Of a stretch of DNA of 64,000 nt, positions 1 to 64,000 are shown piece by piece. Below the pieces are notes generated by a model. The model saw only the letters and a program-made list of their open reading frames with translations. It made no database searches and was not told the DNA's origin. The stretch covers positions 1 to 64,000 of the forward strand of contig NZ_SSMQ01000038.1 in NCBI RefSeq assembly GCF_005144585.1, given 5' to 3'. Both the position numbers and the translations under genes were made by a program. Source of the stretch: Polyangium fumosum (GTDB taxonomy: Bacteria; Myxococcota_A; Polyangia; Polyangiales; Polyangiaceae). Each line of letters begins with the position of its first letter. The stretch's first letter is position 1.

Positions 1-96
1 CGCTGGGAGCCCACGCCCTACCAGGACCGCGGGCAGGAGCCCCTGCTCGACCTCCTCCACGGTTCCTTCGGCTGGATGCTCATGCCGATCGCGTGA
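1..96 (+). CDS. C-terminal end of an unknown protein (partial)
   Basis: An open frame enters from the left edge and stops at TGA 94-96, giving a 31-residue tail rich in Pro, Leu and Trp that ends in MLMPIA. The frame has no stop and the composition is protein-like, but the piece is too short to assign to a family. It converges on the lipid kinase gene, with 27 bases between the two stops. Confidence 0.5.
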   Translation, partial: RWEPTPYQDRGQEPLLDLLHGSFGWMLMPIA

Positions 97-123
97 ACCA
101 CTACGAATTTGCGGGATGATGTA

Positions 124-1248
124 CTAGCCCCGCGGCGGCGCGTAAAAATCGACGATGCGGATCGGTTCGGTCAGACGAACCCGGATGCTCTTGCGATCGC
201 CCCTCACGTCGCCGCCGATCTGGAACGCCGTCGGCGGGTCCATCTCGATCGTGATGTCGTCGACGAAAAAATCGAACGTGCTCTCGAGGTCCTCGTACTC
301 GCCGCGCCAGATCGTCTGGAAGTTCGACACGAAGGCCACGGGCGAAAGGTTCGTCACCCGGAGCTGCATGCGATCCGGTCGATCCTCGGCGTACGGGAAC
401 ATGCGCAAGCCGAAGCCGTAGTACGGGATCGTCGCGACACACGCGAGCTTCGCCGGTCCCTCGTAGATCACGCCGCCCTTGCGGATCGGCGCCCCGAGGA
501 TCGAGCCCTTCTCCCCCACGCGCACGGCGTCGCTGCCCGTGTTGATCACCCGGCAGTGCGGCGTGCGGCGCACGAAGTAGCTCGGCAGCGTCTTCGTCGT
601 CGCTGCGATCGCGTAAGACACCATGCCCGGCGCGATACGCTTCAGCGGGCCGCGCGCGAGCAGCCCCTTCACCCGCGTGTAGTCCTTGAGCATCTCCGCA
701 TCGATGCCGAAGCCGCAGAACGGCGAGAGCACGCCCTCGGCCTCGACGAGGCGCAGCCAGCGGCTCCCCGCGTCGGCGCGCAGGCGCGAGAGATCCACCG
801 CGAGCCCGCGGAACCCGCCCGAGCCTTTTTCGCCCGCGCCGCTCGCGCCGAGCACCCACGCGAGCGAGTTGCCCGTGCCGAGCCGCAGCAGGCCGAAGCG
901 CGGGATCGGCGCGCTCCTCCGCTTCGCCTCGTTCACGACGGCCGTGACGACCGACGTGAACGTCCCGTCTCCGCCGCCCGTGAGGATCGTCCCGTAGCCG
1001 CGATCGACGAGGATCCGCGCGATGCCTTCGCTCTCCTCGACGCTGCGCGACACGAAGAGATCGCCGCTGTCGAGGATCTGATCGAGCGTCTCGATCACCT
1101 CGGCCGTGACGCTCTTGGCGTTGCCGTTGACCACCACGGCGATGCGCGGCAGGGCCGGCCCGCCGGACCGGGCCGCCTCCGAGGGCCTGGAGGAGGCTGC
1201 CTCGAGGTCCGTTCCAGCGGGCAGGGGCACGTCGGTGCGAGAGGCCAT
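124..1248 (-). CDS. Diacylglycerol kinase family lipid kinase
   Basis: Predicted 374-residue kinase of the DAGK catalytic-domain family, which phosphorylates lipid head groups such as diacylglycerol or sphingosine-like lipids at the inner membrane. The start of the fold is clear: a strand followed by VVNGNAK, then the nucleotide-binding signature GGGDGTFTS and the downstream GTGNSLAW. The C-terminal half is a beta-rich lipid-binding region, as in YegS/DgkB relatives. ATG 1248 is chosen because the upstream extension is low-complexity and Gly/Pro-rich; an in-frame start at 1356 is less likely. It is divergent from the gene at 1521. The lipid substrate cannot be read from the sequence. Confidence 0.85.
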   Translation of the reverse strand: MASRTDVPLPAGTDLEAASSRPSEAARSGGPALPRIAVVVNGNAKSVTAEVIETLDQILDSGDLFVSRSVEESEGIARILVDRGYGTILTGGGDGTFTSVVTAVVNEAKRRSAPIPRFGLLRLGTGNSLAWVLGASGAGEKGSGGFRGLAVDLSRLRADAGSRWLRLVEAEGVLSPFCGFGIDAEMLKDYTRVKGLLARGPLKRIAPGMVSYAIAATTKTLPSYFVRRTPHCRVINTGSDAVRVGEKGSILGAPIRKGGVIYEGPAKLACVATIPYYGFGLRMFPYAEDRPDRMQLRVTNLSPVAFVSNFQTIWRGEYEDLESTFDFFVDDITIEMDPPTAFQIGGDVRGDRKSIRVRLTEPIRIVDFYAPPRG

Positions 1249-1426
1249 GGGCGGCGGATCTAGCACGAATGCGCCCTCTTCCCCGCCTGGCCCCTCCGCA
1301 CGTGGGGCGCCAGATCTAGCCTTGTCCGTCCGCCTGCCCGGACACAAACTGACCATACGTCCGAAGTTTCTGGACGGACTGGCTCAAATTTTGGTAAGGC
1401 GACGGGCGTATAGCCTTCACGTGCAC

Positions 1427-1456
1427 TTGACAGCCGTCCGGCTCGAACCGTACGGC
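1427..1456 (+). promoter_or_regulatory. Possible sigma70-type promoter
   Basis: A perfect -35 hexamer TTGACA (1427-1432) is followed, after 18 bases, by TACGGC (1451-1456), a weak -10. It lies 65 bases before the ATG at 1521, in the 272-base gap between the divergent lipid kinase and basic-protein genes. The -35 is good and the -10 poor, so this is tentative. Nothing else stands out in the gap. Confidence 0.35.
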
Positions 1457-1520
1457 GCGCCCCAGTTCGCGTGGCGATACGCGTGGGACGGGGATTATCG
1501 CAGAAGCGGGACGCAGCGAC

Positions 1521-2183
1521 ATGGCGAAATCGACAAAGACGAAGAGCTCGGAGAAACGCTCCGCGAAAAAACATTCGAGCTCGCGCGCGAGCGGCGACGC
1601 CCCGAAGTCCGGGACGAAAGCCCGGGAGAAGGACGACGACGCCAAGGGCTCGAAGCGCAAGCTCGGTCTGCGGGGAGCCGCGCCGTGGGCCGCTCGCCAC
1701 GCGGCCAAGCACGCCGCCGAGGCGCGGGCCCGGGCCGCCGAGCCTGCCCCGCCGGGCAGCGCGCGCGCCACGATCCGCGTGCCGGAAGGTGCCGACGCGA
1801 TCAAGGCGAAGATCGCCGAGCTCCACAACCAGACCACGAAGATCCGCACCCTGCGCAAGCGCATGGAGAAGGGCTTCTTCGACATCGGCCTGGTCCTCGC
1901 CGAGATCCAGGAGCAGCAGCTCTTCCAGGCGAAGGGCTACGGCTCGTTCGAGGCCTTCCTCGAGCGCGAGATCGACTTCGGCAAGCAGACCTCGCTGAAG
2001 CTCGTGAAGCTGTCGAAGGTCTTCCAGCGCGAAGCCGCCCTCGACCACGGGATGGACCGCTGCATGATGGCCCTCGCCGCGCTCGACGGCGAAGCCGCGC
2101 CGAAGGCCGCGCCCTCGACGCCGGGCCCCATGGCGCCGCTGCCGCTGCCCCTCAAGCCCCCGATGCGCGCCGCCGGCGGCTGA
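1521..2183 (+). CDS. Basic low-complexity protein with a conserved helical domain, function unknown
   Basis: A 220-residue protein I do not recognise. Residues 1-85 are Lys/Ser/Arg/Ala-rich and resemble the disordered basic tails of DNA-binding proteins. Residues about 95-180 are a compact, mostly helical domain: a charged helix with KIRTLRKRM, then GFFDIGLVLAEIQ, a KGYGSFEAFLE segment and KQTSLKLVKLSKVF. This pattern recalls DUF3102-like or phage-type helix-turn-helix domains, but I cannot confirm membership. A Pro/Ala-rich tail follows. It starts at ATG 1521 with a poor ribosome site and ends before a strong terminator. A DNA-associated role is only a guess from charge. Confidence 0.75.
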   Translation: MAKSTKTKSSEKRSAKKHSSSRASGDAPKSGTKAREKDDDAKGSKRKLGLRGAAPWAARHAAKHAAEARARAAEPAPPGSARATIRVPEGADAIKAKIAELHNQTTKIRTLRKRMEKGFFDIGLVLAEIQEQQLFQAKGYGSFEAFLEREIDFGKQTSLKLVKLSKVFQREAALDHGMDRCMMALAALDGEAAPKAAPSTPGPMAPLPLPLKPPMRAAGG

Positions 2184-2230
2184 AATCGAAGCGGGTCGGG
2201 CATCCCCGGCCCTCGCTTCGAAACCACGAC

Positions 2231-2275
2231 GTCCCCCTCCCCGGAGCGCTCCGGGAAGGGGGACGTTTCGTTTTC
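2231..2275. terminator. Strong hairpin terminator between convergent genes
   Basis: Sixteen-base arms with one mismatch (2231-2246 and 2249-2264) enclose a two-base loop and are followed by GTTTCGTTTT. On the other strand the hairpin is followed by GTCGTGGTTTCG. It sits between the stop at 2183 (+) and the sulP stop at 2294 (-), so it probably ends transcription from both sides. Confidence 0.8.
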
Positions 2276-2293
2276 AGGTCCAACGAGGCGACC

Positions 2294-3934
2294 TCAGGGC
2301 GTCGAGCCGGCGCGCTCCAGCGCGGCCTTCCGCCGCGCCGCGAGAGGGTGCTCCGACAGGCTGCGGTGCCGATCGAGGCCGATCAGCTCCAGCGTGCGCC
2401 CGCTCCGCTCGAACTCACCTCGGAGCTCGTGGAGCTTCTCCATCACGGTGTGATCCACGAGGCGGGCATGGTCGAAGTCGACGACCACGTGCTTCGCCTC
2501 GTGTTTCGCGAGCCGCCCCTTGATCGAGAGGTAGTTGCTGAACACCGCGGCGTGCCGGATCCGGAGCACGACGCGCTCCCCGACCGAACGCTCCTCGATG
2601 TCGGGCCGGAACAGGCTCTTGATGGGCGCCCCGTTCACCACGTGCACGACCATCTTGATCACGATGCCAGCCGCCACGCCGACGAGCAGGTCGGTCGCGA
2701 TCGTGACGATCGTCGTCGACACGAACACGAGGAGCTGCTCGCGACCGATGCGGAACGTCTTGACGAACTCGTGGAGGGAGGCGAGGCGCGTGCCTGTGTA
2801 GATCAGCATCGCTGCGAGCGCCGCGAGCGGGATGCGGTGGATGAGGCCGGGCAAGAACGCCACGAAGAGCAGCAAGAACAGCCCGTGGAAGAAGTTCGAT
2901 AACCTCGACCGCGCGCCGTAGCCGATGTTCGCCGAGCTGCGCACGATCTCCGAGATCATGGGCAGGCCGCCGATGAGGCCCGCGACCAGGTTGCCGACGC
3001 CCGTCGCGAGCAGGTCTTTGTCGAGGTCCGAGCGGCGCTTCTCCGGATCCAGCGCGTCGACGGCCTTGGCGCTGAGCAAGCTCTCGATGCTGCCGACGAG
3101 CGCGAACATCACGATGTACTTGAGCGACGTCCCCGAGAGCACCGCGCTGAAATCCGGCGTCGTCACCGCCGCGAGCACGTTTCCCGGGAGATTCACCAGG
3201 AAGTTCGGCCCGATCTTGTAGTCGTGGTGGTTGATCGAGAACGTGTACGTGTGCTCGTGCTCGAGGTCGAACGCGTGCGCGAGCGGCACCGCGACCGCGA
3301 GCACGAAGAGCGGCGCCGGGATCTTCTTGAGGAACGAAAACCGCTTCGCGAGCACCGGGAACGCGAAGAGGATCGCGAGGCTCACGCCGCCGATGATCGC
3401 GATCTCCGGGTTCAGGCGGCCTACGCTGCGCGGGATCTCGAAGAGCAGGTGCAGCGGCTCCTTGGCCTCGGGCGTCACGCCGAGCGCTACGTGGATCTGC
3501 TTCGAGCAGATGATGATGCCGATCGCCGCGAGCATCCCGTGCACCACGGATGACGGAAAGAAATCACCGAGCGCCCCGGCGCGCGCGAGGGCAAACCCAA
3601 TCTGGAGCACGGCGGCGACCACGATCGTGGCGAGCGCGCGGCGATACCCGACCGAGCCATTCCCGCTCCCGAGCTCCGTCACGGCGCCGAGCGCGATGAC
3701 GATGAGGCCCGCGGCCGGCCCTTTGATGGTGAGCGCAGCGCTGCCTATCCAGGTGGCGACCACGCCGCCGATGACGGCCGTGATGATGCCTGCCACGGGC
3801 GGAAAACCGCTGGCCATGGCGATGCCCAGGCAAAGCGGCAAAGCGATGAGAAAGACGAGAAATCCGGCGACGAGGTCGTTCCGGATGGAAGGCGCGCCCG
3901 TGGGCACACCGGCGCTCTGGTCCGGCTTGTCCAT
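2294..3934 (-). CDS. SulP family inorganic anion (probably bicarbonate) transporter
   Basis: A 546-residue inner-membrane transporter of the SulP/SLC26 family. The N-terminus carries the hallmark run LVAGFLVFLIALPLCLGIA and then the ALTIKGPAAGL segment, typical of the SulP branch that often neighbours carbonic anhydrase genes. About 12 hydrophobic segments are followed by a short STAS-like cytoplasmic domain (VVVDFDHARLVDHTVMEKL). ATG 3934 is preferred: the frame extends to 4504 but that part is arginine-rich and non-membrane. It is divergent from the dab-type operon and shares its ECF-type promoter region. SulP members carry sulfate, bicarbonate or other anions; bicarbonate is inferred from context, not from the sequence. 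Confidence 0.88.
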   Translation of the reverse strand: MDKPDQSAGVPTGAPSIRNDLVAGFLVFLIALPLCLGIAMASGFPPVAGIITAVIGGVVATWIGSAALTIKGPAAGLIVIALGAVTELGSGNGSVGYRRALATIVVAAVLQIGFALARAGALGDFFPSSVVHGMLAAIGIIICSKQIHVALGVTPEAKEPLHLLFEIPRSVGRLNPEIAIIGGVSLAILFAFPVLAKRFSFLKKIPAPLFVLAVAVPLAHAFDLEHEHTYTFSINHHDYKIGPNFLVNLPGNVLAAVTTPDFSAVLSGTSLKYIVMFALVGSIESLLSAKAVDALDPEKRRSDLDKDLLATGVGNLVAGLIGGLPMISEIVRSSANIGYGARSRLSNFFHGLFLLLFVAFLPGLIHRIPLAALAAMLIYTGTRLASLHEFVKTFRIGREQLLVFVSTTIVTIATDLLVGVAAGIVIKMVVHVVNGAPIKSLFRPDIEERSVGERVVLRIRHAAVFSNYLSIKGRLAKHEAKHVVVDFDHARLVDHTVMEKLHELRGEFERSGRTLELIGLDRHRSLSEHPLAARRKAALERAGSTP

Positions 3935-3958
3935 AAAACCCTTTGCGGATCGGTCACG

Positions 3959-3987
3959 GACGTCGTGATTCCGTTCCTCACGACGTC
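3959..3987. repeat. Inverted repeat in the sulP leader
   Basis: Nine-base perfect arms GACGTCGTG and CACGACGTC are separated by 11 bases, so the arm centres are 20 bp apart, about two helical turns. This spacing suits a dimeric regulator. A further copy of the half-site CACGACGT lies at 4066-4073, next to the dab -10 element. It falls between the sulP promoter and the sulP ATG, so it could also fold in the sulP mRNA leader. Confidence 0.5.
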
Positions 3988-4009
3988 GGTCGTGCGATCC
4001 GATCCACAA

Positions 4010-4040
4010 GACGGATCGAGGCCACGGGCAGGTTCCCGGG
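4010..4040 (-). promoter_or_regulatory. ECF-type promoter for sulP
   Basis: Read on the minus strand: CCCGGGAACC (4040 to 4031), a 17-base spacer, then CGTC (4013-4010). This is the GGAAC / CGTC pattern of ECF sigma factors. The -35 half is the mirror arm of a perfect 14-bp palindrome (4031-4044) whose other arm serves the dab operon. Transcription would start about 70 bases before the sulP ATG. The spacer is one base longer than in the two + strand sites. Confidence 0.55.
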
Positions 4041-4068
4041 AACCAACTCGCTGCTCGTCCCGTCCCAC
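4035..4068 (+). promoter_or_regulatory. ECF-type promoter for the nuoM-dabA-dabB operon
   Basis: CCCGGGAACC (4035-4044), a 16-base spacer, then CGTCCCAC (4061-4068). The same 10-N16-8 arrangement, identical at all 18 fixed bases, lies in front of the ECF sigma gene at 14825-14858. GGAAC at -35 and CGTC at -10 are classic ECF elements. The predicted start site is near 4073, giving a leader of about 55 bases before ATG 4128. Confidence 0.75.
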
Positions 4069-4093
4069 GACGTAAGCAAGAAGCAGCACGCGT

Positions 4094-4110
4094 AGGGACG
4101 ATCCGTCCCT
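4094..4110. repeat. Short hairpin in the dab operon leader
   Basis: AGGGACG-ATC-CGTCCCT: seven-base perfect arms around three bases, ending 17 bases before the first ATG of the operon. It would lie inside the transcribed leader, just upstream of the ribosome-binding area. It could be an operator or an RNA stem; no T-run follows, so it is not a terminator. Confidence 0.4.
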
Positions 4111-4127
4111 GCGATGAGCATTGATTT

Positions 4128-5588
4128 ATGCCGAGCCTTCTCCTGACGATTTTCCCGCCCTTGCTCGGCGCGATCCTCGTCATTCTGCTCCCGCCCGGGA
4201 ACGTCCGGTGGATCAAAGGCGTCGCCCTCTTCCACGCGGCGCTGGCATTCATCGCGTCGTGGAGCCTCGTCCCGTCGTTCGACCGAACGACGTCCGCGCT
4301 CCAGTTCGTCGCGCCGTTCCCGTGGTCGCCGGACGCCGACGGCGCCGCCGCGCTGGGCGTCGACGGCATCTCCTTCCCCATGGTGCTCCTCACGACGCTC
4401 GTGATGCTGATCGCGCTCATCGCGTCGCTCCACGGCACGCACCGCGTGAAGGGGTATTTCGCCTGGTTTCTGCTCCTCGAATTCGCGGTCCTCGGCGTCT
4501 TCACCTCGCTCTCGTGGTCGCTCTTTTACGTCTTCTGGGAGCTCACCCTCGTCCCCTTGTTTTTCCTGGTCAGCGTGTGGGGCGGGAAAAACCGCTCGGC
4601 CGCGAGCATGAGCTTCTTCTTGTATACGCTCGCCGGCTCCGTCCTCATGCTGGTCGCCATCCTCGCGCTGCACCTCTCGGTGCCGAAGCACGGGTTCGGG
4701 ATGGTCGAAATGCAGAACGCGAGCGCCGGCCTCGGCCGCGCGACCCAGGTCCTACTCTTCCTCGGCCTCTTCGCGGGCCTCGCGGTGAAGATCCCCGTCT
4801 TCCCGTTGCACGGATGGCTCCCGCTCGCCTACGTCGAATCCGAGCCACCCGTCAGCATGGTCTTTTCGGCCGTGCTCGCGAAGATGGGCGCGTACGGCCT
4901 GCTCCGCCTCACGGCGCTCTTGCCCGCCGGCGCGGAGTCGCTCGTGCCGCTCCTCTTCCTGCTCGGCCTCGTCAATATCGTCTACGGCGCGCTGCTCGCG
5001 TTCCGCCAGCCCGATCTCAAGACCATGGTGGCCTATGGCTCGATGAGCCACATGGGCTTCGTCTTGATCGGCGTCTCCTCGCTGAACGACGCCGGCCTCA
5101 CGGGCGCCACGATGCAGATGTGCACGCACGGCGTCTCCAGCGCTGCGCTCTTCCTCCTCGTCGGCGCGCTCGAGCGCCGCACGAAGACCCGCGACGTGCG
5201 CCAGTACGGCGGCCTCGCGAGCGTCACGCCACGCTTCTTCGTGGCGCTCTCCCTCGCGCTCCTCGGCTCGATGGGTTTGCCCGGGCTCGCCGGGTTCGTC
5301 AGCGAGCTGTCCACGCTCGTCGGCACGTTCCAGCGGTACGAATATTTTGCTGGAATCGCGACCATCGGCGTCCTCATCACGGCCGGATATTCGATGCGCG
5401 CCATCGGCCGCCTCTTCTTCGGCCCCTTGAATCCCCGCTGGAAACACCTCCGGGACCTCGAACCGCGGGAGCTCGTCGCTGCCGCGCCGCTCGGGCTCCT
5501 CATCGTCGCGCTCGGCGTCGCCCCGCGCGCCGCCCTCGACCTCGTCGCCGCCACGGTCTCGCACATGGCGACGCTCTTCCACGGATGA
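4128..5588 (+). CDS. NuoM-like proton-translocating subunit 1 of the DAB cluster
   Basis: A 486-residue integral membrane protein of the Mrp/NuoL-M-N antiporter-like family (PF00361), with about 14 hydrophobic segments. The functional motifs are intact: the glutamate in FYVFWELTLVPLFFL (TM5), the lysine in AVKIPVFPLHGWLP (TM7) and the lysine in LAKMGAYGLLR (TM8). It most resembles classic NuoM, but no other complex I gene is nearby. It is the first gene of the operon behind the ECF-type promoter, and seven bases separate it from dabA. Likely role: a proton path energising DabA-type carbon uptake, by analogy with DabB. ATG 4128 begins directly at the first membrane helix. Confidence 0.85.
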   Translation: MPSLLLTIFPPLLGAILVILLPPGNVRWIKGVALFHAALAFIASWSLVPSFDRTTSALQFVAPFPWSPDADGAAALGVDGISFPMVLLTTLVMLIALIASLHGTHRVKGYFAWFLLLEFAVLGVFTSLSWSLFYVFWELTLVPLFFLVSVWGGKNRSAASMSFFLYTLAGSVLMLVAILALHLSVPKHGFGMVEMQNASAGLGRATQVLLFLGLFAGLAVKIPVFPLHGWLPLAYVESEPPVSMVFSAVLAKMGAYGLLRLTALLPAGAESLVPLLFLLGLVNIVYGALLAFRQPDLKTMVAYGSMSHMGFVLIGVSSLNDAGLTGATMQMCTHGVSSAALFLLVGALERRTKTRDVRQYGGLASVTPRFFVALSLALLGSMGLPGLAGFVSELSTLVGTFQRYEYFAGIATIGVLITAGYSMRAIGRLFFGPLNPRWKHLRDLEPRELVAAAPLGLLIVALGVAPRAALDLVAATVSHMATLFHG

Positions 5589-5595
5589 GTCTCGT

Positions 5596-8500
5596 ATGCG
5601 CGCAATGCCTTCCGCCGTCCCGCGCGGCATCTCGGTCGAATCGAGGAAACACCTCGAACACGAGATCCACCACATCGCCCACGTCCTGCCCGGACAGGGG
5701 CCGATCGAGACGTTCATCCACCACAACACGCTCCACGGCTTCCAGCACCTCCATTTCGAGCAAGCCGTCGTGGAGGCGCGCCGCGTGCTCGGCGGGCGCG
5801 GATACCTGCCGCTCGACGAGTATCGACGGCTCTACGCCATCGGCCGGATCACCGACGAGGACCTCGAACGCGCGCGCCGCGAGCGGAATGGCGCGGTTGA
5901 GCCCGAGCCTCTCCTCCGGATCGGCGATCGAACGGTCACCACGCGCGACGTCGAGCGCCTCGCCTTGCTCCACGGCCTCGACCCGCTCGAACCCGGCGAG
6001 GGCGCCGAGCCACGCTTCGGGCCGAACGTTTTTTCCGTGCTCCGGCCCGAGCTCTCCGCGGAGGCCCGCGAGCACCTGCTCGCCACGGCGAAACGTGAGT
6101 TCGAGGCCGCGCTCGCGCGTATCGGGCGCGATTTCACCGTCGCCGATCTGCTCGCCGATCTCCTCGCCACGCCCGTCCCCGCGGCCGTGCTCGAAGAGGC
6201 TTGCCTCGACGGATCGACGGACGAAAGCGCCGATCCCGACGCCATCCCCCGCGCGCTCGATACGCTCGGCATCCCCGAGGACGCGCGGGCCGGCTACCTC
6301 GACCTCGTCCGCGACAAACTCGCCTCCGGTCCCGCGAAAAACCGCCCCGAGCGCTGGCTCGAAGCCGAGGTCCGCAAGGTGCGCCGGGTGCTGCTCGCGC
6401 ATTTCGGCGTCGAGGGCACGCTCCCCGCGATCGCCGAGCGAATGCGGCGTGATCCCGAGGGCCTCGCCGTCCTCTCCTTGCTCCGCGCGAGCCTCGCGAG
6501 CTTTGGTTTGTCCGATCCCTTCTCGCCGATCCACGCCGAGAACCTCACGCCCGAAGAGCCCGTGGGCGCGCGGATCGAGGCGCTCTTCGAGCGCATCGAG
6601 CACCTCGAAGCCTGGGGCGGACCGGCCATTCCGCTCGACGCCGAGCTCGCCGCGCGCGTCCGCGACACCGTCCGCGCGCACCTCGAAGAGCGGGACGGCG
6701 CGCTCGGTCCACACGCCGGCGCGGCCACCAGCGAAATCGCCCGCCTCTGCCTCACCGTCGTTCACGACCTCGGCCCCGATCACCTGCGACGGCGTGGATT
6801 CGAGGCGCTCCGGGCGCTCGAATCCGCGTTCGGCGGCCCGCCGTCGAGCGAGAGCCTGATTGCCAAGCTCACCACGCGTGATCCTCGCCGGCAGATGATG
6901 GAGCACGCCGCGCGCCGATGGGAGGAGCACATCGGCAAGGTCGGCCCCGAGACGTGCCACCGCGATTTGCTCCTCGCGCTCACGGGCGAGGACATCCACG
7001 AGAAGATTCACCCGCAGATCATGCGCGTGACGATGGCCTTCCTCGACGAGGGCCTCGCGGCCTGGCACGTCGCGGGCCGCTCGCTCGGCTTTTACGATGC
7101 TTTCCGCAAGATGGCCGAGCACGACCGATTCTTCGAGCTCGAAGATTTGCCGGGGGCCCGCGACGCGCTGCGGGAGCTGCCGCCGCTCGCCGTCGACGCG
7201 ATCCTCCAGAGCCTCGAACGCCTCGGCGTGCCCGAGCTGCACTGGGGGCCGTATCTCCGCCGTATCTGCGTGGGTTTGCCCGGGCTCGCGGGCATGGTGC
7301 ACTGGCGCGAGACCCACCCCGATTACCCGGCGCAACGGGCGCACCCGATCGACCTCCTCCAGTTCCTCGCGGTCCGCCTCTTCTACGAGGTGCTCTTCGT
7401 GCGTCGCGCGTCCTTGCGCGCCTTCGGGCACGACGGCGACGTCGACGCCTTCCGCCATTATTTCTCGAACCATCTGCCGGAGCTTCTCGTCCGGCATGCG
7501 CTCTTCCTCGGCGAGCTGCCCGATTTCCTCGCCGAGCGCGCGCGCGCCTTGTTCGAGGCGCGCTCCGCGGGCACCGCGGCCAGCGACGATGGGGCCCTCC
7601 TCCGCCTCGCCGACATGGTCTTTGATCTGAAGCAAAGCGCCGAACACGTGAACGGCGGACACTCCGCGCGGCATCACGCATTCCGCCTCTTCTTGCTCGC
7701 GCAGCACCTCGGCATCTCCCCGGGTGAGCTCCGCGCGACCTCGCTCGAAGGCGCCACGCGTCTGCTCGCGGCGCTCGACGCGTGCGACCCCGACACCCTC
7801 ACGCCGCTCTGGCAGTGTGCCTACGAGATCCATTACCGCGACGGCGTGCTCGAAGCGCTCACCCAAAACGTCCGCGATCACAAACCGTATGCGGGCCGGC
7901 GCGAGGCGCAGATCGTCTTCTGCATGGACGACCGCGAGGAGTCCATCCGCCGGCACATCGAGGAGATGCGGCCCTCGTACGAGACCTTCGGCGTCGCAGG
8001 CTTCTTCGGCGTGGCGATCGCGTATGAGGCGCTTGGCGCGCGCGAGGCCGTGCCGCTGTGTCCGATCGTCGCGACGCCCGCAGCGCAGCTCTGCGAGGTC
8101 CCGCGCCCCGAGGCGATGCACGCGTGGGCTTCGCGCTCGCTCCGCACGCGCGCCCTCGCGGCGCTCCGCGACGTCATCCGCGAGGTCACCCGCAATCCCG
8201 TCTCGTCCTATTTCGTCATCGACATCCTCGGGTTCTTCTCGCTCTTCCCCGTCCTCGGCCGGCTGCTCTTCCCGCGCGCGTTCGATCGCATGTCGCGCCG
8301 CGCGAAGCACGCCGTGCTCCCCGCCGTCGAGACCGAGGTGCCGCTCGATCGGGAACGCGAAAAAGGTACGGCGCCGAAACAAGGTTCGCTCCAGAAGACC
8401 CACTTCACCGTCGTCGAGCAGGCGGATCGGGTGGCAGCGCTCCTCCGAAACATCGGCCTCGTCCGCGACTTCGCGCCGGTCGTCATGCTCTCCGGCCACG

Positions 8501-9531
8501 GCTCCGAGAGCCGCAACAACCCGCACCTCTCCGCGTACGACTGCGGCGCGTGCGGCGGCAAGCACGGCGGCCCGAATGCCCGTGTCTTCGCGCGCATGGC
8601 GAACGATCCCGAGGTCCGCGCCCTCGTGCGGGAGCGGGGCATCGACATCCCGGACGACACGTGGTTCCTGGGAACCGAGCACAACACCGCGACGGACGAG
8701 ATCCTTTATTTCGACCTCGGCGACGTCCCCCACGACGTCCGCCCCGCCGTGGAAAAGCTCCGCGGCGTGCTTCAACGTGCCCGGGAGCGCTCCGCACACG
8801 AGCGGTGCCGCAAGTTCGAATCGGCCCCGAAAAACCCCACCCCGGCCCGCGCGCTCCGGCACGTGGTCGGCCGCGCCGCGGACCTCTCGCAGGCGCGCCC
8901 CGAGCTTGGCCACGCGACGATCGCATTCGCGGTCATCGGACCTCGATCGATCTCGCAGGGCGTCTTCCTCGACCGCCGATCTTTTTTGATCTCGTACGAT
9001 CCTGCCATCGACCCCGAGGGCACGATCCTCGAAGGCACCCTGCTCGCCGCCGGCCCCGTCGGCGCGGGCATCAACCTCGAATACTATTTCTCCACGGTCG
9101 ACAACACGACGTACGGCTGCGGGACGAAGGTCCCCCACAACGTCGCGGGGCTCATCGGCGTGATGGAAGGCGCATCGGGGGATCTGCGCACGGGTTTGCC
9201 CCGGCAGATGATCGAGATCCACGAGCCGATGCGACTCCAGATGCTCGTCGTGGCGAAGACCGAGATCCTCGGCAAGATCTACGAAAAGCAGCCGGCCATC
9301 CGCGAGCTCGTGGGCAACGCGTGGGTCCACCTCATCGCGATGGATCCGGAGACGGGCGTATGCATGTCGTTCCAGCCTGGAAAGGGCTTCATCCCGTGGG
9401 AGCCACAGGACCTCCCCGTGAAGACGGTGAAGGCCTCCGCGGCCTGGTATTCGGGCACGCTCGACTTCCTCCCCCCGGCGTTCATTCGCCCGGACGAACC
9501 CCCCGCGCGTGGACAGGCGGCCCATGCTTGA
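5596..9531 (+). CDS. dabA: DabA-type (DUF2309) inorganic carbon uptake subunit, long form
   Basis: A 1311-residue soluble or peripheral protein of the DUF2309/UPF0753 family. DabA is the beta-carbonic-anhydrase-like subunit that, with DabB, drives CO2 hydration or bicarbonate accumulation. The family's catalytic set is visible: C776 and D778 in FCMDDREES, H968 in SGHGS, and C983 in YDCGACGG. The Cys-x-Asp and His-15-Cys spacings equal those of the Halothiobacillus protein (C351/D353, H524/C539). The N-terminal signature HHNTLHGFQHL is also present. It is clearly longer than the roughly 800-residue reference protein; the extra length lies mainly before the catalytic Cys. It overlaps dabB by eight bases (ATGCTTGA), which suggests coupled translation. 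An ATG at 5605 is an alternative start. Confidence 0.93.
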   Translation: MRAMPSAVPRGISVESRKHLEHEIHHIAHVLPGQGPIETFIHHNTLHGFQHLHFEQAVVEARRVLGGRGYLPLDEYRRLYAIGRITDEDLERARRERNGAVEPEPLLRIGDRTVTTRDVERLALLHGLDPLEPGEGAEPRFGPNVFSVLRPELSAEAREHLLATAKREFEAALARIGRDFTVADLLADLLATPVPAAVLEEACLDGSTDESADPDAIPRALDTLGIPEDARAGYLDLVRDKLASGPAKNRPERWLEAEVRKVRRVLLAHFGVEGTLPAIAERMRRDPEGLAVLSLLRASLASFGLSDPFSPIHAENLTPEEPVGARIEALFERIEHLEAWGGPAIPLDAELAARVRDTVRAHLEERDGALGPHAGAATSEIARLCLTVVHDLGPDHLRRRGFEALRALESAFGGPPSSESLIAKLTTRDPRRQMMEHAARRWEEHIGKVGPETCHRDLLLALTGEDIHEKIHPQIMRVTMAFLDEGLAAWHVAGRSLGFYDAFRKMAEHDRFFELEDLPGARDALRELPPLAVDAILQSLERLGVPELHWGPYLRRICVGLPGLAGMVHWRETHPDYPAQRAHPIDLLQFLAVRLFYEVLFVRRASLRAFGHDGDVDAFRHYFSNHLPELLVRHALFLGELPDFLAERARALFEARSAGTAASDDGALLRLADMVFDLKQSAEHVNGGHSARHHAFRLFLLAQHLGISPGELRATSLEGATRLLAALDACDPDTLTPLWQCAYEIHYRDGVLEALTQNVRDHKPYAGRREAQIVFCMDDREESIRRHIEEMRPSYETFGVAGFFGVAIAYEALGAREAVPLCPIVATPAAQLCEVPRPEAMHAWASRSLRTRALAALRDVIREVTRNPVSSYFVIDILGFFSLFPVLGRLLFPRAFDRMSRRAKHAVLPAVETEVPLDREREKGTAPKQGSLQKTHFTVVEQADRVAALLRNIGLVRDFAPVVMLSGHGSESRNNPHLSAYDCGACGGKHGGPNARVFARMANDPEVRALVRERGIDIPDDTWFLGTEHNTATDEILYFDLGDVPHDVRPAVEKLRGVLQRARERSAHERCRKFESAPKNPTPARALRHVVGRAADLSQARPELGHATIAFAVIGPRSISQGVFLDRRSFLISYDPAIDPEGTILEGTLLAAGPVGAGINLEYYFSTVDNTTYGCGTKVPHNVAGLIGVMEGASGDLRTGLPRQMIEIHEPMRLQMLVVAKTEILGKIYEKQPAIRELVGNAWVHLIAMDPETGVCMSFQPGKGFIPWEPQDLPVKTVKASAAWYSGTLDFLPPAFIRPDEPPARGQAAHA

Positions 9532-11689
9532 ACGTCTCGCCGTTCTGATTCCGCTGCTGCCGCTCGTCGCGGCGATCCTCATCGGCCTCTGCGCCCTCGG
9601 CGGACGCCCGCTCCGCGAGCGCACGACGAGCCGGCTCGCGCTCGGCGCGACCTTGCTCTCCTTCCTCGGCGCCGGCGCGCTCCTCGTGCGCTCCACGCTC
9701 GGCGCCGCGCCCGCGACGATCTTCCTCGCGCCCTGGATCGAGACCCGCGCGTATCAGGCGCCGCTCGAGCTCCTGCTCGATCCGCTCTCGGCGTCGCTCG
9801 CGCTGCTCGTCACCGGCTTCGGCGCGCTCGTCCTCAAGTTCTCGACGAACTACATGCACCGCGAGGCCGGCTTTCCCCGGTTCTTCGCGGTGATGTGCTT
9901 CTTCCTCGCCGCCATGCTCCTGCTCGTGCTCGCCGGCAACCTCGTGATGACGTTCGTGGGCTGGGAGGGCGCAGGCCTCGCGTCGTACCTGCTCATCGGA
10001 TATCATTACGATCGCAAAGCACCGGCGCGGGCCGCGACGTACGCGTTCGTGACGAACCGCATCGGCGACGCGGCGTTCCTCTGCGCGATCTTCATCGCCT
10101 GGCACGAGCTCGGCACGGTCCGCTATGCGTCGCTGTTCCGCGCCGCGGAGACCACAAACCATGGGGCGCTCTCGGCGCTCGGGTTCTGCCTCCTCGTCGC
10201 GGCGGCCGCGAAATCCGCGCAGCTCCCGTTCTCGCCGTGGATCTCGCGCGCCATGGAAGGCCCGACGCCTTCGAGCGCGCTCTTTTACGGCGCCGTCATG
10301 GTCACGGCGGGCCTCTTCCTCGTCTTGCGCATGAACCCCGTGCTCGTGCACGCGCCCGACGTGCTCCGCGCCATGGCTGCGATGGGCGCGGCGACTGCGC
10401 TGTATGGCGGGCTCGTCAGCCTCGTGCAGACGGACGTGAAGAGCGGCCTCATCTTCTCGACGGTGAGCCAGCTCGGGCTCATGTTCCTCGCGGTCGGGCT
10501 CGGGGCCCGCGGCATTGCGCTGTTTCACCTCTTTGCGCATGCGCTCCTCCGCGGCGCGCAGTTCCTCACGGCGCCGAGCACCCTGCTCCTCGTCACGCGC
10601 GACGAGCCGTCCCGCGAAGAGCGCCCCGTCGCGGGCGAGGTCGAGCCGGCCTTCTGGCTCTTGCTCGCGGGCCTGCTCGGCGTCCTCGCCTTGCCCTTCC
10701 TCACCGAGATATGGGCAGGCCCGGACGCCCCCCTCTCGCCCGGCGCGTTCCTCTCCGCGGCGGGCGCCGGCATGGCGCTCTTCTGCGGCGGCCATTATCT
10801 CCTCCGGTTCGCGCAGCGGGGCCTCGCGAATGCAGGAAATGGCGCCGAGTGGAAGACCGTCTCCTCGTTCGTCGAGTTCGGCCCCGCGTGGATCGCCCCC
10901 GCGGTCGTCGGCGCCGTCAGCCTCTCGCTCGGCCTCGCGCCCGGCGGACGGCCGCACGGCCTTTTTCACCTCGTCCTCGACCCCTTGCTCGTGCGGGGTG
11001 GACTTGGCCGCGCCGCACATCCCTTCTGGGCCTTTGGCCTCATGCTCCTGCTCGGGTGCCTGCTCGTCGCGGGCTGGGCGACGGCGCTTTATTTCCACCG
11101 CGCCGCGCCCGAGCGACCGGGCATTTTGCCGACGCGCCTGCGGGGCCTTTACGTCACGGCGCTCGCGCGCTTCTGGCTCGAACCCCTGTACGAGCGCCTC
11201 CTCCTCGCGCCCATTCTCCGGCTCGGCCGCGCGCTCGATCACCTGGATGGCTCGCTCCTCGATCGCGCCTTCGGCCGCCCGCTCTCGCCCGAGGACGCGC
11301 CCGCGCCGCTCGCGACCTTCCAGGAAAAAGTCCTCGCCGGCGAGATCGACGACGCCGATCCTTTTGCGGCCGTACGTGTGGCCCTCGAACGCCAAACCAC
11401 GAGCGGCGCGGCGATGGCGCACGGGGACGAACCGCCGCCCGCGCCCGGCGCCGAGGACGATTTCGCCCGGGGCCGGGGCATCGCGGGCCGGATCGTCCAA
11501 TACGCGGCGGCGCTCGCGAACCTCATCGAGAAACACATCGTCCGGCGCGCGATCGGCCGCGGCATCCCGATCACCGGCGACCTCCTCGGGCGCACCCTCG
11601 ATCACGTCGAGGCGCTGCTCGAAAGGCCTGTCGTCGTCGGGGCGCTCGTCGTCCTCTCGCTCTTCGTCGTCGTCTGCTGGGCCGTTTGA
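9524..11689 (+). CDS. dabB: DabB-like (NuoL-type) membrane subunit
   Basis: A 721-residue polytopic protein of the NuoL branch, the expected membrane partner of DabA. Key features are the TM5 glutamate in MTFVGWEGAGLASYLLIG and the TM7 block AAAKSAQLPFSPW followed by AMEGPTPSSALFYGAVMVTAG. The usual HTWLP or HGWLP after the TM7 lysine is changed to SPWIS, losing the conserved His. A hydrophilic region (about residues 560-660) is followed by a last C-terminal helix, giving a NuoL-like length. ATG 9524 overlaps the dabA stop; a GTG at 9509 is possible. Two bases separate it from the next gene. Confidence 0.85.
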   Translation: MLERLAVLIPLLPLVAAILIGLCALGGRPLRERTTSRLALGATLLSFLGAGALLVRSTLGAAPATIFLAPWIETRAYQAPLELLLDPLSASLALLVTGFGALVLKFSTNYMHREAGFPRFFAVMCFFLAAMLLLVLAGNLVMTFVGWEGAGLASYLLIGYHYDRKAPARAATYAFVTNRIGDAAFLCAIFIAWHELGTVRYASLFRAAETTNHGALSALGFCLLVAAAAKSAQLPFSPWISRAMEGPTPSSALFYGAVMVTAGLFLVLRMNPVLVHAPDVLRAMAAMGAATALYGGLVSLVQTDVKSGLIFSTVSQLGLMFLAVGLGARGIALFHLFAHALLRGAQFLTAPSTLLLVTRDEPSREERPVAGEVEPAFWLLLAGLLGVLALPFLTEIWAGPDAPLSPGAFLSAAGAGMALFCGGHYLLRFAQRGLANAGNGAEWKTVSSFVEFGPAWIAPAVVGAVSLSLGLAPGGRPHGLFHLVLDPLLVRGGLGRAAHPFWAFGLMLLLGCLLVAGWATALYFHRAAPERPGILPTRLRGLYVTALARFWLEPLYERLLLAPILRLGRALDHLDGSLLDRAFGRPLSPEDAPAPLATFQEKVLAGEIDDADPFAAVRVALERQTTSGAAMAHGDEPPPAPGAEDDFARGRGIAGRIVQYAAALANLIEKHIVRRAIGRGIPITGDLLGRTLDHVEALLERPVVVGALVVLSLFVVVCWAV

Positions 11690-11691
11690 TC

Positions 11692-13254
11692 ATGAACGAA
11701 ATCCCCTACGCCTCGGCCTTGCCCTTCCCGGTCCTGAGCGCGCTCATCCTCGTGCCGCTCCTCACCGCGGCATTCGTCCGTTCCCTGAAACATGCGCGCT
11801 ACGTCTATTCCATCGGCCTCGGCGGCGCCGCGCTCGAGCTCGTCCTCGCCGTGCTCGTCGTCGCCCGGTTCGAGCGGCACACCTCCGCGCTCCAGCTCGT
11901 CGAGCGTGTCCCGCTCTTCGGCACCTTCGCCTATCACGTCGGCGTCGACGGGATCAGCGTCCTCTTTTTGCCGCTGACCGCGCTGCTCGCGCTGCTCGTC
12001 ATCCTGCACGCGCAGGTCGCTTCGAAAGAGCGACCTGGCCATTACCTCGCCGCCATCTTTTGCCTCCAGGCGACGCTCATGGGCGCGTTCGTCGCGCTCG
12101 ATCTCCTGCTCTTCTGGGCGTTCGCCGCGCTCGAGCTCGTGCCGGGCACGCTGCTCGTGCGGAGCTGGGGCACGGGGCCGGGAAGGCACACGGCGGCGCG
12201 TCGTTATGCGGCGCTCAATGCGATGGGCGTCCTGCTCGTCCTCGCCGGTGCGCTCGTCCTCGGCCGCGCCACCGGCGGTCGATTCTCCCTCGACGCGCTC
12301 GTCGACATGCCCGCGCCGGCGAAAGCACAATCCCTCGCGTTCTGGCTCTTCGTCCTCGGCTTCGCCGTCCGCATCCCGCTCTTCCCCTTCCACGGCTGGC
12401 TGCCGCCCGTCATGGCCGAGGGCCCGGTCGTGGGCGTCAGCGTCTTCCTCGTCGGCGCGAAGCTCGGCGTCTATGGCCTCTTGCGCTTCGTGGTCCCGGT
12501 CCTGCCCGTCGCCGCGCACCGACACGGTTCCATTCTGGCCATCCTCGGCGTCGTCGGCATGCTGTACGGCGCCCTCCTCGCGCTCGTCCAGACAAACCTA
12601 CGCCGCCTCGTCGCGTTCGCCTGCCTCACGCACACGGGCGCCGTGCTCGTGGGGCTCTCGGCGCTCAACGTGGAGGGGCTCTCGGGCGCCTTGCTCGTCA
12701 CGCTGAACGTCGGCCTCAGCGCGGCCGGGCTTTATTTCGTCGCGGGCTTCTTGCACCGGCGCCTCGGCTCGACCGAGATCGAGCGCGCCGCGCGGCTCTC
12801 GCATCACGCGCCTCTGCTCTCGTTCACGTTCCTGCTCGTCGGCCTCTCGACGATTGGAATGCCGGGGACGAGCGGCTTCGAGGCCGAGCACCTCGTCGTC
12901 GTGGGCGCGCTCGGCGCGCGGCACGGCATCATGGCCATCGCGGTCGGCCTCGGCAGCTTGCTCGGGGCCGCCTATCTGCTGCGTTATTTCCAGCGCGCCT
13001 TCCTCGCCTCCGCCGCCTCCGCGCCGGGCTCGCCTGCAACCGAGACGAAATCGACGCGCGGCAAGAGCGTCCGGGACCTCGGCCCGCGCGAGCTCGTCAT
13101 TGCCGGCGCGGTCGGCGCGCTCATCGTGGGCCTCGGGCTCTTTTCTCACCCCCTGCTCGAGGTCGTGGACGGCTCGGTCCGCGCCATGTCCACACGGCTC
13201 GAGCACGCCAAACCGCATTCGTCCCTCGTGATGCACGGGGAGGGCGCCCCGTAA
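11692..13254 (+). CDS. NuoM-like proton-translocating subunit 2 of the DAB cluster
   Basis: A 520-residue membrane protein of the NuoL/M/N family, two bases after dabB. The TM5 region reads LLLFWAFAALELVPGTLLV, with the glutamate four residues later than in subunits 1 and 3. The TM7 motif reads AVRIPLFPFHGWLP, so the proton-channel lysine is replaced by arginine. The TM8 lysine (GAKLGVYGLLR) is kept. It ends in a hydrophilic His-containing tail. These changes suggest a specialised or partly inactive channel compared with subunit 1. It lies mid-operon, with 22 bases to the next gene. Confidence 0.83.
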   Translation: MNEIPYASALPFPVLSALILVPLLTAAFVRSLKHARYVYSIGLGGAALELVLAVLVVARFERHTSALQLVERVPLFGTFAYHVGVDGISVLFLPLTALLALLVILHAQVASKERPGHYLAAIFCLQATLMGAFVALDLLLFWAFAALELVPGTLLVRSWGTGPGRHTAARRYAALNAMGVLLVLAGALVLGRATGGRFSLDALVDMPAPAKAQSLAFWLFVLGFAVRIPLFPFHGWLPPVMAEGPVVGVSVFLVGAKLGVYGLLRFVVPVLPVAAHRHGSILAILGVVGMLYGALLALVQTNLRRLVAFACLTHTGAVLVGLSALNVEGLSGALLVTLNVGLSAAGLYFVAGFLHRRLGSTEIERAARLSHHAPLLSFTFLLVGLSTIGMPGTSGFEAEHLVVVGALGARHGIMAIAVGLGSLLGAAYLLRYFQRAFLASAASAPGSPATETKSTRGKSVRDLGPRELVIAGAVGALIVGLGLFSHPLLEVVDGSVRAMSTRLEHAKPHSSLVMHGEGAP

Positions 13255-13276
13255 GGGCGCTCGGGAGGCGTTCGTC

Positions 13277-14803
13277 GTGCAAATTCGCGAGTTCTTCGCC
13301 GCAGATCAGGTCGGTTTTCCCGTCCTCTCCACGTTGATCTTCCTCCCCCTCGCCTGGGCGATCCTCGTCCTCGCGATCGGCGACGAGAAACGCGCGCGGT
13401 GGACAGCGCTCACCGGCGCCCTGATCGAGCTCTTCCTCTCGCTCTTCGTGCTCGCGCGGTTCACGCCTGGGACGCCCGACGTGCAATTCGCCGAGCGGCG
13501 CGCATGGATGCCCACGCTCGGCGCGAGTTATCACGTCGGCGTCGATGGCATGAGCGTGCTCTTTTTGCCCGTCGCCTCGATGCTCACGGTGCTCGTGCTC
13601 GTCGCCTCGTGGCACGACGTGAAGACCCGCGCCCGCGGCTTTTGCGCGTCCCTCCTCGCGCTCTCCGCGATCGTCGTGGGCATCTATTCGTCCCTCGACC
13701 TCGTCCTCTTCTTCGTGTTCTGGGAGGCGTCGCTCGTCCCCATCTATTTCCTCGTAAGCCTCTGGGGCGTGGGCCCCGAGCGCCGGTATGCGGCGACGAA
13801 GTTCGTGCTCACGATGCTCGCCGCCTCCGGGCCGCTCCTGCTCGGCATCGTCTTGCTCGCGGTCGCGGGCCGCCAAAGCCCGGCCGATCCGTACACGTTC
13901 GACTGGCTCGTCCTCCGCGCGAGGCCGGTCCCGGCCGCGATCGGGCCGATCGTCTTCTTCACGATGCTGACCGGCTTCGCCGTGAAGGGCCCCTTCGTCC
14001 CGCTCCACACCTGGATGCCCACGATGCTGCGCGAATGCCCCGTGGGGATCGGCGTGCTCTTGACTGGCCTCAAGCTCGGCAGCTACGGCGTCCTTCGCTT
14101 CCTCGTGCCGCTCCTGCCCGAGGCCACGGCGCACTATGCGTGGCTGCTCGGCGCCGTCGGCGTCACGGGCATCGTGTACGGCGCGCTCGTCGCGCTTGTC
14201 CAGCCAAACCTCCGGCGCATGCTCTCGTTCGCGTGCCTGAGCCACGTGGGCATCGTCCTGCTCGGCATCTCGTCGGGCAAGGCCGAAGGCCTCACGGGCG
14301 CGGTGCTCGCGATGCTGAACCTGGGTTTGTCCGCCACGGGGCTGTTTTTCCTGACTGGCTTCCTCCAGAGCCGCGTGGGTTCGTCCGAGGTCTCGGCGCT
14401 CGGCGGCGTCGCGCAAAAAGCGCCGCGCGCGGCCGTGATGTTCTTGCTCTTGAGCCTCGCCGGCATCGGCGTCCCCGGCACGAGCGGCTTCCCCGGCGAG
14501 CACCTCGTCTTGCTCTCGGCGTACGAGACGAGCCTCCCGCGGCTCGGGCTCGCGCTCCTCGGCACGATCCTCGGCGCGGCGTACGTCCTCCGTGTCTTCG
14601 AGCAGGTCTTCCTCGGCCCCGTCACGCGCCCGCGCGTCGCCGCGATGAAGGACCTCCGTCCGCTCGAATGGGGCGTCGTCGGCTGTCTGGCCATTCTCGT
14701 CCTCGTGGTCGGCCTTTATCCGCGCCCTCTGCTCGCGGTCGTGGGCCCGAGCGCCGAGGCCCTCGCGCGCCCGGTCCCCTCCGTCGTCGCTGGGCACCCG
14801 TGA
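13277..14803 (+). CDS. NuoM-like proton-translocating subunit 3 of the DAB cluster
   Basis: A 508-residue membrane protein of the same family. It starts at GTG 13277, supported by GGGAGGCG seven bases upstream. TM5 carries VLFFVFWEASLVPIYFL with the glutamate. TM7 reads AVKGPFVPLHTWMP, with the lysine kept and HTWMP in place of HGWLP. TM8 has TGLKLGSYGVLRF. It is the last structural gene before the ECF sigma gene, with 188 bases between. Together with subunits 1 and 2 and dabB it gives four antiporter-like proteins alongside one DabA. Confidence 0.83.
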   Translation: MQIREFFAADQVGFPVLSTLIFLPLAWAILVLAIGDEKRARWTALTGALIELFLSLFVLARFTPGTPDVQFAERRAWMPTLGASYHVGVDGMSVLFLPVASMLTVLVLVASWHDVKTRARGFCASLLALSAIVVGIYSSLDLVLFFVFWEASLVPIYFLVSLWGVGPERRYAATKFVLTMLAASGPLLLGIVLLAVAGRQSPADPYTFDWLVLRARPVPAAIGPIVFFTMLTGFAVKGPFVPLHTWMPTMLRECPVGIGVLLTGLKLGSYGVLRFLVPLLPEATAHYAWLLGAVGVTGIVYGALVALVQPNLRRMLSFACLSHVGIVLLGISSGKAEGLTGAVLAMLNLGLSATGLFFLTGFLQSRVGSSEVSALGGVAQKAPRAAVMFLLLSLAGIGVPGTSGFPGEHLVLLSAYETSLPRLGLALLGTILGAAYVLRVFEQVFLGPVTRPRVAAMKDLRPLEWGVVGCLAILVLVVGLYPRPLLAVVGPSAEALARPVPSVVAGHP

Positions 14804-14824
14804 TCTCGGTCCCCGCCGTGCTCG

Positions 14825-14858
14825 CCCGGGAACCCAGGCCGAGGTCGTTCCGTCCCAC
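14825..14858 (+). promoter_or_regulatory. ECF-type promoter for the sigma/anti-sigma genes (autoregulation)
   Basis: CCCGGGAACC (14825-14834), a 16-base spacer, then CGTCCCAC (14851-14858). It matches the dab operon promoter at 4035-4068 at all 18 element bases and in spacing. The predicted start site is around 14863, almost on top of an in-frame ATG at 14866 and about 130 bases before ATG 14992. ECF factors usually drive their own gene, so this motif is the best guess for the recognition sequence of the sigma encoded next. Confidence 0.75.
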
Positions 14859-14991
14859 TCCGGACATGCGCGCCACCACCGAATCAACGGCGTTCTCCGC
14901 GGGAGGATCGTTCTTCCGCTTGCCAGGGGTGGCCCCGCGTCTCGGCTACGCTAGAGTGGCCCCGTCGTCGCCCACGCTCGACGGTTTCTCC

Positions 14992-15591
14992 ATGGCCTCT
15001 CCGCACTCCACGTCCCTCGGGGAAGGCCGCGCGCAGTTCGAGGCGGTGGTTCGCCCGGTCCTGCCACGGCTCTATCGCTTTTGCCTCGCCCTCTCGGGGG
15101 ACCGCGACCGCGCCGACGACCTCTTCCAGAACACGCTCATCAAGGCCTACGCGAACGCAGCCTCGTTCGAGGGCCGGAGCGACCTCGTGGTCTGGATTTG
15201 CGGCATTGCCCGGCACGAGCACCTGGAGGCGCGGCGCACCGAGGCGCGGCGGCGCGGGCTCTTCGAGCAATTCGTCGATGCTTGTGCTTCGGCGTTCGGA
15301 TTCGGGGCCGAGGACGAGCGGAAGAGCCCGGAGGCGCTGGTGATCCAGAACGAGCACGCGGGCCAGCTCCTCGCGTGCTTGCAGACGTTGCCGGAGGAGT
15401 TCCGCACGGTGGTGGTCCTCTGCGACATCGAGGAGCTCGGATACGATCGGGTGGCCGAGATCCTCGGCGTCCCCAAAGGGACGGTGAAGAGCCGACATGC
15501 CCGCGGACGCGTGCGTCTGCGCGCGGCTTATGAAAAGCTCGTGGCGGCGAAGTCCGAAGCGCCGACGAGGGAGGAGGAGGAGTCGACATGA
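14992..15591 (+). CDS. ECF-family RNA polymerase sigma factor
   Basis: A 199-residue sigma70-family protein of the ECF class. Region 2 is seen as YRFCLALSGDRDRADDLFQNTLIKAYANAAS (residues about 24-54, shown by its ends YRFC and YANAAS). A linker follows, and region 4 ends with the helix-turn-helix stretch GVPKGTVKSRHARGRVRLR. It directs polymerase to GGAAC/CGTC-type promoters. The start is uncertain: ATG 14992 begins the conserved domain, while ATG 14866 in the same frame would add 42 residues and fit a leaderless message. Its stop overlaps the next gene as ATGA, the usual arrangement for a sigma with its anti-sigma. I infer that it controls the carbon-uptake genes. Confidence 0.88.
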   Translation: MASPHSTSLGEGRAQFEAVVRPVLPRLYRFCLALSGDRDRADDLFQNTLIKAYANAASFEGRSDLVVWICGIARHEHLEARRTEARRRGLFEQFVDACASAFGFGAEDERKSPEALVIQNEHAGQLLACLQTLPEEFRTVVVLCDIEELGYDRVAEILGVPKGTVKSRHARGRVRLRAAYEKLVAAKSEAPTREEEEST

Positions 15592-16196
15592 ATTCGAAAG
15601 ACCTGCCCCCGCTCCCCGAAAGTTTGGAGGAGGAGATCCGCGCGCTCCGCCAGGTAAAGCCGCCGCAATCGCTCGTCGATCGCGCGTTCGCCAGCTTGCC
15701 CGAGCGCTCGGCCTCCGAGCGTCGCACGAGCAAGGATGTCCCGGCCAAACCCCGCCAGAGCGGGGGCTCGGCGTTCGTGCGGATCGCGCCCGCGATGGCC
15801 CTCGCGGCGGCGCTCGCGTATGGCATCTGGGGTCAGGTGCGCTCGCAGGGCTCCGAGGTCGTGCGGGTCGAGGAGCGCGCGGTCGCCTTGCCGGAGGCGG
15901 GGCACGCCTGGACAGAGCTTTACCTGCAAACGCACCACCACGACGATTTGCCGGCCCTCGTGCACCTCGAGGTGCCCACGCACGTGCGCGTGGAGCTCCC
16001 GTCGGAGAGCGACGTGAAGCTCGAACGGCAGTGTGCCGAGACGCTCTGCGTGCACAAATTCACGCACCACAATGGCAAGGGCGTGCCCTTGCGCGTGGCC
16101 GTCGCGCATCCGGGCCGGTACGAGATTCACGTCCGTCACGAATCAAAAAAGGCCGCCCTCCGCGAGCAATTCGTGTTGACGGCCAGCCGCGATTGA
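15588..16196 (+). CDS. Single-pass membrane protein, putative anti-sigma factor/sensor
   Basis: A 202-residue protein translationally coupled to the ECF sigma gene. Residues 1-60 are cytoplasmic and charged, residues 64-82 form one membrane helix, and residues 85-202 lie outside the cytoplasm. The outer domain is rich in possible metal or pH ligands: THHHDD near 115-120, C149 and C154 in QCAETLC, and H156, H160, H161. The cytoplasmic part lacks the HxxxCxxC zinc motif of ZAS anti-sigma factors. Position and topology make it the probable anti-sigma, but the sequence alone does not prove this. Confidence 0.7.
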   Translation: MNSKDLPPLPESLEEEIRALRQVKPPQSLVDRAFASLPERSASERRTSKDVPAKPRQSGGSAFVRIAPAMALAAALAYGIWGQVRSQGSEVVRVEERAVALPEAGHAWTELYLQTHHHDDLPALVHLEVPTHVRVELPSESDVKLERQCAETLCVHKFTHHNGKGVPLRVAVAHPGRYEIHVRHESKKAALREQFVLTASRD

Positions 16197-16371
16197 ACGT
16201 TTTCAGCGCCGGGAAACATCCCTGCGCCCCATTGATTGAAAGATAGCCTTCCGAGCCCCGGACGCCGCGCCTCGCCGCGCGACGCCTTCGGCTCGTGCTC
16301 CGCGCCGACCCGGTTTTGGCGGCGCGATCGTTCGTCCTGGTACGTCCGCGCTGCGGACCGCTGGAGGTATC

Positions 16372-17541
16372 GTGTCTCATCGCATTCGCGCGCTCGCGAG
16401 CGGACTCGCTTCGCTCGCCATGGCCTCTTCGTTTTCGCTCCCCGCCGCCCGCGCCGACGCGCCTGCGAAGAGCGACACCTTCGTCTTCCACGCCTCGCTC
16501 GCGGACGGGCTCGGATTCCGCACCGAGCAGGACAAATTCGTCCTCGACGCGGGCGTGCTCAGCCAGATGCGATTCGACGCCATCTCGAACAGCGACGGTC
16601 TCGCGAGCGACGGCTTCAACGTCGCCGTCGTGCGCCCGTACATCCGGGCCCGCGCGTTCCACGATCAGGTCCGCTTTTTCGTGCAGCCCGAGCTCGCCAC
16701 GGCCACCCCGAAGCTGCTCGACCTCGAAATCGCGTGGCAGCCGATGCCGGAGCTCGGCATCAAGGTGGGCCAATTTTTGACCCCGTTCAGCCGCGCGTTC
16801 TTCACGCCCGTCCCGATCCTCCAGTTCCCCGACTTCTCGCGCGTGAACGAGAAATTCAGGGCGGGACGCGACACCGGCATGATGCTCTTCGGCTCGACCG
16901 GCAAGGGGCGCCTGGAGTATTACGCGGGCGCATTCAATGGAAACGGCATCGACAAGGGCGGCAACGACGACACGTCGGTGATGGGCATCGGCCGCCTCGC
17001 GGTGAACCCGGTCCGCGCCATGCCGTACGACGAGACGCCTTCCTTGCGCGGCGCCGTTCCGTTCGGGATCTCCATCGGCGTCAATGGCATCGCCGATCGC
17101 GCGCACCCCACGAAGCAGCAGACGGACGCCGCGACGGGCGCGCAGACGACCGTGGCCCTGCCGGCCGAGACGCGCCTCACCGCGGGCGCCGATGTCTTCA
17201 TTGCGTGGGATCGGTTCACGTTCCTCGCCGAGGCATACGCGCGGCAGGTGCAGCCGGACGAGGGCAAGCGAATCCAGGGGTTCGGGGGATATGCGCAGGC
17301 GGGGTATTTCGTGGTGCCGAAGCGCTTCGAGATCGCCGCGCGCGCAGGCGTGATGGATCCGGACACGTCGAAGCCAGACACCGAGCGGAGCGTCGAGGGG
17401 CTGCTCAACGGCTACGTCGTGGGCAACCACCTCAAGATGGGCCTGCGTTACATGTGGCTCCGCACCGAGGCGAAGACGGCCGACGGCTATGCGGCCGGGA
17501 CAAACCACAAGCTGACCTTCCAGGTGCAGCTCTGGATCTAG
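16372..17541 (+). CDS. OprO/OprP-like outer membrane porin
   Basis: A 389-residue exported protein with a signal peptide ending at ARADA and a beta-barrel-like sequence of alternating polar and hydrophobic strands, finishing in an aromatic-rich strand that ends LWI. Segments such as VVRPYIRARAFHDQVRFFVQPE, KVGQFLTPFSRAFFTPVP and KFRAGRDTGMMLFG match the phosphate-selective porin O/P family, which forms anion-selective channels. It starts at GTG 16372, with GGAGG six bases upstream. It follows the sigma/anti-sigma pair by 175 bases that do not contain the CGGGAACC-N16-CGTCCC promoter. An anion pore fits a role in bicarbonate or phosphate entry, but the substrate is unproven. Confidence 0.8.
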   Translation: MSHRIRALASGLASLAMASSFSLPAARADAPAKSDTFVFHASLADGLGFRTEQDKFVLDAGVLSQMRFDAISNSDGLASDGFNVAVVRPYIRARAFHDQVRFFVQPELATATPKLLDLEIAWQPMPELGIKVGQFLTPFSRAFFTPVPILQFPDFSRVNEKFRAGRDTGMMLFGSTGKGRLEYYAGAFNGNGIDKGGNDDTSVMGIGRLAVNPVRAMPYDETPSLRGAVPFGISIGVNGIADRAHPTKQQTDAATGAQTTVALPAETRLTAGADVFIAWDRFTFLAEAYARQVQPDEGKRIQGFGGYAQAGYFVVPKRFEIAARAGVMDPDTSKPDTERSVEGLLNGYVVGNHLKMGLRYMWLRTEAKTADGYAAGTNHKLTFQVQLWI

Positions 17542-17586
17542 GGGCCCCTGGGCGGCTTCCTGCCCCAGCACGTTCCCAACCGCAAT

Positions 17587-17630
17587 TGAAAACGATTTTC
17601 ATTGTCAAATTCATCTAGGCAGGGTAGAGT
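17587..17630 (+). promoter_or_regulatory. Zur/Fur-like operator and promoter for the methyltransferase
   Basis: A near-perfect palindrome TGAAAACGATTTTCA (17587-17601) abuts a -35 TTGTCA (17602-17607). After 17 bases comes a -10 TAGAGT (17625-17630). The 20 bases from 17587 are identical, in the same orientation to the gene, to those before the ribosomal protein S4 gene near 47431-47450. The palindrome has the spacing and core of Zur boxes of the TGAAAATGATTTTCA type and also resembles a Fur box. Confidence 0.75.
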
Positions 17631-17675
17631 TTGGTCGTAGGCTTCCGGACCTCGGGGTCCGGGGGGGATGACACC

Positions 17676-18500
17676 ATGACCAAGCGCGCACCCGTGAACC
17701 TGACCGGCATCCCGGAGACGATGTTATGGACACTCCACAATCGCGCCAGCGAGGCCAAGCGGCCCGACGCGATCCTGCGTGATCCGGACGCCATTCGAAT
17801 CTACGAGAGCGTTCGTTACGACTTCGAACGGAGCTTCGGCAAGCCCGACGGCTCGCACGCGATGCGCTCGCGTGTCTTCGACGACGCGATCCGACCCTGG
17901 ATGGCGAAGCATCCCGGGGGCACCATTGTGGAGCTCGCCGCGGGGCTCGAGACGGAATTCCAGCGGTGTGACGACGGCAAGGTGCGCTGGGTCTGCGTGG
18001 ACGTGCCGGAGGCCATCGCGGTGCGCGAGCGGTTCCTGAAGGCGAACGAGCGTTGCAAGCACGTGTCGAAGAGCGCGCTCGACTTCTCATGGATGGACGA
18101 AGTCGACGGTTCGCGCGGGGTTTTCGTGACCGCGCAGGGGCTCCTCATGTACTTCCACGAGAGGGACGTGCGGCGGCTGTTTCGGGCGATCGTGGAGCGG
18201 TTTCCCGGGGTCGAGCTGATGTTCGACGTCATTCCCCGGTGGTTCTCGAAAAAAACGCTCGCGGGGCTGCGCAAGACGAAGCATTACACGGCACCACCGA
18301 TGCCCTGGGGTGTGAATCGAAGCGAGGTGAAGCGGCTGATCGGGAGCTGGAGCCCGCGGATCACGTCGGTGGAGCAAGTGTCGTTCGGTTATTTCCGTGG
18401 CGTGCCCGGCCTGCTGCTGCCGGTGTTCTCGAAGGTGCCGATGCTGCGCGACGTCATCCCGTCGATCGTGCGGGTTCAGACCTCGCGATGGACATCCTGA
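17676..18500 (+). CDS. TcmP/LCM-type SAM-dependent methyltransferase
   Basis: A 274-residue class I methyltransferase of the leucine carboxyl methyltransferase/TcmP-like family, cytoplasmic, target unknown. Marks are the N-terminal TLHNRASEAKRPDAILRDPDAI, the SAM-binding strand TIVELAAGLETEF, then VDVPEAI and the later GVFVTAQGLLMYF. ATG 17676 is preferred over 17631 because of a strong GGGGGGGATGA site just upstream and because conserved sequence starts there. The Zur/Fur-like operator suggests the gene is switched on by zinc (or iron) shortage, so a metal-scavenging or metallophore link is possible. Confidence 0.85.
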   Translation: MTKRAPVNLTGIPETMLWTLHNRASEAKRPDAILRDPDAIRIYESVRYDFERSFGKPDGSHAMRSRVFDDAIRPWMAKHPGGTIVELAAGLETEFQRCDDGKVRWVCVDVPEAIAVRERFLKANERCKHVSKSALDFSWMDEVDGSRGVFVTAQGLLMYFHERDVRRLFRAIVERFPGVELMFDVIPRWFSKKTLAGLRKTKHYTAPPMPWGVNRSEVKRLIGSWSPRITSVEQVSFGYFRGVPGLLLPVFSKVPMLRDVIPSIVRVQTSRWTS

Positions 18501-18603
18501 CGAGCGACGCGAACAGGCGCCATGGACGAGGGGTCTCGCGTCGGTCGATTCAAACGAAGACCTACTGGGCGGACAGAAAGCGGGGGCTGTAACCGGCGAG
18601 AGC

Positions 18604-21072
18604 TTATTCGAAGAAGCTCGTGTAGATGTCGGCGTTCGCGCCGTTCGTGCCGGCCGTCGTGCGGTTGTCGGTCCAGATCGTGATCGCCCGGGCGCCGGCC
18701 GCGTTCGTCACGACGAACGGATTGCGAGAATCGGCCGCGCCCGCGGCCGAGGGGGCGCCTGCCATGCCGACATCCATGCGCAGGTCGAGCGGCTGGAAGG
18801 TCGCGCCGTTGTCGAAGGAGTGGTTCGCGAAGATATCGCGTTGACCGCTCCGCGCGTCCTCCCAGGTGACGAATACGAGGCTCGCGCCGCCGAGCGCGAC
18901 GCGCGGGCGGGTCGAAGCGCTCGTCCCGGGGATGGTGGCGAGGTCCGCGCGCGCCGAGGTCGGCTGCCAGGTGACGCCGCCGTTCGTCGAATGGTTCAGC
19001 CGAATGTCGGGCAAACCGCTCCGCGTGTCCTCCCACGCGATGACGACGCGCCCGCCGGCGGACACAATCGCCGGCGCGGAGGCGTCGGCGAACGTGGAAT
19101 CGACGTTCACGACGGCCCCGTCGGGCTGGAACGTCACACCGGCGTCATTGCTGCGGTTCTGGCGGATGACCTTCTTCGCGCCGCGCAGATCGGTCCAGGC
19201 GACGTAGACGTTCGGCCCGCCCGCATCGGCGGCGACCGTAATCTGCTCGGCCGGATTGCCGCCCGAGAGCGCGACGTTCGCGCCGAGCGTGCCCGTCTCG
19301 GCGTTGTACACCGCGCCATAGACCTCGGACTTGCCATTGCGCGCGTCGCGCCATGCGAGGAACACCTTGCCATTGTCGTCGGTGGCGATCGCGGGGAGCT
19401 CGGCCTTGCCCTGGGCACCATTGACGCGGAGGTCCGCTGCGAGCCACGTCGTCCCGCCGTTCGTCGATCGCTGGAGAAAGACGTCCGTCGTGACGCTCGC
19501 GCCGGTGCCGCTCAGGCTTTGCCAGACCACGACGAGCGTATCCTGCGCGCCTGCCTTGGCCACGACGCCACGCACGAAGAATGCGTCGGCCGTGCCCGCG
19601 TCCTTGTCGACACGCACGGGGACCGTGTACGTATTGTAAGGCGCAGGGGCCGAGGCAATGTACACGTCGCGGTGCGCGGCGCTCGGGAACTGCGCAAGCG
19701 CCACGTAGGCGCGCGTCGGCGAGAGGAACGCCCAGGGCTCGACCTGCGTGAGCGTGCCGCTCGCAACCCCGGCGTCGGTCGCGAGCCACGTGGAGCCGCC
19801 ATTCGTCGAGACGTTCGCGCGGATGTCGGCATTGCCCGCGCGCCGATCGAGGTAGGCCGCGATCACGACGTCGCCGCGCGACGCGACCGAGAGCTGCGTG
19901 CTCGGCGCTTGCCCGACGGCCGAGTTCGCGCCGAGATCGAGGCGCGTGTCCGTCGCCTTCGCCACGGGGCAAGCCTCGTCCGCGCCGCCCGAGCAATCGT
20001 TGTCGAGGCCGTCGCAGAGCTCGGTGCCGGGGCCGATCGCCCCGACGCAGGCGAGCATGCCGCCCTGGCAAGCCTGGGTGCCGAGCGCGCATTCGCCCAC
20101 GTCGGAGGTGCCGCACGAAGCCCCGACGCCCGGGAGCGCGCCGTCGTCGACGAGCCCGTTGCAATCGTTGTCGGCGCCGTCGCACGTCTCCGCGCCCGAG
20201 GGCGTGCAGGCGTACTCGCAGCCGTTCGCCTCGATACCGTCGAGATTGTAATGTCCGGGCAAACAAGGGCCGAACGCGCAGACGCCCGCCGTGCAGGTGC
20301 CGACGGAGTTCGGGTAGAGCGCGCTGCAGTTCGTGCCGCAGGTGCCGCAGTTCGCCGGGTCCGTCTGGACGTCGAACCCCTCGTCGACGGTCGCGTCGCA
20401 GTCGTTGTCCGCGTAATCGCAGAGCTCGACGCCGCCGTTCGTCTCGGTGCACGCGTACTCGCAGCCGTCGCCGAGCGTGCCATTGACGTCGTGGTACCCG
20501 ACGAGGCACTCGGCGAGCTGGCACGTCCCCGCCACGCACGAGGGCGAGGCGTTCGCGTACGCGCAGACCGCATTGCAAGCGCCGCAGTTGAAGGGATCCC
20601 CTTGCAGATCGGTGAGCTCGTCGATCGCGCCGTTGCAGTCGTTGTCGATCGTGTCGCAGATCTCGTCGCCGTTGTTCGAGACCGTGCACTTGTATTCGCA
20701 GCCGTTCGCGACCTGGTTGTCGAGGTCGACGAAACCTGACGCGCACGTGTCGACCACGCAGAAGCCGGCCTCGCACGTGGAGAACGCGTTCGGCAGGTTG
20801 CAGACGACGCCACAAGCGCCGCAGTTCTGCGGGTCGGTGAGGACGTCGGCATTGCATCCGCCCGACCCGCCCGAGCCGACGAGGATGAGCCCTCCCTCAC
20901 CGCCGTCGCCGCCCATGCCGCCCGTGCCGCCCGTGCCGCTGCCCGAGCCGCTGCCCGAGGGCGTGGCGTTGCAATCCCAGCAAAAGGCGTCGGTCGTGCA
21001 GCCGCTCGTGAACACGAGCGACGAGAGCGAAAGGCCGAGGATGGATGCGCCGAAGACGACAGACCTTTTCAC
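18604..21072 (-). CDS. Lipoprotein with MopE-type Cys repeats and BNR/sialidase-like repeats
   Basis: An 822-residue surface lipoprotein. The N-terminus has a signal with lipobox FTSGC, then a Gly/Ser-rich linker and a Cys-rich half with repeated DPQNCGACG and DNDCNG-IDE units, the MopE-like putative metal-binding motif. The C-terminal half carries at least five STNGGSTW-like Asp-box motifs of the BNR/sialidase type, which build a beta-propeller. It starts at GTG 21072 with GGAGGA upstream. That GTG overlaps the stop of the preceding gene as GTGA, so the two are translated together. No catalytic sialidase residues can be claimed; a structural or binding role is likelier. Confidence 0.82.
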   Translation of the reverse strand: MKRSVVFGASILGLSLSSLVFTSGCTTDAFCWDCNATPSGSGSGSGTGGTGGMGGDGGEGGLILVGSGGSGGCNADVLTDPQNCGACGVVCNLPNAFSTCEAGFCVVDTCASGFVDLDNQVANGCEYKCTVSNNGDEICDTIDNDCNGAIDELTDLQGDPFNCGACNAVCAYANASPSCVAGTCQLAECLVGYHDVNGTLGDGCEYACTETNGGVELCDYADNDCDATVDEGFDVQTDPANCGTCGTNCSALYPNSVGTCTAGVCAFGPCLPGHYNLDGIEANGCEYACTPSGAETCDGADNDCNGLVDDGALPGVGASCGTSDVGECALGTQACQGGMLACVGAIGPGTELCDGLDNDCSGGADEACPVAKATDTRLDLGANSAVGQAPSTQLSVASRGDVVIAAYLDRRAGNADIRANVSTNGGSTWLATDAGVASGTLTQVEPWAFLSPTRAYVALAQFPSAAHRDVYIASAPAPYNTYTVPVRVDKDAGTADAFFVRGVVAKAGAQDTLVVVWQSLSGTGASVTTDVFLQRSTNGGTTWLAADLRVNGAQGKAELPAIATDDNGKVFLAWRDARNGKSEVYGAVYNAETGTLGANVALSGGNPAEQITVAADAGGPNVYVAWTDLRGAKKVIRQNRSNDAGVTFQPDGAVVNVDSTFADASAPAIVSAGGRVVIAWEDTRSGLPDIRLNHSTNGGVTWQPTSARADLATIPGTSASTRPRVALGGASLVFVTWEDARSGQRDIFANHSFDNGATFQPLDLRMDVGMAGAPSAAGAADSRNPFVVTNAAGARAITIWTDNRTTAGTNGANADIYTSFFE

Positions 21073-22964
21073 GCGCTCCTCCGAGGGCCGCGTCGCCGCG
21101 CCACGAACGCGCTCGCCGCGAGAAGAAGGGTCATGGCCGCGCCGCCCGCGCGCCCGCCGAAATGCGAGGGAGACGCCGCGCAAAGCGCGCCACCGCCGCC
21201 CGTCGCGAGCCCCCACGCGTTGGATTGTCCCGACGCGCCCGTGCCGGTCCCGGTCGCGCCGCCGCCGCCGTTTCCACCAGTGCTGCCATTGCCGCCCGCG
21301 CCGCCGTCGCCGCCCGCGCCGCCCGCGCCGCCCGATCCCATGGGGTTGTCAGGGACGCACACGCCCTGCGTGCAGGAGTACCCGGGCTGGCACGTGACGT
21401 TGTCGCACGTCGCCGGGACGCAATAGCCCTCCTTGCAGACCTGGCCGCCGGGGCACGGGAACTCGCCGAACTTGCATTGTTCGGCGCAGGTGCCCTCGAC
21501 GCACTTGGAATCGCCGGGGCACACGGCGAGGTTGTCGGCCACGCCGTCACAATCGTTGTCGAGCCCGTCGCAGATCTCGGAGCCCGGGCCCACGGCGCCG
21601 ACGCACACGAGCGAGCCGCCGACGCAGAACTCCGTGCCCGCCTCGCAGCTCCCCACGTCCGTGCCGCAGCTCGCGCCGCCGCCGGGGTTGCCGTCGTCGA
21701 TCGCGCCGTTGCAATCGTCGTCGATCCCGTTGCACGTCTCCGGCGTCCCCGCCGTGCCCCCGACACACTCGATCGAGCCGGCCACACACGCGAGCGTGCC
21801 CGGAAGGCAGGCGCCGATGTTCGAGCCACAAGGCCCGCCCGAGTCCTTGGTTTCGTCGTCGGCGACGCCGTTGCAATCGTCGTCGAGCGTGTTGCAGACC
21901 TCGAGCGAGGGCCCCTTGCCGCCGAGGCAAACGATCACGCCGCCAATGCACTGCGAGGTGCCATAGGTACACTCACCGACGTCGGTGCCGCACGCGACAC
22001 CCGCGCCCGCGGCGCCGTCGTCGACGACGCCGTTGCAATCGTCGTCGAGCTTGTTGCACTGCTCGGGCGAGGGCCCGACGGCCCCGACGCACACGAGCGC
22101 GCCGTTCTGGCAGGTGACGGTGCCGAACGCGCATGCCCCGACGTCGGTGGCGCCGCATGCGCCGCCCGCGTCGACGGGCGCGTTGTCGACGATGCCGTCG
22201 CAGTTGTTGTCCTTGTTGTCGCAGATCTCGGCGGTGGGCGTGCACGGCGCGAGCAGGCCCGTCACCTTGAGGAACATGTCCTCGAAATCGTTGTCGCCGC
22301 CGCGGTACAGATCTTCGAACCCAAAGTAATACGCGAGCGGGTTCGCCTTGGACTGATAGAGCAGATAGTGGACGTAGTTGCCGTCGCCGTTGCGGGCCTG
22401 CTCGGTGTAATAGATGTGCCCGACGTTGCCGATGGAGCCGCAGTTGTTCCCGACCGGCGCGTTCTCCGGGGTGATCAGGAAGAAGCCGATGAACCCGCCG
22501 AGGTACCGGCCTGCCGTGAACTCTGTCTGAAAGTTGACGGTGCGGCTCGACCCGGGCTCGTCGGCGCAAGGCGTGATCGCGTAGAGCTTCGTCGGGTCGG
22601 AGGCGTTGTACCAGCCAAACGTGTTCTCGTACCCGGCGCCCTCGATGAAGTCCTGCACGGTGACGTTGCCGAAGTTGCCGTTCGTCTTGGGAATGGAGAA
22701 GAGCTCGGGGCTCGTGACGGCGTTGAAGATCGCGTTCAGCGGGTTGTTCGCCGCCGTGGCCGCGAGCCCCTCGCCGATGTTGAGGCCCACTTGGATGCAG
22801 CCCTCCGCGTTGCCGCTGCCGGGGCAGTTCGCGACCTGCACGGGGACCACGAGCCCATCGGTCTGCTCCACGACGGCGCGCGCGTCCCCGGGGGACAAGC
22901 ATAGACCAAGAGCCACGAGCGCGGGCCATGCCGCCCGCGGAGGACCTGATCGAAGGATCTCCAT
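21069..22964 (-). CDS. Secreted protein with DUF4114-like domain and five MopE-type repeats
   Basis: A 631-residue exported protein with a signal peptide ending near GDARA. Residues about 40-240 form a DUF4114-like beta domain (note FFLITPENAPVG and FGFEDLYRGGDNDFEDM). Five metal-binding units follow, each with a D-x-D-N-C or DDDCNG core and a CG-x-DVG start, then a Cys cluster, a Gly-rich linker and a C-terminal hydrophobic stretch ending RRRGPRR. That ending resembles a MYXO-CTERM surface anchor but lacks a clear tandem Cys-Gly motif. It is coupled to the downstream lipoprotein by a four-base overlap, so the two may form one cell-surface complex. Confidence 0.82.
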   Translation of the reverse strand: MEILRSGPPRAAWPALVALGLCLSPGDARAVVEQTDGLVVPVQVANCPGSGNAEGCIQVGLNIGEGLAATAANNPLNAIFNAVTSPELFSIPKTNGNFGNVTVQDFIEGAGYENTFGWYNASDPTKLYAITPCADEPGSSRTVNFQTEFTAGRYLGGFIGFFLITPENAPVGNNCGSIGNVGHIYYTEQARNGDGNYVHYLLYQSKANPLAYYFGFEDLYRGGDNDFEDMFLKVTGLLAPCTPTAEICDNKDNNCDGIVDNAPVDAGGACGATDVGACAFGTVTCQNGALVCVGAVGPSPEQCNKLDDDCNGVVDDGAAGAGVACGTDVGECTYGTSQCIGGVIVCLGGKGPSLEVCNTLDDDCNGVADDETKDSGGPCGSNIGACLPGTLACVAGSIECVGGTAGTPETCNGIDDDCNGAIDDGNPGGGASCGTDVGSCEAGTEFCVGGSLVCVGAVGPGSEICDGLDNDCDGVADNLAVCPGDSKCVEGTCAEQCKFGEFPCPGGQVCKEGYCVPATCDNVTCQPGYSCTQGVCVPDNPMGSGGAGGAGGDGGAGGNGSTGGNGGGGATGTGTGASGQSNAWGLATGGGGALCAASPSHFGGRAGGAAMTLLLAASAFVARRRGPRRSA

Positions 22965-23006
22965 GATGGCACGTTAAGCGATCGCCGGGTTCTGCCACAA
23001 GGGGCT

Positions 23007-26000
23007 TCAGGGCGCGCGGCGGCGAAGGTCGGCGCGTCGGTCCTGGAAGCGCCGCGGCAAAAGCGGGTTCGTCGCGATCGCCCTGTCGAGCCATTCCACC
23101 GCCAACCGAATGTCGTCCGCCCGGACGGCTTCCTTCCCGGCGCGGGCCCGCTCGGCGAAGAGGACGCCCTTGGCGGCCAGGGCGAGGGCCCATTTCGGGT
23201 TGTGGCGGAGGGCCTCGTCCGCGACGGCGAGGCCCTCCGCGAGGAATTTTTCGCGCGCCGCGTCACGCGTGGGCTGCTGCTCGGCCCGGAGCGCGAGCAG
23301 CTCGGCGAGCGCGGCGTGGAGCGGGGCGTGGCGGGTGTTGATGCGCAATCCCTCCCGAAGCACGCGCTCGGCCTCGTCGAGCAGGGCCGCCGGCGCCTCG
23401 CCGCGGAGCGCCGCGCGTCGGGCCATGGTCATCGTGAGCAGGCCGAGCTCGAGGCGAATGAGGGGCTCCCGCGCGTCGAGCTGGGCGGCACGGCGCAGCT
23501 CGGCGTGCGCCACGTCGAGGACGTTTTGCGAATCGGCGTTCGTGCGGAGGAGGTAGAGCGCGCGGACGTGCTTCGCGGCGCCCATGCCGAAATGGGTGTC
23601 GGCCTCGTCCTTGTTGAGGTCGAGCGAGGCCTGGAAGCTCGCCTCGACCCGTTCGAGCGTCGCCGTGGGATCGGCGCCGGTGGCCTCCTCGTATTGCGCG
23701 GCGACGAGCTCGGCCCAGCCGCGGTTGTTCAGCATGGGGAGCCATTTCGGGTTGATCTCCGCGCCGCGCGCGCAAGCCTCGACGGCACGCTGCACGGAGG
23801 GGCGCGGGTCCTGTCCGATCGAGAGCTCGTAGCCCGCGCGAATCGCGAGGACGAGCGCCATGTTCGAAAACGCCGAGTTGTAGGTGCGGTCCTCCTTCCC
23901 CGCCCGCTCGTACCGCGCGACGGATTCGTCGAGCGTCCTGCGAGGATCGAGCCCGTGGTCGGCCTCGTATTCCGCCCGGCTCTGGAGGGCAATGCCCGCG
24001 TCGTTCCAGGCCCACGCGAAGCTCGGCTGAATGCGGTTCGCTTCGTCGAAGCTCTTCATGGCGCGCTCGAGCGAAGGCACGGGATCAAGCCCGATCCTGC
24101 GCTCGTACTTCGCGATGTAGACGTGTGCGATCCCGACGCCGTCCATCGAAATCGCGTCGCCCGGCGCGATCTCGATGGCCGCGCGTCCGCTCTCGACCGC
24201 CTTTTCGAGCGTCGGGCGAGGGTCTCCCCCGCTGCGGAGCTGGTGATCGCCGAGGTGGTAATAGGCGCGGCCCTGCTTGCTGTACGTATTGGCGCTCCGC
24301 GGGTTCACCGCGAGCGCGTCGTTGCACGCGGCGAGCGCGGATTCGAACGCGACGCGGCCGTCGCGCCCCTCCCATTTGTCGAGCCCGAGGACCTGGATCC
24401 AGGATTCGGCCAGCGCTTCGTGGACGGCCGCGTCGCTGCGCGCCATGGCCGCCGCCGCGCGATACGCCTCAATCGCCCTCATGAAGAGACGACGCCCCTC
24501 CTCCTGACGCCCGCTCTCGCTCGCCGTGATTCCCGCCTCGAATCGCGCGTCCCCTTCGAGCTTCTTCGCCTCGTAGAGCCAGGGAGACTCTTCCGCCGCC
24601 AAAAGCGCCTTCGCCGCAGCGTCGTCGTAGCGTTTTTCGTAAAGCGCGACGAGCCCCTCGATGTACGCCCGCGACTCGACTGCGGTCCCGCCGCTCGCTT
24701 GGAGGTGTTGCAGCGCCGGGTCGCGGAAGCTCGCCTCGGCCTTCCGTATCGCAGCCTCGCGCGCCGCCCCGTCCTCGAGGCGACGCGCGCCGTCGAGCTC
24801 CTCCTGATACCGCCCGCCCAGCGCGAGCCCGAGCGCGTAATGCACCTCGGGCTTCGTGTACCCGGCCGCGAACGCCCGCGCGAGCTGCGTCCTCGCCGTC
24901 TCGTACTCGTGCAGCGCCAGGTGCCCGCGGCCGAGCGCGTAATGACCGGGGCCCTCGCCGGCGCGCCCGGCCGCCGCCATCCTGCGCTCGATTTCGGCGA
25001 GGCGGGCCCGCACGACGCGGCGCTCGCGCTCGATGTCGTGCGCGGGAAAACCGTATGCGCTCCGAAGAAAGAGCTCGACGTATTTCACGTCCTCGCCGAG
25101 CTCGCGCGCGAGCCTCGCCTGCTCGGAGGCGTGCCGCGCGGCGTTCACCCACATGCCCCCGAGGACGAGCGCGACGCAGAGGCCGATGCTCGCGACGAGG
25201 ACCACGGCCCGGTTTTTCCGCGTCTTCGCCCACAAGACATAAGCGAGCGAGGCGCGCTTCGCCAGGATCGGCTCTCCGTCGAGGAAGCGCTGCAAATCCT
25301 CCCCGAACGCCCGCGCCGATTCGTACCGGCGCGAAGGATCTCGCTGCAGGCACTTCATCACGATGGTCTCGAGCTCGGTGGGCACGCCCCGCCGAATGCT
25401 CCCGAGCCCCGGCGCGTCCTCGAGGATCACCTGCGTCAGGATCGACATCGCGTTTGACCCGGCGAACGGCGGCCGGCCCGCGATGAGCTCGTAAAGCGTG
25501 GCGCCCAGGCTGTAGACGTCCGTGCGCCGGTCGAGGAGCGCCGTATTCCCCTCCGCCTGCTCGGGGGACATGTACGACGGCGTGCCCGCGATGGCGTTCT
25601 GGAGCGTCTCGCCGCTGCTCGCGACCTCGCGGGCCAGCCCGAAATCGACGACGTAGGGCTTGAGCGAGCCGTCCTCGGCCGTCGTGACCATGATGTTGCC
25701 GGGCTTGACGTCGCGGTGGACGAGGCCGAGCCGATGCGCCTCGTGCAGCGCCGCGGCGGCCTCGCGGACGACCTTCACCTTTTGCTCGAGCGTCATCTTC
25801 TGGTGCGCGCGATCGAGGGGCACGCCGTCGATGAGCTCCATCGCGATGTAGGGCTGGCCGTCGGCCTCGCCGACCTCGTACACGCGACAAACGTTGTCGT
25901 GCTGCACGCGCGCCTGCGCCCGCGCCTCGGCCAGGAATCGCCGCGTGCCGTCGGAGTCGTCGCTCTTCAAGAGCTTCAGCGCGACCGCGCGGCCGAGGCG

Positions 26001-26189
26001 CGGATCCCAGCCGCGGAACACGCTCCCCATCGCGCCTTCGCCGATGAGGCGTAGCTCCTCGTATCGCTCCCGCAGCGCGTCAGGCGGGATGCGGCCCTCG
26101 CCGGTCCCCCCGGCGCCGAGGCGGGTGTGGCTCTTCGCCACACCCGCGTCGAGCGTCTCCGCCATATCGTCGCTGCGCGCCAAGGTCAT
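23007..26189 (-). CDS. Membrane-anchored Ser/Thr protein kinase with C-terminal TPR repeats
   Basis: A 1060-residue Hanks-type kinase. The catalytic domain spans residues about 43-305: glycine loop GEGAMG (50-55), lysine K72 in AVALK, HRDVKPGN (158-165) and DFG (182-184), all intact. One membrane helix follows near residue 345 (VVLVASIGLCVALVLGG). The rest is helical, with many tetratricopeptide-like repeats (for example HYALGLALGGRYQ, YYHLGDHQL, AWAWNDAGIALQSRAEYE). It probably senses or scaffolds protein partners. The start is uncertain: ATG 26189 is used, but ATG 26165 also precedes the domain and neither has a clear ribosome site. Confidence 0.9.
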   Translation of the reverse strand: MTLARSDDMAETLDAGVAKSHTRLGAGGTGEGRIPPDALRERYEELRLIGEGAMGSVFRGWDPRLGRAVALKLLKSDDSDGTRRFLAEARAQARVQHDNVCRVYEVGEADGQPYIAMELIDGVPLDRAHQKMTLEQKVKVVREAAAALHEAHRLGLVHRDVKPGNIMVTTAEDGSLKPYVVDFGLAREVASSGETLQNAIAGTPSYMSPEQAEGNTALLDRRTDVYSLGATLYELIAGRPPFAGSNAMSILTQVILEDAPGLGSIRRGVPTELETIVMKCLQRDPSRRYESARAFGEDLQRFLDGEPILAKRASLAYVLWAKTRKNRAVVLVASIGLCVALVLGGMWVNAARHASEQARLARELGEDVKYVELFLRSAYGFPAHDIERERRVVRARLAEIERRMAAAGRAGEGPGHYALGRGHLALHEYETARTQLARAFAAGYTKPEVHYALGLALGGRYQEELDGARRLEDGAAREAAIRKAEASFRDPALQHLQASGGTAVESRAYIEGLVALYEKRYDDAAAKALLAAEESPWLYEAKKLEGDARFEAGITASESGRQEEGRRLFMRAIEAYRAAAAMARSDAAVHEALAESWIQVLGLDKWEGRDGRVAFESALAACNDALAVNPRSANTYSKQGRAYYHLGDHQLRSGGDPRPTLEKAVESGRAAIEIAPGDAISMDGVGIAHVYIAKYERRIGLDPVPSLERAMKSFDEANRIQPSFAWAWNDAGIALQSRAEYEADHGLDPRRTLDESVARYERAGKEDRTYNSAFSNMALVLAIRAGYELSIGQDPRPSVQRAVEACARGAEINPKWLPMLNNRGWAELVAAQYEEATGADPTATLERVEASFQASLDLNKDEADTHFGMGAAKHVRALYLLRTNADSQNVLDVAHAELRRAAQLDAREPLIRLELGLLTMTMARRAALRGEAPAALLDEAERVLREGLRINTRHAPLHAALAELLALRAEQQPTRDAAREKFLAEGLAVADEALRHNPKWALALAAKGVLFAERARAGKEAVRADDIRLAVEWLDRAIATNPLLPRRFQDRRADLRRRAP

Positions 26190-26300
26190 CGGTCGCGAGG
26201 GTTCATCATGGCAGCTCGCAAGGCCGCCAGAAATGTTGGAGCAGCATTGCGCGCGCGAACGCCCGTCCATCGCCGGGCGTTCGCCGCGAGAATGGAATCA

Positions 26301-27083
26301 CTACCGATAGACGGTGAGCACGTTGTCGAACCCACCACAGGACGTCCACCCCGCCGAGGCGTACGGAGCGTCGAACGCGACGCAGTTGTCCGCGCAGGAG
26401 CCGTCCCCGCCAAAGGGATTGTTGTATTGTTTCTCCCCGGACGAACCGATGCGGCCCGGGACGGGCGAGGTCAAGGCGCCTTCGCCGTTGCAATAAAAGA
26501 ACTCCGGCGGGCTCTTGAAGATGTTGCCGAAGAAGGCGCCCTCCTGCGTCGGATACGTCGGGCTCGTGTCCGGTCCGATGCTGGGGAACGCGGCCTCGTT
26601 CCCCACCAGGAAGATGGAAATGTGCTCGCCGGTCGTGTTGAGATGCGCCCCGAGGCACGCGGTCATCCGCTCCTGGCAATCCTCTTCGCAAGCGCCGGTC
26701 TCCCATTCCGGAGCGACGCCGAGCAGGCCGCTGAACGTGTGCTCCGTGAGCGTCTCGTCGTGCTTCGTGATCGTGTGCCCCGCCGGGAGCGCACATTTGA
26801 CGATGTACTCGACGGTCTTGCGGCCTTCCTCCGACGCCATCAAGCCGTTGCCGCTGTTCAGCCCATTGCCGCTGTTCAGGCCGTTGCCGCTGTTCAGGCC
26901 GTTACCGCTGTTCAGCCCATTGCCGCTGTTCAGCCCATTCACGACCTCGAACCCGTTCGTGCTCTCGATCTCCTGCTCCGCCGCTGCGACGTCCCCCTCG
27001 TCCCAGCCATCGCCCTCGCGCCCACCGCATCCTGCCAACGACACGAGGATCGCTGCGCACCCTGCGATATGACCAAGCTTCAT
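26301..27083 (-). CDS. Lipoprotein with tandem NGLNSG hexapeptides, function unknown
   Basis: A 260-residue lipoprotein. The signal ends in lipobox VSLAGC, after which an acidic stretch leads into five tandem NGLNSG units (DNA repeat 26844-26939). The rest is a Cys-containing domain with no family I can name, including KCALPAGHTITK, CEEDCQERMTACLGAHLN and YNNPFGGDGSCADNC. The paired Cys suggest disulfides outside the cell. AGGAG precedes ATG 27083, and a good sigma70-type promoter lies upstream. It lies in the same direction as the kinase-TPR gene, 111 bases before its start. Confidence 0.8.
   Translation of the reverse strand: MKLGHIAGCAAILVSLAGCGGREGDGWDEGDVAAAEQEIESTNGFEVVNGLNSGNGLNSGNGLNSGNGLNSGNGLNSGNGLMASEEGRKTVEYIVKCALPAGHTITKHDETLTEHTFSGLLGVAPEWETGACEEDCQERMTACLGAHLNTTGEHISIFLVGNEAAFPSIGPDTSPTYPTQEGAFFGNIFKSPPEFFYCNGEGALTSPVPGRIGSSGEKQYNNPFGGDGSCADNCVAFDAPYASAGWTSCGGFDNVLTVYR
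26844..26939. repeat. 18-bp in-frame tandem repeat
   Basis: Five full copies and one partial copy of an 18-bp unit built on GCCGCTGTTCAG followed by GCCGTT or CCCATT. It encodes NGLNSG on the minus strand. The copies differ at only a few positions, which points to recent expansion. Confidence 0.85.
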
Positions 27084-27126
27084 GCGTATCTCCTGCGTGA
27101 GCGAGAAAAGATCGCCACCTTGATTC

Positions 27127-27155
27127 AGGATACCGAAACCCCGCAACACGGTCAA
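27127..27155 (-). promoter_or_regulatory. Sigma70-type promoter for the NGLNSG lipoprotein
   Basis: On the minus strand TTGACC (27155-27150), a spacer of exactly 17 bases, then TATCCT (27132-27127). The predicted start is near 27120, giving a leader of about 37 bases. It lies in the 219-base gap downstream of the histidine kinase gene, so the lipoprotein is probably transcribed on its own. Confidence 0.65.
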
Positions 27156-27302
27156 TCGCTCATTCACGCGTTCCGCGTTAAAACAGGAAGGTGAAACGAA
27201 TCCAGTCTCAGCGGTCCGTTTCGGTATGGGAAAGGACTGGAGCCGAGGTGCGGCCTCCGCCCCCAGGCATCACGCGAGGCGTGTTGTCTCTACGTCGCGC
27301 AG

Positions 27303-28754
27303 CTAACCGCTCGGCAGAATGACTTTGACCGTGGTGCCTTCGCCCTTTTTCGTATCGACGACGACACGGCCGCCGTGCTGATCGACGATTTTGCGCACAA
27401 TGGCGAGGCCGAGCCCCGTGCCCGCGGCCTTCGTCGTGAAAAACGGGTCGAAGATCTCGGCGAGGATATGGGGATCGACGCCCGGCCCCGTGTCGCCGAT
27501 GGAGAGCCACGCCTCGCGCTCGTCCGCGCCCACCCGCGCCCGAAGGACGCCGCCCTGGGGCATGACGTCGAGCGCATTGACCACGAGGTTCAAGACGACC
27601 TGCTTGAGCTTCTCCACGTCGCCGAGCGCCACGACGCCCGCCGCGAGCTCACGCACGAGCTCGAGCCCATGCGCGGCGATGGCCTCGGCTTCGAGGTCGA
27701 GCACCTCGTCGACGACACGCCCGAGATCCAAGGGCTCGCGTTGCGGCGCCCGCGGCCGCGCGAGCTCCAGGAAGTCTGTGAGCAGCCGTTCGAGGCGCTT
27801 GATCTCGCTCTCCACGATGCGCACGCGCGCCCGCATCGGATCCCGCGCAGCCGGCGCTTCGAGCCGCTCGATGCCACGCGCGAGCAAGTGCAGCTCGAGC
27901 ACGGCCGCGTTCAGCGGGTTTCGGATCTCGTGCGCGAGGCCGAGCGCGAGCGGCGCCATCGCGTTCAAGGCCTCCGCGTCGGCCGCGCGCCGTTCGAGGG
28001 CGCGGCGCTCGGTGACGTCGATCCCGATGCCGTAGACGAGCTCGATGCGCTTGCCCGAGCCACGCACGGGGCTCAGGTGCCAGCGGACGCGGCGGATCGC
28101 GCCCATGGCGTCCCGCACGCCGACCTCGATCTCGTTCGCCGCGCCGCCGTCGCGGACCGCGACGAACGCCTGACAGACCTTCTTGCGGCTGTCCTCGTCG
28201 AGGATGTTGTCGGGCAAGGCGCCGCGGAGCGCGGCCTCGGTGGAGACGCCGGTCATGGCAGCGAGGCGCGGGTTCCAGAGCGTGACGTCGCCGAAGGCGT
28301 CGAGGCCGACGATGAGGACGTCCGCCGCGTCGACGATGGCGCGGTAGCGGCGCTCGAACTCCTCGCGCTCGCGCTTCAAGGCGATCTTTTCGAGGGCCTG
28401 GGCGACGGTGGAGATGAGCTCGGCGGGGCGGAAGTTCTTCAGGATAAACGCGAAGGCGCCGGCGCGGAGGGCAGCGATGGCCGTGTTGACCGTGGCGTTG
28501 CCCGTGACGAGGACGATCTCGCCGTGGGGGCAGGCCTCGCGCAGGGGGCCGATGAGGTCGACGCCGCTGCCGTCGGGCAACTTGACGTCGACGACCGCGA
28601 CCTCGAAGCCGTCCTTCTGAGCCCGCTCGAGCGCCTCGGCGCCGGTCTCGGCGAGCGCGACCTCCACGTCGAGCTCGGGATCGCCCGAGAGGACGTCCCG
28701 GAGGTTCTTCGCGAGGCTCTGGTTGTCGTCGACGATCAGGATCCGTGCCGGCAA
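27303..28754 (-). CDS. Hybrid REC-PAS-histidine kinase
   Basis: A 483-residue cytoplasmic signalling protein. An N-terminal receiver domain (acid pair D9/D10, phospho-acceptor D56 in AVVDVKLPDGSG) is followed by a PAS domain (residues about 135-250). A histidine kinase core comes last: H-box GLAHEIRNPLN, N-box VLNLVVNALDVM, G1 IGDTGPGVD, F-box FDPFFTTK and G2 GTGLGLAI. A receiver in front of a kinase suggests input from another kinase. The start is TTG 28754, supported by GGAGGAG seven bases before it. It is divergent from obgE with a 53-base gap. Confidence 0.9.
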   Translation of the reverse strand: MPARILIVDDNQSLAKNLRDVLSGDPELDVEVALAETGAEALERAQKDGFEVAVVDVKLPDGSGVDLIGPLREACPHGEIVLVTGNATVNTAIAALRAGAFAFILKNFRPAELISTVAQALEKIALKREREEFERRYRAIVDAADVLIVGLDAFGDVTLWNPRLAAMTGVSTEAALRGALPDNILDEDSRKKVCQAFVAVRDGGAANEIEVGVRDAMGAIRRVRWHLSPVRGSGKRIELVYGIGIDVTERRALERRAADAEALNAMAPLALGLAHEIRNPLNAAVLELHLLARGIERLEAPAARDPMRARVRIVESEIKRLERLLTDFLELARPRAPQREPLDLGRVVDEVLDLEAEAIAAHGLELVRELAAGVVALGDVEKLKQVVLNLVVNALDVMPQGGVLRARVGADEREAWLSIGDTGPGVDPHILAEIFDPFFTTKAAGTGLGLAIVRKIVDQHGGRVVVDTKKGEGTTVKVILPSG

Positions 28755-28807
28755 TTTCGTCTCCTCCGCTGTCGTATCCGTATCATTGTGGTAGAAGCCG
28801 CGCCGCC

Positions 28808-29833
28808 ATGCGGTTCGTCGACGAGTGTAAGGTCAAGGTGGTAGCAGGCAGCGGCGGCAACGGGTCCGTTGCCTTCCGCCGGGAAAAGTACGTGCCCTTC
28901 GGGGGCCCCTCGGGGGGCGACGGGGGCCGCGGCGGAGACGTCGTGCTCGTCGGCGACGAAGGGATGAGCACGCTGCTCGACTTCGTCTACGCGCGGACGA
29001 TCGAGGCGGACCGAGGCGAGCACGGTCAAGGTTCGGACTGCCATGGGCGCGGGGGCGAAGACCGCGTGGAGCGCGTGCCGCTCGGTACGCAGATCTACGA
29101 CGGCGAGACGGGCGAGCTCCTCGCGGACGTGACGGCGCACGAGCAGCGTGTGGTCGTGGCGCGCGGGGGCAAGGGGGGTCGAGGCAACATCCACTTCAAG
29201 AGCGCGGAGGAGCGGGCGCCGCGGCGGGCCGAGAAGGGAGACCCGGGCGAGGAGCGGGAGCTTCGGCTGGAGCTCAAGGTGCTGGCCGACGTGGGGCTCG
29301 TGGGCTTCCCGAACGCAGGCAAGAGCACGTTCGTCGCGGCGGTGTCGAAGGCGCGGCCGAAGATCGCGGACTACCCGTTCACGACGCTGACGCCGTCGCT
29401 CGGGGTCGTGGAGATCGGCGGCGGGAGGCGGGCGGGCGGCACGCATTTCGTGGTCGCCGACATCCCAGGCCTCGTGCCGGGCGCGAGCGAAGGCGTAGGC
29501 CTCGGGACACGATTCTTGAGGCACCTCGAACGCACGGGGGCGCTCTTGCACCTCGTGACGATCGATCCGGGCGAGGGTCGGGATCCGTTGAAGGATTATC
29601 GGGCGATCCGGAAGGAGATCACCAAATACAGCGAGGCGCTCGCGGCGCGGCCGGAGATCGTGGCGCTTTCGAAGGCGGACCTGCCCGAAGTGAAAGAGGC
29701 GTACCCGGCGATCCGAAAGCGCTTCAAGCGGGCGAAGATCGAGCTGCACCTCGTGAGCGCCGCGACGGGCGAGGGCGTGCCGGAGCTGATCGCCGCCTTG
29801 TGGCAGATGGTGACCGAGGGGCGTCGGTCCTGA
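28808..29833 (+). CDS. obgE: GTPase Obg (short form)
   Basis: A 341-residue Obg/CgtA GTPase involved in late 50S ribosome assembly and stress control. The glycine-rich Obg fold comes first (GSGGNGSVAFRREKYVPFGG). The G domain follows, with GFPNAGKST (G1), the switch FTTLTPSLGVV, DIPGLVPGA (G3), LSKADL (G4) and SAATGEG (G5). The variable C-terminal OCT domain is absent, which is common in short Obg proteins. ATG 28808 starts the conserved MRFVDE. Its stop converges on guaD with 42 bases between, including a small GGCGCG/CGCGCC stem (29840-29856) that may help termination. Confidence 0.95.
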   Translation: MRFVDECKVKVVAGSGGNGSVAFRREKYVPFGGPSGGDGGRGGDVVLVGDEGMSTLLDFVYARTIEADRGEHGQGSDCHGRGGEDRVERVPLGTQIYDGETGELLADVTAHEQRVVVARGGKGGRGNIHFKSAEERAPRRAEKGDPGEERELRLELKVLADVGLVGFPNAGKSTFVAAVSKARPKIADYPFTTLTPSLGVVEIGGGRRAGGTHFVVADIPGLVPGASEGVGLGTRFLRHLERTGALLHLVTIDPGEGRDPLKDYRAIRKEITKYSEALAARPEIVALSKADLPEVKEAYPAIRKRFKRAKIELHLVSAATGEGVPELIAALWQMVTEGRRS

Positions 29834-29875
29834 ACGAGCGGCGCGGTTGTCGCGCCACGACATTCCGCTGCTCGC

Positions 29876-31120
29876 TCAGCCGCCCACGACGCGCTTCCCC
29901 CGCACGTACGTCTCCCGCACGGGCGTCGTGTCGCTGCTGAAGACGATCCGCGCGAGCACGTCGTTCGGCTCCTGTACGTAGGCGGCGAGCTCGATCACGC
30001 AGAAGTCCGCGTCCTTGCCCGCCTCCAGGCTGCCGGTCTCGCGCGCGATGCCGAGCGCCTCCGCGCCGCCGAGCGTGCCGAGCCGGAAGAGGTCCTCGGG
30101 GGTGATCGGATCGCCGAGGCACATCGCATTGTCGTACGTGGAGGACATCATGCGGCGCACGTCGAAGGTGCGGCCCGCGGCGACGTCGGTGCCGAGCGCG
30201 ACGGGGATCGCGCGGGCGCGGGCGTCGGCGAGGCGCATGCGGCCGCTGCCGAGGAAGAAGTTCGAATCGGCGCAATGCGCGATGCGCGCGCCGCGATCGC
30301 GGATCCGATCCCATTCGTCCGGCGACAAGTGAATGGCGTGCGCGAGGAGCGTGCGCTCGCCGAGCAGGCCCGTGCGGTCGTAGATGTCGAGGTAATCCTT
30401 GGCGAACGGGTGCACGGCGAGCGCCGCGCGGCACTCGTCGGGGTTCTCCGCGACGTGCGTCTGGACGAACAGGCCGTGATCCTGGGCGAGGCGGCCCGCG
30501 CCTTCGAGCAAGGCGCGCGAGCAGGTGGGCGCAAAGCGCGGGGTGATCACGAAGGAGAGGCGGCCGCGATCATGGCCATGGTAGGCGCGGACGAGCTCGG
30601 CACACGCGGCGAGCGCGTGATCCGCGTCGACGCGGAGCGGGTCGGGGCAATGCTGATCCATGAGGGTCAGGCCCGCGAAGGCGCGATGGCCGCTCCGCGC
30701 GAGGGCCTCGAAGAGGACGCGCGTGGCCGTGGGGTTCGAGCTCGAATAAAGGACGGCGGTGGTGGTGCCGGCGGCCGCGAGCCGCTGCGTGAGCTCGGCG
30801 GCGACGGCCGAAGCGTGGCGCTCGTCGAGGAAGCGCGCTTCCTCGGGGAAGACGGTGCGTTCGAGCCACGGCAAGAGCGGGCCCGTGGCGCTGCCGATGA
30901 CGCGGGTCTGCGGGTAATGCAGGTGCGCGTCGACGAACCCAGGCACGAGGAGCCACGGACGAACGTCGCGCACGAGGACGCCGTTCGGCGGGCCAGTCCA
31001 GGGCTCGACGGCCTCGATGCGGCCGTCTTCGCCGAGCACGAGGATGCCGTCGTCGAGGTAGCGGAGGCCCTCGCCGCCCGAAGACGCGGTCATGATCCTG
31101 CCGCGAAATGCTCGCTTCAT
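29876..31120 (-). CDS. guaD: Guanine deaminase (amidohydrolase)
   Basis: A 414-residue metal-dependent amidohydrolase that converts guanine to xanthine in purine salvage. The metal motif FVDAHLHYPQ (H66, H68), the THVAENPDE segment, LLAHAIHLSPDEW and ALGTDVAAG give the family's His/Asp ligand set. HxHYPQ is characteristic of guanine deaminases rather than other amidohydrolases. It is the last gene of a minus-strand series, 36 bases after the SH3-like protein gene; the functional link with that series is unclear. Confidence 0.9.
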   Translation of the reverse strand: MKRAFRGRIMTASSGGEGLRYLDDGILVLGEDGRIEAVEPWTGPPNGVLVRDVRPWLLVPGFVDAHLHYPQTRVIGSATGPLLPWLERTVFPEEARFLDERHASAVAAELTQRLAAAGTTTAVLYSSSNPTATRVLFEALARSGHRAFAGLTLMDQHCPDPLRVDADHALAACAELVRAYHGHDRGRLSFVITPRFAPTCSRALLEGAGRLAQDHGLFVQTHVAENPDECRAALAVHPFAKDYLDIYDRTGLLGERTLLAHAIHLSPDEWDRIRDRGARIAHCADSNFFLGSGRMRLADARARAIPVALGTDVAAGRTFDVRRMMSSTYDNAMCLGDPITPEDLFRLGTLGGAEALGIARETGSLEAGKDADFCVIELAAYVQEPNDVLARIVFSSDTTPVRETYVRGKRVVGG

Positions 31121-31156
31121 GCTCGGGCCCCTCTCGCGCCGCGCGGGATGGAATCT

Positions 31157-31747
31157 TCAACGAATCGCAAGCTGGCTCCTCTGCGTCCATCCCATGAGCA
31201 CACCCTCGGCGCCGGTTTGCAAGACGAGGACCCACTCGCCCTGCTCCCGGACGACGAAGACCGAATCCCCGACGTTGACCTCCCCCGTGGGATCGGCTTC
31301 TTCGGAGGCCGAGAGGCGCAAGGTCGCCTTGCGACGCACGATCGCAGGGCGCATGCGCCCGCGAGGCGCGCCCTCGTCGGGTTCGGCCGTGTCCGCGCTC
31401 GAGCCCGACGCGCGTGGGGTGTCGCGCAAGGGGTCGAAGCGCGGGCTGAGGAGGGGTTCGCTGCCATGATCGTCGTCCTCGTCGTCCTCGGCGAGCCCGG
31501 CCCCGATCGGGTGCGGCTCCCCGGGGCCTCGCAAGGGCGAGCGAAACGTGCCCGAAGGCCCGAACGGCGCGACGCCCGCGGCGCGGAGGAGCGCAGGCGC
31601 CGCGGAGACGGTGACGAAGCAAGCGGTCGCGACGAGGAGGAGCGTGGTGAGCGTGTCGATCCAGCGCCCCGGGCGCGGCGCGGGGCCTTGTTCCTCGGGA
31701 GCACGGCCTTCGGGGGAAGGAGGCGGGGGCGCAGAGGAGGTCGTCAC
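31157..31747 (-). CDS. Membrane-anchored SH3-like domain protein, function unknown
   Basis: A 196-residue protein: a Pro-rich cytoplasmic start, one membrane helix (TLTTLLLVATACFVTVSAAPAL), an acidic linker with DDEDDD, then a C-terminal bacterial SH3-like domain (KATLRLSASEE, VNVGDSVFVVREQGEWVLVL and GWTQRSQL). Such domains usually bind peptidoglycan or peptides. It lies between the FGE-like gene (46 bases upstream) and guaD, in the same direction. Confidence 0.72.
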   Translation of the reverse strand: MTTSSAPPPPSPEGRAPEEQGPAPRPGRWIDTLTTLLLVATACFVTVSAAPALLRAAGVAPFGPSGTFRSPLRGPGEPHPIGAGLAEDDEDDDHGSEPLLSPRFDPLRDTPRASGSSADTAEPDEGAPRGRMRPAIVRRKATLRLSASEEADPTGEVNVGDSVFVVREQGEWVLVLQTGAEGVLMGWTQRSQLAIR

Positions 31748-31793
31748 GAGGTCGAGGATAAAGCAGCGCGGGCGGCGCGACAGGCCCCGCGGC

Positions 31794-32897
31794 TCACTTG
31801 AGCTCCCGCGGCAGGGGCGCGACGGCGGGATCCGCGTTGAAGCTCTTGGCTTCGAGGGTGGTCCCGACGCCTGCGCAGCAGCGGAAGCCCTGCTGGTAGA
31901 ACGTGTGGTTCTCGTCGTGCGAGCGCGTGGAGGGCCGGCACCGCGTGCGCACCGGGCCCCAGTAGCCGCCCTTCAGGATGGAGGCGTGGGCCTCCCAGGC
32001 CCGGACGTTCTTGGTCCACTCGTCGACGTTGCCGGTCATGTCGTAGAGGCCAAACGGGCTCTTGCACCGCGGGCGCGAGCCCGAAGGGACGCCCTGCCAG
32101 AGGCGGTCGAGCTCGTTCATGGCGGCGAGGCCGTCGCGGGGCTGCATGGCGCGCTCGTTGTAGGGGCGCCACTTGTTGTCGATGACGCACGCCTCGGTGT
32201 CGCGCACGTAGCCGTACGGGTAGGGCTGCGCCTCTTCGCCCTCGCAGGCGAACGTCCATTCGTTCTCGTCGCAGAGGCGCTTGCCTTGCTCGGCGCAGAG
32301 CTCGGTCGCCTCGTGGAAGTTCACCATGATGACCGGATAGTCCCCCTTCCGGTTCGGGTACTCGAAGCGATCCATGCAGAAATGCATGGGCTTCGTGGGC
32401 AGCTCCTTCGAGAGCGTGAGCCACTGGTCCCGGTCAAACTCGGCGCAGCGTTCGGGGTAGTCGCGGTTGATCCACTTCGTGCAGGTCTTCTTCTGCAGCT
32501 CCTCGACCGATTTGCCGTCGTAGGCGGCCGTCGCCGAGGGGTCGACCTTCATCGTGCCCTTCACCTCGACCATGCCGCCCGGGCAGGCGCCGCGGTTCGC
32601 TTCGAGCATGTCCGTGGTCTCGGTCGGCTCGGCGGAGGGCGCGACGATCTGCCAGTGCTTGCCCCCGACGAGGCGCCACTCGTGCGTGGGCTTGCGCGGG
32701 ACGATGCCGCGGATCGCGCCGAGCGCGAGCGAGAGCGGCAGATCCTGCTTGGCGACGAACTTGACGACGCCCACGGCGGAAGCGACGACGCACGCGAGCA
32801 CGCTCGCGCCCACGAGGGCATGAACCGTGCGTGATCCGCGCGGGGTCGGCTCCGGAGGAGGGGTGGCAAGCTGCGGGGACGAGGTGGCTGCGGGCAT
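31794..32897 (-). CDS. FGE-sulfatase (SUMF1)-domain membrane protein
   Basis: A 367-residue protein with an N-terminal membrane helix near residues 25-50 and a formylglycine-generating-enzyme-like domain. The domain is shown by MHFCMDRFEYPN, RLCDENEWTFACEGEE, GLYDMTGNVDEWTKN, ILKGGYWGPVRTRCR and FRCCAG. True FGEs turn a sulfatase Cys into formylglycine using a CxxxC-type copper site near the C-terminus. Here the end reads QGFRCCAG, so activity is uncertain and many such proteins are non-enzymatic. It follows the sulfatase-like gene by 19 bases. Confidence 0.8.
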   Translation of the reverse strand: MPAATSSPQLATPPPEPTPRGSRTVHALVGASVLACVVASAVGVVKFVAKQDLPLSLALGAIRGIVPRKPTHEWRLVGGKHWQIVAPSAEPTETTDMLEANRGACPGGMVEVKGTMKVDPSATAAYDGKSVEELQKKTCTKWINRDYPERCAEFDRDQWLTLSKELPTKPMHFCMDRFEYPNRKGDYPVIMVNFHEATELCAEQGKRLCDENEWTFACEGEEAQPYPYGYVRDTEACVIDNKWRPYNERAMQPRDGLAAMNELDRLWQGVPSGSRPRCKSPFGLYDMTGNVDEWTKNVRAWEAHASILKGGYWGPVRTRCRPSTRSHDENHTFYQQGFRCCAGVGTTLEAKSFNADPAVAPLPRELK

Positions 32898-32916
32898 GAC
32901 GGTTCGACGCGCCTCG

Positions 32917-35049
32917 CTAGGGGGATGGTGCAATCTCGGAGGCGAGCTTCACGAGCTTGGCGACATCGTCCGGACGGTCGGCCGAGAGGTCTTTCGTCTC
33001 GCGCGGGTCAGCTTCGAGATCGAAGAGGAAGTTTCGGTTCTGCTTCTTGCGCTCAATCACCATGAGCTTGAGGGGCCAATCGATCAAGGCGACCCGCTTC
33101 GAGGCATACGCGAGCACGGGAGGACGACGCGGCGTGTTCGCTTCGAGGCGCGCGTGAGGCAGGAGCGAGATGCCCGAAACGCCGTCCAGCGGGGCGTTGC
33201 CCAGGGCAAGCACCGTGGGAGCGACGTCGAGCGTGCTGACCGCGCCTTCGGCAAATCGACCAGGACGTCCTCCGGGCAAGGCGACGACGAGAGGCACGCG
33301 GATCATCTCTTCGTAGAGCTCGGAGCCGTGCCCCTTCTCGCCGTGCTCGTCGAAGCCCTCGCCGTGGGAGCCGTGGACGACCCACGCGACGCGCGAGGCG
33401 CGGCTCCACTTCGAGACGAACGCCGCGATCTGCCCGATCTGCTTGTCGACGAAGGCGATCTCGCCGTCGTAGAGGCCCGGCTGGCCCCGGCCGAAGCGCA
33501 GGCCCGCGTGCTCGAGGTACCGCTCGTGCGCGTCGAAGAGGTGGATCCAGAGGAAGATCGGCGCGTCCTTCTTGCCGAGGTCTTCGAGGACGGAGAGGGC
33601 CGCGCGCGTGGCGAGCGCGCCGGTGACGCTGCGCTCGGGGTGCTCCTCGCGATAGACGGGCTCGAAGCGATCGAAGCCCTGCGCGAAGCCACGATCCTCG
33701 CTGAGCCACGTGAACGAGACGACCGCGGCCGTCGCGTACCCGGCCCGCTTCATGCGCTCGGCGACCGTGTCGATTTCATCGGCCAGCGTGGGCCACTCGC
33801 GGCGGTTGTGCGGGGTCTGCGAGAGAGGTTTGCCCGAGACGAGCGGCGCGAGCGCGCGCTGGGTGTCGCTGCCCGTGGCGTACGCATGGTCGAAGACGAC
33901 GCCCTTCGCGGCGAGCTCTTCGAGGTGCGGCGTGGTCTTCTGGTCGTAGCCGTACACGCTCGTATGATCGGCGCGCACGGTGTCGAGCGTGATGAGCAGG
34001 ATGTCCGGGCGTGAAGGATCGAGCGCCTTGCCCGCAGGCGCAGACGCAGGCGCAGGCGCGGCAGGCGCAGGCGAACCCGAGGACGGGGGCGGCGCAGCGC
34101 CCGGGGCGGCGGGGGCCTTCGGCGGCGGCTCGGCGCGCGGCGTGTCGGCGCCGCTGCAGTCCTGATCGATGCCGTCGCCGGGCACGTCCTCGGCGCCGGG
34201 GTGACGGCGAGGATCTCCTTCGTCGCAATCGCCGCCGCCGAAATGCGCGCCCATGCCGTCGCCGTCGCGATCGGTCCAGCGCTCGAGGGCCGAGAGCATC
34301 GTCGCCGCGAGGCCGCCGCCCGCCTGCACCGCGCGCCCGAGCGGCGGATACGATTCGAGGCGCGCCGAGGCCGCGATCATGACGACCGCCGCGAACGGGA
34401 CGCCGAACGCGGAGGCGAGCTTGAGGAGTTTGTCGCTCAGCTCGATCGAGGCGACGAGCGCGGTCGCGAGGACGGCGATCGCGAGGTCGACGAGCGCCGC
34501 GCTCACGGACGCCGCGCCCGCGCCGCCCGACGCGCGGTACAGCCAAGCCGCGACGACGAGCAGCGGCAGGACCGAGACGACGGCGCCGCCCGCCGCGACG
34601 TAGAGCGGGCGAACGCCGCGCGCGACGAGCCCCTGGCCAGCCTCGACCATGCGACGCGCGACGAGGGCGCAGGCGACCACGACGAACGCGCCGAGCATGC
34701 CGAACGTGGCGCCGCCGAGGCCACGATGGTGCGTGAGGGCCTTCAGCAGCCCCGCGAGGACCGCGAGCGCCGGGAGCGCGAGGCCGATCCAGAGCGCGAT
34801 CCCGAGCGCCGCCGTGGGCCCGGCGCCCGCGCCGATCACGCCCCGCAGGCCACGCCCCGCGGCGCGCAGGAGCACGATGGAGAGCGTGACGACGGGCAGG
34901 AGCGCCGCCGTTCCCACGAGCAAGCCGTCGAGGAGCGTCCCGCCCGCGCCGCTCGTCCGGAGCGCGGTGGGCACGGCCGAAAACGCCGCGACCGCGAGCG
35001 CGAGCACGCACGCCTCCCCGAGGCGCATCGTCCAGCCGGTTTTCGTCAT
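32917..35049 (-). CDS. Polytopic sulfatase-like protein with degenerate active site
   Basis: A 710-residue protein. Residues about 8-310 hold several membrane helices. A Ca-binding-like D-rich loop (DRDGDGMGAHFGGGDCDEGD) and a Pro/Ala linker follow, then an outward-facing sulfatase/alkaline-phosphatase-superfamily domain from about residue 365 (ILLITLDTVRADHTSVYGY). The usual C/S-x-P-x-R nucleophile motif is replaced by SDTQR. The usual DHGE metal-binding motif reads GSHGEGFDEHG, so the Asp ligand is lost. The enzyme may be inactive or act differently. It starts at ATG 35049 without a clear ribosome site and heads the run with the FGE-like gene. Confidence 0.78.
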   Translation of the reverse strand: MTKTGWTMRLGEACVLALAVAAFSAVPTALRTSGAGGTLLDGLLVGTAALLPVVTLSIVLLRAAGRGLRGVIGAGAGPTAALGIALWIGLALPALAVLAGLLKALTHHRGLGGATFGMLGAFVVVACALVARRMVEAGQGLVARGVRPLYVAAGGAVVSVLPLLVVAAWLYRASGGAGAASVSAALVDLAIAVLATALVASIELSDKLLKLASAFGVPFAAVVMIAASARLESYPPLGRAVQAGGGLAATMLSALERWTDRDGDGMGAHFGGGDCDEGDPRRHPGAEDVPGDGIDQDCSGADTPRAEPPPKAPAAPGAAPPPSSGSPAPAAPAPASAPAGKALDPSRPDILLITLDTVRADHTSVYGYDQKTTPHLEELAAKGVVFDHAYATGSDTQRALAPLVSGKPLSQTPHNRREWPTLADEIDTVAERMKRAGYATAAVVSFTWLSEDRGFAQGFDRFEPVYREEHPERSVTGALATRAALSVLEDLGKKDAPIFLWIHLFDAHERYLEHAGLRFGRGQPGLYDGEIAFVDKQIGQIAAFVSKWSRASRVAWVVHGSHGEGFDEHGEKGHGSELYEEMIRVPLVVALPGGRPGRFAEGAVSTLDVAPTVLALGNAPLDGVSGISLLPHARLEANTPRRPPVLAYASKRVALIDWPLKLMVIERKKQNRNFLFDLEADPRETKDLSADRPDDVAKLVKLASEIAPSP

Positions 35050-35173
35050 GCGAGGCGGAGGTGGGTGCGGGTGGGGCCCATGACGCCGAGGGCGTAGCAC
35101 CAGGCCACGGAGCCGAAAAGACGAAACCGGCGCGGCACGGGAAGGCCGAGATCCAGCGGGCGGCCGGAAAAAC

Positions 35174-36433
35174 TCAAGGCCCCGCGGGGCACGAAAGACC
35201 ACACACCGCGGCGACCTGCCCGACGCAGTTGTCGTCCCAGGTCGCGCAGCAGCAATACGGATCGTTCGCGCAGATCGCCCGGATGCACTGGATCTCGACC
35301 GCGCTCTCGTTGCAGCTCGTCGGGGTCAGCGCCTCGCCGGGCTGGCAGATGCTGTGGTTGCAGCCGGAGTTCTTGCAGCACGCGCCGGCGTTGCAGATGC
35401 CCGCGCAGCACTCCGAGGCCTTCGAGCAGGGGCTGCCCTCCTGCCTGCACTGCCCGCACTGGCCGTTGATGCAGACGCCGCTGCAGCAGGAGTAGCTCTC
35501 GTAGCAGCCCTCGCCGTCGTTCGCGCACTGGCACGTGCCCTGGCAGTGCAGGGTGCAGCACTCGTCGTCGAAGCCGCAGTTCTGGCCGGTCTCGGTGCAC
35601 GACGAGGGCTCCACGCAGCGCTCGAGGCCGGGCTTGCAGAAGAGGTCGCCGCAGCACGGATCGGGCCCCGTCGGGGAGCAAGGCGCCGAGAGCGGGAGGC
35701 AGCCCGCGTCGCCGCAGATGCCGAGCGCCTCGTCGCAGCCGGCGGCGTTGCAGCACTCGCCGTCCGCGAGGCAAGGCGCGTCGTTCTGCGTGCAGGCGGG
35801 CTGGGTGCACGTGCCCTGGGTGCAGAGGCCCGAGCAGCAGTCGACGTCGGCCATGCAGCTAAACCCATCGGGGAAGCAGGTGTCCTCGCTGCACACGCCC
35901 GAGGCGAGGCACACGCCGCTGCAGCACTCGAAGCTCTCGGCGCAGGGCTCTCCGGATACGACACACGGGGTGCCGCCGCAGGTCGGCGGATCGCCTTCGC
36001 ACTTGCCAGTGCAGCAGTCGACGTCGGACGCGCAGGACGAGCCCGTGGTCTGGCAACAGCTCTGCCGACTGCAGACGGCGAGGCCGCCCGAGAAGCCGCA
36101 GCACTGCTCGTTCGTCGTGCAGCTCTGCCGAGGGTCGCGGCAGATCGGGGGCATGTCGAGGCAACGGCGCGCGGACTTGCAGTCCACGAGGCATTTGGAG
36201 AGCCCATCGAGGAAGCTCTCCTTGCCCTCGGCCGTCGCCACCGCGAGCTGCGAGCTCACGTGGCCCTGGCACTTGGCGAAGCCCGCCTCGCCGTAACAAC
36301 GCTCGAGCAAATCACAGAGCACCACGGGCGCGGAGGCGTACCCGTCGAGGTCGAGGACGCCGAGGCAGCTCGCGGCGCCGAACGAGAAGAGCGCGGCGAG
36401 GAGCACGCCGAGCACGCGGCGAGGCCGGATCAT
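35174..36433 (-). CDS. Cys-rich knottin-like lipoprotein, paralogue of the next
   Basis: A 419-residue lipoprotein (lipobox GAASC) in which the lipid Cys is followed by LGVLDLDGY. A short domain (about 40-105) leads into at least nine Cys-rich units with the pattern C-x5-C-x4/5-CC-x3/4-C, such as CASDVDCCTGKC and CMADVDCCSGLC, like disulfide-knot repeats. It ends with CCCATWDDNCVG. It probably sits on the outer surface, held by many disulfides. Sixty bases separate it from the upstream lipoprotein. Confidence 0.78.
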   Translation of the reverse strand: MIRPRRVLGVLLAALFSFGAASCLGVLDLDGYASAPVVLCDLLERCYGEAGFAKCQGHVSSQLAVATAEGKESFLDGLSKCLVDCKSARRCLDMPPICRDPRQSCTTNEQCCGFSGGLAVCSRQSCCQTTGSSCASDVDCCTGKCEGDPPTCGGTPCVVSGEPCAESFECCSGVCLASGVCSEDTCFPDGFSCMADVDCCSGLCTQGTCTQPACTQNDAPCLADGECCNAAGCDEALGICGDAGCLPLSAPCSPTGPDPCCGDLFCKPGLERCVEPSSCTETGQNCGFDDECCTLHCQGTCQCANDGEGCYESYSCCSGVCINGQCGQCRQEGSPCSKASECCAGICNAGACCKNSGCNHSICQPGEALTPTSCNESAVEIQCIRAICANDPYCCCATWDDNCVGQVAAVCGLSCPAGP

Positions 36434-36493
36434 GGCGCTTCGAGAGGACGAAGGTTCGCGGCGAGGCGATCCGGCATGCACGTGCGGGTCCCC

Positions 36494-37099
36494 CTAAGGT
36501 TTGTCGCTGAAGCACGCGTCGAGCGATGGCTTGCAGCTCTTTTCGAGGCACGAGTGACACGTGTCCTGCGGATCAGCCGTGAGCAGCTCGATGTTCTGGC
36601 AAAACCCGGTGCAGTCGTCCGTGCACAGGGAGCACGCGCAGTCGCGCAGCTCCTTGAGGCGCCCCCGGCCGAGCGCGCACTCGTACGTCATGCCGTCGCC
36701 CTGCGCGGTGGCGAGCTCGAAGCAGGTGCGGCACGTCTGGCAGGTGTCCGAGCTCGAGCACGCGAGCACCGAGTTGTTCCACGGGCAGCACTCGCACCCG
36801 GGCCTCTCGCCCTGGCAGCCGGGGATCGCGGCGTAGCACTCGGCCGCGTGCTCGCAGATCGTGCCGCACTGCTTCTTTTCAAACGTGTCGAGGAACGCCG
36901 TGCGCTCTCCCTCCGAAGCCGCCGAGATGCGCGCCTGCGCGCTCGCCGCGCACGACGCGACCTGCTCGAAGCCGGGGCACGTGCAGAGCGAGGCCGCGGC
37001 GTCCTGGTAGCCCTCTAGATCGAGGACGGTCGCGCACCCGCCGATGAGGCCGAACACGACGAGGAGCGCGCTGATCCTCGCGCCGAGGGGCCGCTTCAC
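36494..37099 (-). CDS. Cys-rich lipoprotein with the LDLEGY motif
   Basis: A 201-residue lipoprotein (lipobox LIGGC). Right after the lipid Cys it reads ATVLDLEGYQDAAASLC, closely like LGVLDLDGYASAPVVLC of the downstream protein. The next stretch, with EGERTAFLDTFEKKQCGTICEHAAEC, also matches (EGKESFLDGLSKCLVDCKSARRC). The remainder is Cys-rich. It starts at GTG 37099, which overlaps the stop of the preceding TPR gene as GTGA. Confidence 0.75.
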   Translation of the reverse strand: MKRPLGARISALLVVFGLIGGCATVLDLEGYQDAAASLCTCPGFEQVASCAASAQARISAASEGERTAFLDTFEKKQCGTICEHAAECYAAIPGCQGERPGCECCPWNNSVLACSSSDTCQTCRTCFELATAQGDGMTYECALGRGRLKELRDCACSLCTDDCTGFCQNIELLTADPQDTCHSCLEKSCKPSLDACFSDKP

Positions 37100-38166
37100 A
37101 ACGCGCCCCCCACGACGAGGCCGCCGCCGTTCGGCCCGGCCCAAGGGGCCACCCACATCGGGCGCGGGACGACGACGCCCGTCGCGGGGCGCGGCGACGG
37201 AGCCGCCGGGGGCGCCGTGATGAGGAGCGTGATGCCGACGGCCGCTGCGACGATGCCGCCGAGGCCGATCCACTGCCCTGCCTCGGCGAACGTCTGCGCC
37301 GAGGAAATCGCGGCGAGACCGTCGGGCGTGCAGAACTTGTTCACGCAGGCCGACCTGTCGCTCGCGGCGCCGCGCTTGGCGAGCGCCACGCCTTCGAGCG
37401 CGCCGGCGGCGATGAGCGCCGCGGCGCCGAAGCCGCCGACGACGAGCCCCGCGACGCGCTGCTTGCTCGACCCCGGCGGCGGAGGCGGCGGCGGCTCGAC
37501 GACCTTCACCTTGCGCGGGTTCGCCTTGTCGAGCGCCTCGATGTCGAGCGTGAGCTCGGTGCGAGCGCCTTCTTGCGTGATGCGCACGCGCTCTTCCTTG
37601 AGCTTCATGCCGTCGTCACGCAGGACGAGGAGGTCGTGCTCGGCCGGATCCGCGGGCAGCTCCACGCCGAAGACCGCGGGCGCGAGCTTCACCTGGTCCC
37701 ACAGAATGTCCACGCCCGGGACCTCGTTCTGCACGTTGATGACGACCTTCGGCAGCTTCGGGAAGAGCGCGTCGCGGCGGCTCCTGGCGAAGTCGGCGCG
37801 TTTGTCCCCGTCGCGCAGCGCCTTCTCCATGGCCTCGCCCCACGTCGACCACGCCGTCGCGGTGCGGCCGAACTTCTCGTAACAATCGGCGAGGTTGAGC
37901 AGCGTGCCGAGCGTCGGATCGAGCTTGTAGCTCGCGTCGAACTTGGGGCACGCCTCCGCGAAGTTCTTCTCGCTCATGAGCTTCTTCGCGGCCTGGAACA
38001 AGGCGTCGGCGGCGGCCGGATCGTTCGCCCGCGCGACGGACGAACCGAGCACGAGCCCGAGGCCGAGGGCGGCGGCCGAACCCACGCGCAACGCGGCACC
38101 GCGCGCTCGTGACGCGCGTGGCGTTGTCCGACCAGGCAGTGGGCCCTGCATGCGAGAGTGTTCCAT
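37096..38166 (-). CDS. Exported TPR protein with a C-terminal membrane region
   Basis: A 356-residue protein with an N-terminal export signal ending near SSVARA. TPR-like helices follow (AADALFQAAKKLMSEKNFAEACPKFDASYKLDP, then GTLLNLADCYEKFGRTATAWSTW). A beta-rich PEGA-like region (VPGVDILWDQVKL) leads to a Pro run and two hydrophobic segments. This layout is frequent in myxobacterial genomes beside kinases. The start could be ATG 38166 or ATG 38151; neither has a strong ribosome site. It is coupled to the downstream lipoprotein by a four-base overlap. Confidence 0.78.
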   Translation of the reverse strand: MEHSRMQGPLPGRTTPRASRARGAALRVGSAAALGLGLVLGSSVARANDPAAADALFQAAKKLMSEKNFAEACPKFDASYKLDPTLGTLLNLADCYEKFGRTATAWSTWGEAMEKALRDGDKRADFARSRRDALFPKLPKVVINVQNEVPGVDILWDQVKLAPAVFGVELPADPAEHDLLVLRDDGMKLKEERVRITQEGARTELTLDIEALDKANPRKVKVVEPPPPPPPGSSKQRVAGLVVGGFGAAALIAAGALEGVALAKRGAASDRSACVNKFCTPDGLAAISSAQTFAEAGQWIGLGGIVAAAVGITLLITAPPAAPSPRPATGVVVPRPMWVAPWAGPNGGGLVVGGAL

Positions 38167-38262
38167 CCGAGAAGACCGCCCCCGAGGGAGCAGGATCGTT
38201 CGCACTTCAGCGTACCCTATACCCCAGCTCCCCGGGGAAGCCGAAGAAACGGTAGGCGCGCC

Positions 38263-39798
38263 TCAGTGCCGCCCCGAGAGCGGATCGAACGGCTTGTTGT
38301 TGCGCGGACCCACGGTCCCCTTGAACGGGTAGGTCGTCGTCGCGGTCGGGTGGGGAAACGGCGGTCTCGTGGTCGCCGTGGGCGCAGCGTCTCCCACCCC
38401 CGCGTCCGCGATCTGCGGGTGCGTCGACGTGGACGAGGGCGGCGGCGTCGGGTTCATCACAGTGTGCTGCGCGTCGTTGAGCGGCACCACCGTGACCAGC
38501 AGCGGCGGCGCGGTCGACTTCACGTCGGGCGAGGCGGGCCGCATGCTCGGGTCCTCCGCGCTCATCAGCGGAGCACGCAGGAACCAGAGCACCGCGCCTC
38601 CGAGCGACGCGCCCACGAGGAGCGCGACGGCCGCGGCGCGCAGGACCCTGGTTTTGCGCGACGGCGCGGTGCCGAGCTTCATGCCCGTGAGCGTGAGCGG
38701 CCCGGCGGAGCTCTTGCGCTGCGTCTCCTGCGGCGTGAGCATGGGCGGCGCAGGATCGGTGGGCGGAGGCTCGCCGAGCAGGCTGAGCTGCGAGGCGCTG
38801 AGCGTCGAGGCCGCCGCCGTGGACGCGGGCGGGGTGAGGAGCTTCGAGTCGATGATGAAGCGCCCGGTGATCCGATCCGGTCCGCTGCCCGGGCCGGGGA
38901 ACGTCTCGATCACGCCGAGCGACTTTGCGAGCGCGGTGACCGCCTCGCCGGCCGAGGCGTAGCGCTTCTTCACGTCGCGCGCGCAGCACACGGCGAACCA
39001 GTCGTCGTAGTCGTGGCCGAAGGGCGCGCCGTGCTCGCTCGGCACGGGCATGGGCTCGTACGCGATCTGCGCGATCAAGTGCGTGATCGTCTCGGCCGTC
39101 CAGATGTCGCGGGCCGTGAGGAGGCGGTGCGCGATGAGCCCGAGGGCCCAGACATCCGTTTGACCACAAATCTTCGACGACTCGCCTTTCGCCTGCTCGG
39201 GCGACATGAAGAGCGGCGTGCCGAAGATCTGGCCCGTCGTGGTCGCGGCCGCACGGACGAGCTCGCGCGAGGCCTCGCCCGTGAGTTTGGCGATGCCGAA
39301 GTCGAGGATCTTGATGCAGGGCGTGCCGTCCTCGCGCGTCGTGAGAAACAGGTTCTCGGGCTTGAGATCGCGGTGGACGATGCCGAGGGCGTGGGCTTTG
39401 TCGAGCGCGCGGGCCGCCTGGCGCAGGTAGAGGACCACGTCGGTCGGCGGGATCGGCCCCACGCGCTCGATGCGCTGATCGAGGTCCTCACCGCGCAGGT
39501 ACTCCATCACGAGGAAGGGCGCGCCGTTCAGGTTCGCCGCGATGTCCGCGTCGGTCACGCGGACGACGTGATCGCTGTTGATCCGCGCCGGCGTGCGCGC
39601 CTCGCGACGGAAGCGCTCGAGCGCCACGGCGTCCGAGATCACGGCCGAGTGCAGGATCTTGAGGGCGAGCTGTTCGTCCGTGTGGACGTGCTCGACGAGG
39701 AACACCGAGCCCATGCCGCCGCGCCCGAGCTGGCGCACGACGCGGTACCGATCGGCGATGACGGTGCCGGGCTTGATGTTCTCGGCGGGGTTACTCAC
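38263..39798 (-). CDS. Membrane-anchored Ser/Thr protein kinase
   Basis: A 511-residue Hanks-type kinase: glycine loop GRGGMG (25-30), K47 in [12 protein letters not shown] (142-149), DFG (166-168), and [10 protein letters not shown] in the activation segment. The catalytic domain is followed by a linker and one membrane helix near residue 400. A Pro/Thr-rich outer tail has no recognisable domain. It shares direction with the TPR protein, 96 bases downstream. Substrates are unknown. Confidence 0.92.
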
Positions 39799-39927
39799 TT
39801 GGCCCTTGGTTCCTCCGCTCCCTGCCTCCCCTGAAATTACACGGATCGAAGGGCCACCGCTACCGCGCGGTGCGTGCCCCGCGGAGGAGCCTCCGTCCCG
39901 GGCTTAGGACACCCAAAAAAGTAGCGA

Positions 39928-42459
39928 TCACTTGCACTTGGACGTCGCTTCGAGGGCCGCCCGCGCGAGCTCCCGCACGTTGCGCGGGACCTTCGGATCG
40001 AGGAGCGGCGCGAGCCTCGCGCGGAGATCCTGCGGTTTTATGTCCCCGAGCGCCGCGATCGCCGCCGCGCCGAGGGTGCGCTCCCTTTCGCTCATGGCGA
40101 CCGGCGTGTTCCGCGCGAGCTTCGTCCACGCGTCCACTTGGGAACGATCACACATCGCCGCGAGCGCCAGCATCGCCCGCGCGCGCACGTCGACAAACTC
40201 CTCGTCGTTCGCGGCGAGCTCGCGGATCGGGCCGAGGTAAGCCGTCGCCTGATGCGCGCCGAGGCCGTCGAGCGCGCGGCCGCGGACCTCCGGCGAGGCG
40301 TCGCCGAGCGCTGCGGCGAGCGCTGCGTCCCCGGCCTTCGTGCTCGGCATCTCGCCGAGGCCGCGCGCCGCGTTCGTCCGTACGAACGTGAACGGATCCT
40401 GCGCGAGCCGCTTGCCTAGCGTGGTCACGAGCGCCGCGGGCGGGGCCTCGTCCGATCGTCCACGCGCGCCGAGCGAAAGGACCACGGCGTCGCGCACGCG
40501 CACCTCCGGATCCTCGGACGCTTCGAGGAGCAAGGGCAAGAGCTGCGGCGCGCGGTACGCGACCTCGGCGGCGCGCATCCGCACGTGCCGATCGGGATCC
40601 TTGCGCAGCGCCGCCACGAGGAACGCCTCGGCGCCCTTGTCCCCGGCGCGCGCGAGATCGGCCGCGGGCCCGAGCAGGAGGTAGCGCGTGCGGAACGACG
40701 CGCCTTCCGTCGCCAGCGAGGCAAACGCTTCTCGCGCGCCCGGCACGAGGCCGATGCGCGCCCCGAGCGCGCGGAGCAGATCGATCCGCGCGACCTCGCT
40801 GCGCCCCGCGAACCGCTCCTTTTCGAGCTCCACGCCGAGCGCCCCGAGCGCCCGCTCACTCTTGGCCGCGTGCGCGAGCGAGCCGCGAAACTCGCGGCGG
40901 AGCGCGTCGTCCGGGATGGCGAGCGCATCCACGAGCAGGGGGATCGCCTCGGCCGGCGCGATGAGCGAGAGCTCGGATGCGGCCTCGATCCGGACCTTGC
41001 CTTCGCCCTTCGCCACGAGCTCCGCGAGCGAAGCGGCCGACGCGCGCCCGCAGCGGCGCAGGCGATCCCGCGCGTGCACGAGCGCCGGCTCCTCGGGGGC
41101 GTGCTTCGGGCGCTTCTTTTCGAGCTCGGCTTGCATCACGCGTGTCCAAAACGGCGCCTGGTCGGCGCACGGGGCCGCGTCGATCACGCCCTCGGCGAGC
41201 TGCTTGCCGGCGTCGTCGAGCTTGTCGTAGCCCTGGATCGTCGCCTTCACCGCGGCGCTGCCGCCCCGCGCGAGCAGCGCCGCCGCGCCCTTCGACCTTT
41301 CACTCCCGCCCGCGAGCGCGCCCACGAGCGCCTCGGGCGAGCTCTCGTCGAACGCTGTGCGCGCCGTGATCTCGGCGATCGTCACGCGCGCGTCCGCCGC
41401 GCTCTCCGGCGCGTATGCCGCATCGAGCACGACCGACAAGCACGTGGCCGCGATCGGCGCGGGGAGCTTCACCTCGTACCGCGCGCCTGCCTTCTTGAAC
41501 GCGTCCTCCGGGAAGCTCACCTCGTAGAGTTTTTCCGGCGTGGCGAGATAGATCCTCTTCGGCGCGACGCCGCCGGCCACTTCGGCCTTCGGCGGGCGCA
41601 CGACGATGTCGAGCGACGTGATCGGCACCTCGCTCGCCGACGAGAACGTCACGAACTCGCCGCGCCCCGGCCCTGTTTTCGCCTCGGACCACGTCGTCTC
41701 TGGATCCCCGTCCGTCAGCGTCGCGAACGATTTTCCCACCGCGCTCGACGCCGTGCGCGCCACGAGGAGCGGCACGAGCGGCCGGGGTTTGTCCCCGGGC
41801 GCGGGGGGCGCCACGAGCTTCGTCGCCTCCGCGCGCTCCTTGCCGGAAAGGTTCTGCACGCTCGCGCCGCGCTTCAGCGTCATCGTCTGCGGATCGACCT
41901 CGCGCGCCGAGACGAGCGCGGGCCGGCCGCACACCGTGACGTCATCGCGCTGCTCGCCCACCACGATCCGGACGCCTTTCTCCAGCGGCTCTTCGACGAG
42001 CACGGACACACGCTCCTCGCCGTGTTCGCCCTTCGCGAGGCCCGTGAAGCCGGTCCACAGCGTGATCGGCGCGTCACCTTTGCCCGCGAGCGGCGCGGCG
42101 AGCAGCGCCACGAAGCTCGCGCCGCCGGCGCCTCCGCCGGCGACGACACGCACGATCTGCCGCCCGCCCGCGAGCGTCCTCGTCTCGAGCTTCGCGCCCT
42201 TCGCGACGAGATCGAGGGCCCCGCCAGGAAGCTCGATCGTCGCGCCCGACGCCGCGTCGCAGTCGGCCTCCTTCGCACAGACGCGCGCGACGATGCCCGC
42301 CTTCGACGCGCGCACGGCCAGCGCTTGCTGCCCGGCCACAGCGGGGGCGACGATCGAATCCTTGGAGGTGCCTGGTTCGGGCGCTGCTTCGGACGTCGCG
42401 AGGACGAGCGTGCCTGTGGCGAGCGTGACGAGGGCGGGGAGCGCTGTGCGGAGCCGCAT
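39928..42459 (-). CDS. Exported HEAT-repeat protein
   Basis: An 843-residue secreted or periplasmic protein with a signal peptide ending near SEAA. Residues about 20-360 are beta-rich and unassigned, including a discoidin-like stretch (TLTDGDPETTWSEAKTG). The rest is helical HEAT-type repeats (for example VRIEAASELSLIAPAEAIPLLVDAL, ASPEVRGRALDGLG and VDVRARAMLALAAM). HEAT arrays make protein-binding solenoids. The 129-base gap downstream contains a CGGAGG/CCTCCG stem (39882-39895) and an A-run, but no convincing terminator. Confidence 0.8.
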   Translation of the reverse strand: MRLRTALPALVTLATGTLVLATSEAAPEPGTSKDSIVAPAVAGQQALAVRASKAGIVARVCAKEADCDAASGATIELPGGALDLVAKGAKLETRTLAGGRQIVRVVAGGGAGGASFVALLAAPLAGKGDAPITLWTGFTGLAKGEHGEERVSVLVEEPLEKGVRIVVGEQRDDVTVCGRPALVSAREVDPQTMTLKRGASVQNLSGKERAEATKLVAPPAPGDKPRPLVPLLVARTASSAVGKSFATLTDGDPETTWSEAKTGPGRGEFVTFSSASEVPITSLDIVVRPPKAEVAGGVAPKRIYLATPEKLYEVSFPEDAFKKAGARYEVKLPAPIAATCLSVVLDAAYAPESAADARVTIAEITARTAFDESSPEALVGALAGGSERSKGAAALLARGGSAAVKATIQGYDKLDDAGKQLAEGVIDAAPCADQAPFWTRVMQAELEKKRPKHAPEEPALVHARDRLRRCGRASAASLAELVAKGEGKVRIEAASELSLIAPAEAIPLLVDALAIPDDALRREFRGSLAHAAKSERALGALGVELEKERFAGRSEVARIDLLRALGARIGLVPGAREAFASLATEGASFRTRYLLLGPAADLARAGDKGAEAFLVAALRKDPDRHVRMRAAEVAYRAPQLLPLLLEASEDPEVRVRDAVVLSLGARGRSDEAPPAALVTTLGKRLAQDPFTFVRTNAARGLGEMPSTKAGDAALAAALGDASPEVRGRALDGLGAHQATAYLGPIRELAANDEEFVDVRARAMLALAAMCDRSQVDAWTKLARNTPVAMSERERTLGAAAIAALGDIKPQDLRARLAPLLDPKVPRNVRELARAALEATSKCK

Positions 42460-42504
42460 GCCCGCATCCTTGCCGCGGTGGGGCCAGCGCTGCAACGGCC
42501 GTGG

Positions 42505-43548
42505 TTATTTCGGGACTTCGCTCGACGGGATCCAGAAGCCGCCGTCGTCGGGCGGGACGATCCCAAGGTGCTTCGGCAGGACGTTCGTCCAGCCTGCGAC
42601 CGTCTCGAGCACGTAGATCTCGGTATCCGCCTCGATCACGCCGATCGGCTTCGCCTTGTCGTCGCGCTTGGCGCGGATCGGGATCTCCTTGGAGGCGCGC
42701 ACGAGGGGCGGGGGCTTGTCGAACGTGAGCTGCGCGCCGGCGATCTGCGTCGTGGGCGGGATGTACTGGTCCTGCATCTCGCCCTTCTTCAGCGGGTCGA
42801 GATCACGCAGGCGCGCCCACGCGTCGATGGTGAGATCGCTGCGCGACATCACGTGCACGAAGCCGAGCTTCATCTCCGTGCTCCAGAAGAGCTGCCCCGC
42901 GCCCTCCATCATGTCGAGCGAGAGGACGACGTCGCCGTTCGGCTTGTCGAAGAGCTCGATCTTCTGCTTCTTGGTCATGTACCCGCGGCCATTGCCGGGG
43001 ACCTCGAACGGCGACACGGTGCCCTTCGCGAGGACGAACGCGTCGCAAGGCGCCGTCGCCCGCACGCTCTGGTTCAACGTGCCGCCGATCGGGATCTCCA
43101 CGGTGAGCGAGTTGAGGCTGGCCTTGACGAGCTTCACCTTTTGCGCGCTCGCGATCCAGACGTGCCCGCCGTAGACCGAGATATCGCGCGTCGTAAAGAG
43201 CGAGATGTCCGCGGGCGCGACGTACCCTTCGAGCCGCATCGCGCCGCTGCCTGCGGAGGTCGCGAGCCGCGCTCGACCGGCCGCGGGGTCGAACGGGATC
43301 TCGCTCAGCGTCATCGGGATGTACGCGCCGGTCAGCGTGGCGATGAGGTTGCCGCCGCTCGACGCGTCGAAGAGTTTGGTGTTCTTGGAGGGAGGGTAGG
43401 TGCCTTTGATCGAGCAGGTGGGCGCTGTGACCGTGGGCTCCGCTGCTGCCGCAGCCTCGTCCGCGTGGGCCGCGGGCGCGCCGCCAGCTCCGGCGAGCAG
43501 CCAGAGACCGACGAGAGCCCCACCCCATGCTAAGAATCCACGTTTCAT
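42505..43548 (-). CDS. Exported protein of unknown function with SH3-like C-terminus
   Basis: A 347-residue protein with a signal peptide ending near AAHADE. The middle is beta-rich, with internal similarity around YVAPADISLFTTRDISVYGGHVWIASAQ. The C-terminus (PIRAKRDDKAKPIGVIEADTEIYVLETVAGWTNVLP) looks like a bacterial SH3 domain. ATG 43548 is supported by GGGGAGA just upstream. It lies 45 bases upstream of the HEAT-repeat gene, so they may be co-transcribed. Confidence 0.72.
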   Translation of the reverse strand: MKRGFLAWGGALVGLWLLAGAGGAPAAHADEAAAAAEPTVTAPTCSIKGTYPPSKNTKLFDASSGGNLIATLTGAYIPMTLSEIPFDPAAGRARLATSAGSGAMRLEGYVAPADISLFTTRDISVYGGHVWIASAQKVKLVKASLNSLTVEIPIGGTLNQSVRATAPCDAFVLAKGTVSPFEVPGNGRGYMTKKQKIELFDKPNGDVVLSLDMMEGAGQLFWSTEMKLGFVHVMSRSDLTIDAWARLRDLDPLKKGEMQDQYIPPTTQIAGAQLTFDKPPPLVRASKEIPIRAKRDDKAKPIGVIEADTEIYVLETVAGWTNVLPKHLGIVPPDDGGFWIPSSEVPK

Positions 43549-43622
43549 GTCCGTCTCCCCAGTGCGAGTTTCAGCCGAGTCGGATGCAGGGAAATGACAC
43601 GAAGGACGCAACCGAGCGAAGG

Positions 43623-44531
43623 ATGATGCAACCCGTCGAGCTTTCGTTTGCTTCCCCACGGAAGCTGCCCAAAGCCAAGGATCTCCGCGGAAATGTGGCG
43701 GTCCTGGACATCGCCTTCGCCTCGGAGGCGGGGGGCAAGAGCTTCGAGACGGTGACGTTGCCGTTCATCGAGGCGCTCGGATCGCGGCTTCGTGCCTGGG
43801 TCGATCACCACGATAGCCTGCACCACGCGCGGTACGTCGAGGACGCGCGATTCGTGCTTTCCACGAAGGCCGAGCACGGCGCCTGCCCGGAGATGATCAC
43901 GCCCGAGGTCGTGGCGCGCGCCGGTCGCATCGACACGCTCGTCTGCCACGTGGATTTCGACGGCCTGGCGAGCGGGGCCAAGTGGCTGCGCGGCGGCGAG
44001 GAGCCGTATCCGGGCTGCGATGCAGACGCGCGGGCGATCGACACACGGATCGGCACGCCAGGCCCGATCGCGCAGCGCATCGATCGGGCGCTCCGCGCGC
44101 GGCCGCGGGATCACGCGCTCTTCGGGCTCATCGTGCGGCACCTCGCGACGGGTCTCACCGACGCGTCGCTCTGGCAGCCGATCGACGCCGCCGGCGCAGA
44201 GCTCGCGCCGCTCGAAGCCGAATCGCGTAGGCTCGCGAAGTCGTTCGAACGTGTCGAGCCCGGGATCGTGATCGTCGACGCGACGTCGCGGCGAGGCCCA
44301 TACGACAAGACGTTGCTGCTCCTCGTCGGGCAGGAGCGGGCGAGCGTGTCGGCCGTGATCGACGGGGACAACGTGACGTTCGCGGCCGCGTTCGACAGCG
44401 GGATCAACTTCCTGGAGAAGTTCGGGATCTCCGGCGGCATGCCGACCGTCGTGTCGATCCACCGATCGAAGCTCGGCTCGGCGCTCGAAGCGCTCGGCGT
44501 GAAGCCGGCGGAAGCGTCGCGCTTCGCCTAG
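43623..44531 (+). CDS. DHH-like phosphoesterase-related protein with unusual motif order
   Basis: A 302-residue cytoplasmic protein. It contains AVLDIAFAS, then WVDHHDS (the DHH motif) and, further on, VCHVDFDGLASGAKWL, which looks like the first metal motif of the DHH family. In known DHH enzymes the HxDxDG motif comes first, so the order seems permuted. A C-terminal domain includes VDATSRRGPYDKTLLLL. Tandem ATGs at 43623 and 43626 follow GAAGG; ATG 43584 is another choice. Its stop TAG shares CTAG with the stop of the convergent ROK gene. Substrate unknown. Confidence 0.7.
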   Translation: MMQPVELSFASPRKLPKAKDLRGNVAVLDIAFASEAGGKSFETVTLPFIEALGSRLRAWVDHHDSLHHARYVEDARFVLSTKAEHGACPEMITPEVVARAGRIDTLVCHVDFDGLASGAKWLRGGEEPYPGCDADARAIDTRIGTPGPIAQRIDRALRARPRDHALFGLIVRHLATGLTDASLWQPIDAAGAELAPLEAESRRLAKSFERVEPGIVIVDATSRRGPYDKTLLLLVGQERASVSAVIDGDNVTFAAAFDSGINFLEKFGISGGMPTVVSIHRSKLGSALEALGVKPAEASRFA

Positions 44532-45442
44532 ATCGCCAGCAAGGCCGCGCCGATCACGCCCGCGCTGTCGCCGAGTTCGTTCTTCAGGATCGGCGTGCGG
44601 AGCTCGTCGTTGAACACGAGCGCGGCCACGCGATCGCGGCCCTCGTCGTAGAGAACGTTCAGGTTCGAAAGGCCGCCGCCGAGGACGATGGCGCTCGGAT
44701 CAACGATGTCGATCACGTTCGCGAGGCCGCGGGCAAACGCTTCGAGAAACCCCTCGATCGCAGCCGCGGCGTGAGGATCCTCGGCGCGGCGCGCGGCGAT
44801 CTCGGAGGCCGAAAGGGGGCGGCCCGCGCGGCGCGTATAGTCCGCCTCGACGGCGGGCCCGCTCGCGAAGAGCTCGAGGCAGCCGCGATGCCCGCAGTAG
44901 CAGACAGGCCCGCGGTCAGGGAACACGGCGTGGTGGCCCCACTCGCCGGCGATGCCGTGTTCGCCCGGCCAAACCTGCCCGCGGAGGACGAGGGCGCCGC
45001 CCACGCCGGTCCCGAGGATCACGCCGAAGACGACGCCGCCCACGTGCGCGGAGGCCGCGCCGAGCCGCGCCTCGGCGAGCGCGAAACAGTTCGCGTCGTT
45101 GTCGAAGACGATCGATCGATCCAGGAAGCGCTCGAGATCCGCGCGAAAAGGGCGGCCGTTGAGGCAGATCGTGTTCGAGTTCTTCACGAGGCCCGCGCCC
45201 GTCACGCCGCCCGGCATGCCCACGCCGAGCGGGATCGTCTTCACGTCGACGTTCGCTTCCGCAGCGACGTCGTGCACGAGCGCCGCGACGGCTTCGAGGA
45301 TGCCCTCGTAGCCACGCTCGCGCGGCGTCGGGACACGTCGGCGAAGGTCCACGGCCGGCGCGTCTTTCTCCGCCTCCCGGAGCACGACGGCCTCGATCTT
45401 CGTGCCGCCCAGATCCACCCCGATCGCGATCGGCTGGCGCAT
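44528..45442 (-). CDS. ROK family sugar kinase (glucokinase type)
   Basis: A 304-residue kinase of the ROK family, probably phosphorylating glucose or a related sugar. The phosphate loop GVDLGGTKIEAVVL opens the protein and GVGMPGGV follows. The sugar-binding core is FDNDANCFALAEA, and the zinc motif CYCGHRGCLE matches the ROK CxCGxxGCxE signature, with H in EWGHH upstream. ATG 45442 begins the conserved part; a frame start at 45478 is possible. The stop overlaps the convergent DHH-like gene by two bases. Confidence 0.88.
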   Translation of the reverse strand: MRQPIAIGVDLGGTKIEAVVLREAEKDAPAVDLRRRVPTPRERGYEGILEAVAALVHDVAAEANVDVKTIPLGVGMPGGVTGAGLVKNSNTICLNGRPFRADLERFLDRSIVFDNDANCFALAEARLGAASAHVGGVVFGVILGTGVGGALVLRGQVWPGEHGIAGEWGHHAVFPDRGPVCYCGHRGCLELFASGPAVEADYTRRAGRPLSASEIAARRAEDPHAAAAIEGFLEAFARGLANVIDIVDPSAIVLGGGLSNLNVLYDEGRDRVAALVFNDELRTPILKNELGDSAGVIGAALLAI

Positions 45443-45522
45443 GCCGGGGGTGTACCCGCAGGGCCGCGCCGCGTCCATGATGCGCCCGAGAAGACCGGTT
45501 CCATGCGAGCATCCCGCCGCCC

Positions 45523-46779
45523 GTGACGAACGCGCCCAGCCCCTTCGCCTCCCCTGCCCTTTCGCGACCCCACGCCTGGGCCCTCGCGCTCACCGCGACC
45601 CTGACGATGGCCGTCAGCTACGTCGATCGCCAGGCCCTCGCCGCGCTCGCGCCGACCGTCTCGAAGGTCTTCGACCTCTCGGACGCGCAGTACGGCTGGC
45701 TCGTCTCGGCCTTCTCGGTCGCCTACCTCGCGGGCGCTCCGTTCGCAGGCTGGCTCGTCGATCACCTCGGCGCGCGTCGGGGCCTGCTTGGCGCCGTCGT
45801 CGCGTGGTCGCTCGTCGCCGCCGCGCACGCGCTCGTGCCGAGTTATGCGGGCCTGCTCTTCTTGCGCATCGCCCTCGGCCTCACCGAATCCCCTTCGTTC
45901 CCCGGCGCGGCGCAGACCATCCAGCGCGTGCTCCCGCCGGCCGATCGCGCCCGCGGCTTCGGGTTCCTGTTCACGGGCAGCTCCCTCGGCGCCATCGTCG
46001 CGCCGCAACTCGCGCCGTTCCTGGAGAAGAACTGGGGCCTTCGGATCGCGTTCCTCGGCACGGCGATCGTGGGGCTCGCGTGGGTGCCGCTCTGGCTCCT
46101 GCTCGCGTGGCGGAGCCCGGCGCGCGAGGTGCTCGACGCGGCGCCCACGGCCTCGGGAAAACGCCCGAGCGCGCGGTTGGTCGTGACGCACCCCGCGGTG
46201 CTGCGCGCTACGCTCGCGATCCTGGCGTCGGCGCCCGCGATCGGGTTCCTGCTCAATTGGGGCTCCAAATATCTCGTGGCGTCGCACCACATCGCGCAGG
46301 CGAACGTGGGTCCGTACCTCGTGATCCCGCTCGTCCTCTTCGACGCCGGCTCGATCCTCTTCGGCCACTTCGCCAGCGTGCGCGCCCGATCCCGCGTGGA
46401 CGGCGCGCCCGATCGTGTCCTCTTCGCCGTCGCGACGCTCTTCGCGCTCATCACGGCGGCGACGCCGTTCGGCCGCACGCCGGTCGAGTCGATGGTGCTC
46501 GGCGGCCTCGGCCTCGCCGGCGGCGGCGGGATCTTCGCGCTGCTCACGGCGGACATGCTCGCGCGTGTCTCGCCCTCGGTCGCCTCGGCGGCGAGCGGCG
46601 TCGCGGCGGCCGCGCAGTCGATCGCGTACATCGTCACGGCCCCGATCGTGGGCAAGCTGATCGACACGTCGGGCAGCTACACGCTGCCCTTTCTCGTGGT
46701 GGGAGTGTGGATCTTGCCGGGGTGCATCGCGTGGCTCGCGTGGTCGCCGCCCGCGGTGGAGGGATCGGATCGGCCCTAG
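45523..46779 (+). CDS. Major facilitator superfamily transporter
   Basis: A 418-residue transporter with 12 membrane segments. The start AVSYVDRQALAALAP and the motif GWLVDHLGARRGLLG between helices 2 and 3 place it in the MFS. The LTESPSFPGAAQTIQRVLPPADRARGFG region (its ends LTES and ARGFG) resembles the anion:cation symporter branch, which carries sugar acids and similar organic anions. It starts at GTG 45523, divergent from the ROK kinase with 80 bases between, so a shared sugar theme is possible but unproven. Confidence 0.85.
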   Translation: MTNAPSPFASPALSRPHAWALALTATLTMAVSYVDRQALAALAPTVSKVFDLSDAQYGWLVSAFSVAYLAGAPFAGWLVDHLGARRGLLGAVVAWSLVAAAHALVPSYAGLLFLRIALGLTESPSFPGAAQTIQRVLPPADRARGFGFLFTGSSLGAIVAPQLAPFLEKNWGLRIAFLGTAIVGLAWVPLWLLLAWRSPAREVLDAAPTASGKRPSARLVVTHPAVLRATLAILASAPAIGFLLNWGSKYLVASHHIAQANVGPYLVIPLVLFDAGSILFGHFASVRARSRVDGAPDRVLFAVATLFALITAATPFGRTPVESMVLGGLGLAGGGGIFALLTADMLARVSPSVASAASGVAAAAQSIAYIVTAPIVGKLIDTSGSYTLPFLVVGVWILPGCIAWLAWSPPAVEGSDRP

Positions 46780-46784
46780 GAGCC

Positions 46785-47396
46785 TCAGAGACGGAGCGAG
46801 TAGAACTCGACGACCCGCTGCACGTCGACCGGGAACAACGCCGACGTGGAATCCGGCATCGCCGCGACCTTGGCGCTGAACGTGCCCTTGTCGACGTTCA
46901 ACCACGACGCATGCAGGATCGTCTCGTCCGCGATCGCGGCGAGCACGTGCGGGTTTTTCCAGACCTTGGGCACGAGCGAAATCGTCTGCCCCTGGTTGAC
47001 CCGGAACGAGGCGACGTCGACGCGTTGCCCGTTGACGTGCACGAAGCCATGGCAGACGAGCTGCCGCGCGGCGGGAATCGTGCGCGCGAAACCCGCGCGG
47101 AACACGACGTTGTCGAGGCGTCGCTCGAGCAACTCGATGAGTTTCTCGCCGGGCGCGGCCTTGCTTCGCCCGGCTTCGACCATGAGGCGCCGGAGCTGGA
47201 CCTCGCTGACGCCGTAGCCAAACCGAAGCTTTTGCTTCTCGATCAGGCGGACCTTGTACTCGGAGAGCTTGTGCCGCGCCTGCCCGTGCTGGCCGGGCGG
47301 GTACGGACGTCGCTCGATCTTCTTGCGCGAAAATCCCGGCAGATCGCAGCCCAGGGCGCGCATCACGCGAACGCGGGGACCTGTGTAACGACTCAT
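46785..47396 (-). CDS. rpsD: Ribosomal protein S4, cysteine-poor (zinc-free) form
   Basis: A 203-residue S4, the 16S rRNA-binding protein that nucleates 30S assembly. It starts MSRYTGPRVRVMRALGCDL and has the S4 RNA-binding domain around LERRLDNVVFRAGFARTIPAARQLVCHGFVHVNG. Zinc-binding S4 proteins have four Cys in the first 35 residues; here only Cys17 is present, so this is a C- form. Such paralogues are made when zinc is scarce. The gene stands alone, away from the usual rpsK-rpsD-rpoA operon, with a Zur-like operator overlapping its promoter. The predicted transcript begins about four bases before ATG 47396, so it may be leaderless. Confidence 0.93.
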   Translation of the reverse strand: MSRYTGPRVRVMRALGCDLPGFSRKKIERRPYPPGQHGQARHKLSEYKVRLIEKQKLRFGYGVSEVQLRRLMVEAGRSKAAPGEKLIELLERRLDNVVFRAGFARTIPAARQLVCHGFVHVNGQRVDVASFRVNQGQTISLVPKVWKNPHVLAAIADETILHASWLNVDKGTFSAKVAAMPDSTSALFPVDVQRVVEFYSLRL

Positions 47397-47406
47397 GGGG
47401 ACGGAA

Positions 47407-50639
<3,233 letters not shown>

Positions 50640-50660
50640 CCGATCGGCGCACGACGCTGT

Positions 50661-51260
50661 TCAGCCCCTCCAGGTTCGACAGACACGTCGGATCTCGTCG
50701 ATGCAGGCTTTGAGCGAAGGCTCATTTTTCGCGGCGCGATACAGGTCCATCACCCTCACGATGTCGCTCGCAAACTCGGCGCCACCAAGCGTCACCGGAT
50801 GCCCTGCTTCGCGGAGCGCATCGATGAACTGCTGCTTGTAGACATCCCTCTCGCATTTTCTCTTCCGCGGGAACACGCGCACATCGAGCTCCTGCACGAG
50901 GGTCTGCGGATCCGCCATGTACCAGCGCTCGATGTGCGGATCCGGGCATGCGAGGACGACATAAGGGAAGTGTCCGGTCATGAGCTCGTCAGCGATCTCC
51001 TTGCGCGCCCCATCCCAGCCCTTGCAGTTGGCGTCGATCGCGATAACCGCGAGGTCCGTCGCCTCTCCCCCTTGCTTGACGATCACCCGCTGGAATGTGC
51101 GAAGCTCACGCAATACCTGTCCGTGGCCACCACGGGCAGACGCCGTCTTCACATCCACTTCTATGCCCGCCTCGGAACAGAGTCGAATGGTTAGCGCACG
51201 CAGAAACCCTTCGTGACCCACGTCTTCTGCGAACAAGCGCACGACACGCCGTTCACCCAT
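50661..51260 (-). CDS. TOPRIM-like (DUF4276-type) protein, putative defence effector
   Basis: A 199-residue protein. The start VVRLFAEDVGHEGFLRAL and the later DLAVIAIDANCKGWD look like a TOPRIM-type acidic site (E, then D-x-N), as in DUF4276 and related nuclease-like families. The middle holds VVLACPDPHIERWYMAD. It overlaps the upstream AAA ATPase gene by eight bases. ATPase plus TOPRIM pairs (OLD-, Gabija- and PARIS-type) act against phages, often by abortive infection; that function here is inferred. GC content falls to about 57-58 % in sampled lines of the pair. Confidence 0.7.
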   Translation of the reverse strand: MGERRVVRLFAEDVGHEGFLRALTIRLCSEAGIEVDVKTASARGGHGQVLRELRTFQRVIVKQGGEATDLAVIAIDANCKGWDGARKEIADELMTGHFPYVVLACPDPHIERWYMADPQTLVQELDVRVFPRKRKCERDVYKQQFIDALREAGHPVTLGGAEFASDIVRVMDLYRAAKNEPSLKACIDEIRRVCRTWRG

Positions 51261-52515
51261 CGAAGAGCCCTCGTACGAGAAGCCCTTCGATCCATACATC
51301 CTCATCCTTCGCGGTCAGGGCATCTCGAATCTCGGGATCCTGAAACAGAGGCCCCAGCGGATTGAATGGCTCGAATCGGCTCCGACCCTCGTCGCGCGTC
51401 ACCTGGATCAGGCGCACGTCACGCGGCCGCTGCCAAGCTATGCGAAGCGCGGCCGCACAAAACAGCGGCGAGTGCGTCGTGACGATCACCTGGCGGCGCT
51501 CCTTGCTGCCGAGAGCGAGAGAGCCGAGGAGCTGCGCAATGAGCTCCACCCTCCGCGGGTGAACTCCGTTCTCCGGCTCCTCGAAGGCGACGACAGATCC
51601 TGTCCACGGGTTCGTCGCTACGCACGCGAGGGCCAACACCCGCAGCGTCCCTTCAGAGATCACCCGCGAGGAATACGCCGTTCCGTTCTGCTTGATCTCC
51701 ACGTCCAGGACCCCGCGCCGAGGGTCGAGATCCACGCTCAGGTCATCGACCGATGGGATGACCGTACAGAGGGATCGCTTGACCGAGGCAAATACCTTCG
51801 GATTCTCAGCCTTGAGCCTGTAAAGGAACGGCGCGAGATCCTCGCCCAGAGGCCCGATATCATCAACCTCCTGGGGAGCGCGCGCGGCGCGCATGGCGAC
51901 GCGCGGATCCAGGTAATAGGCACGCATCGACGACAGCAATGCTCGCGCCCTGCTGAGCGCGGGATACTCATTCCCCGAGTATCGCCGATTCGACAGTTGC
52001 GTGTGATTCTGGCCCGCTTCCTCCTCCCACCACGATTCGCGCGACTTCCTCTTTCGTCGAACCACGACCATTCGAGAGGATGGATCCAGACTGATATCGG
52101 GGTCCCTCACCAACGTTCCGCTCCTGCCCTTTTGCGATAGCCGCTCGTCACGCACGGAGAGCGCACCAGACTGCGGAGCGATGCCAATCTCTACTTCATA
52201 TCCAAGGATACCCTCCTCATCCCGCAAATCCGCTCTCAACCGGAACGTGGGTGGATCGTCAGCGGTCCGCGCCAGCAACGCAGGGAGACCTCCCTGCGGG
52301 AAAGTGAAGGATTCGAGCGGGAGCCCTCGAACGGGCGGGCCCAGAGCCTCGGCCACGGTGTTCGCCGTGGCAAGACGCGAGAGCACCTGGAGCGCGTCGA
52401 TCAGGTTGCTCTTGCCAGCCGTGTTGGGACCAAAGACGACCGTAAGCGGCGCAAGCTCGATTGGCCCCACGTCCGCCAGGGACTTGAAGCCGCGCACGCC
52501 CAGGCTCTTCAACAT
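51253..52515 (-). CDS. AAA (RecF/OLD-like, AAA_21) ATPase, putative defence partner
   Basis: A 420-residue ABC-type AAA ATPase of the kind found in OLD/PARIS-like systems. Walker A is VVFGPNTAGKSNLIDAL, the signature is VISEGTLRVLALA, Walker B is VVAFEEPENGVHPRR, and VTTHSPLF is the switch His. The insert between the Walker motifs holds a basic KRKSRESWWEE segment. It is translated with the TOPRIM-like protein by overlap. The pair is an insertion between the chromosomal degT and icd genes, with lower GC and less biased codon use than its neighbours, signs of transfer. Confidence 0.82.
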   Translation of the reverse strand: MLKSLGVRGFKSLADVGPIELAPLTVVFGPNTAGKSNLIDALQVLSRLATANTVAEALGPPVRGLPLESFTFPQGGLPALLARTADDPPTFRLRADLRDEEGILGYEVEIGIAPQSGALSVRDERLSQKGRSGTLVRDPDISLDPSSRMVVVRRKRKSRESWWEEEAGQNHTQLSNRRYSGNEYPALSRARALLSSMRAYYLDPRVAMRAARAPQEVDDIGPLGEDLAPFLYRLKAENPKVFASVKRSLCTVIPSVDDLSVDLDPRRGVLDVEIKQNGTAYSSRVISEGTLRVLALACVATNPWTGSVVAFEEPENGVHPRRVELIAQLLGSLALGSKERRQVIVTTHSPLFCAAALRIAWQRPRDVRLIQVTRDEGRSRFEPFNPLGPLFQDPEIRDALTAKDEDVWIEGLLVRGLFDG

Positions 52516-52543
52516 CGGTATATCTCGCCCCCAGAACTCCAGC

Positions 52544-52573
52544 GCCCCCCACTCCCGCGAGAGCGGGGGGGGC
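52544..52573 (-). terminator. GC-rich hairpin between icd and the ATPase cassette
   Basis: GCCCCCC (52544-52550) can pair with the G-run and final C at 52567-52573; an inner CTC/GAG pairing adds stability. It lies just after the icd stop on the minus strand. No T-run follows, so the strength is uncertain. Confidence 0.4.
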
Positions 52574-52590
52574 CGGGGTTCGTCACGCGT

Positions 52591-53985
52591 TCAGCCCATG
52601 TGCGCGATGATCGCGTCACCGAACTCGGAGCACTTCACCTCTTTCGCGCCCTCCATGAGGCGCGCGAAGTCGTAGGTCACGGTCTTCGCGCCGATCGCGC
52701 CGTCCATGCCCTTGTTGATGAGGTCCGCGGCCTCGACCCAGCCCATGTGCCGCAGCATCATCTCGCCCGACAGGATGACCGAGCCGGGGTTCACCTTGTC
52801 GAGGTTCGCGTACTTCGGCGCCGTGCCGTGCGTGGCCTCGAAGACCGCGTGGCCCGTCACGTAGTTGATGTTGCCGCCCGGCGCGATGCCAATGCCGCCG
52901 ATCTGCGCCGCGAGCGCGTCCGAGAGGTAATCGCCGTTGAGGTTCAACGTCGCGATCACATCGAAATCACGCGGCCGCGTCAGCACCTGCTGGAGCGTGA
53001 TGTCCGCGATCGAGTCCTTGACGCGGAGCATCTTCTTCCACTTGCCGCCGCCGTGCGTGTCCCAGAGCTTGAGCGCCTCCTCGACCTCGGCGCGGAACTC
53101 CGCCTGCATGTCCGGCGGCGCCATGTCGTAGCCAGGCTCGATCTCCTTGGCGTTCTGCTCGACCGTGATCTCCGGGTTCTTCTCCTTGTTCCCGAGGATC
53201 CACGTCTCGCGCTCCGTCACGACCTTGTCCCGGAAATCGTGCTGCGCGAGCGAATAGCCCCACGCCTTGAACGCGCCTTCCGTGAACTTCATGATGTTGC
53301 CCTTGTGCACGAACGTGACGCTCTTCCGGTTGAACCGGAGGGCGTAGTCGATCGCGCCGCGCACCAGGCGCTCCGTGCCCTCGCGGCTCACCGGCTTGAT
53401 GCCGATGCCGCTCGTGCCCGGGAAGCGGATGTTCTTCACTCCCATCTCGTTCTGGAGGAAGTCGATCACCTTCTTCGCCTGCGGGCTCTCCGCCTCCCAC
53501 TCGATGCCGGCGTAGATGTCCTCCGTGTTCTCACGGAAGATCACCATGTCGACCGCGCCCGGATCCTTCACCGGCGAGGGAACGCCCTTGTACCAGCGCA
53601 CCGGGCGCAGGCAGACGTAGAGGTCGAGCATCTGCCGCAGCGCCACGTTGAGCGAACGGATGCCCTTGCCGATCGGGGTCGTCAGCGGGCCCTTGATGCC
53701 CACGAGGAACTGGCGATACGCCTCCACCGTGCCCTGGGGGAGCCACTCGCCGAACGTGTTGAACGCCTTCTCGCCCGCGTACACCTCGTACCAGGCGATC
53801 TTCTTCTTGCCGCCGTACGCCTTCTCCACGGCCGCATCGAGCACGCGCTGGCTCGCCCGCCAGATGTCGGGCCCGGTGCCATCGCCTTCGATGAACGGGA
53901 TGATGGGTTGGTCCGGCACCTGGAGCTGGCCGGACGAGGACATCGTGATCGCTTCGCCCGCAGTGGGCTTCGGGAACTCGCGCAT
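52591..53985 (-). CDS. icd: NADP-dependent isocitrate dehydrogenase
   Basis: A 464-residue enzyme of the tricarboxylic acid cycle that converts isocitrate to 2-oxoglutarate. It has [13 protein letters not shown], the substrate motif [25 protein letters not shown] (ends GIRSLN and RPVRWY) with the phosphorylatable serine, and [55 protein letters not shown] and [11 protein letters not shown] follow. The length and motifs match the bacterial homodimeric form. It begins at ATG 53985, divergent from the SurA-like gene. Confidence 0.95.
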
Positions 53986-54089
53986 GGCGGCGCAATAAAC
54001 CAGGGCGACGGCTGCCGCAACGGGGACGGACGATCTCGGGTGATTCGCTCGCGGACCCCCGGCCGCACTTGTGCTACGTCGTGCCCGGC

Positions 54090-55106
54090 ATGCGCTCTCG
54101 TCAAAGGCTCGTCGCTCTGGGTCTCGTCCTCGCCGCCGCGCTCGCCCAGCAGCCGGCCGAAGCCATCGTGGTCGAGCGGATCGTCGCCGTCGTGGGCGAC
54201 GAACCCATCCTGCTCTCGGAGCTCCGCGCCCGCGCCAAGCCCTTCCTCCTGCAGGTCCAGCAACGCGTGCGCCCCGGCGCCGAGCAGGCCGCCGCGGAGT
54301 CGCAGGTATTCAAGGACATGCTCGAGACGATGATCGATCAACGCCTCGAAGCGCAGGCCGCCGAGCGCGCAGGCATCACGGTCACGCCCGACGAGGTCGA
54401 AAACGCCTTCCGCAACATCGCGAACGCCCAGGGGATCTCGACGGCCGAGCTCTTCCGCGAGGCGAAGGCGCGCTCGGGCCTGACGGAGCAGGAATACCGC
54501 GACGAGATCCGGCGGCAGATCCTCGAAGGCAAGATGCTGCAGCTCCGCGTGAAGGGGCGCGTGCGCATCACCGAGGACGACGTGAAGGCGACGTACGAGC
54601 GCACGTTGCGCGACGAGCGCAAGCGCCGGGACTACCGCCCCTCGTGGATCGTGCTGCAGATCATGCCGGGATCGAGCCCCGAGGCGATCGCCGAGCGAAA
54701 GAAGCTCGCGGCCGAGATCGTGACCCGCGCGCGGGCAGGGGAAGACTTCGCGGCGCTCGCGCGCGCCTACTCGGACGAGGCGAACACGCGCGATGCGGGC
54801 GGCGACCTCGGGATCCGCGCCCCGATCGGCTCGCCCCAGACCCAGCAGGGCCAGCGCCCGGCGCTCTCGCCCGAGTTCGAGAACGCGGTGATGCCGCTCG
54901 AACCGGGGCAGGTCAGCGACGTGATCGAGATGGAGAAGGGCCTCGTGATCATGAAGCTCATCTCGCGCCAGCCCTCCCGGTACACGACGTACGAGGCGGC
55001 CAAGGGCGAGATGGTGCAGCGCCTTCAGACGGAGATCCTCGAGAAGGCGAAGCGCAAGTGGCTCGACGAGCTGAAGAAGCGCACGCACCTCGACGTGCGC
55101 TTGTAG
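54090..55106 (+). CDS. SurA-like periplasmic peptidyl-prolyl isomerase/chaperone
   Basis: A 338-residue exported protein with a signal peptide ending near AEAIV. The SurA N-terminal helical chaperone domain follows ([26 protein letters not shown], then [28 protein letters not shown]). One parvulin domain is present ([23 protein letters not shown] with the acidic and GG features, and [16 protein letters not shown]). SurA guides outer-membrane proteins; this version has one isomerase domain instead of two. Its stop lies three bases from that of the convergent SPFH gene. Confidence 0.88.
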
Positions 55107-55109
55107 CCT

Positions 55110-56237
55110 TCACTTCTTCGGTTGTTCGGCGGGCGGCGCGGGAGGCGCCGCGCCCTCGGGCGCCTTCGCCGGATCGGCCTTCTCGTCCTTCGCGTCCTTC
55201 GCGCGCTCGGCCTCCTTGCGCTCCATCTCCTCTTCCTGACCGAGCAGCTCGAGCAGCTTCTTCTCGTCGTCGTCGCCGCCCTTGCCGAGCTTCGAGGCGT
55301 CGAACGTGAGCATCGGCATCGCGCCGCCGCCGTTCATCACCGGCAGACGGCCGTTCCAGCGCTCGAGCGCGCGGTACTGAAGCACCGACGGCGTCATCGA
55401 GTACTTGAGGATCAGGTTCGACCTCGCCTCGGCCTTCGCCGTGATGAGCTTCGCGTCCGCCTCGCCCTGCGCGCGCGCACGCGCCGCCTTCGCCTGCCCT
55501 TCGGCCTGCGTGACGGCCTGCTCCGCCTCCGCCCGCACCTGACGCACCCGGTTCTCCGCCTGGATCGCCTGCTGCGTCGCCTCCATCGCCCGGTTGATCG
55601 CGTTCGCTACGTTCTCCGGCAGACGAAGCGCGCCGTTGATCGTGAGCTGATCGATCACGAACCCGTCCTTGCCGAGCTGCTCCTGCATGCGCTGCGCGAC
55701 GTTCTCCACGAGCTTGCCCTTGCCCGACCCGTAGATCTCCTGCACCGGCATCTGCGAGGCCTGCATGTTGAAGCTCTCGCGCATCGCGTTGCGCACGTAG
55801 CCGTTCGCGAGATCCATCAGGTCCGACTTGCGGAACCGGCCGTAGAGCTTCGGCGCGAGCGTGGGCTCGATGTGGAACGAGAGCCCGACGTCGGCGTTGA
55901 TGTTCACGCCCTCCTGCGAGGAGAACGTGATCGAGCTGTCCCGCGCGTTGCTCTCGTGCGGATCCTTCGTCCAGACGATGTTCTGCACGCTCGTCGGGAA
56001 CAGGATGATCTGCTCGGTCAGCGGGTTGAAGAACACCCAGCCCTGCACCGTGGGGCTCTTGTCGACGCCACGCTCGTCCCCCGCGAGCTTGACCTTGATG
56101 CCGACGTGCCCCGCGTCGACACGCAGAACACACGACGAGAGGGCGATCGCCAGGATCGCGAGCCCGACGGCCACGAGGGCGATGCGTTTGATGAGGTTTG
56201 CAGGAGGCGGGGTCGAGAAGGGGCGGACGGTTGCCAT
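55110..56237 (-). CDS. SPFH/prohibitin-family membrane protein
   Basis: A 375-residue protein anchored by one N-terminal helix (IALVAVGLAILAIALSSCVL) with an SPFH/band-7 domain (VDAGHVGIKVKLAGDERG, SSQEGVNINADVGLSFHIEP and YVRNAMRESFNMQASQMPVQEIYG). A long helical coiled-coil (AEAEQAVTQAEGQAKAARARAQGEADAK) and a charged Pro/Lys-rich tail follow. Prohibitin-like proteins form large ring or cage assemblies on membranes and often control proteases. ATG 56237 opens the conserved region, although the frame extends upstream. Confidence 0.88.
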   Translation of the reverse strand: MATVRPFSTPPPANLIKRIALVAVGLAILAIALSSCVLRVDAGHVGIKVKLAGDERGVDKSPTVQGWVFFNPLTEQIILFPTSVQNIVWTKDPHESNARDSSITFSSQEGVNINADVGLSFHIEPTLAPKLYGRFRKSDLMDLANGYVRNAMRESFNMQASQMPVQEIYGSGKGKLVENVAQRMQEQLGKDGFVIDQLTINGALRLPENVANAINRAMEATQQAIQAENRVRQVRAEAEQAVTQAEGQAKAARARAQGEADAKLITAKAEARSNLILKYSMTPSVLQYRALERWNGRLPVMNGGGAMPMLTFDASKLGKGGDDDEKKLLELLGQEEEMERKEAERAKDAKDEKADPAKAPEGAAPPAPPAEQPKK

Positions 56238-56274
56238 GGCACTCTCGCGCCTAGCATATCGAAAAGGAGAAGGC

Positions 56275-57774
56275 TCAGGCCCTCGTGGCGCCGAGCCGCC
56301 GGCGCGCCGCCACGGCGATCGCGGCGAGCGCCATGCCGAAGCCAACGACGAGCGGGCCGCGTCCGTCGCCGCTGGTCTTCTTGCCAGCGCCCGGGACCGG
56401 AGCGGCCGAGCCGTCGCCGCAGAAGGCGTCGACGTTCGTGCCGATGCGCGCCTGATGCATGTTGTCGACGGTCTCTTGCAAGGCCGCGGGCTCGAGGACG
56501 AGATCCTTGCCGAGCGCCGCGCGCGGCAGGTTCGCTTCGAGCCGCGTGAGCCAAACGTCCTTCGGATGCAGGCCGTTCATCGCGACCGCGAGGTCGTCGA
56601 GCGGGCCACATGAAAGCGAGCGCGCGTCGATCTCGCCCGCCCCGACCTCGCCGCAGGAGGGATCGTCGAGCGGCACGCCCGCGGGGCACGGGTTCGAGAC
56701 CATGGCGCCGCTCTTGCCGACGTTCGCGAAGGACGCCGAGCACGCGCCGTCCGTCGTCTCGGCGTTCGCGAGGCCCTGCTGCACGTACGCCGCCGCGATC
56801 GTGTCGGCGAAGGCCCCGTTGCCGGCGGTCGTGTACGTGCGGAACCCCTGGAAGCTGAAGAGACCAGGGAGCTGCGAGAGCAGGCCGCCCTGGAACGCGA
56901 ACGCCGTGAGCCACGACGCGCCGCCGTTCTGTTCGAGCACCTTCGTGCGGAGCTCGCCGTAGTTCGACGCCTGCGTCTTGAAGTCCCACGAGAGCAGATC
57001 GACCGGCACCACGGCGTTGTTGAAGTTCTTCGCCTCCCAGCGGCCCTCGGTGATCATGAAGAGCGTGATCGCGACGTTCGCGCCGCTCCCGATCGCGACC
57101 ATGCGCAAGGGCAGCGTGGGGCTCGCGCCGAGCTGCACGACGCGCACGGGCTTCATCGCCTTCACGTCCTTGCCCGGCAGGAGCTTGATCGCGATGAAGT
57201 CGAACTTCTCCGCGACGTAGGCGTCGATCACCGGCTGCGTCGAGGGATCGATCGCGTACCCCGCGCTGTCGAGCCATCCATTCAGCGCGCCGGGCGTGTC
57301 CGTGCTGAGCGTGACGGTCTGATACGGACCCGCGGTGCCGCGGTGGACGACCGTGACGCTTGGTCCGCCGCCGTTGCTGCCATCTTCCGCGGCCGAGAAC
57401 GCACGACCCCCGAGCGAGTCGCTACAGCCGAAGCCACTGCCACCGCTGTTGCCGCAGTCGACACTCGCCTGAAAGATCTGCGTGGTCGTCGCGGCGTCGA
57501 GCGTGTCGAACCAGGCGTCGGTGGAGACCTCGATCACCGCGCCCGGCTTGACCGGCAAGACCCACGCGAAGCTCTCCGGATCGCCGTCGTACTGGATCTG
57601 ATCCCAAAGCACCGTCTGCTTCGGCGAGATCGAAAGCGCCATGCGATGCGCCGAAACGACGGTGCTCTGGCTCGGCGGAACGAAACACCCCCCGCACGCC
57701 GCGGCCTCGTCGGTCGCAGTCAAAGAAGCGAGAAGCGTGGCGGCGAGGACGGGGACGACAAAGCCGAGTCGCAT
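56275..57774 (-). CDS. DUF2330 secreted protein with C-terminal membrane anchor
   Basis: A 499-residue protein with a signal peptide. AACGGCFVPPSQSTVVSAHRMALSI is the standard start of DUF2330 proteins, and DPESFAWVLPVKPGAVIEVS follows. The end is a hydrophobic helix followed by ARRRLGATRA, a surface-anchor-like layout. DUF2330 is widespread in myxobacteria; its function is unknown. GGAGA eight bases before ATG 57774 supports that start. It lies 153 bases downstream of the lipoprotein gene at 57928, in the same direction. Confidence 0.85.
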   Translation of the reverse strand: MRLGFVVPVLAATLLASLTATDEAAACGGCFVPPSQSTVVSAHRMALSISPKQTVLWDQIQYDGDPESFAWVLPVKPGAVIEVSTDAWFDTLDAATTTQIFQASVDCGNSGGSGFGCSDSLGGRAFSAAEDGSNGGGPSVTVVHRGTAGPYQTVTLSTDTPGALNGWLDSAGYAIDPSTQPVIDAYVAEKFDFIAIKLLPGKDVKAMKPVRVVQLGASPTLPLRMVAIGSGANVAITLFMITEGRWEAKNFNNAVVPVDLLSWDFKTQASNYGELRTKVLEQNGGASWLTAFAFQGGLLSQLPGLFSFQGFRTYTTAGNGAFADTIAAAYVQQGLANAETTDGACSASFANVGKSGAMVSNPCPAGVPLDDPSCGEVGAGEIDARSLSCGPLDDLAVAMNGLHPKDVWLTRLEANLPRAALGKDLVLEPAALQETVDNMHQARIGTNVDAFCGDGSAAPVPGAGKKTSGDGRGPLVVGFGMALAAIAVAARRRLGATRA

Positions 57775-57927
57775 GGGGAAGGTCTCCTCTCGGGCGAGAG
57801 CCTTAAGAAAGGTAAGCCAAGGCGTGGGCGCTTTCAGCAAAAGCAATGCCGACCCGAAGGCGCGCATTCACGGCGAAATGCTGCGCCAGAGTGGGCCATG
57901 CAGGGCGAAGGCGCCGCGGGGTCCGCT

Positions 57928-58725
57928 TCAGCGCGGAAGCGAGGACACGTCGATGCGGCAGGAGACGGGGAGCGCGAGGCCGACCTGCTCCAGGGAGATG
58001 GGCGTTTGCGTGATGGCGTTCGGCGGCTCGCACGCGACGAGGTGGAGCGGCGCGGTCTGGGACTCGGCCACGCGGGCGAAGGCGCGCGCGCGCTCGACCC
58101 AGCGCTTGACGAGCTCGGCCCGGTGCGACTCGGGGTCGCGGAGCTTGAGCTCGGGCGCGCCGAAGGCGACCTCGAGCTCGGGGGCGCCCTCGCCTCCGGA
58201 AGGCACGAGCGCGTCTTCTTTGCGTGAGGCCTCGACGAGCCCCGCGACGAGCTTCGCGCGCGCCCAGTAGCCCGCCTCCGCGGCGAGCGGGACCTCGACC
58301 GCGCCGTCCACGGTCACGACGAAGTGCGCCGGCGGCGGCTTGTCGTCCTTCACCTTCGTGTACGCCGGAGCCGCCGTGGTGTTCGCGCCGAGCATGGCGA
58401 TCGTGGCCGCGCCGCCCGTGGACGCGCCGAAGCGCTCCTTGAGGGCGAGCGTGGCCTTCTCCAGAAGGTCGAGCCCGGCCTTCGGATCCGCGAGCTCGAC
58501 GCGCAGGACGAAAGGAACACACGCGAGGTCCGGGCGCACGACGAGCGCGCCGCGCGTGTCGCCGTGGCTCGGGATCGAGGGCCCGCTCGGCGCGGAGAAC
58601 GCGGACGACGCGCCGCCGTACGACGAGCTCGCGAGGAGCGAGGGCGTGCTCGGCTCGGGGACGGCCGCGCCGCACGCGGTGGCGAGGAGACCGAGCAGAA
58701 GCGGGACAAGACGGACTTTCTCCAT
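57928..58725 (-). CDS. Lipoprotein of unknown function
   Basis: A 265-residue lipoprotein: signal with lipobox LLATAC, a Ser/Pro-rich linker, then a mixed domain (about 60-265) including DLACVPFVLRVELADPKAGLDLLEKA and HFVVTVDGAVEVPLAAEAGYWARAKLVAGLVEA (cited by their ends). This may be a small SIMPL-like (DUF541) domain, but I am not sure. Two Cys near the C-terminus (HLVACEPP and VSCRID) could form a disulfide. Confidence 0.75.
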   Translation of the reverse strand: MEKVRLVPLLLGLLATACGAAVPEPSTPSLLASSSYGGASSAFSAPSGPSIPSHGDTRGALVVRPDLACVPFVLRVELADPKAGLDLLEKATLALKERFGASTGGAATIAMLGANTTAAPAYTKVKDDKPPPAHFVVTVDGAVEVPLAAEAGYWARAKLVAGLVEASRKEDALVPSGGEGAPELEVAFGAPELKLRDPESHRAELVKRWVERARAFARVAESQTAPLHLVACEPPNAITQTPISLEQVGLALPVSCRIDVSSLPR

Positions 58726-58812
58726 GGGGCGGCGAGTCTACCCGCAATCACGCCGGGATCGCTGGCGCGTCCGTCTGCCCCGTGCTCTAACCTCTCCCCT
58801 TCGAGAACCGCC

Positions 58813-59799
58813 GTGCCCTCCGACCGAACGCTTTTTCAAAAGCTCTTCTCCTCTCGGCCCGTGATCCTCGCGCCGATGGAGGACGTCTCCGACGCCGTCT
58901 TCCGCAAGCTCTGCCGCGAGCTCGACGCCGAGCTTTGCGTGACGGAGTTCGTGAACGTCGAGGGCCTCCTGCGCGGCTGCCGCAACGCGCGCCGGAAGAT
59001 CACGCTCGCCCCCGACGATCAGCCGACCGCCATCCAGATCTACGGCTCGGATCCCGACCGCCTCGCCGAGGCCTCCGAGATCGCCGCGGCCGCGGGCCCC
59101 TCGTTCGTCGACATCAACTGCGGCTGCTGGGTGCCGAAGATCGCGGGCCGCGGCGCGGGCGCGGGCTGGCTCCGGAACCCGACCGCAATGGTGGAGATGG
59201 CCGCGATGGTCGTGCGCCGCGTGTCCATGCCGGTGACGGTGAAGACGCGGATCGGCTGGGGCCCCGAGTCGGAGATGCCGATCGTGGAGCTCGCGAAGCG
59301 GCTCGAAGGCGCGGGCGTCTCGGCGTTGACCATCCATTGCCGGACGGCGCAGATGGGCCACTCGGGGGCGGCGGACTGGACCTGGGCGGCGCGCGCGAAG
59401 AGCGTGGTCGGCATCCCGGTGATCGTGAACGGCGACATCAAGAGCGCGGAGGACGCGCAGCGCGCGCTCGCGGAGACGGGCTGCGACGGCGTGATGGTGG
59501 GCCGGCGAGCGATCGAGCACCCGTGGATCTTCCGCGAGGCGAAGGCGCTGCTCGAGGAGGGCCGGTTGATCGAGCCGCCGACGCCGGAGGAGCGAATCGC
59601 GCTCTGCAAGAAGCACCTCGTGATGAACACGGAGGAGCGCGGCGAGCCGCAAGGCGTGCGCGTGACCCGGCGGCACCTCGCGGGGTACCTGCACGGGCTG
59701 CCGGGCGCGGCCGCGCTCCGGCGCGCGCTGAATGCGTGTGACTCGCTGGAAGGCTGCCTCGCGATTCTGGACGAGGCGCTCTCGCGACGGGCAGCCTGA
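58813..59799 (+). CDS. dus: tRNA-dihydrouridine synthase
   Basis: A 328-residue flavoenzyme that reduces uridine to dihydrouridine in tRNA. It begins at GTG 58813 and shows VILAPMEDVSDAVFRKLC, TEFVNVEG, DINCGCWVPKI with the catalytic Cys, KTRIGWG, ALTIHCRTAQMGHSG and VIVNGDIKSAEDA, then GCDGVMVGRRAIEHPWIF. The usual NxGCP reads NCGCW, so the Pro after the catalytic Cys is changed and an extra Cys precedes it. Several longer frames upstream are not coding. It is the last ordinary gene before the repeat region. Confidence 0.9.
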   Translation: MPSDRTLFQKLFSSRPVILAPMEDVSDAVFRKLCRELDAELCVTEFVNVEGLLRGCRNARRKITLAPDDQPTAIQIYGSDPDRLAEASEIAAAAGPSFVDINCGCWVPKIAGRGAGAGWLRNPTAMVEMAAMVVRRVSMPVTVKTRIGWGPESEMPIVELAKRLEGAGVSALTIHCRTAQMGHSGAADWTWAARAKSVVGIPVIVNGDIKSAEDAQRALAETGCDGVMVGRRAIEHPWIFREAKALLEEGRLIEPPTPEERIALCKKHLVMNTEERGEPQGVRVTRRHLAGYLHGLPGAAALRRALNACDSLEGCLAILDEALSRRAA

Positions 59800-59853
59800 C
59801 CGACCCGACGGGGTGGTGACGGCGCGCGTTCGAGTGGGCTAAACTACGAGTAG

Positions 59854-60245
59854 ACGCGTCTCCAAGTCGCCTGCGCGCGTCTCCAAGACGCCTGCGCGCG
59901 TCTCCAAGTCGCCTGCGCGCGTCTCCAAGTCGCGTGCACGCGTCTCCAAGTCGCCTGCGCGCGTCTCCAAGACGCCTGCGCGCGTCTCCAAGACGCGTCT
60001 GCGCGTCCCCGGAGTCGGTTGAGGGCGTCTCGAAGTCGCGTGCACGCGTCTCCAAGACGCCTGCACGCGTCTCCAAGACGCCTGCGCAGGTCTCCAAGAC
60101 GCGTCTGCGCGTCCCCGGGGTCGGTTGAGGGCGTCTCGAAGTCGCGTCCGCGCGTCTCCAAGTCGCCTGCGCGCGTCCTCCGGGTCGATGGAAGGCGCCT
60201 CGAAGGCGCGCGCGCGCGTCTCCAAGTCGCGCGCACGCGTCTCTG
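59854..60245. repeat. 21-bp minisatellite with higher-order units
   Basis: About 18 tandem copies of a 21-bp unit (CGCGCGTCTCCAAGTCGCC-like, AAG-TCG alternating with AAG-ACG). A diverged 42-bp block containing CGTCCCCGGRGTCGGTTGAGG (positions 60006-60026 and 60111-60131) recurs at exactly 105 bp, five units, and in weaker form three units later. All copies stay in the 21-bp register, so several frames remain open over the whole array, but none has a plausible start or domain. The 594-base gap 59800-60393 holds this array and the operator below, and no gene I can support. Confidence 0.9.
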
Positions 60246-60301
60246 ACGTGCATCCTCTGGGCTTGATCCGCCCTCCGGAAGGGTACCTGGTATCCGACAG
60301 A

Positions 60302-60319
60302 ACAGGACGTGCATCCTGT
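60302..60319. promoter_or_regulatory. Candidate operator before the dynamin-helicase genes
   Basis: A perfect inverted repeat ACAGGA-CGTGCA-TCCTGT, followed by an A-rich stretch, 74 bases before ATG 60394. Twelve bases of it (GACGTGCATCCT) also occur at 60245-60256, giving a direct repeat 61 bp apart. This looks like a dimeric regulator site with a second half-site. No clear promoter could be assigned next to it; TTGATC at 60263-60268 is the only -35-like element. Confidence 0.5.
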
Positions 60320-60393
60320 AAAACTACGGCAGGCCTTGGTAGCCTCGCAGTCAGTTCTCCTGGTCTCGTGCTCATCCCCCGAAAGGACGCTTC

Positions 60394-62823
60394 ATGTCGG
60401 ATCTCGAGCCGCACATCGATCGACTCCTCGCCTGGTACACGACCAGGGCTCGGCCCTTCCTTGAGCAGCACGCACCGCTGAGCCTCGAGTCCATCGACAA
60501 GCGCAGATCCGACGTCGAGAAGCTCTCACGCTCCGTCGACGACGAGGTCGCCGTCTGCTTCCTCGGCGACGCGGGCGTCGGCAAGAGCACTCTCCTCAAC
60601 GCCATCGTCTCGCCTGATGTCAACGTCCTCCCCCACGGAGGCATCGGCCCGCTCACCGCACAGGCCACCGTCGTCAGGTACGCGGAGAACCCCTACTTCC
60701 GCGCCACCTACCTCTCGAAGTCCGCGCTGAACCGCATCCTCTTTGCCCTCGCCCGCACGCACGAGCTCGCGCAGAAGCGCGCCGAACGCGCGAGCTTCGC
60801 CGCGGAACTCGGGCAAGAGCTCGACGAGGAAGACCGACGGGAGGCCGAGTCCGCCCTGCCCGTCCAGGAAGCCGACGCCCCCGCGGAGAACGGCAAGCTC
60901 GACGCGTACAAGAAGCAGGTCCGCCTGCTCATCCAGGGCAGCCAGGAGGGCGAGCTCGATCTGCCCTACCTCATCGAGGGCCTGTGCGCGGCTCTCGGGC
61001 AGAAGCCACGCTTCGGGCTCACGATCGCGGACGCGGACGCGACACGCATCGAGCGGATCCGGCAGTGCCTCCAGGTCGCGACGGGGGACGGCGTCCACCG
61101 CGAGCGGCGCGCCGACGGCGACCGGAAGGGTTTTCTCGCCGAGCTGCGCGAGCACGCCTCCGGCTTCCTCGCTCCCCTCATCAAGAGCCTCGAGGTCGGC
61201 TGGAACAGCGAGGCCCTCCGGGGCGGGCTCGTGCTCGTCGATCTGCCGGGCGTGGGGGTGGCGAACGACGAGTACCGCAAGGTGACGTCGAAGTGGGTCC
61301 GCACGCACGCGCAGGCCGTGGTCCTGGTCGTCGGCAACCGCGGTGTGACGGAGGCCAGCGCCGAGCTGCTGCGCTCGACGGGTTTCCTCGCGCGCATGCT
61401 GCACGACAGCCACGACCCGAGCGCGAAGCTCGCCTCGCTCTCCGTGGCCGTGGTGAAGGTCGACGAGATCGCCGAAAGCGACTGGCTGCAAGAGAAGTCC
61501 GTCGACCCGGAGGCGGCTCGCAAGTGGAACGTGCATTTCCGCGAGAACTGCGAGCGCGCGGTGCGCCTCGCGCAGCAGCAGATGCGGGCGCAGCTCGAGA
61601 AGCTCGTCGCCGACGGGCCGCAGGCGACCCTCGACGAGCGACGTGAGGCCGTGGCCCGGATCCTCGAGACGATGCAGGTGCACGCCGTCTCGGCCCCGCA
61701 GTACCGGCTCTTCAAGAAGGACGACGACGAGGCGCCGCCGCGCATCAAGAGCGCAGAAGAGTCGCGGATGCCGGAGCTCGTGACGTCGCTGCAGAAGGTG
61801 GCCGAGGACCATCGGGGTCTCCGCAAGGAGCGCGCGAAGGCCGCCGCGGCCGACTTCCAGAAGCGCGTGTTCACGGTGATCGACCTCGTGCGGGCGCAAT
61901 GGGAGGAGAACGCGCGTGCGGAGAAGGAGGCGCAGGAGCTCCGCGAGGAGCTCGAGACGTTTCTCGCGCCCAAGCAGCGCGAGCTCGACGCGCGCCAAGG
62001 CGCGTTCCGCGAGTTCCTCCGCGAGAGCATCCCGAAGGAGATCGAAGCGCGGATAGCGGAGGCGGCTTTGGCTGCGCAGGTCGACATAGGAAAACAACTC
62101 CGCACGCTCGGGGACATGCATTGGGCCACGCTTCGGGCGACGGTGCGTAAAGGCGGCGCCCACGAGACCCGGAGCGGCAAGCACGTCGACCTGCCGAATC
62201 ATCTGGCCACGCGATTCGAAGAACCCGTGGCGTCGGTATGGTCGAAACACATCCTCACGGAGCTGCGGAAGCGCACCAAGGAGCTCGGCGCGGATTACGT
62301 GGGGATGGTCGGCGAGGTGGTCGCGTGGGCACGCGGACAAGAGGCCCGCGTGAAGCCGCGTATCGTCGAGGCGCTGCACGAGAGCCTCGACGCGCAGACG
62401 AAGGAGCTCGCCACGGTCGGCAAGGACGCGGTGGACGACCTGAAGAACAAGGTGCGCAACGAGCTCCACGGGAAGCTCATCAAGAAGGTGCGCCAGAGTT
62501 GCGAGAAGTTCGTCGAGGAAAAGAAGGACGTCGGGCCCGGCGTCAAGCAGCGAATCCTCGACCATTTCCGCGACGAGCTGGCCGAGACCGTCGTGGAGGG
62601 GGCGCGCCCCGTCGCCGCGAAGGTCCTCCTGAGCAATTACAAGGAAGTCCAGCAGGAGATCGGCGAGCGGCTCTCCGTGTATCGAAACCCGCTGGAAGCC
62701 GCGCGCGACGCGATCGTGCAGTCCCACGAGGACGGCGTTCGCCGCAGCGACGCGCAGAAGCGCCGCCATGTTCTCGAAGAAATCGAGACGATCCTCGCCG
62801 AGGTCCCCAGGGGGGACGCGTGA
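60394..62823 (+). CDS. Dynamin-like GTPase
   Basis: An 809-residue large GTPase. G1 is GDAGVGKST (residues 58-66), G3 is DLPG (283-286), and G4 lies near VVKVDEI. A long insert (about 110-270) separates G1 from G3. The C-terminal half is mainly helical with charged coiled-coils (for example EKEAQELREELETFLAPKQRELDARQG and KNKVRNELHGKLIKKVRQ), as in bacterial dynamin-like proteins that tubulate or fuse membranes. No membrane helix is visible. It starts at ATG 60394 and its stop overlaps the helicase start as GTGA. Some bacterial dynamins protect against phages by acting on the cell membrane. Confidence 0.85.
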   Translation: MSDLEPHIDRLLAWYTTRARPFLEQHAPLSLESIDKRRSDVEKLSRSVDDEVAVCFLGDAGVGKSTLLNAIVSPDVNVLPHGGIGPLTAQATVVRYAENPYFRATYLSKSALNRILFALARTHELAQKRAERASFAAELGQELDEEDRREAESALPVQEADAPAENGKLDAYKKQVRLLIQGSQEGELDLPYLIEGLCAALGQKPRFGLTIADADATRIERIRQCLQVATGDGVHRERRADGDRKGFLAELREHASGFLAPLIKSLEVGWNSEALRGGLVLVDLPGVGVANDEYRKVTSKWVRTHAQAVVLVVGNRGVTEASAELLRSTGFLARMLHDSHDPSAKLASLSVAVVKVDEIAESDWLQEKSVDPEAARKWNVHFRENCERAVRLAQQQMRAQLEKLVADGPQATLDERREAVARILETMQVHAVSAPQYRLFKKDDDEAPPRIKSAEESRMPELVTSLQKVAEDHRGLRKERAKAAAADFQKRVFTVIDLVRAQWEENARAEKEAQELREELETFLAPKQRELDARQGAFREFLRESIPKEIEARIAEAALAAQVDIGKQLRTLGDMHWATLRATVRKGGAHETRSGKHVDLPNHLATRFEEPVASVWSKHILTELRKRTKELGADYVGMVGEVVAWARGQEARVKPRIVEALHESLDAQTKELATVGKDAVDDLKNKVRNELHGKLIKKVRQSCEKFVEEKKDVGPGVKQRILDHFRDELAETVVEGARPVAAKVLLSNYKEVQQEIGERLSVYRNPLEAARDAIVQSHEDGVRRSDAQKRRHVLEEIETILAEVPRGDA

Positions 62824-64000
62824 CGGGGCTGCGCGTTCTCTTCCGCAGGCCGGAGGAGGGCCAGACCTGGGCCCTGCTCAGCCGGCGCGACGAGTTCGGC
62901 TTCGAGGACCTCGACCTCCTGCGCCCGCCCGGGCGATTCTGGGGGGACGGCGATCTCTCTCGGGCCGACCGTTTCGACCCGGTTTTGCAGGTCGAGTCGC
63001 GGCGCGTTCATGCCGTTCCCACGCCCGCGGCGCTGCTCGTCGAAAAGCCGGACGATAGCTGGATGGCGATGACCCGACGCAGCCTGGCTCGGCTGCTCGC
63101 GTGGTTCCTCGTCGTCGAGGATCCGCAGCGAAGGCTCGAGGCGCAGGCGATCGTGACGCTCGCGCACCAGGCGAGCGTCGTGCAGCACATCCTGCAACAA
63201 CCCTCGCTCCGGCGCGTGCTGCTCGCCGACGAGGTGGGCCTCGGCAAGACGGTGGAGGCAGGGCTGCTCATCAAGCAGGTCCTCGCCCAGAACCCCGGCG
63301 CTCGTGTCCTCTACCTTTCTCCCGCGCGCCTGGTACGCAACGTGCGGAACGAGTTTGAAAAGCTTGGCCTCTCCTCGTTCCGCCTCTGGATCGCCAGCGC
63401 GGACCGGGACGCCAAGCTCACGGACCCTCATATCGTCGCCAGCATCCACCGCGCCTGCCACAAAGGCCGCATCGACGAGGTCCTCGCGGCTCCGCCCTGG
63501 GACATGATCGTGGTCGACGAGTGCCACCACCTCTCGGATTGGGCGCCCGGTGGTGGGAGCCCCGTGGCGCAATACAAGCTCGTGGAGAAGCTGGCCGAGC
63601 GGCTCAGCGAGAACGGCCGCCTCCTGCTCATGAGTGGAACGCCCCACCAGGGGCATGGCGCCCGCTTCCAGAACCTCCTGCGATTGCTGCGCACGAAAAA
63701 GGAACCCGAGTCGCAGCTCGCCGGGCGCGTCATTTACCGGACCAAAGAGGACGTGCGCGACTGGGACGACCAGCCGCTCTTCCCGAGCCGACAGGTGAAC
63801 CCTGTGTGCGTCGTGGATCTCGGCCGCGACCACCAGCGTTGGCTCACGGAGATCCACCGGTTCTTCGAGCCCGGCCGCGCGGAGCGAGGAGACAACTCGG
63901 CGCAGCGCCGCGCGGCGGGCTGGCGCGCGGGGCAAGCGCTGCAATGGGCCACGTCGAGCGTGCAGGCCGGCCTCGGTTATCTGGTGCGTCAGGCCATCCG
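62820..64000 (+). CDS. SNF2/superfamily-2 helicase, N-terminal part (runs off window)
   Basis: An open frame of at least 393 residues starting at GTG 62820 inside the dynamin stop. After a 135-residue N-terminal domain come the helicase motifs: Walker A LLADEVGLGKTVEAGLLIKQVL (ends LLADE; K143), VLYLSPARLVRNV (Ia), VVDECHHLSDW (Walker B, DECH 233-236) and LLLMSGTPHQG (III). The DEVGLGKT form and later layout fit the SNF2/RapA-like branch, as in DISARM DrmD and DpdE. Coupling to a dynamin suggests a single unit. The C-terminal lobe and any partners lie beyond the window. Confidence 0.88.
   Translation, partial: MTGLRVLFRRPEEGQTWALLSRRDEFGFEDLDLLRPPGRFWGDGDLSRADRFDPVLQVESRRVHAVPTPAALLVEKPDDSWMAMTRRSLARLLAWFLVVEDPQRRLEAQAIVTLAHQASVVQHILQQPSLRRVLLADEVGLGKTVEAGLLIKQVLAQNPGARVLYLSPARLVRNVRNEFEKLGLSSFRLWIASADRDAKLTDPHIVASIHRACHKGRIDEVLAAPPWDMIVVDECHHLSDWAPGGGSPVAQYKLVEKLAERLSENGRLLLMSGTPHQGHGARFQNLLRLLRTKKEPESQLAGRVIYRTKEDVRDWDDQPLFPSRQVNPVCVVDLGRDHQRWLTEIHRFFEPGRAERGDNSAQRRAAGWRAGQALQWATSSVQAGLGYLVRQAI

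Follow-up and report, generated by a model that had tools for sequence, protein, structure and literature searches.

The locus raises the question of whether a dedicated ECF sigma factor controls the uptake of inorganic carbon in a heterotrophic bacterium, Polyangium fumosum, in which a sigma gene lies close to the genes of a DAB-type system. DAB/MpsAB systems are widespread, heterotrophs and pathogens included, and little seems to be known about how inorganic-carbon supply is regulated and sensed in non-photosynthetic bacteria. The first-pass annotation of the window (the whole 64,000-nucleotide stretch of DNA analysed here) proposed an autoregulated sigma factor that switches on inorganic carbon uptake, a proposal favored by the co-occurrence of a promoter motif with the sigma gene and by the near-confinement of that motif to this locus genome-wide. 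We consider it highly probable, from comparison of sequences, that the ECF sigma/putative anti-sigma pair is dedicated to inorganic-carbon uptake, serves this locus and is autoregulated. A regulon of approximately one locus, in which each transcription unit has its own promoter and a putative sensor is conserved, would provide a compact and testable genetic handle.

Gene content of the locus

The predicted genes and regulatory elements are, in order along the window:

2294-3934, minus strand: SulP-family anion (probable bicarbonate) transporter, 546 aa (PF00916, 209.9 bits; likely start at 3934)
4010-4036, minus strand: ECF-type promoter of the divergent sulP gene, third motif copy (GGAACCTGCCCGTGGCCTCGATCCGTC, spacer 17), conserved in 5 Polyangium species
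4031-4044, no strand: palindrome GGTTCCCGGGAACC, read from the sequence as the overlap of two divergent -35 elements
4035-4068, plus strand: ECF-type promoter of the dab operon (GGAACC at 4039-4044, CGTC at 4061-4064, spacer 16), conserved in 6 Polyangium species
4128-5588, plus strand: NuoM-like membrane subunit
5596-9531, plus strand: DabA, 1311 aa (PF10070, 827.6 bits; aligned to 9rd0)
9509-11689, plus strand: DabB (NuoL/NdhF-like), 726 aa (PF00361 and PF00662)
11686-13254, plus strand: NuoM-like membrane subunit
13277-14803, plus strand: NuoM-like membrane subunit
14825-14858, plus strand: ECF-type promoter P1 of the sigma gene, exact motif copy
14950-14957, plus strand: probable housekeeping -10 element (P2) of the sigma gene, GCTAGAGT, invariant in 11 species (GCTAAAGT in genome G001)
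14992-15591, plus strand: ECF sigma factor, 199 aa, sigma2 and sigma4 domains
15588-16196, plus strand: putative anti-sigma factor, one TM segment and an outer beta domain
16372-17541, plus strand: porin O/P-like outer-membrane channel (PF07396), no motif copy of its own

The nuoM-dabA-dabB order given by the first-pass annotation is borne out, with the correction that two further NuoM-like genes follow dabB (nuoM-like, dabA, dabB, nuoM-like, nuoM-like). The sigma gene, which had been taken to close this operon, does not: it has a promoter of its own in the 188-bp gap, its stop overlaps the putative anti-sigma gene, and the porin gene, perhaps part of the same transcript as sigma and anti-sigma, comes next. 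A TTGTCA-N17-TAGAGT site also lies near the sigma locus, at 17602-17630.

DabA retains the residues that characterize a DAB system, its FCxDxR, GHG and DCGAC motifs aligning with C351, D353, R355, H524 and C539 in the solved structure of DabA2, that is, with the Cys2His zinc site (Cys351, His524, Cys539) and the Asp353-Arg355 dyad (PMC13144422), and the adjacent gene supplies the NuoL-like DabB subunit. SulP exceeds the PF00916 cut-off, with a candidate C-terminal STAS domain scoring 20.0 bits against a cut-off of 22.6. It falls below the NCBIfam equivalog cut-offs for both BicA (128.4 versus 880 bits, scored on the longer ORF 2294-4504 that contains sulP) and DauA, so it is gene context that points to bicarbonate as its substrate.

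An ECF sigma factor is defined by having only sigma2 and sigma4 domains, joined by a linker of under 50 residues, and the hallmarks of the group are AAC/CGT promoter elements, an anti-sigma partner and autoregulation (PMC8103513). The protein encoded here has region 2 at residues 20-87, region 4 at 125-178 and no other domains, and its closest structures are SigH/SigE/SigW. GGAACC-N16/17-CGTC precedes the sigma gene in 11 related species, providing candidate AAC (-35) and CGT (-10) elements. An alternative 242-aa product, apparently leaderless, would begin at the ATG at 14866: in 11 species the reading frame stays open through 14866-14991, and 11/11 have an in-frame ATG 10-15 nt past the motif. 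Variable columns fall 7/7/8 by codon position in this extension versus 4/3/21 in the sigma body, and because the extension shows no codon-position bias we rejected 14866 as the main start; 14992 (199 aa) is the start best supported.

Promoter sites

Both 34-base sites that the annotation described, 4035-4068 and 14825-14858 on the plus strand, are as claimed, identical in all 18 element bases and in spacing. The sequence CCCGGGAACC-N16-CGTCCCAC has 2 exact copies in the window, one before the dab operon and one before the ECF sigma gene, versus 0 expected, and 0 matches in 100 dinucleotide shuffles of the window. GGAAC/CGTC is indeed an established ECF consensus, shared by many ECF groups (PMC8103513). 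The bare core GGAAC-N17-CGTC occurs 3 times in the window versus 1.28 expected, and 13 of 100 shuffles reach 3, which is not significant in 69% GC DNA; the case therefore rests on the extended identity and on comparative evidence.

A third copy of the motif, facing sulP (4010-4036, minus strand), had escaped the earlier annotation. The right half of GGTTCCCGGGAACC forms the -35 element of the predicted dab promoter and the left half that of the sulP promoter, and the leading CCC of the dab site is part of this palindrome common to both.

Co-occurrence of motif and sigma gene

Sigma orthologues (E below 1e-32) were found in 13 of 184 genomes of the order. The 12 family genomes with the sigma gene comprise six Polyangium, five Sorangium and one of a third genus (G036), with Sorangium cellulosum records matched for So0157-2 and So ce26. 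In every one of these 12 the sigma gene lies at a sulP/dab locus, and all 12 loci carry the motif before the sigma gene, the sulP-dab transcription units or both. GGAACC and CCGTC, at a spacing of 16 or 17, are kept at 28/28 sites across 12 related species. By contrast, none of the 18 dab loci from this order that lack the sigma gene contains the strict motif within the up to 19 kb searched; several of these loci share the same sulP-dabA-dabB-nuoM content. Long flanks were used for this control, as with 1.5 kb flanks even the sigma-bearing loci showed no motif.

The layout of the window is that of five Polyangium species. In the sixth, G001, there is no sulP alongside and the anti-sigma gene and the motif before the sigma gene are lost, while the dab motif is kept; G001 also retains the -10-like element of the leader (GCTAAAGT) though it is without an ECF-type site before sigma. 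In Sorangium and G036 the sigma gene is divergent from sulP-dabA-dabB-nuoM and each side has its own motif (in G174, which has this layout, the contig ends inside dabA).

Sites beyond the family were excluded from building the motif pattern, and the loose pattern used there has a background of 6.4e-6 per strand-base, or about 0.001 per 200-bp upstream region. A third arrangement, with the motif before sulP-dabA, appears in two distant genomes: G249 (sigma 39% identical) has sigma, anti-sigma, motif, sulP, dabA, dabB and nuoM, with a second motif before sigma, and G337 (sigma 45% identical) has sigma, anti-sigma, motif, sulP and dabA before its contig ends. The metagenome-assembled genome PRO2 (sigma 50% identical) carries motifs before a porin gene and before sigma, the divergent -35 elements again overlapping. 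In G055 (sigma 54% identical) the sigma/anti-sigma pair is present and motifs stand upstream of the sigma gene and of an RND pump; no dabA was found in this genome, so a link between the sigma family and carbon does not hold for every genome. The sigma relatives L112 and L113 were seen with none of this locus's other genes. The annotation had staked its reading on the motif recurring before homologous dab and sigma genes, and it does so in three gene orders, at 12/12 sigma-bearing family loci plus two distant genomes; the 12 family loci, being related, do not amount to 12 independent events.

Regulon size

The strict motif GGAACC-N(13-14)-WYCCGTC has 4 matches in the 13 Mb genome, 3 of them at this locus, and over ten genomes 24 of 37 matches are at the sigma locus, with 8 matches for the reversed control; these counts are partly circular, since the strict pattern was derived from these very sites. 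The remaining matches fit the background. Even so, the counts argue against an extensive regulon sharing this strict sequence, though weaker members could be missed. Matches elsewhere were considered as extra targets (G000 C149, G004, G023, G170, G001) and rejected on reading their context, none having a shared gene neighborhood; those in G023 and G170 look like coding sequence.

Putative anti-sigma factor

The gene adjoining sigma encodes a protein with one hydrophobic segment, at about residues 62-80, in a comparable place in the 6 relatives checked, and 11 of the 12 family loci, along with 4 distant ones, retain such a one-TM gene. It has no Pfam match, and hence no recognised anti-sigma domain, and no match to the PDB by sequence. 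In the AlphaFold model, residues 90-200 form a beta domain, for the most part at high confidence, and the N-terminal, cytoplasmic part is poorly modelled. A fold search returned generic beta sandwiches only (Z up to 8.7), which is not diagnostic. Across 14 sequences, with identities as low as about 25%, three His and two Cys of the outer domain (H118, C149, C154, H156, H184) do not vary; a metal or redox site is plausible. We suggest, tentatively, that the protein might be a new kind of periplasmic sensor whose outer beta domain detects CO2/bicarbonate, pH or a metal state limiting zinc-dependent DabA; heterotrophic bacteria could then possess a transmembrane system dedicated to inorganic-carbon signalling.

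Proposed circuit and alternative explanations

In the circuit we propose, the anti-sigma factor would release sigma, which would direct RNA polymerase to GGAACC-N16/17-CGTC promoters; both the promoter recognition and the anti-sigma action are inferred from sequence. Three targets are predicted at the locus: sigma's own promoter, where its activity would create positive feedback, the dab operon, whose output would be vectorial CO2 hydration by DabA/DabB with the extra NuoM-like subunits, and the divergent sulP gene, whose output would be transport of an anion, probably bicarbonate. The conserved TAGAGT in the sigma leader probably allows basal expression via the housekeeping sigma.

Because GGAAC/CGTC is generic to many ECF groups (PMC8103513) and the genome encodes dozens of ECF paralogues (50 matches at E <= 0.001), the sites could be real ECF promoters read mainly by another ECF sigma, with the adjacent sigma gene one target among others. 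We regard this as very improbable: the motif tracks the adjacent sigma gene across genera and into distant families, is absent from the 18 sigma-less dab loci, and is nearly confined to this locus, unlike a shared regulon. The perfect 14-bp palindrome between the divergent sulP and dab genes, with a similar one before the PRO2 porin gene, might instead suggest that the shared sequence is an operator, GGTTCCCGGGAACC being the site of a dimeric DNA-binding regulator. There is only the slightest chance of this, as the sigma-gene site and all sites in Sorangium and G036 have one half only, always with CCGTC at 16-17 bp, and the palindrome follows from the overlap of two divergent -35 elements.

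A different kind of alternative concerns the signal rather than the promoter circuit, and is compatible with the circuit proposed above: sigma may respond to envelope or metal stress and not to carbon supply, bicarbonate uptake being one output of a stress response. A metal site would fit the three His and two Cys of the outer domain, the module is paired with an RND pump in G055, and the copper protein YcnI appears among fold matches of middling score (Z about 8, level with unrelated beta sandwiches). Against this, the neighbor is sulP and/or dabA in Polyangium, Sorangium, G036, G249 and G337, with no metal-handling genes seen at these loci, and we consider a stress signal possible but doubtful.

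Relation to known systems

The dedicated ECF sigma/anti-sigma circuit favored here resembles the RpoE-RseA and SigW-RsiW pairs in its sigma2 and sigma4 architecture, GGAAC/CGTC-type promoters, overlapping one-TM partner gene and apparent autoregulatory promoter. It differs from them in that its output is inorganic-carbon uptake and its partner protein has an uncharacterised His/Cys beta domain in place of a known anti-sigma domain. The uptake system is like DAB/MpsAB in having DabA (PF10070) with a conserved zinc site plus DabB, but differs in its 1311-aa DabA, three extra NuoM-like subunits, linked sulP and porin genes and ECF-type promoters. The cyanobacterial SigC is a group 2 sigma factor, not an ECF one. 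Signalling linked to SigC likewise ties a sigma factor to the inorganic-carbon level, but SigC belongs to the cyanobacterial photosynthetic-growth cascade (PMC12329169). CorE of Myxococcus xanthus is also a myxobacterial ECF sigma with a narrow physiological output, but is described as copper-dependent (PMC3107203); the locus studied here has carbon uptake as its output and a distinct gene for a putative anti-sigma.

A search of an open-access full-text library returned no report of ECF control of any DAB system, in agreement with the annotation's remark that no DAB-type system was known under a dedicated ECF sigma. Main-text passages of a published pH 7/pH 9 transcriptome of Sorangium So0157-2 name no carbon-uptake genes (PMC3696898). 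We take the promoter circuit to be very probably correct; what would be new is the carbon-uptake output of an ECF sigma/anti-sigma module with an uncharacterised putative sensor domain. Seven of these genomes were searched for a RuBisCO large subunit and none was found, so the likely role of the system is to supply bicarbonate for carboxylations in a heterotroph, as described for MpsAB in heterotrophs (PMC6689103, PMC8552792).

DabA lineages

In a DabA tree rooted by midpoint, the Polyangium proteins group with G046 and those of Sorangium/G036 fall in another supported clade, forcing at least 2 label changes. SulP of the sigma-bearing genomes forms one clade (support 99/100), and the dab genes therefore differ while the promoter is kept. 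The likely history is that sulP-sigma-anti-sigma is the old core, and that in Polyangium a dab operon of another type took the place of the earlier one and then came under the same promoter; the midpoint rooting and the biased composition of G046 make this exchange likely rather than proven. If true, the replacement of a dab operon beneath a promoter that was itself conserved would offer a clear example of regulatory capture.

One compared genome (G048, L155:4014-13071) has sulP divergent from dabA-dabB-nuoM-porin at a locus without the sigma gene, and this supports including the porin in the carbon-uptake set. The regulatory module is itself found elsewhere: in a distant genome (G055, L068:6007-10673) the same sigma/anti-sigma pair precedes an RND efflux pump that carries its own copy of the motif, and the module is thus attached there to another output. 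Sorangium G023 contains a second anti-sigma-like gene (L066:16783-17391) close to the first.

Downstream of the sigma-gene promoter by 10-15 nt lies an ATG (14866-14868) that is conserved and in frame in all 11 of the 11 species. The N-terminal extension of the sigma factor read from this ATG is non-coding in appearance; the conserved triplet is possibly a leaderless start or the beginning of a short upstream reading frame. The dab leader contains an inverted repeat, AGGGACGATCCGTCCCT (4093-4115), immediately 5' of the nuoM-like start, where it might form a regulatory hairpin.

A 220-aa protein (1521-2183) is 98-100% identical among Polyangium species, exceeding the conservation of its neighbours, and returned no significant family in Pfam. 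Polyangium DabA (5596-9531) comprises 1311 aa, about 300 residues more than the 1018 aa of the orthologue in another Polyangium species (G001), and tblastn suggests additional sequence between roughly residues 139 and 402.
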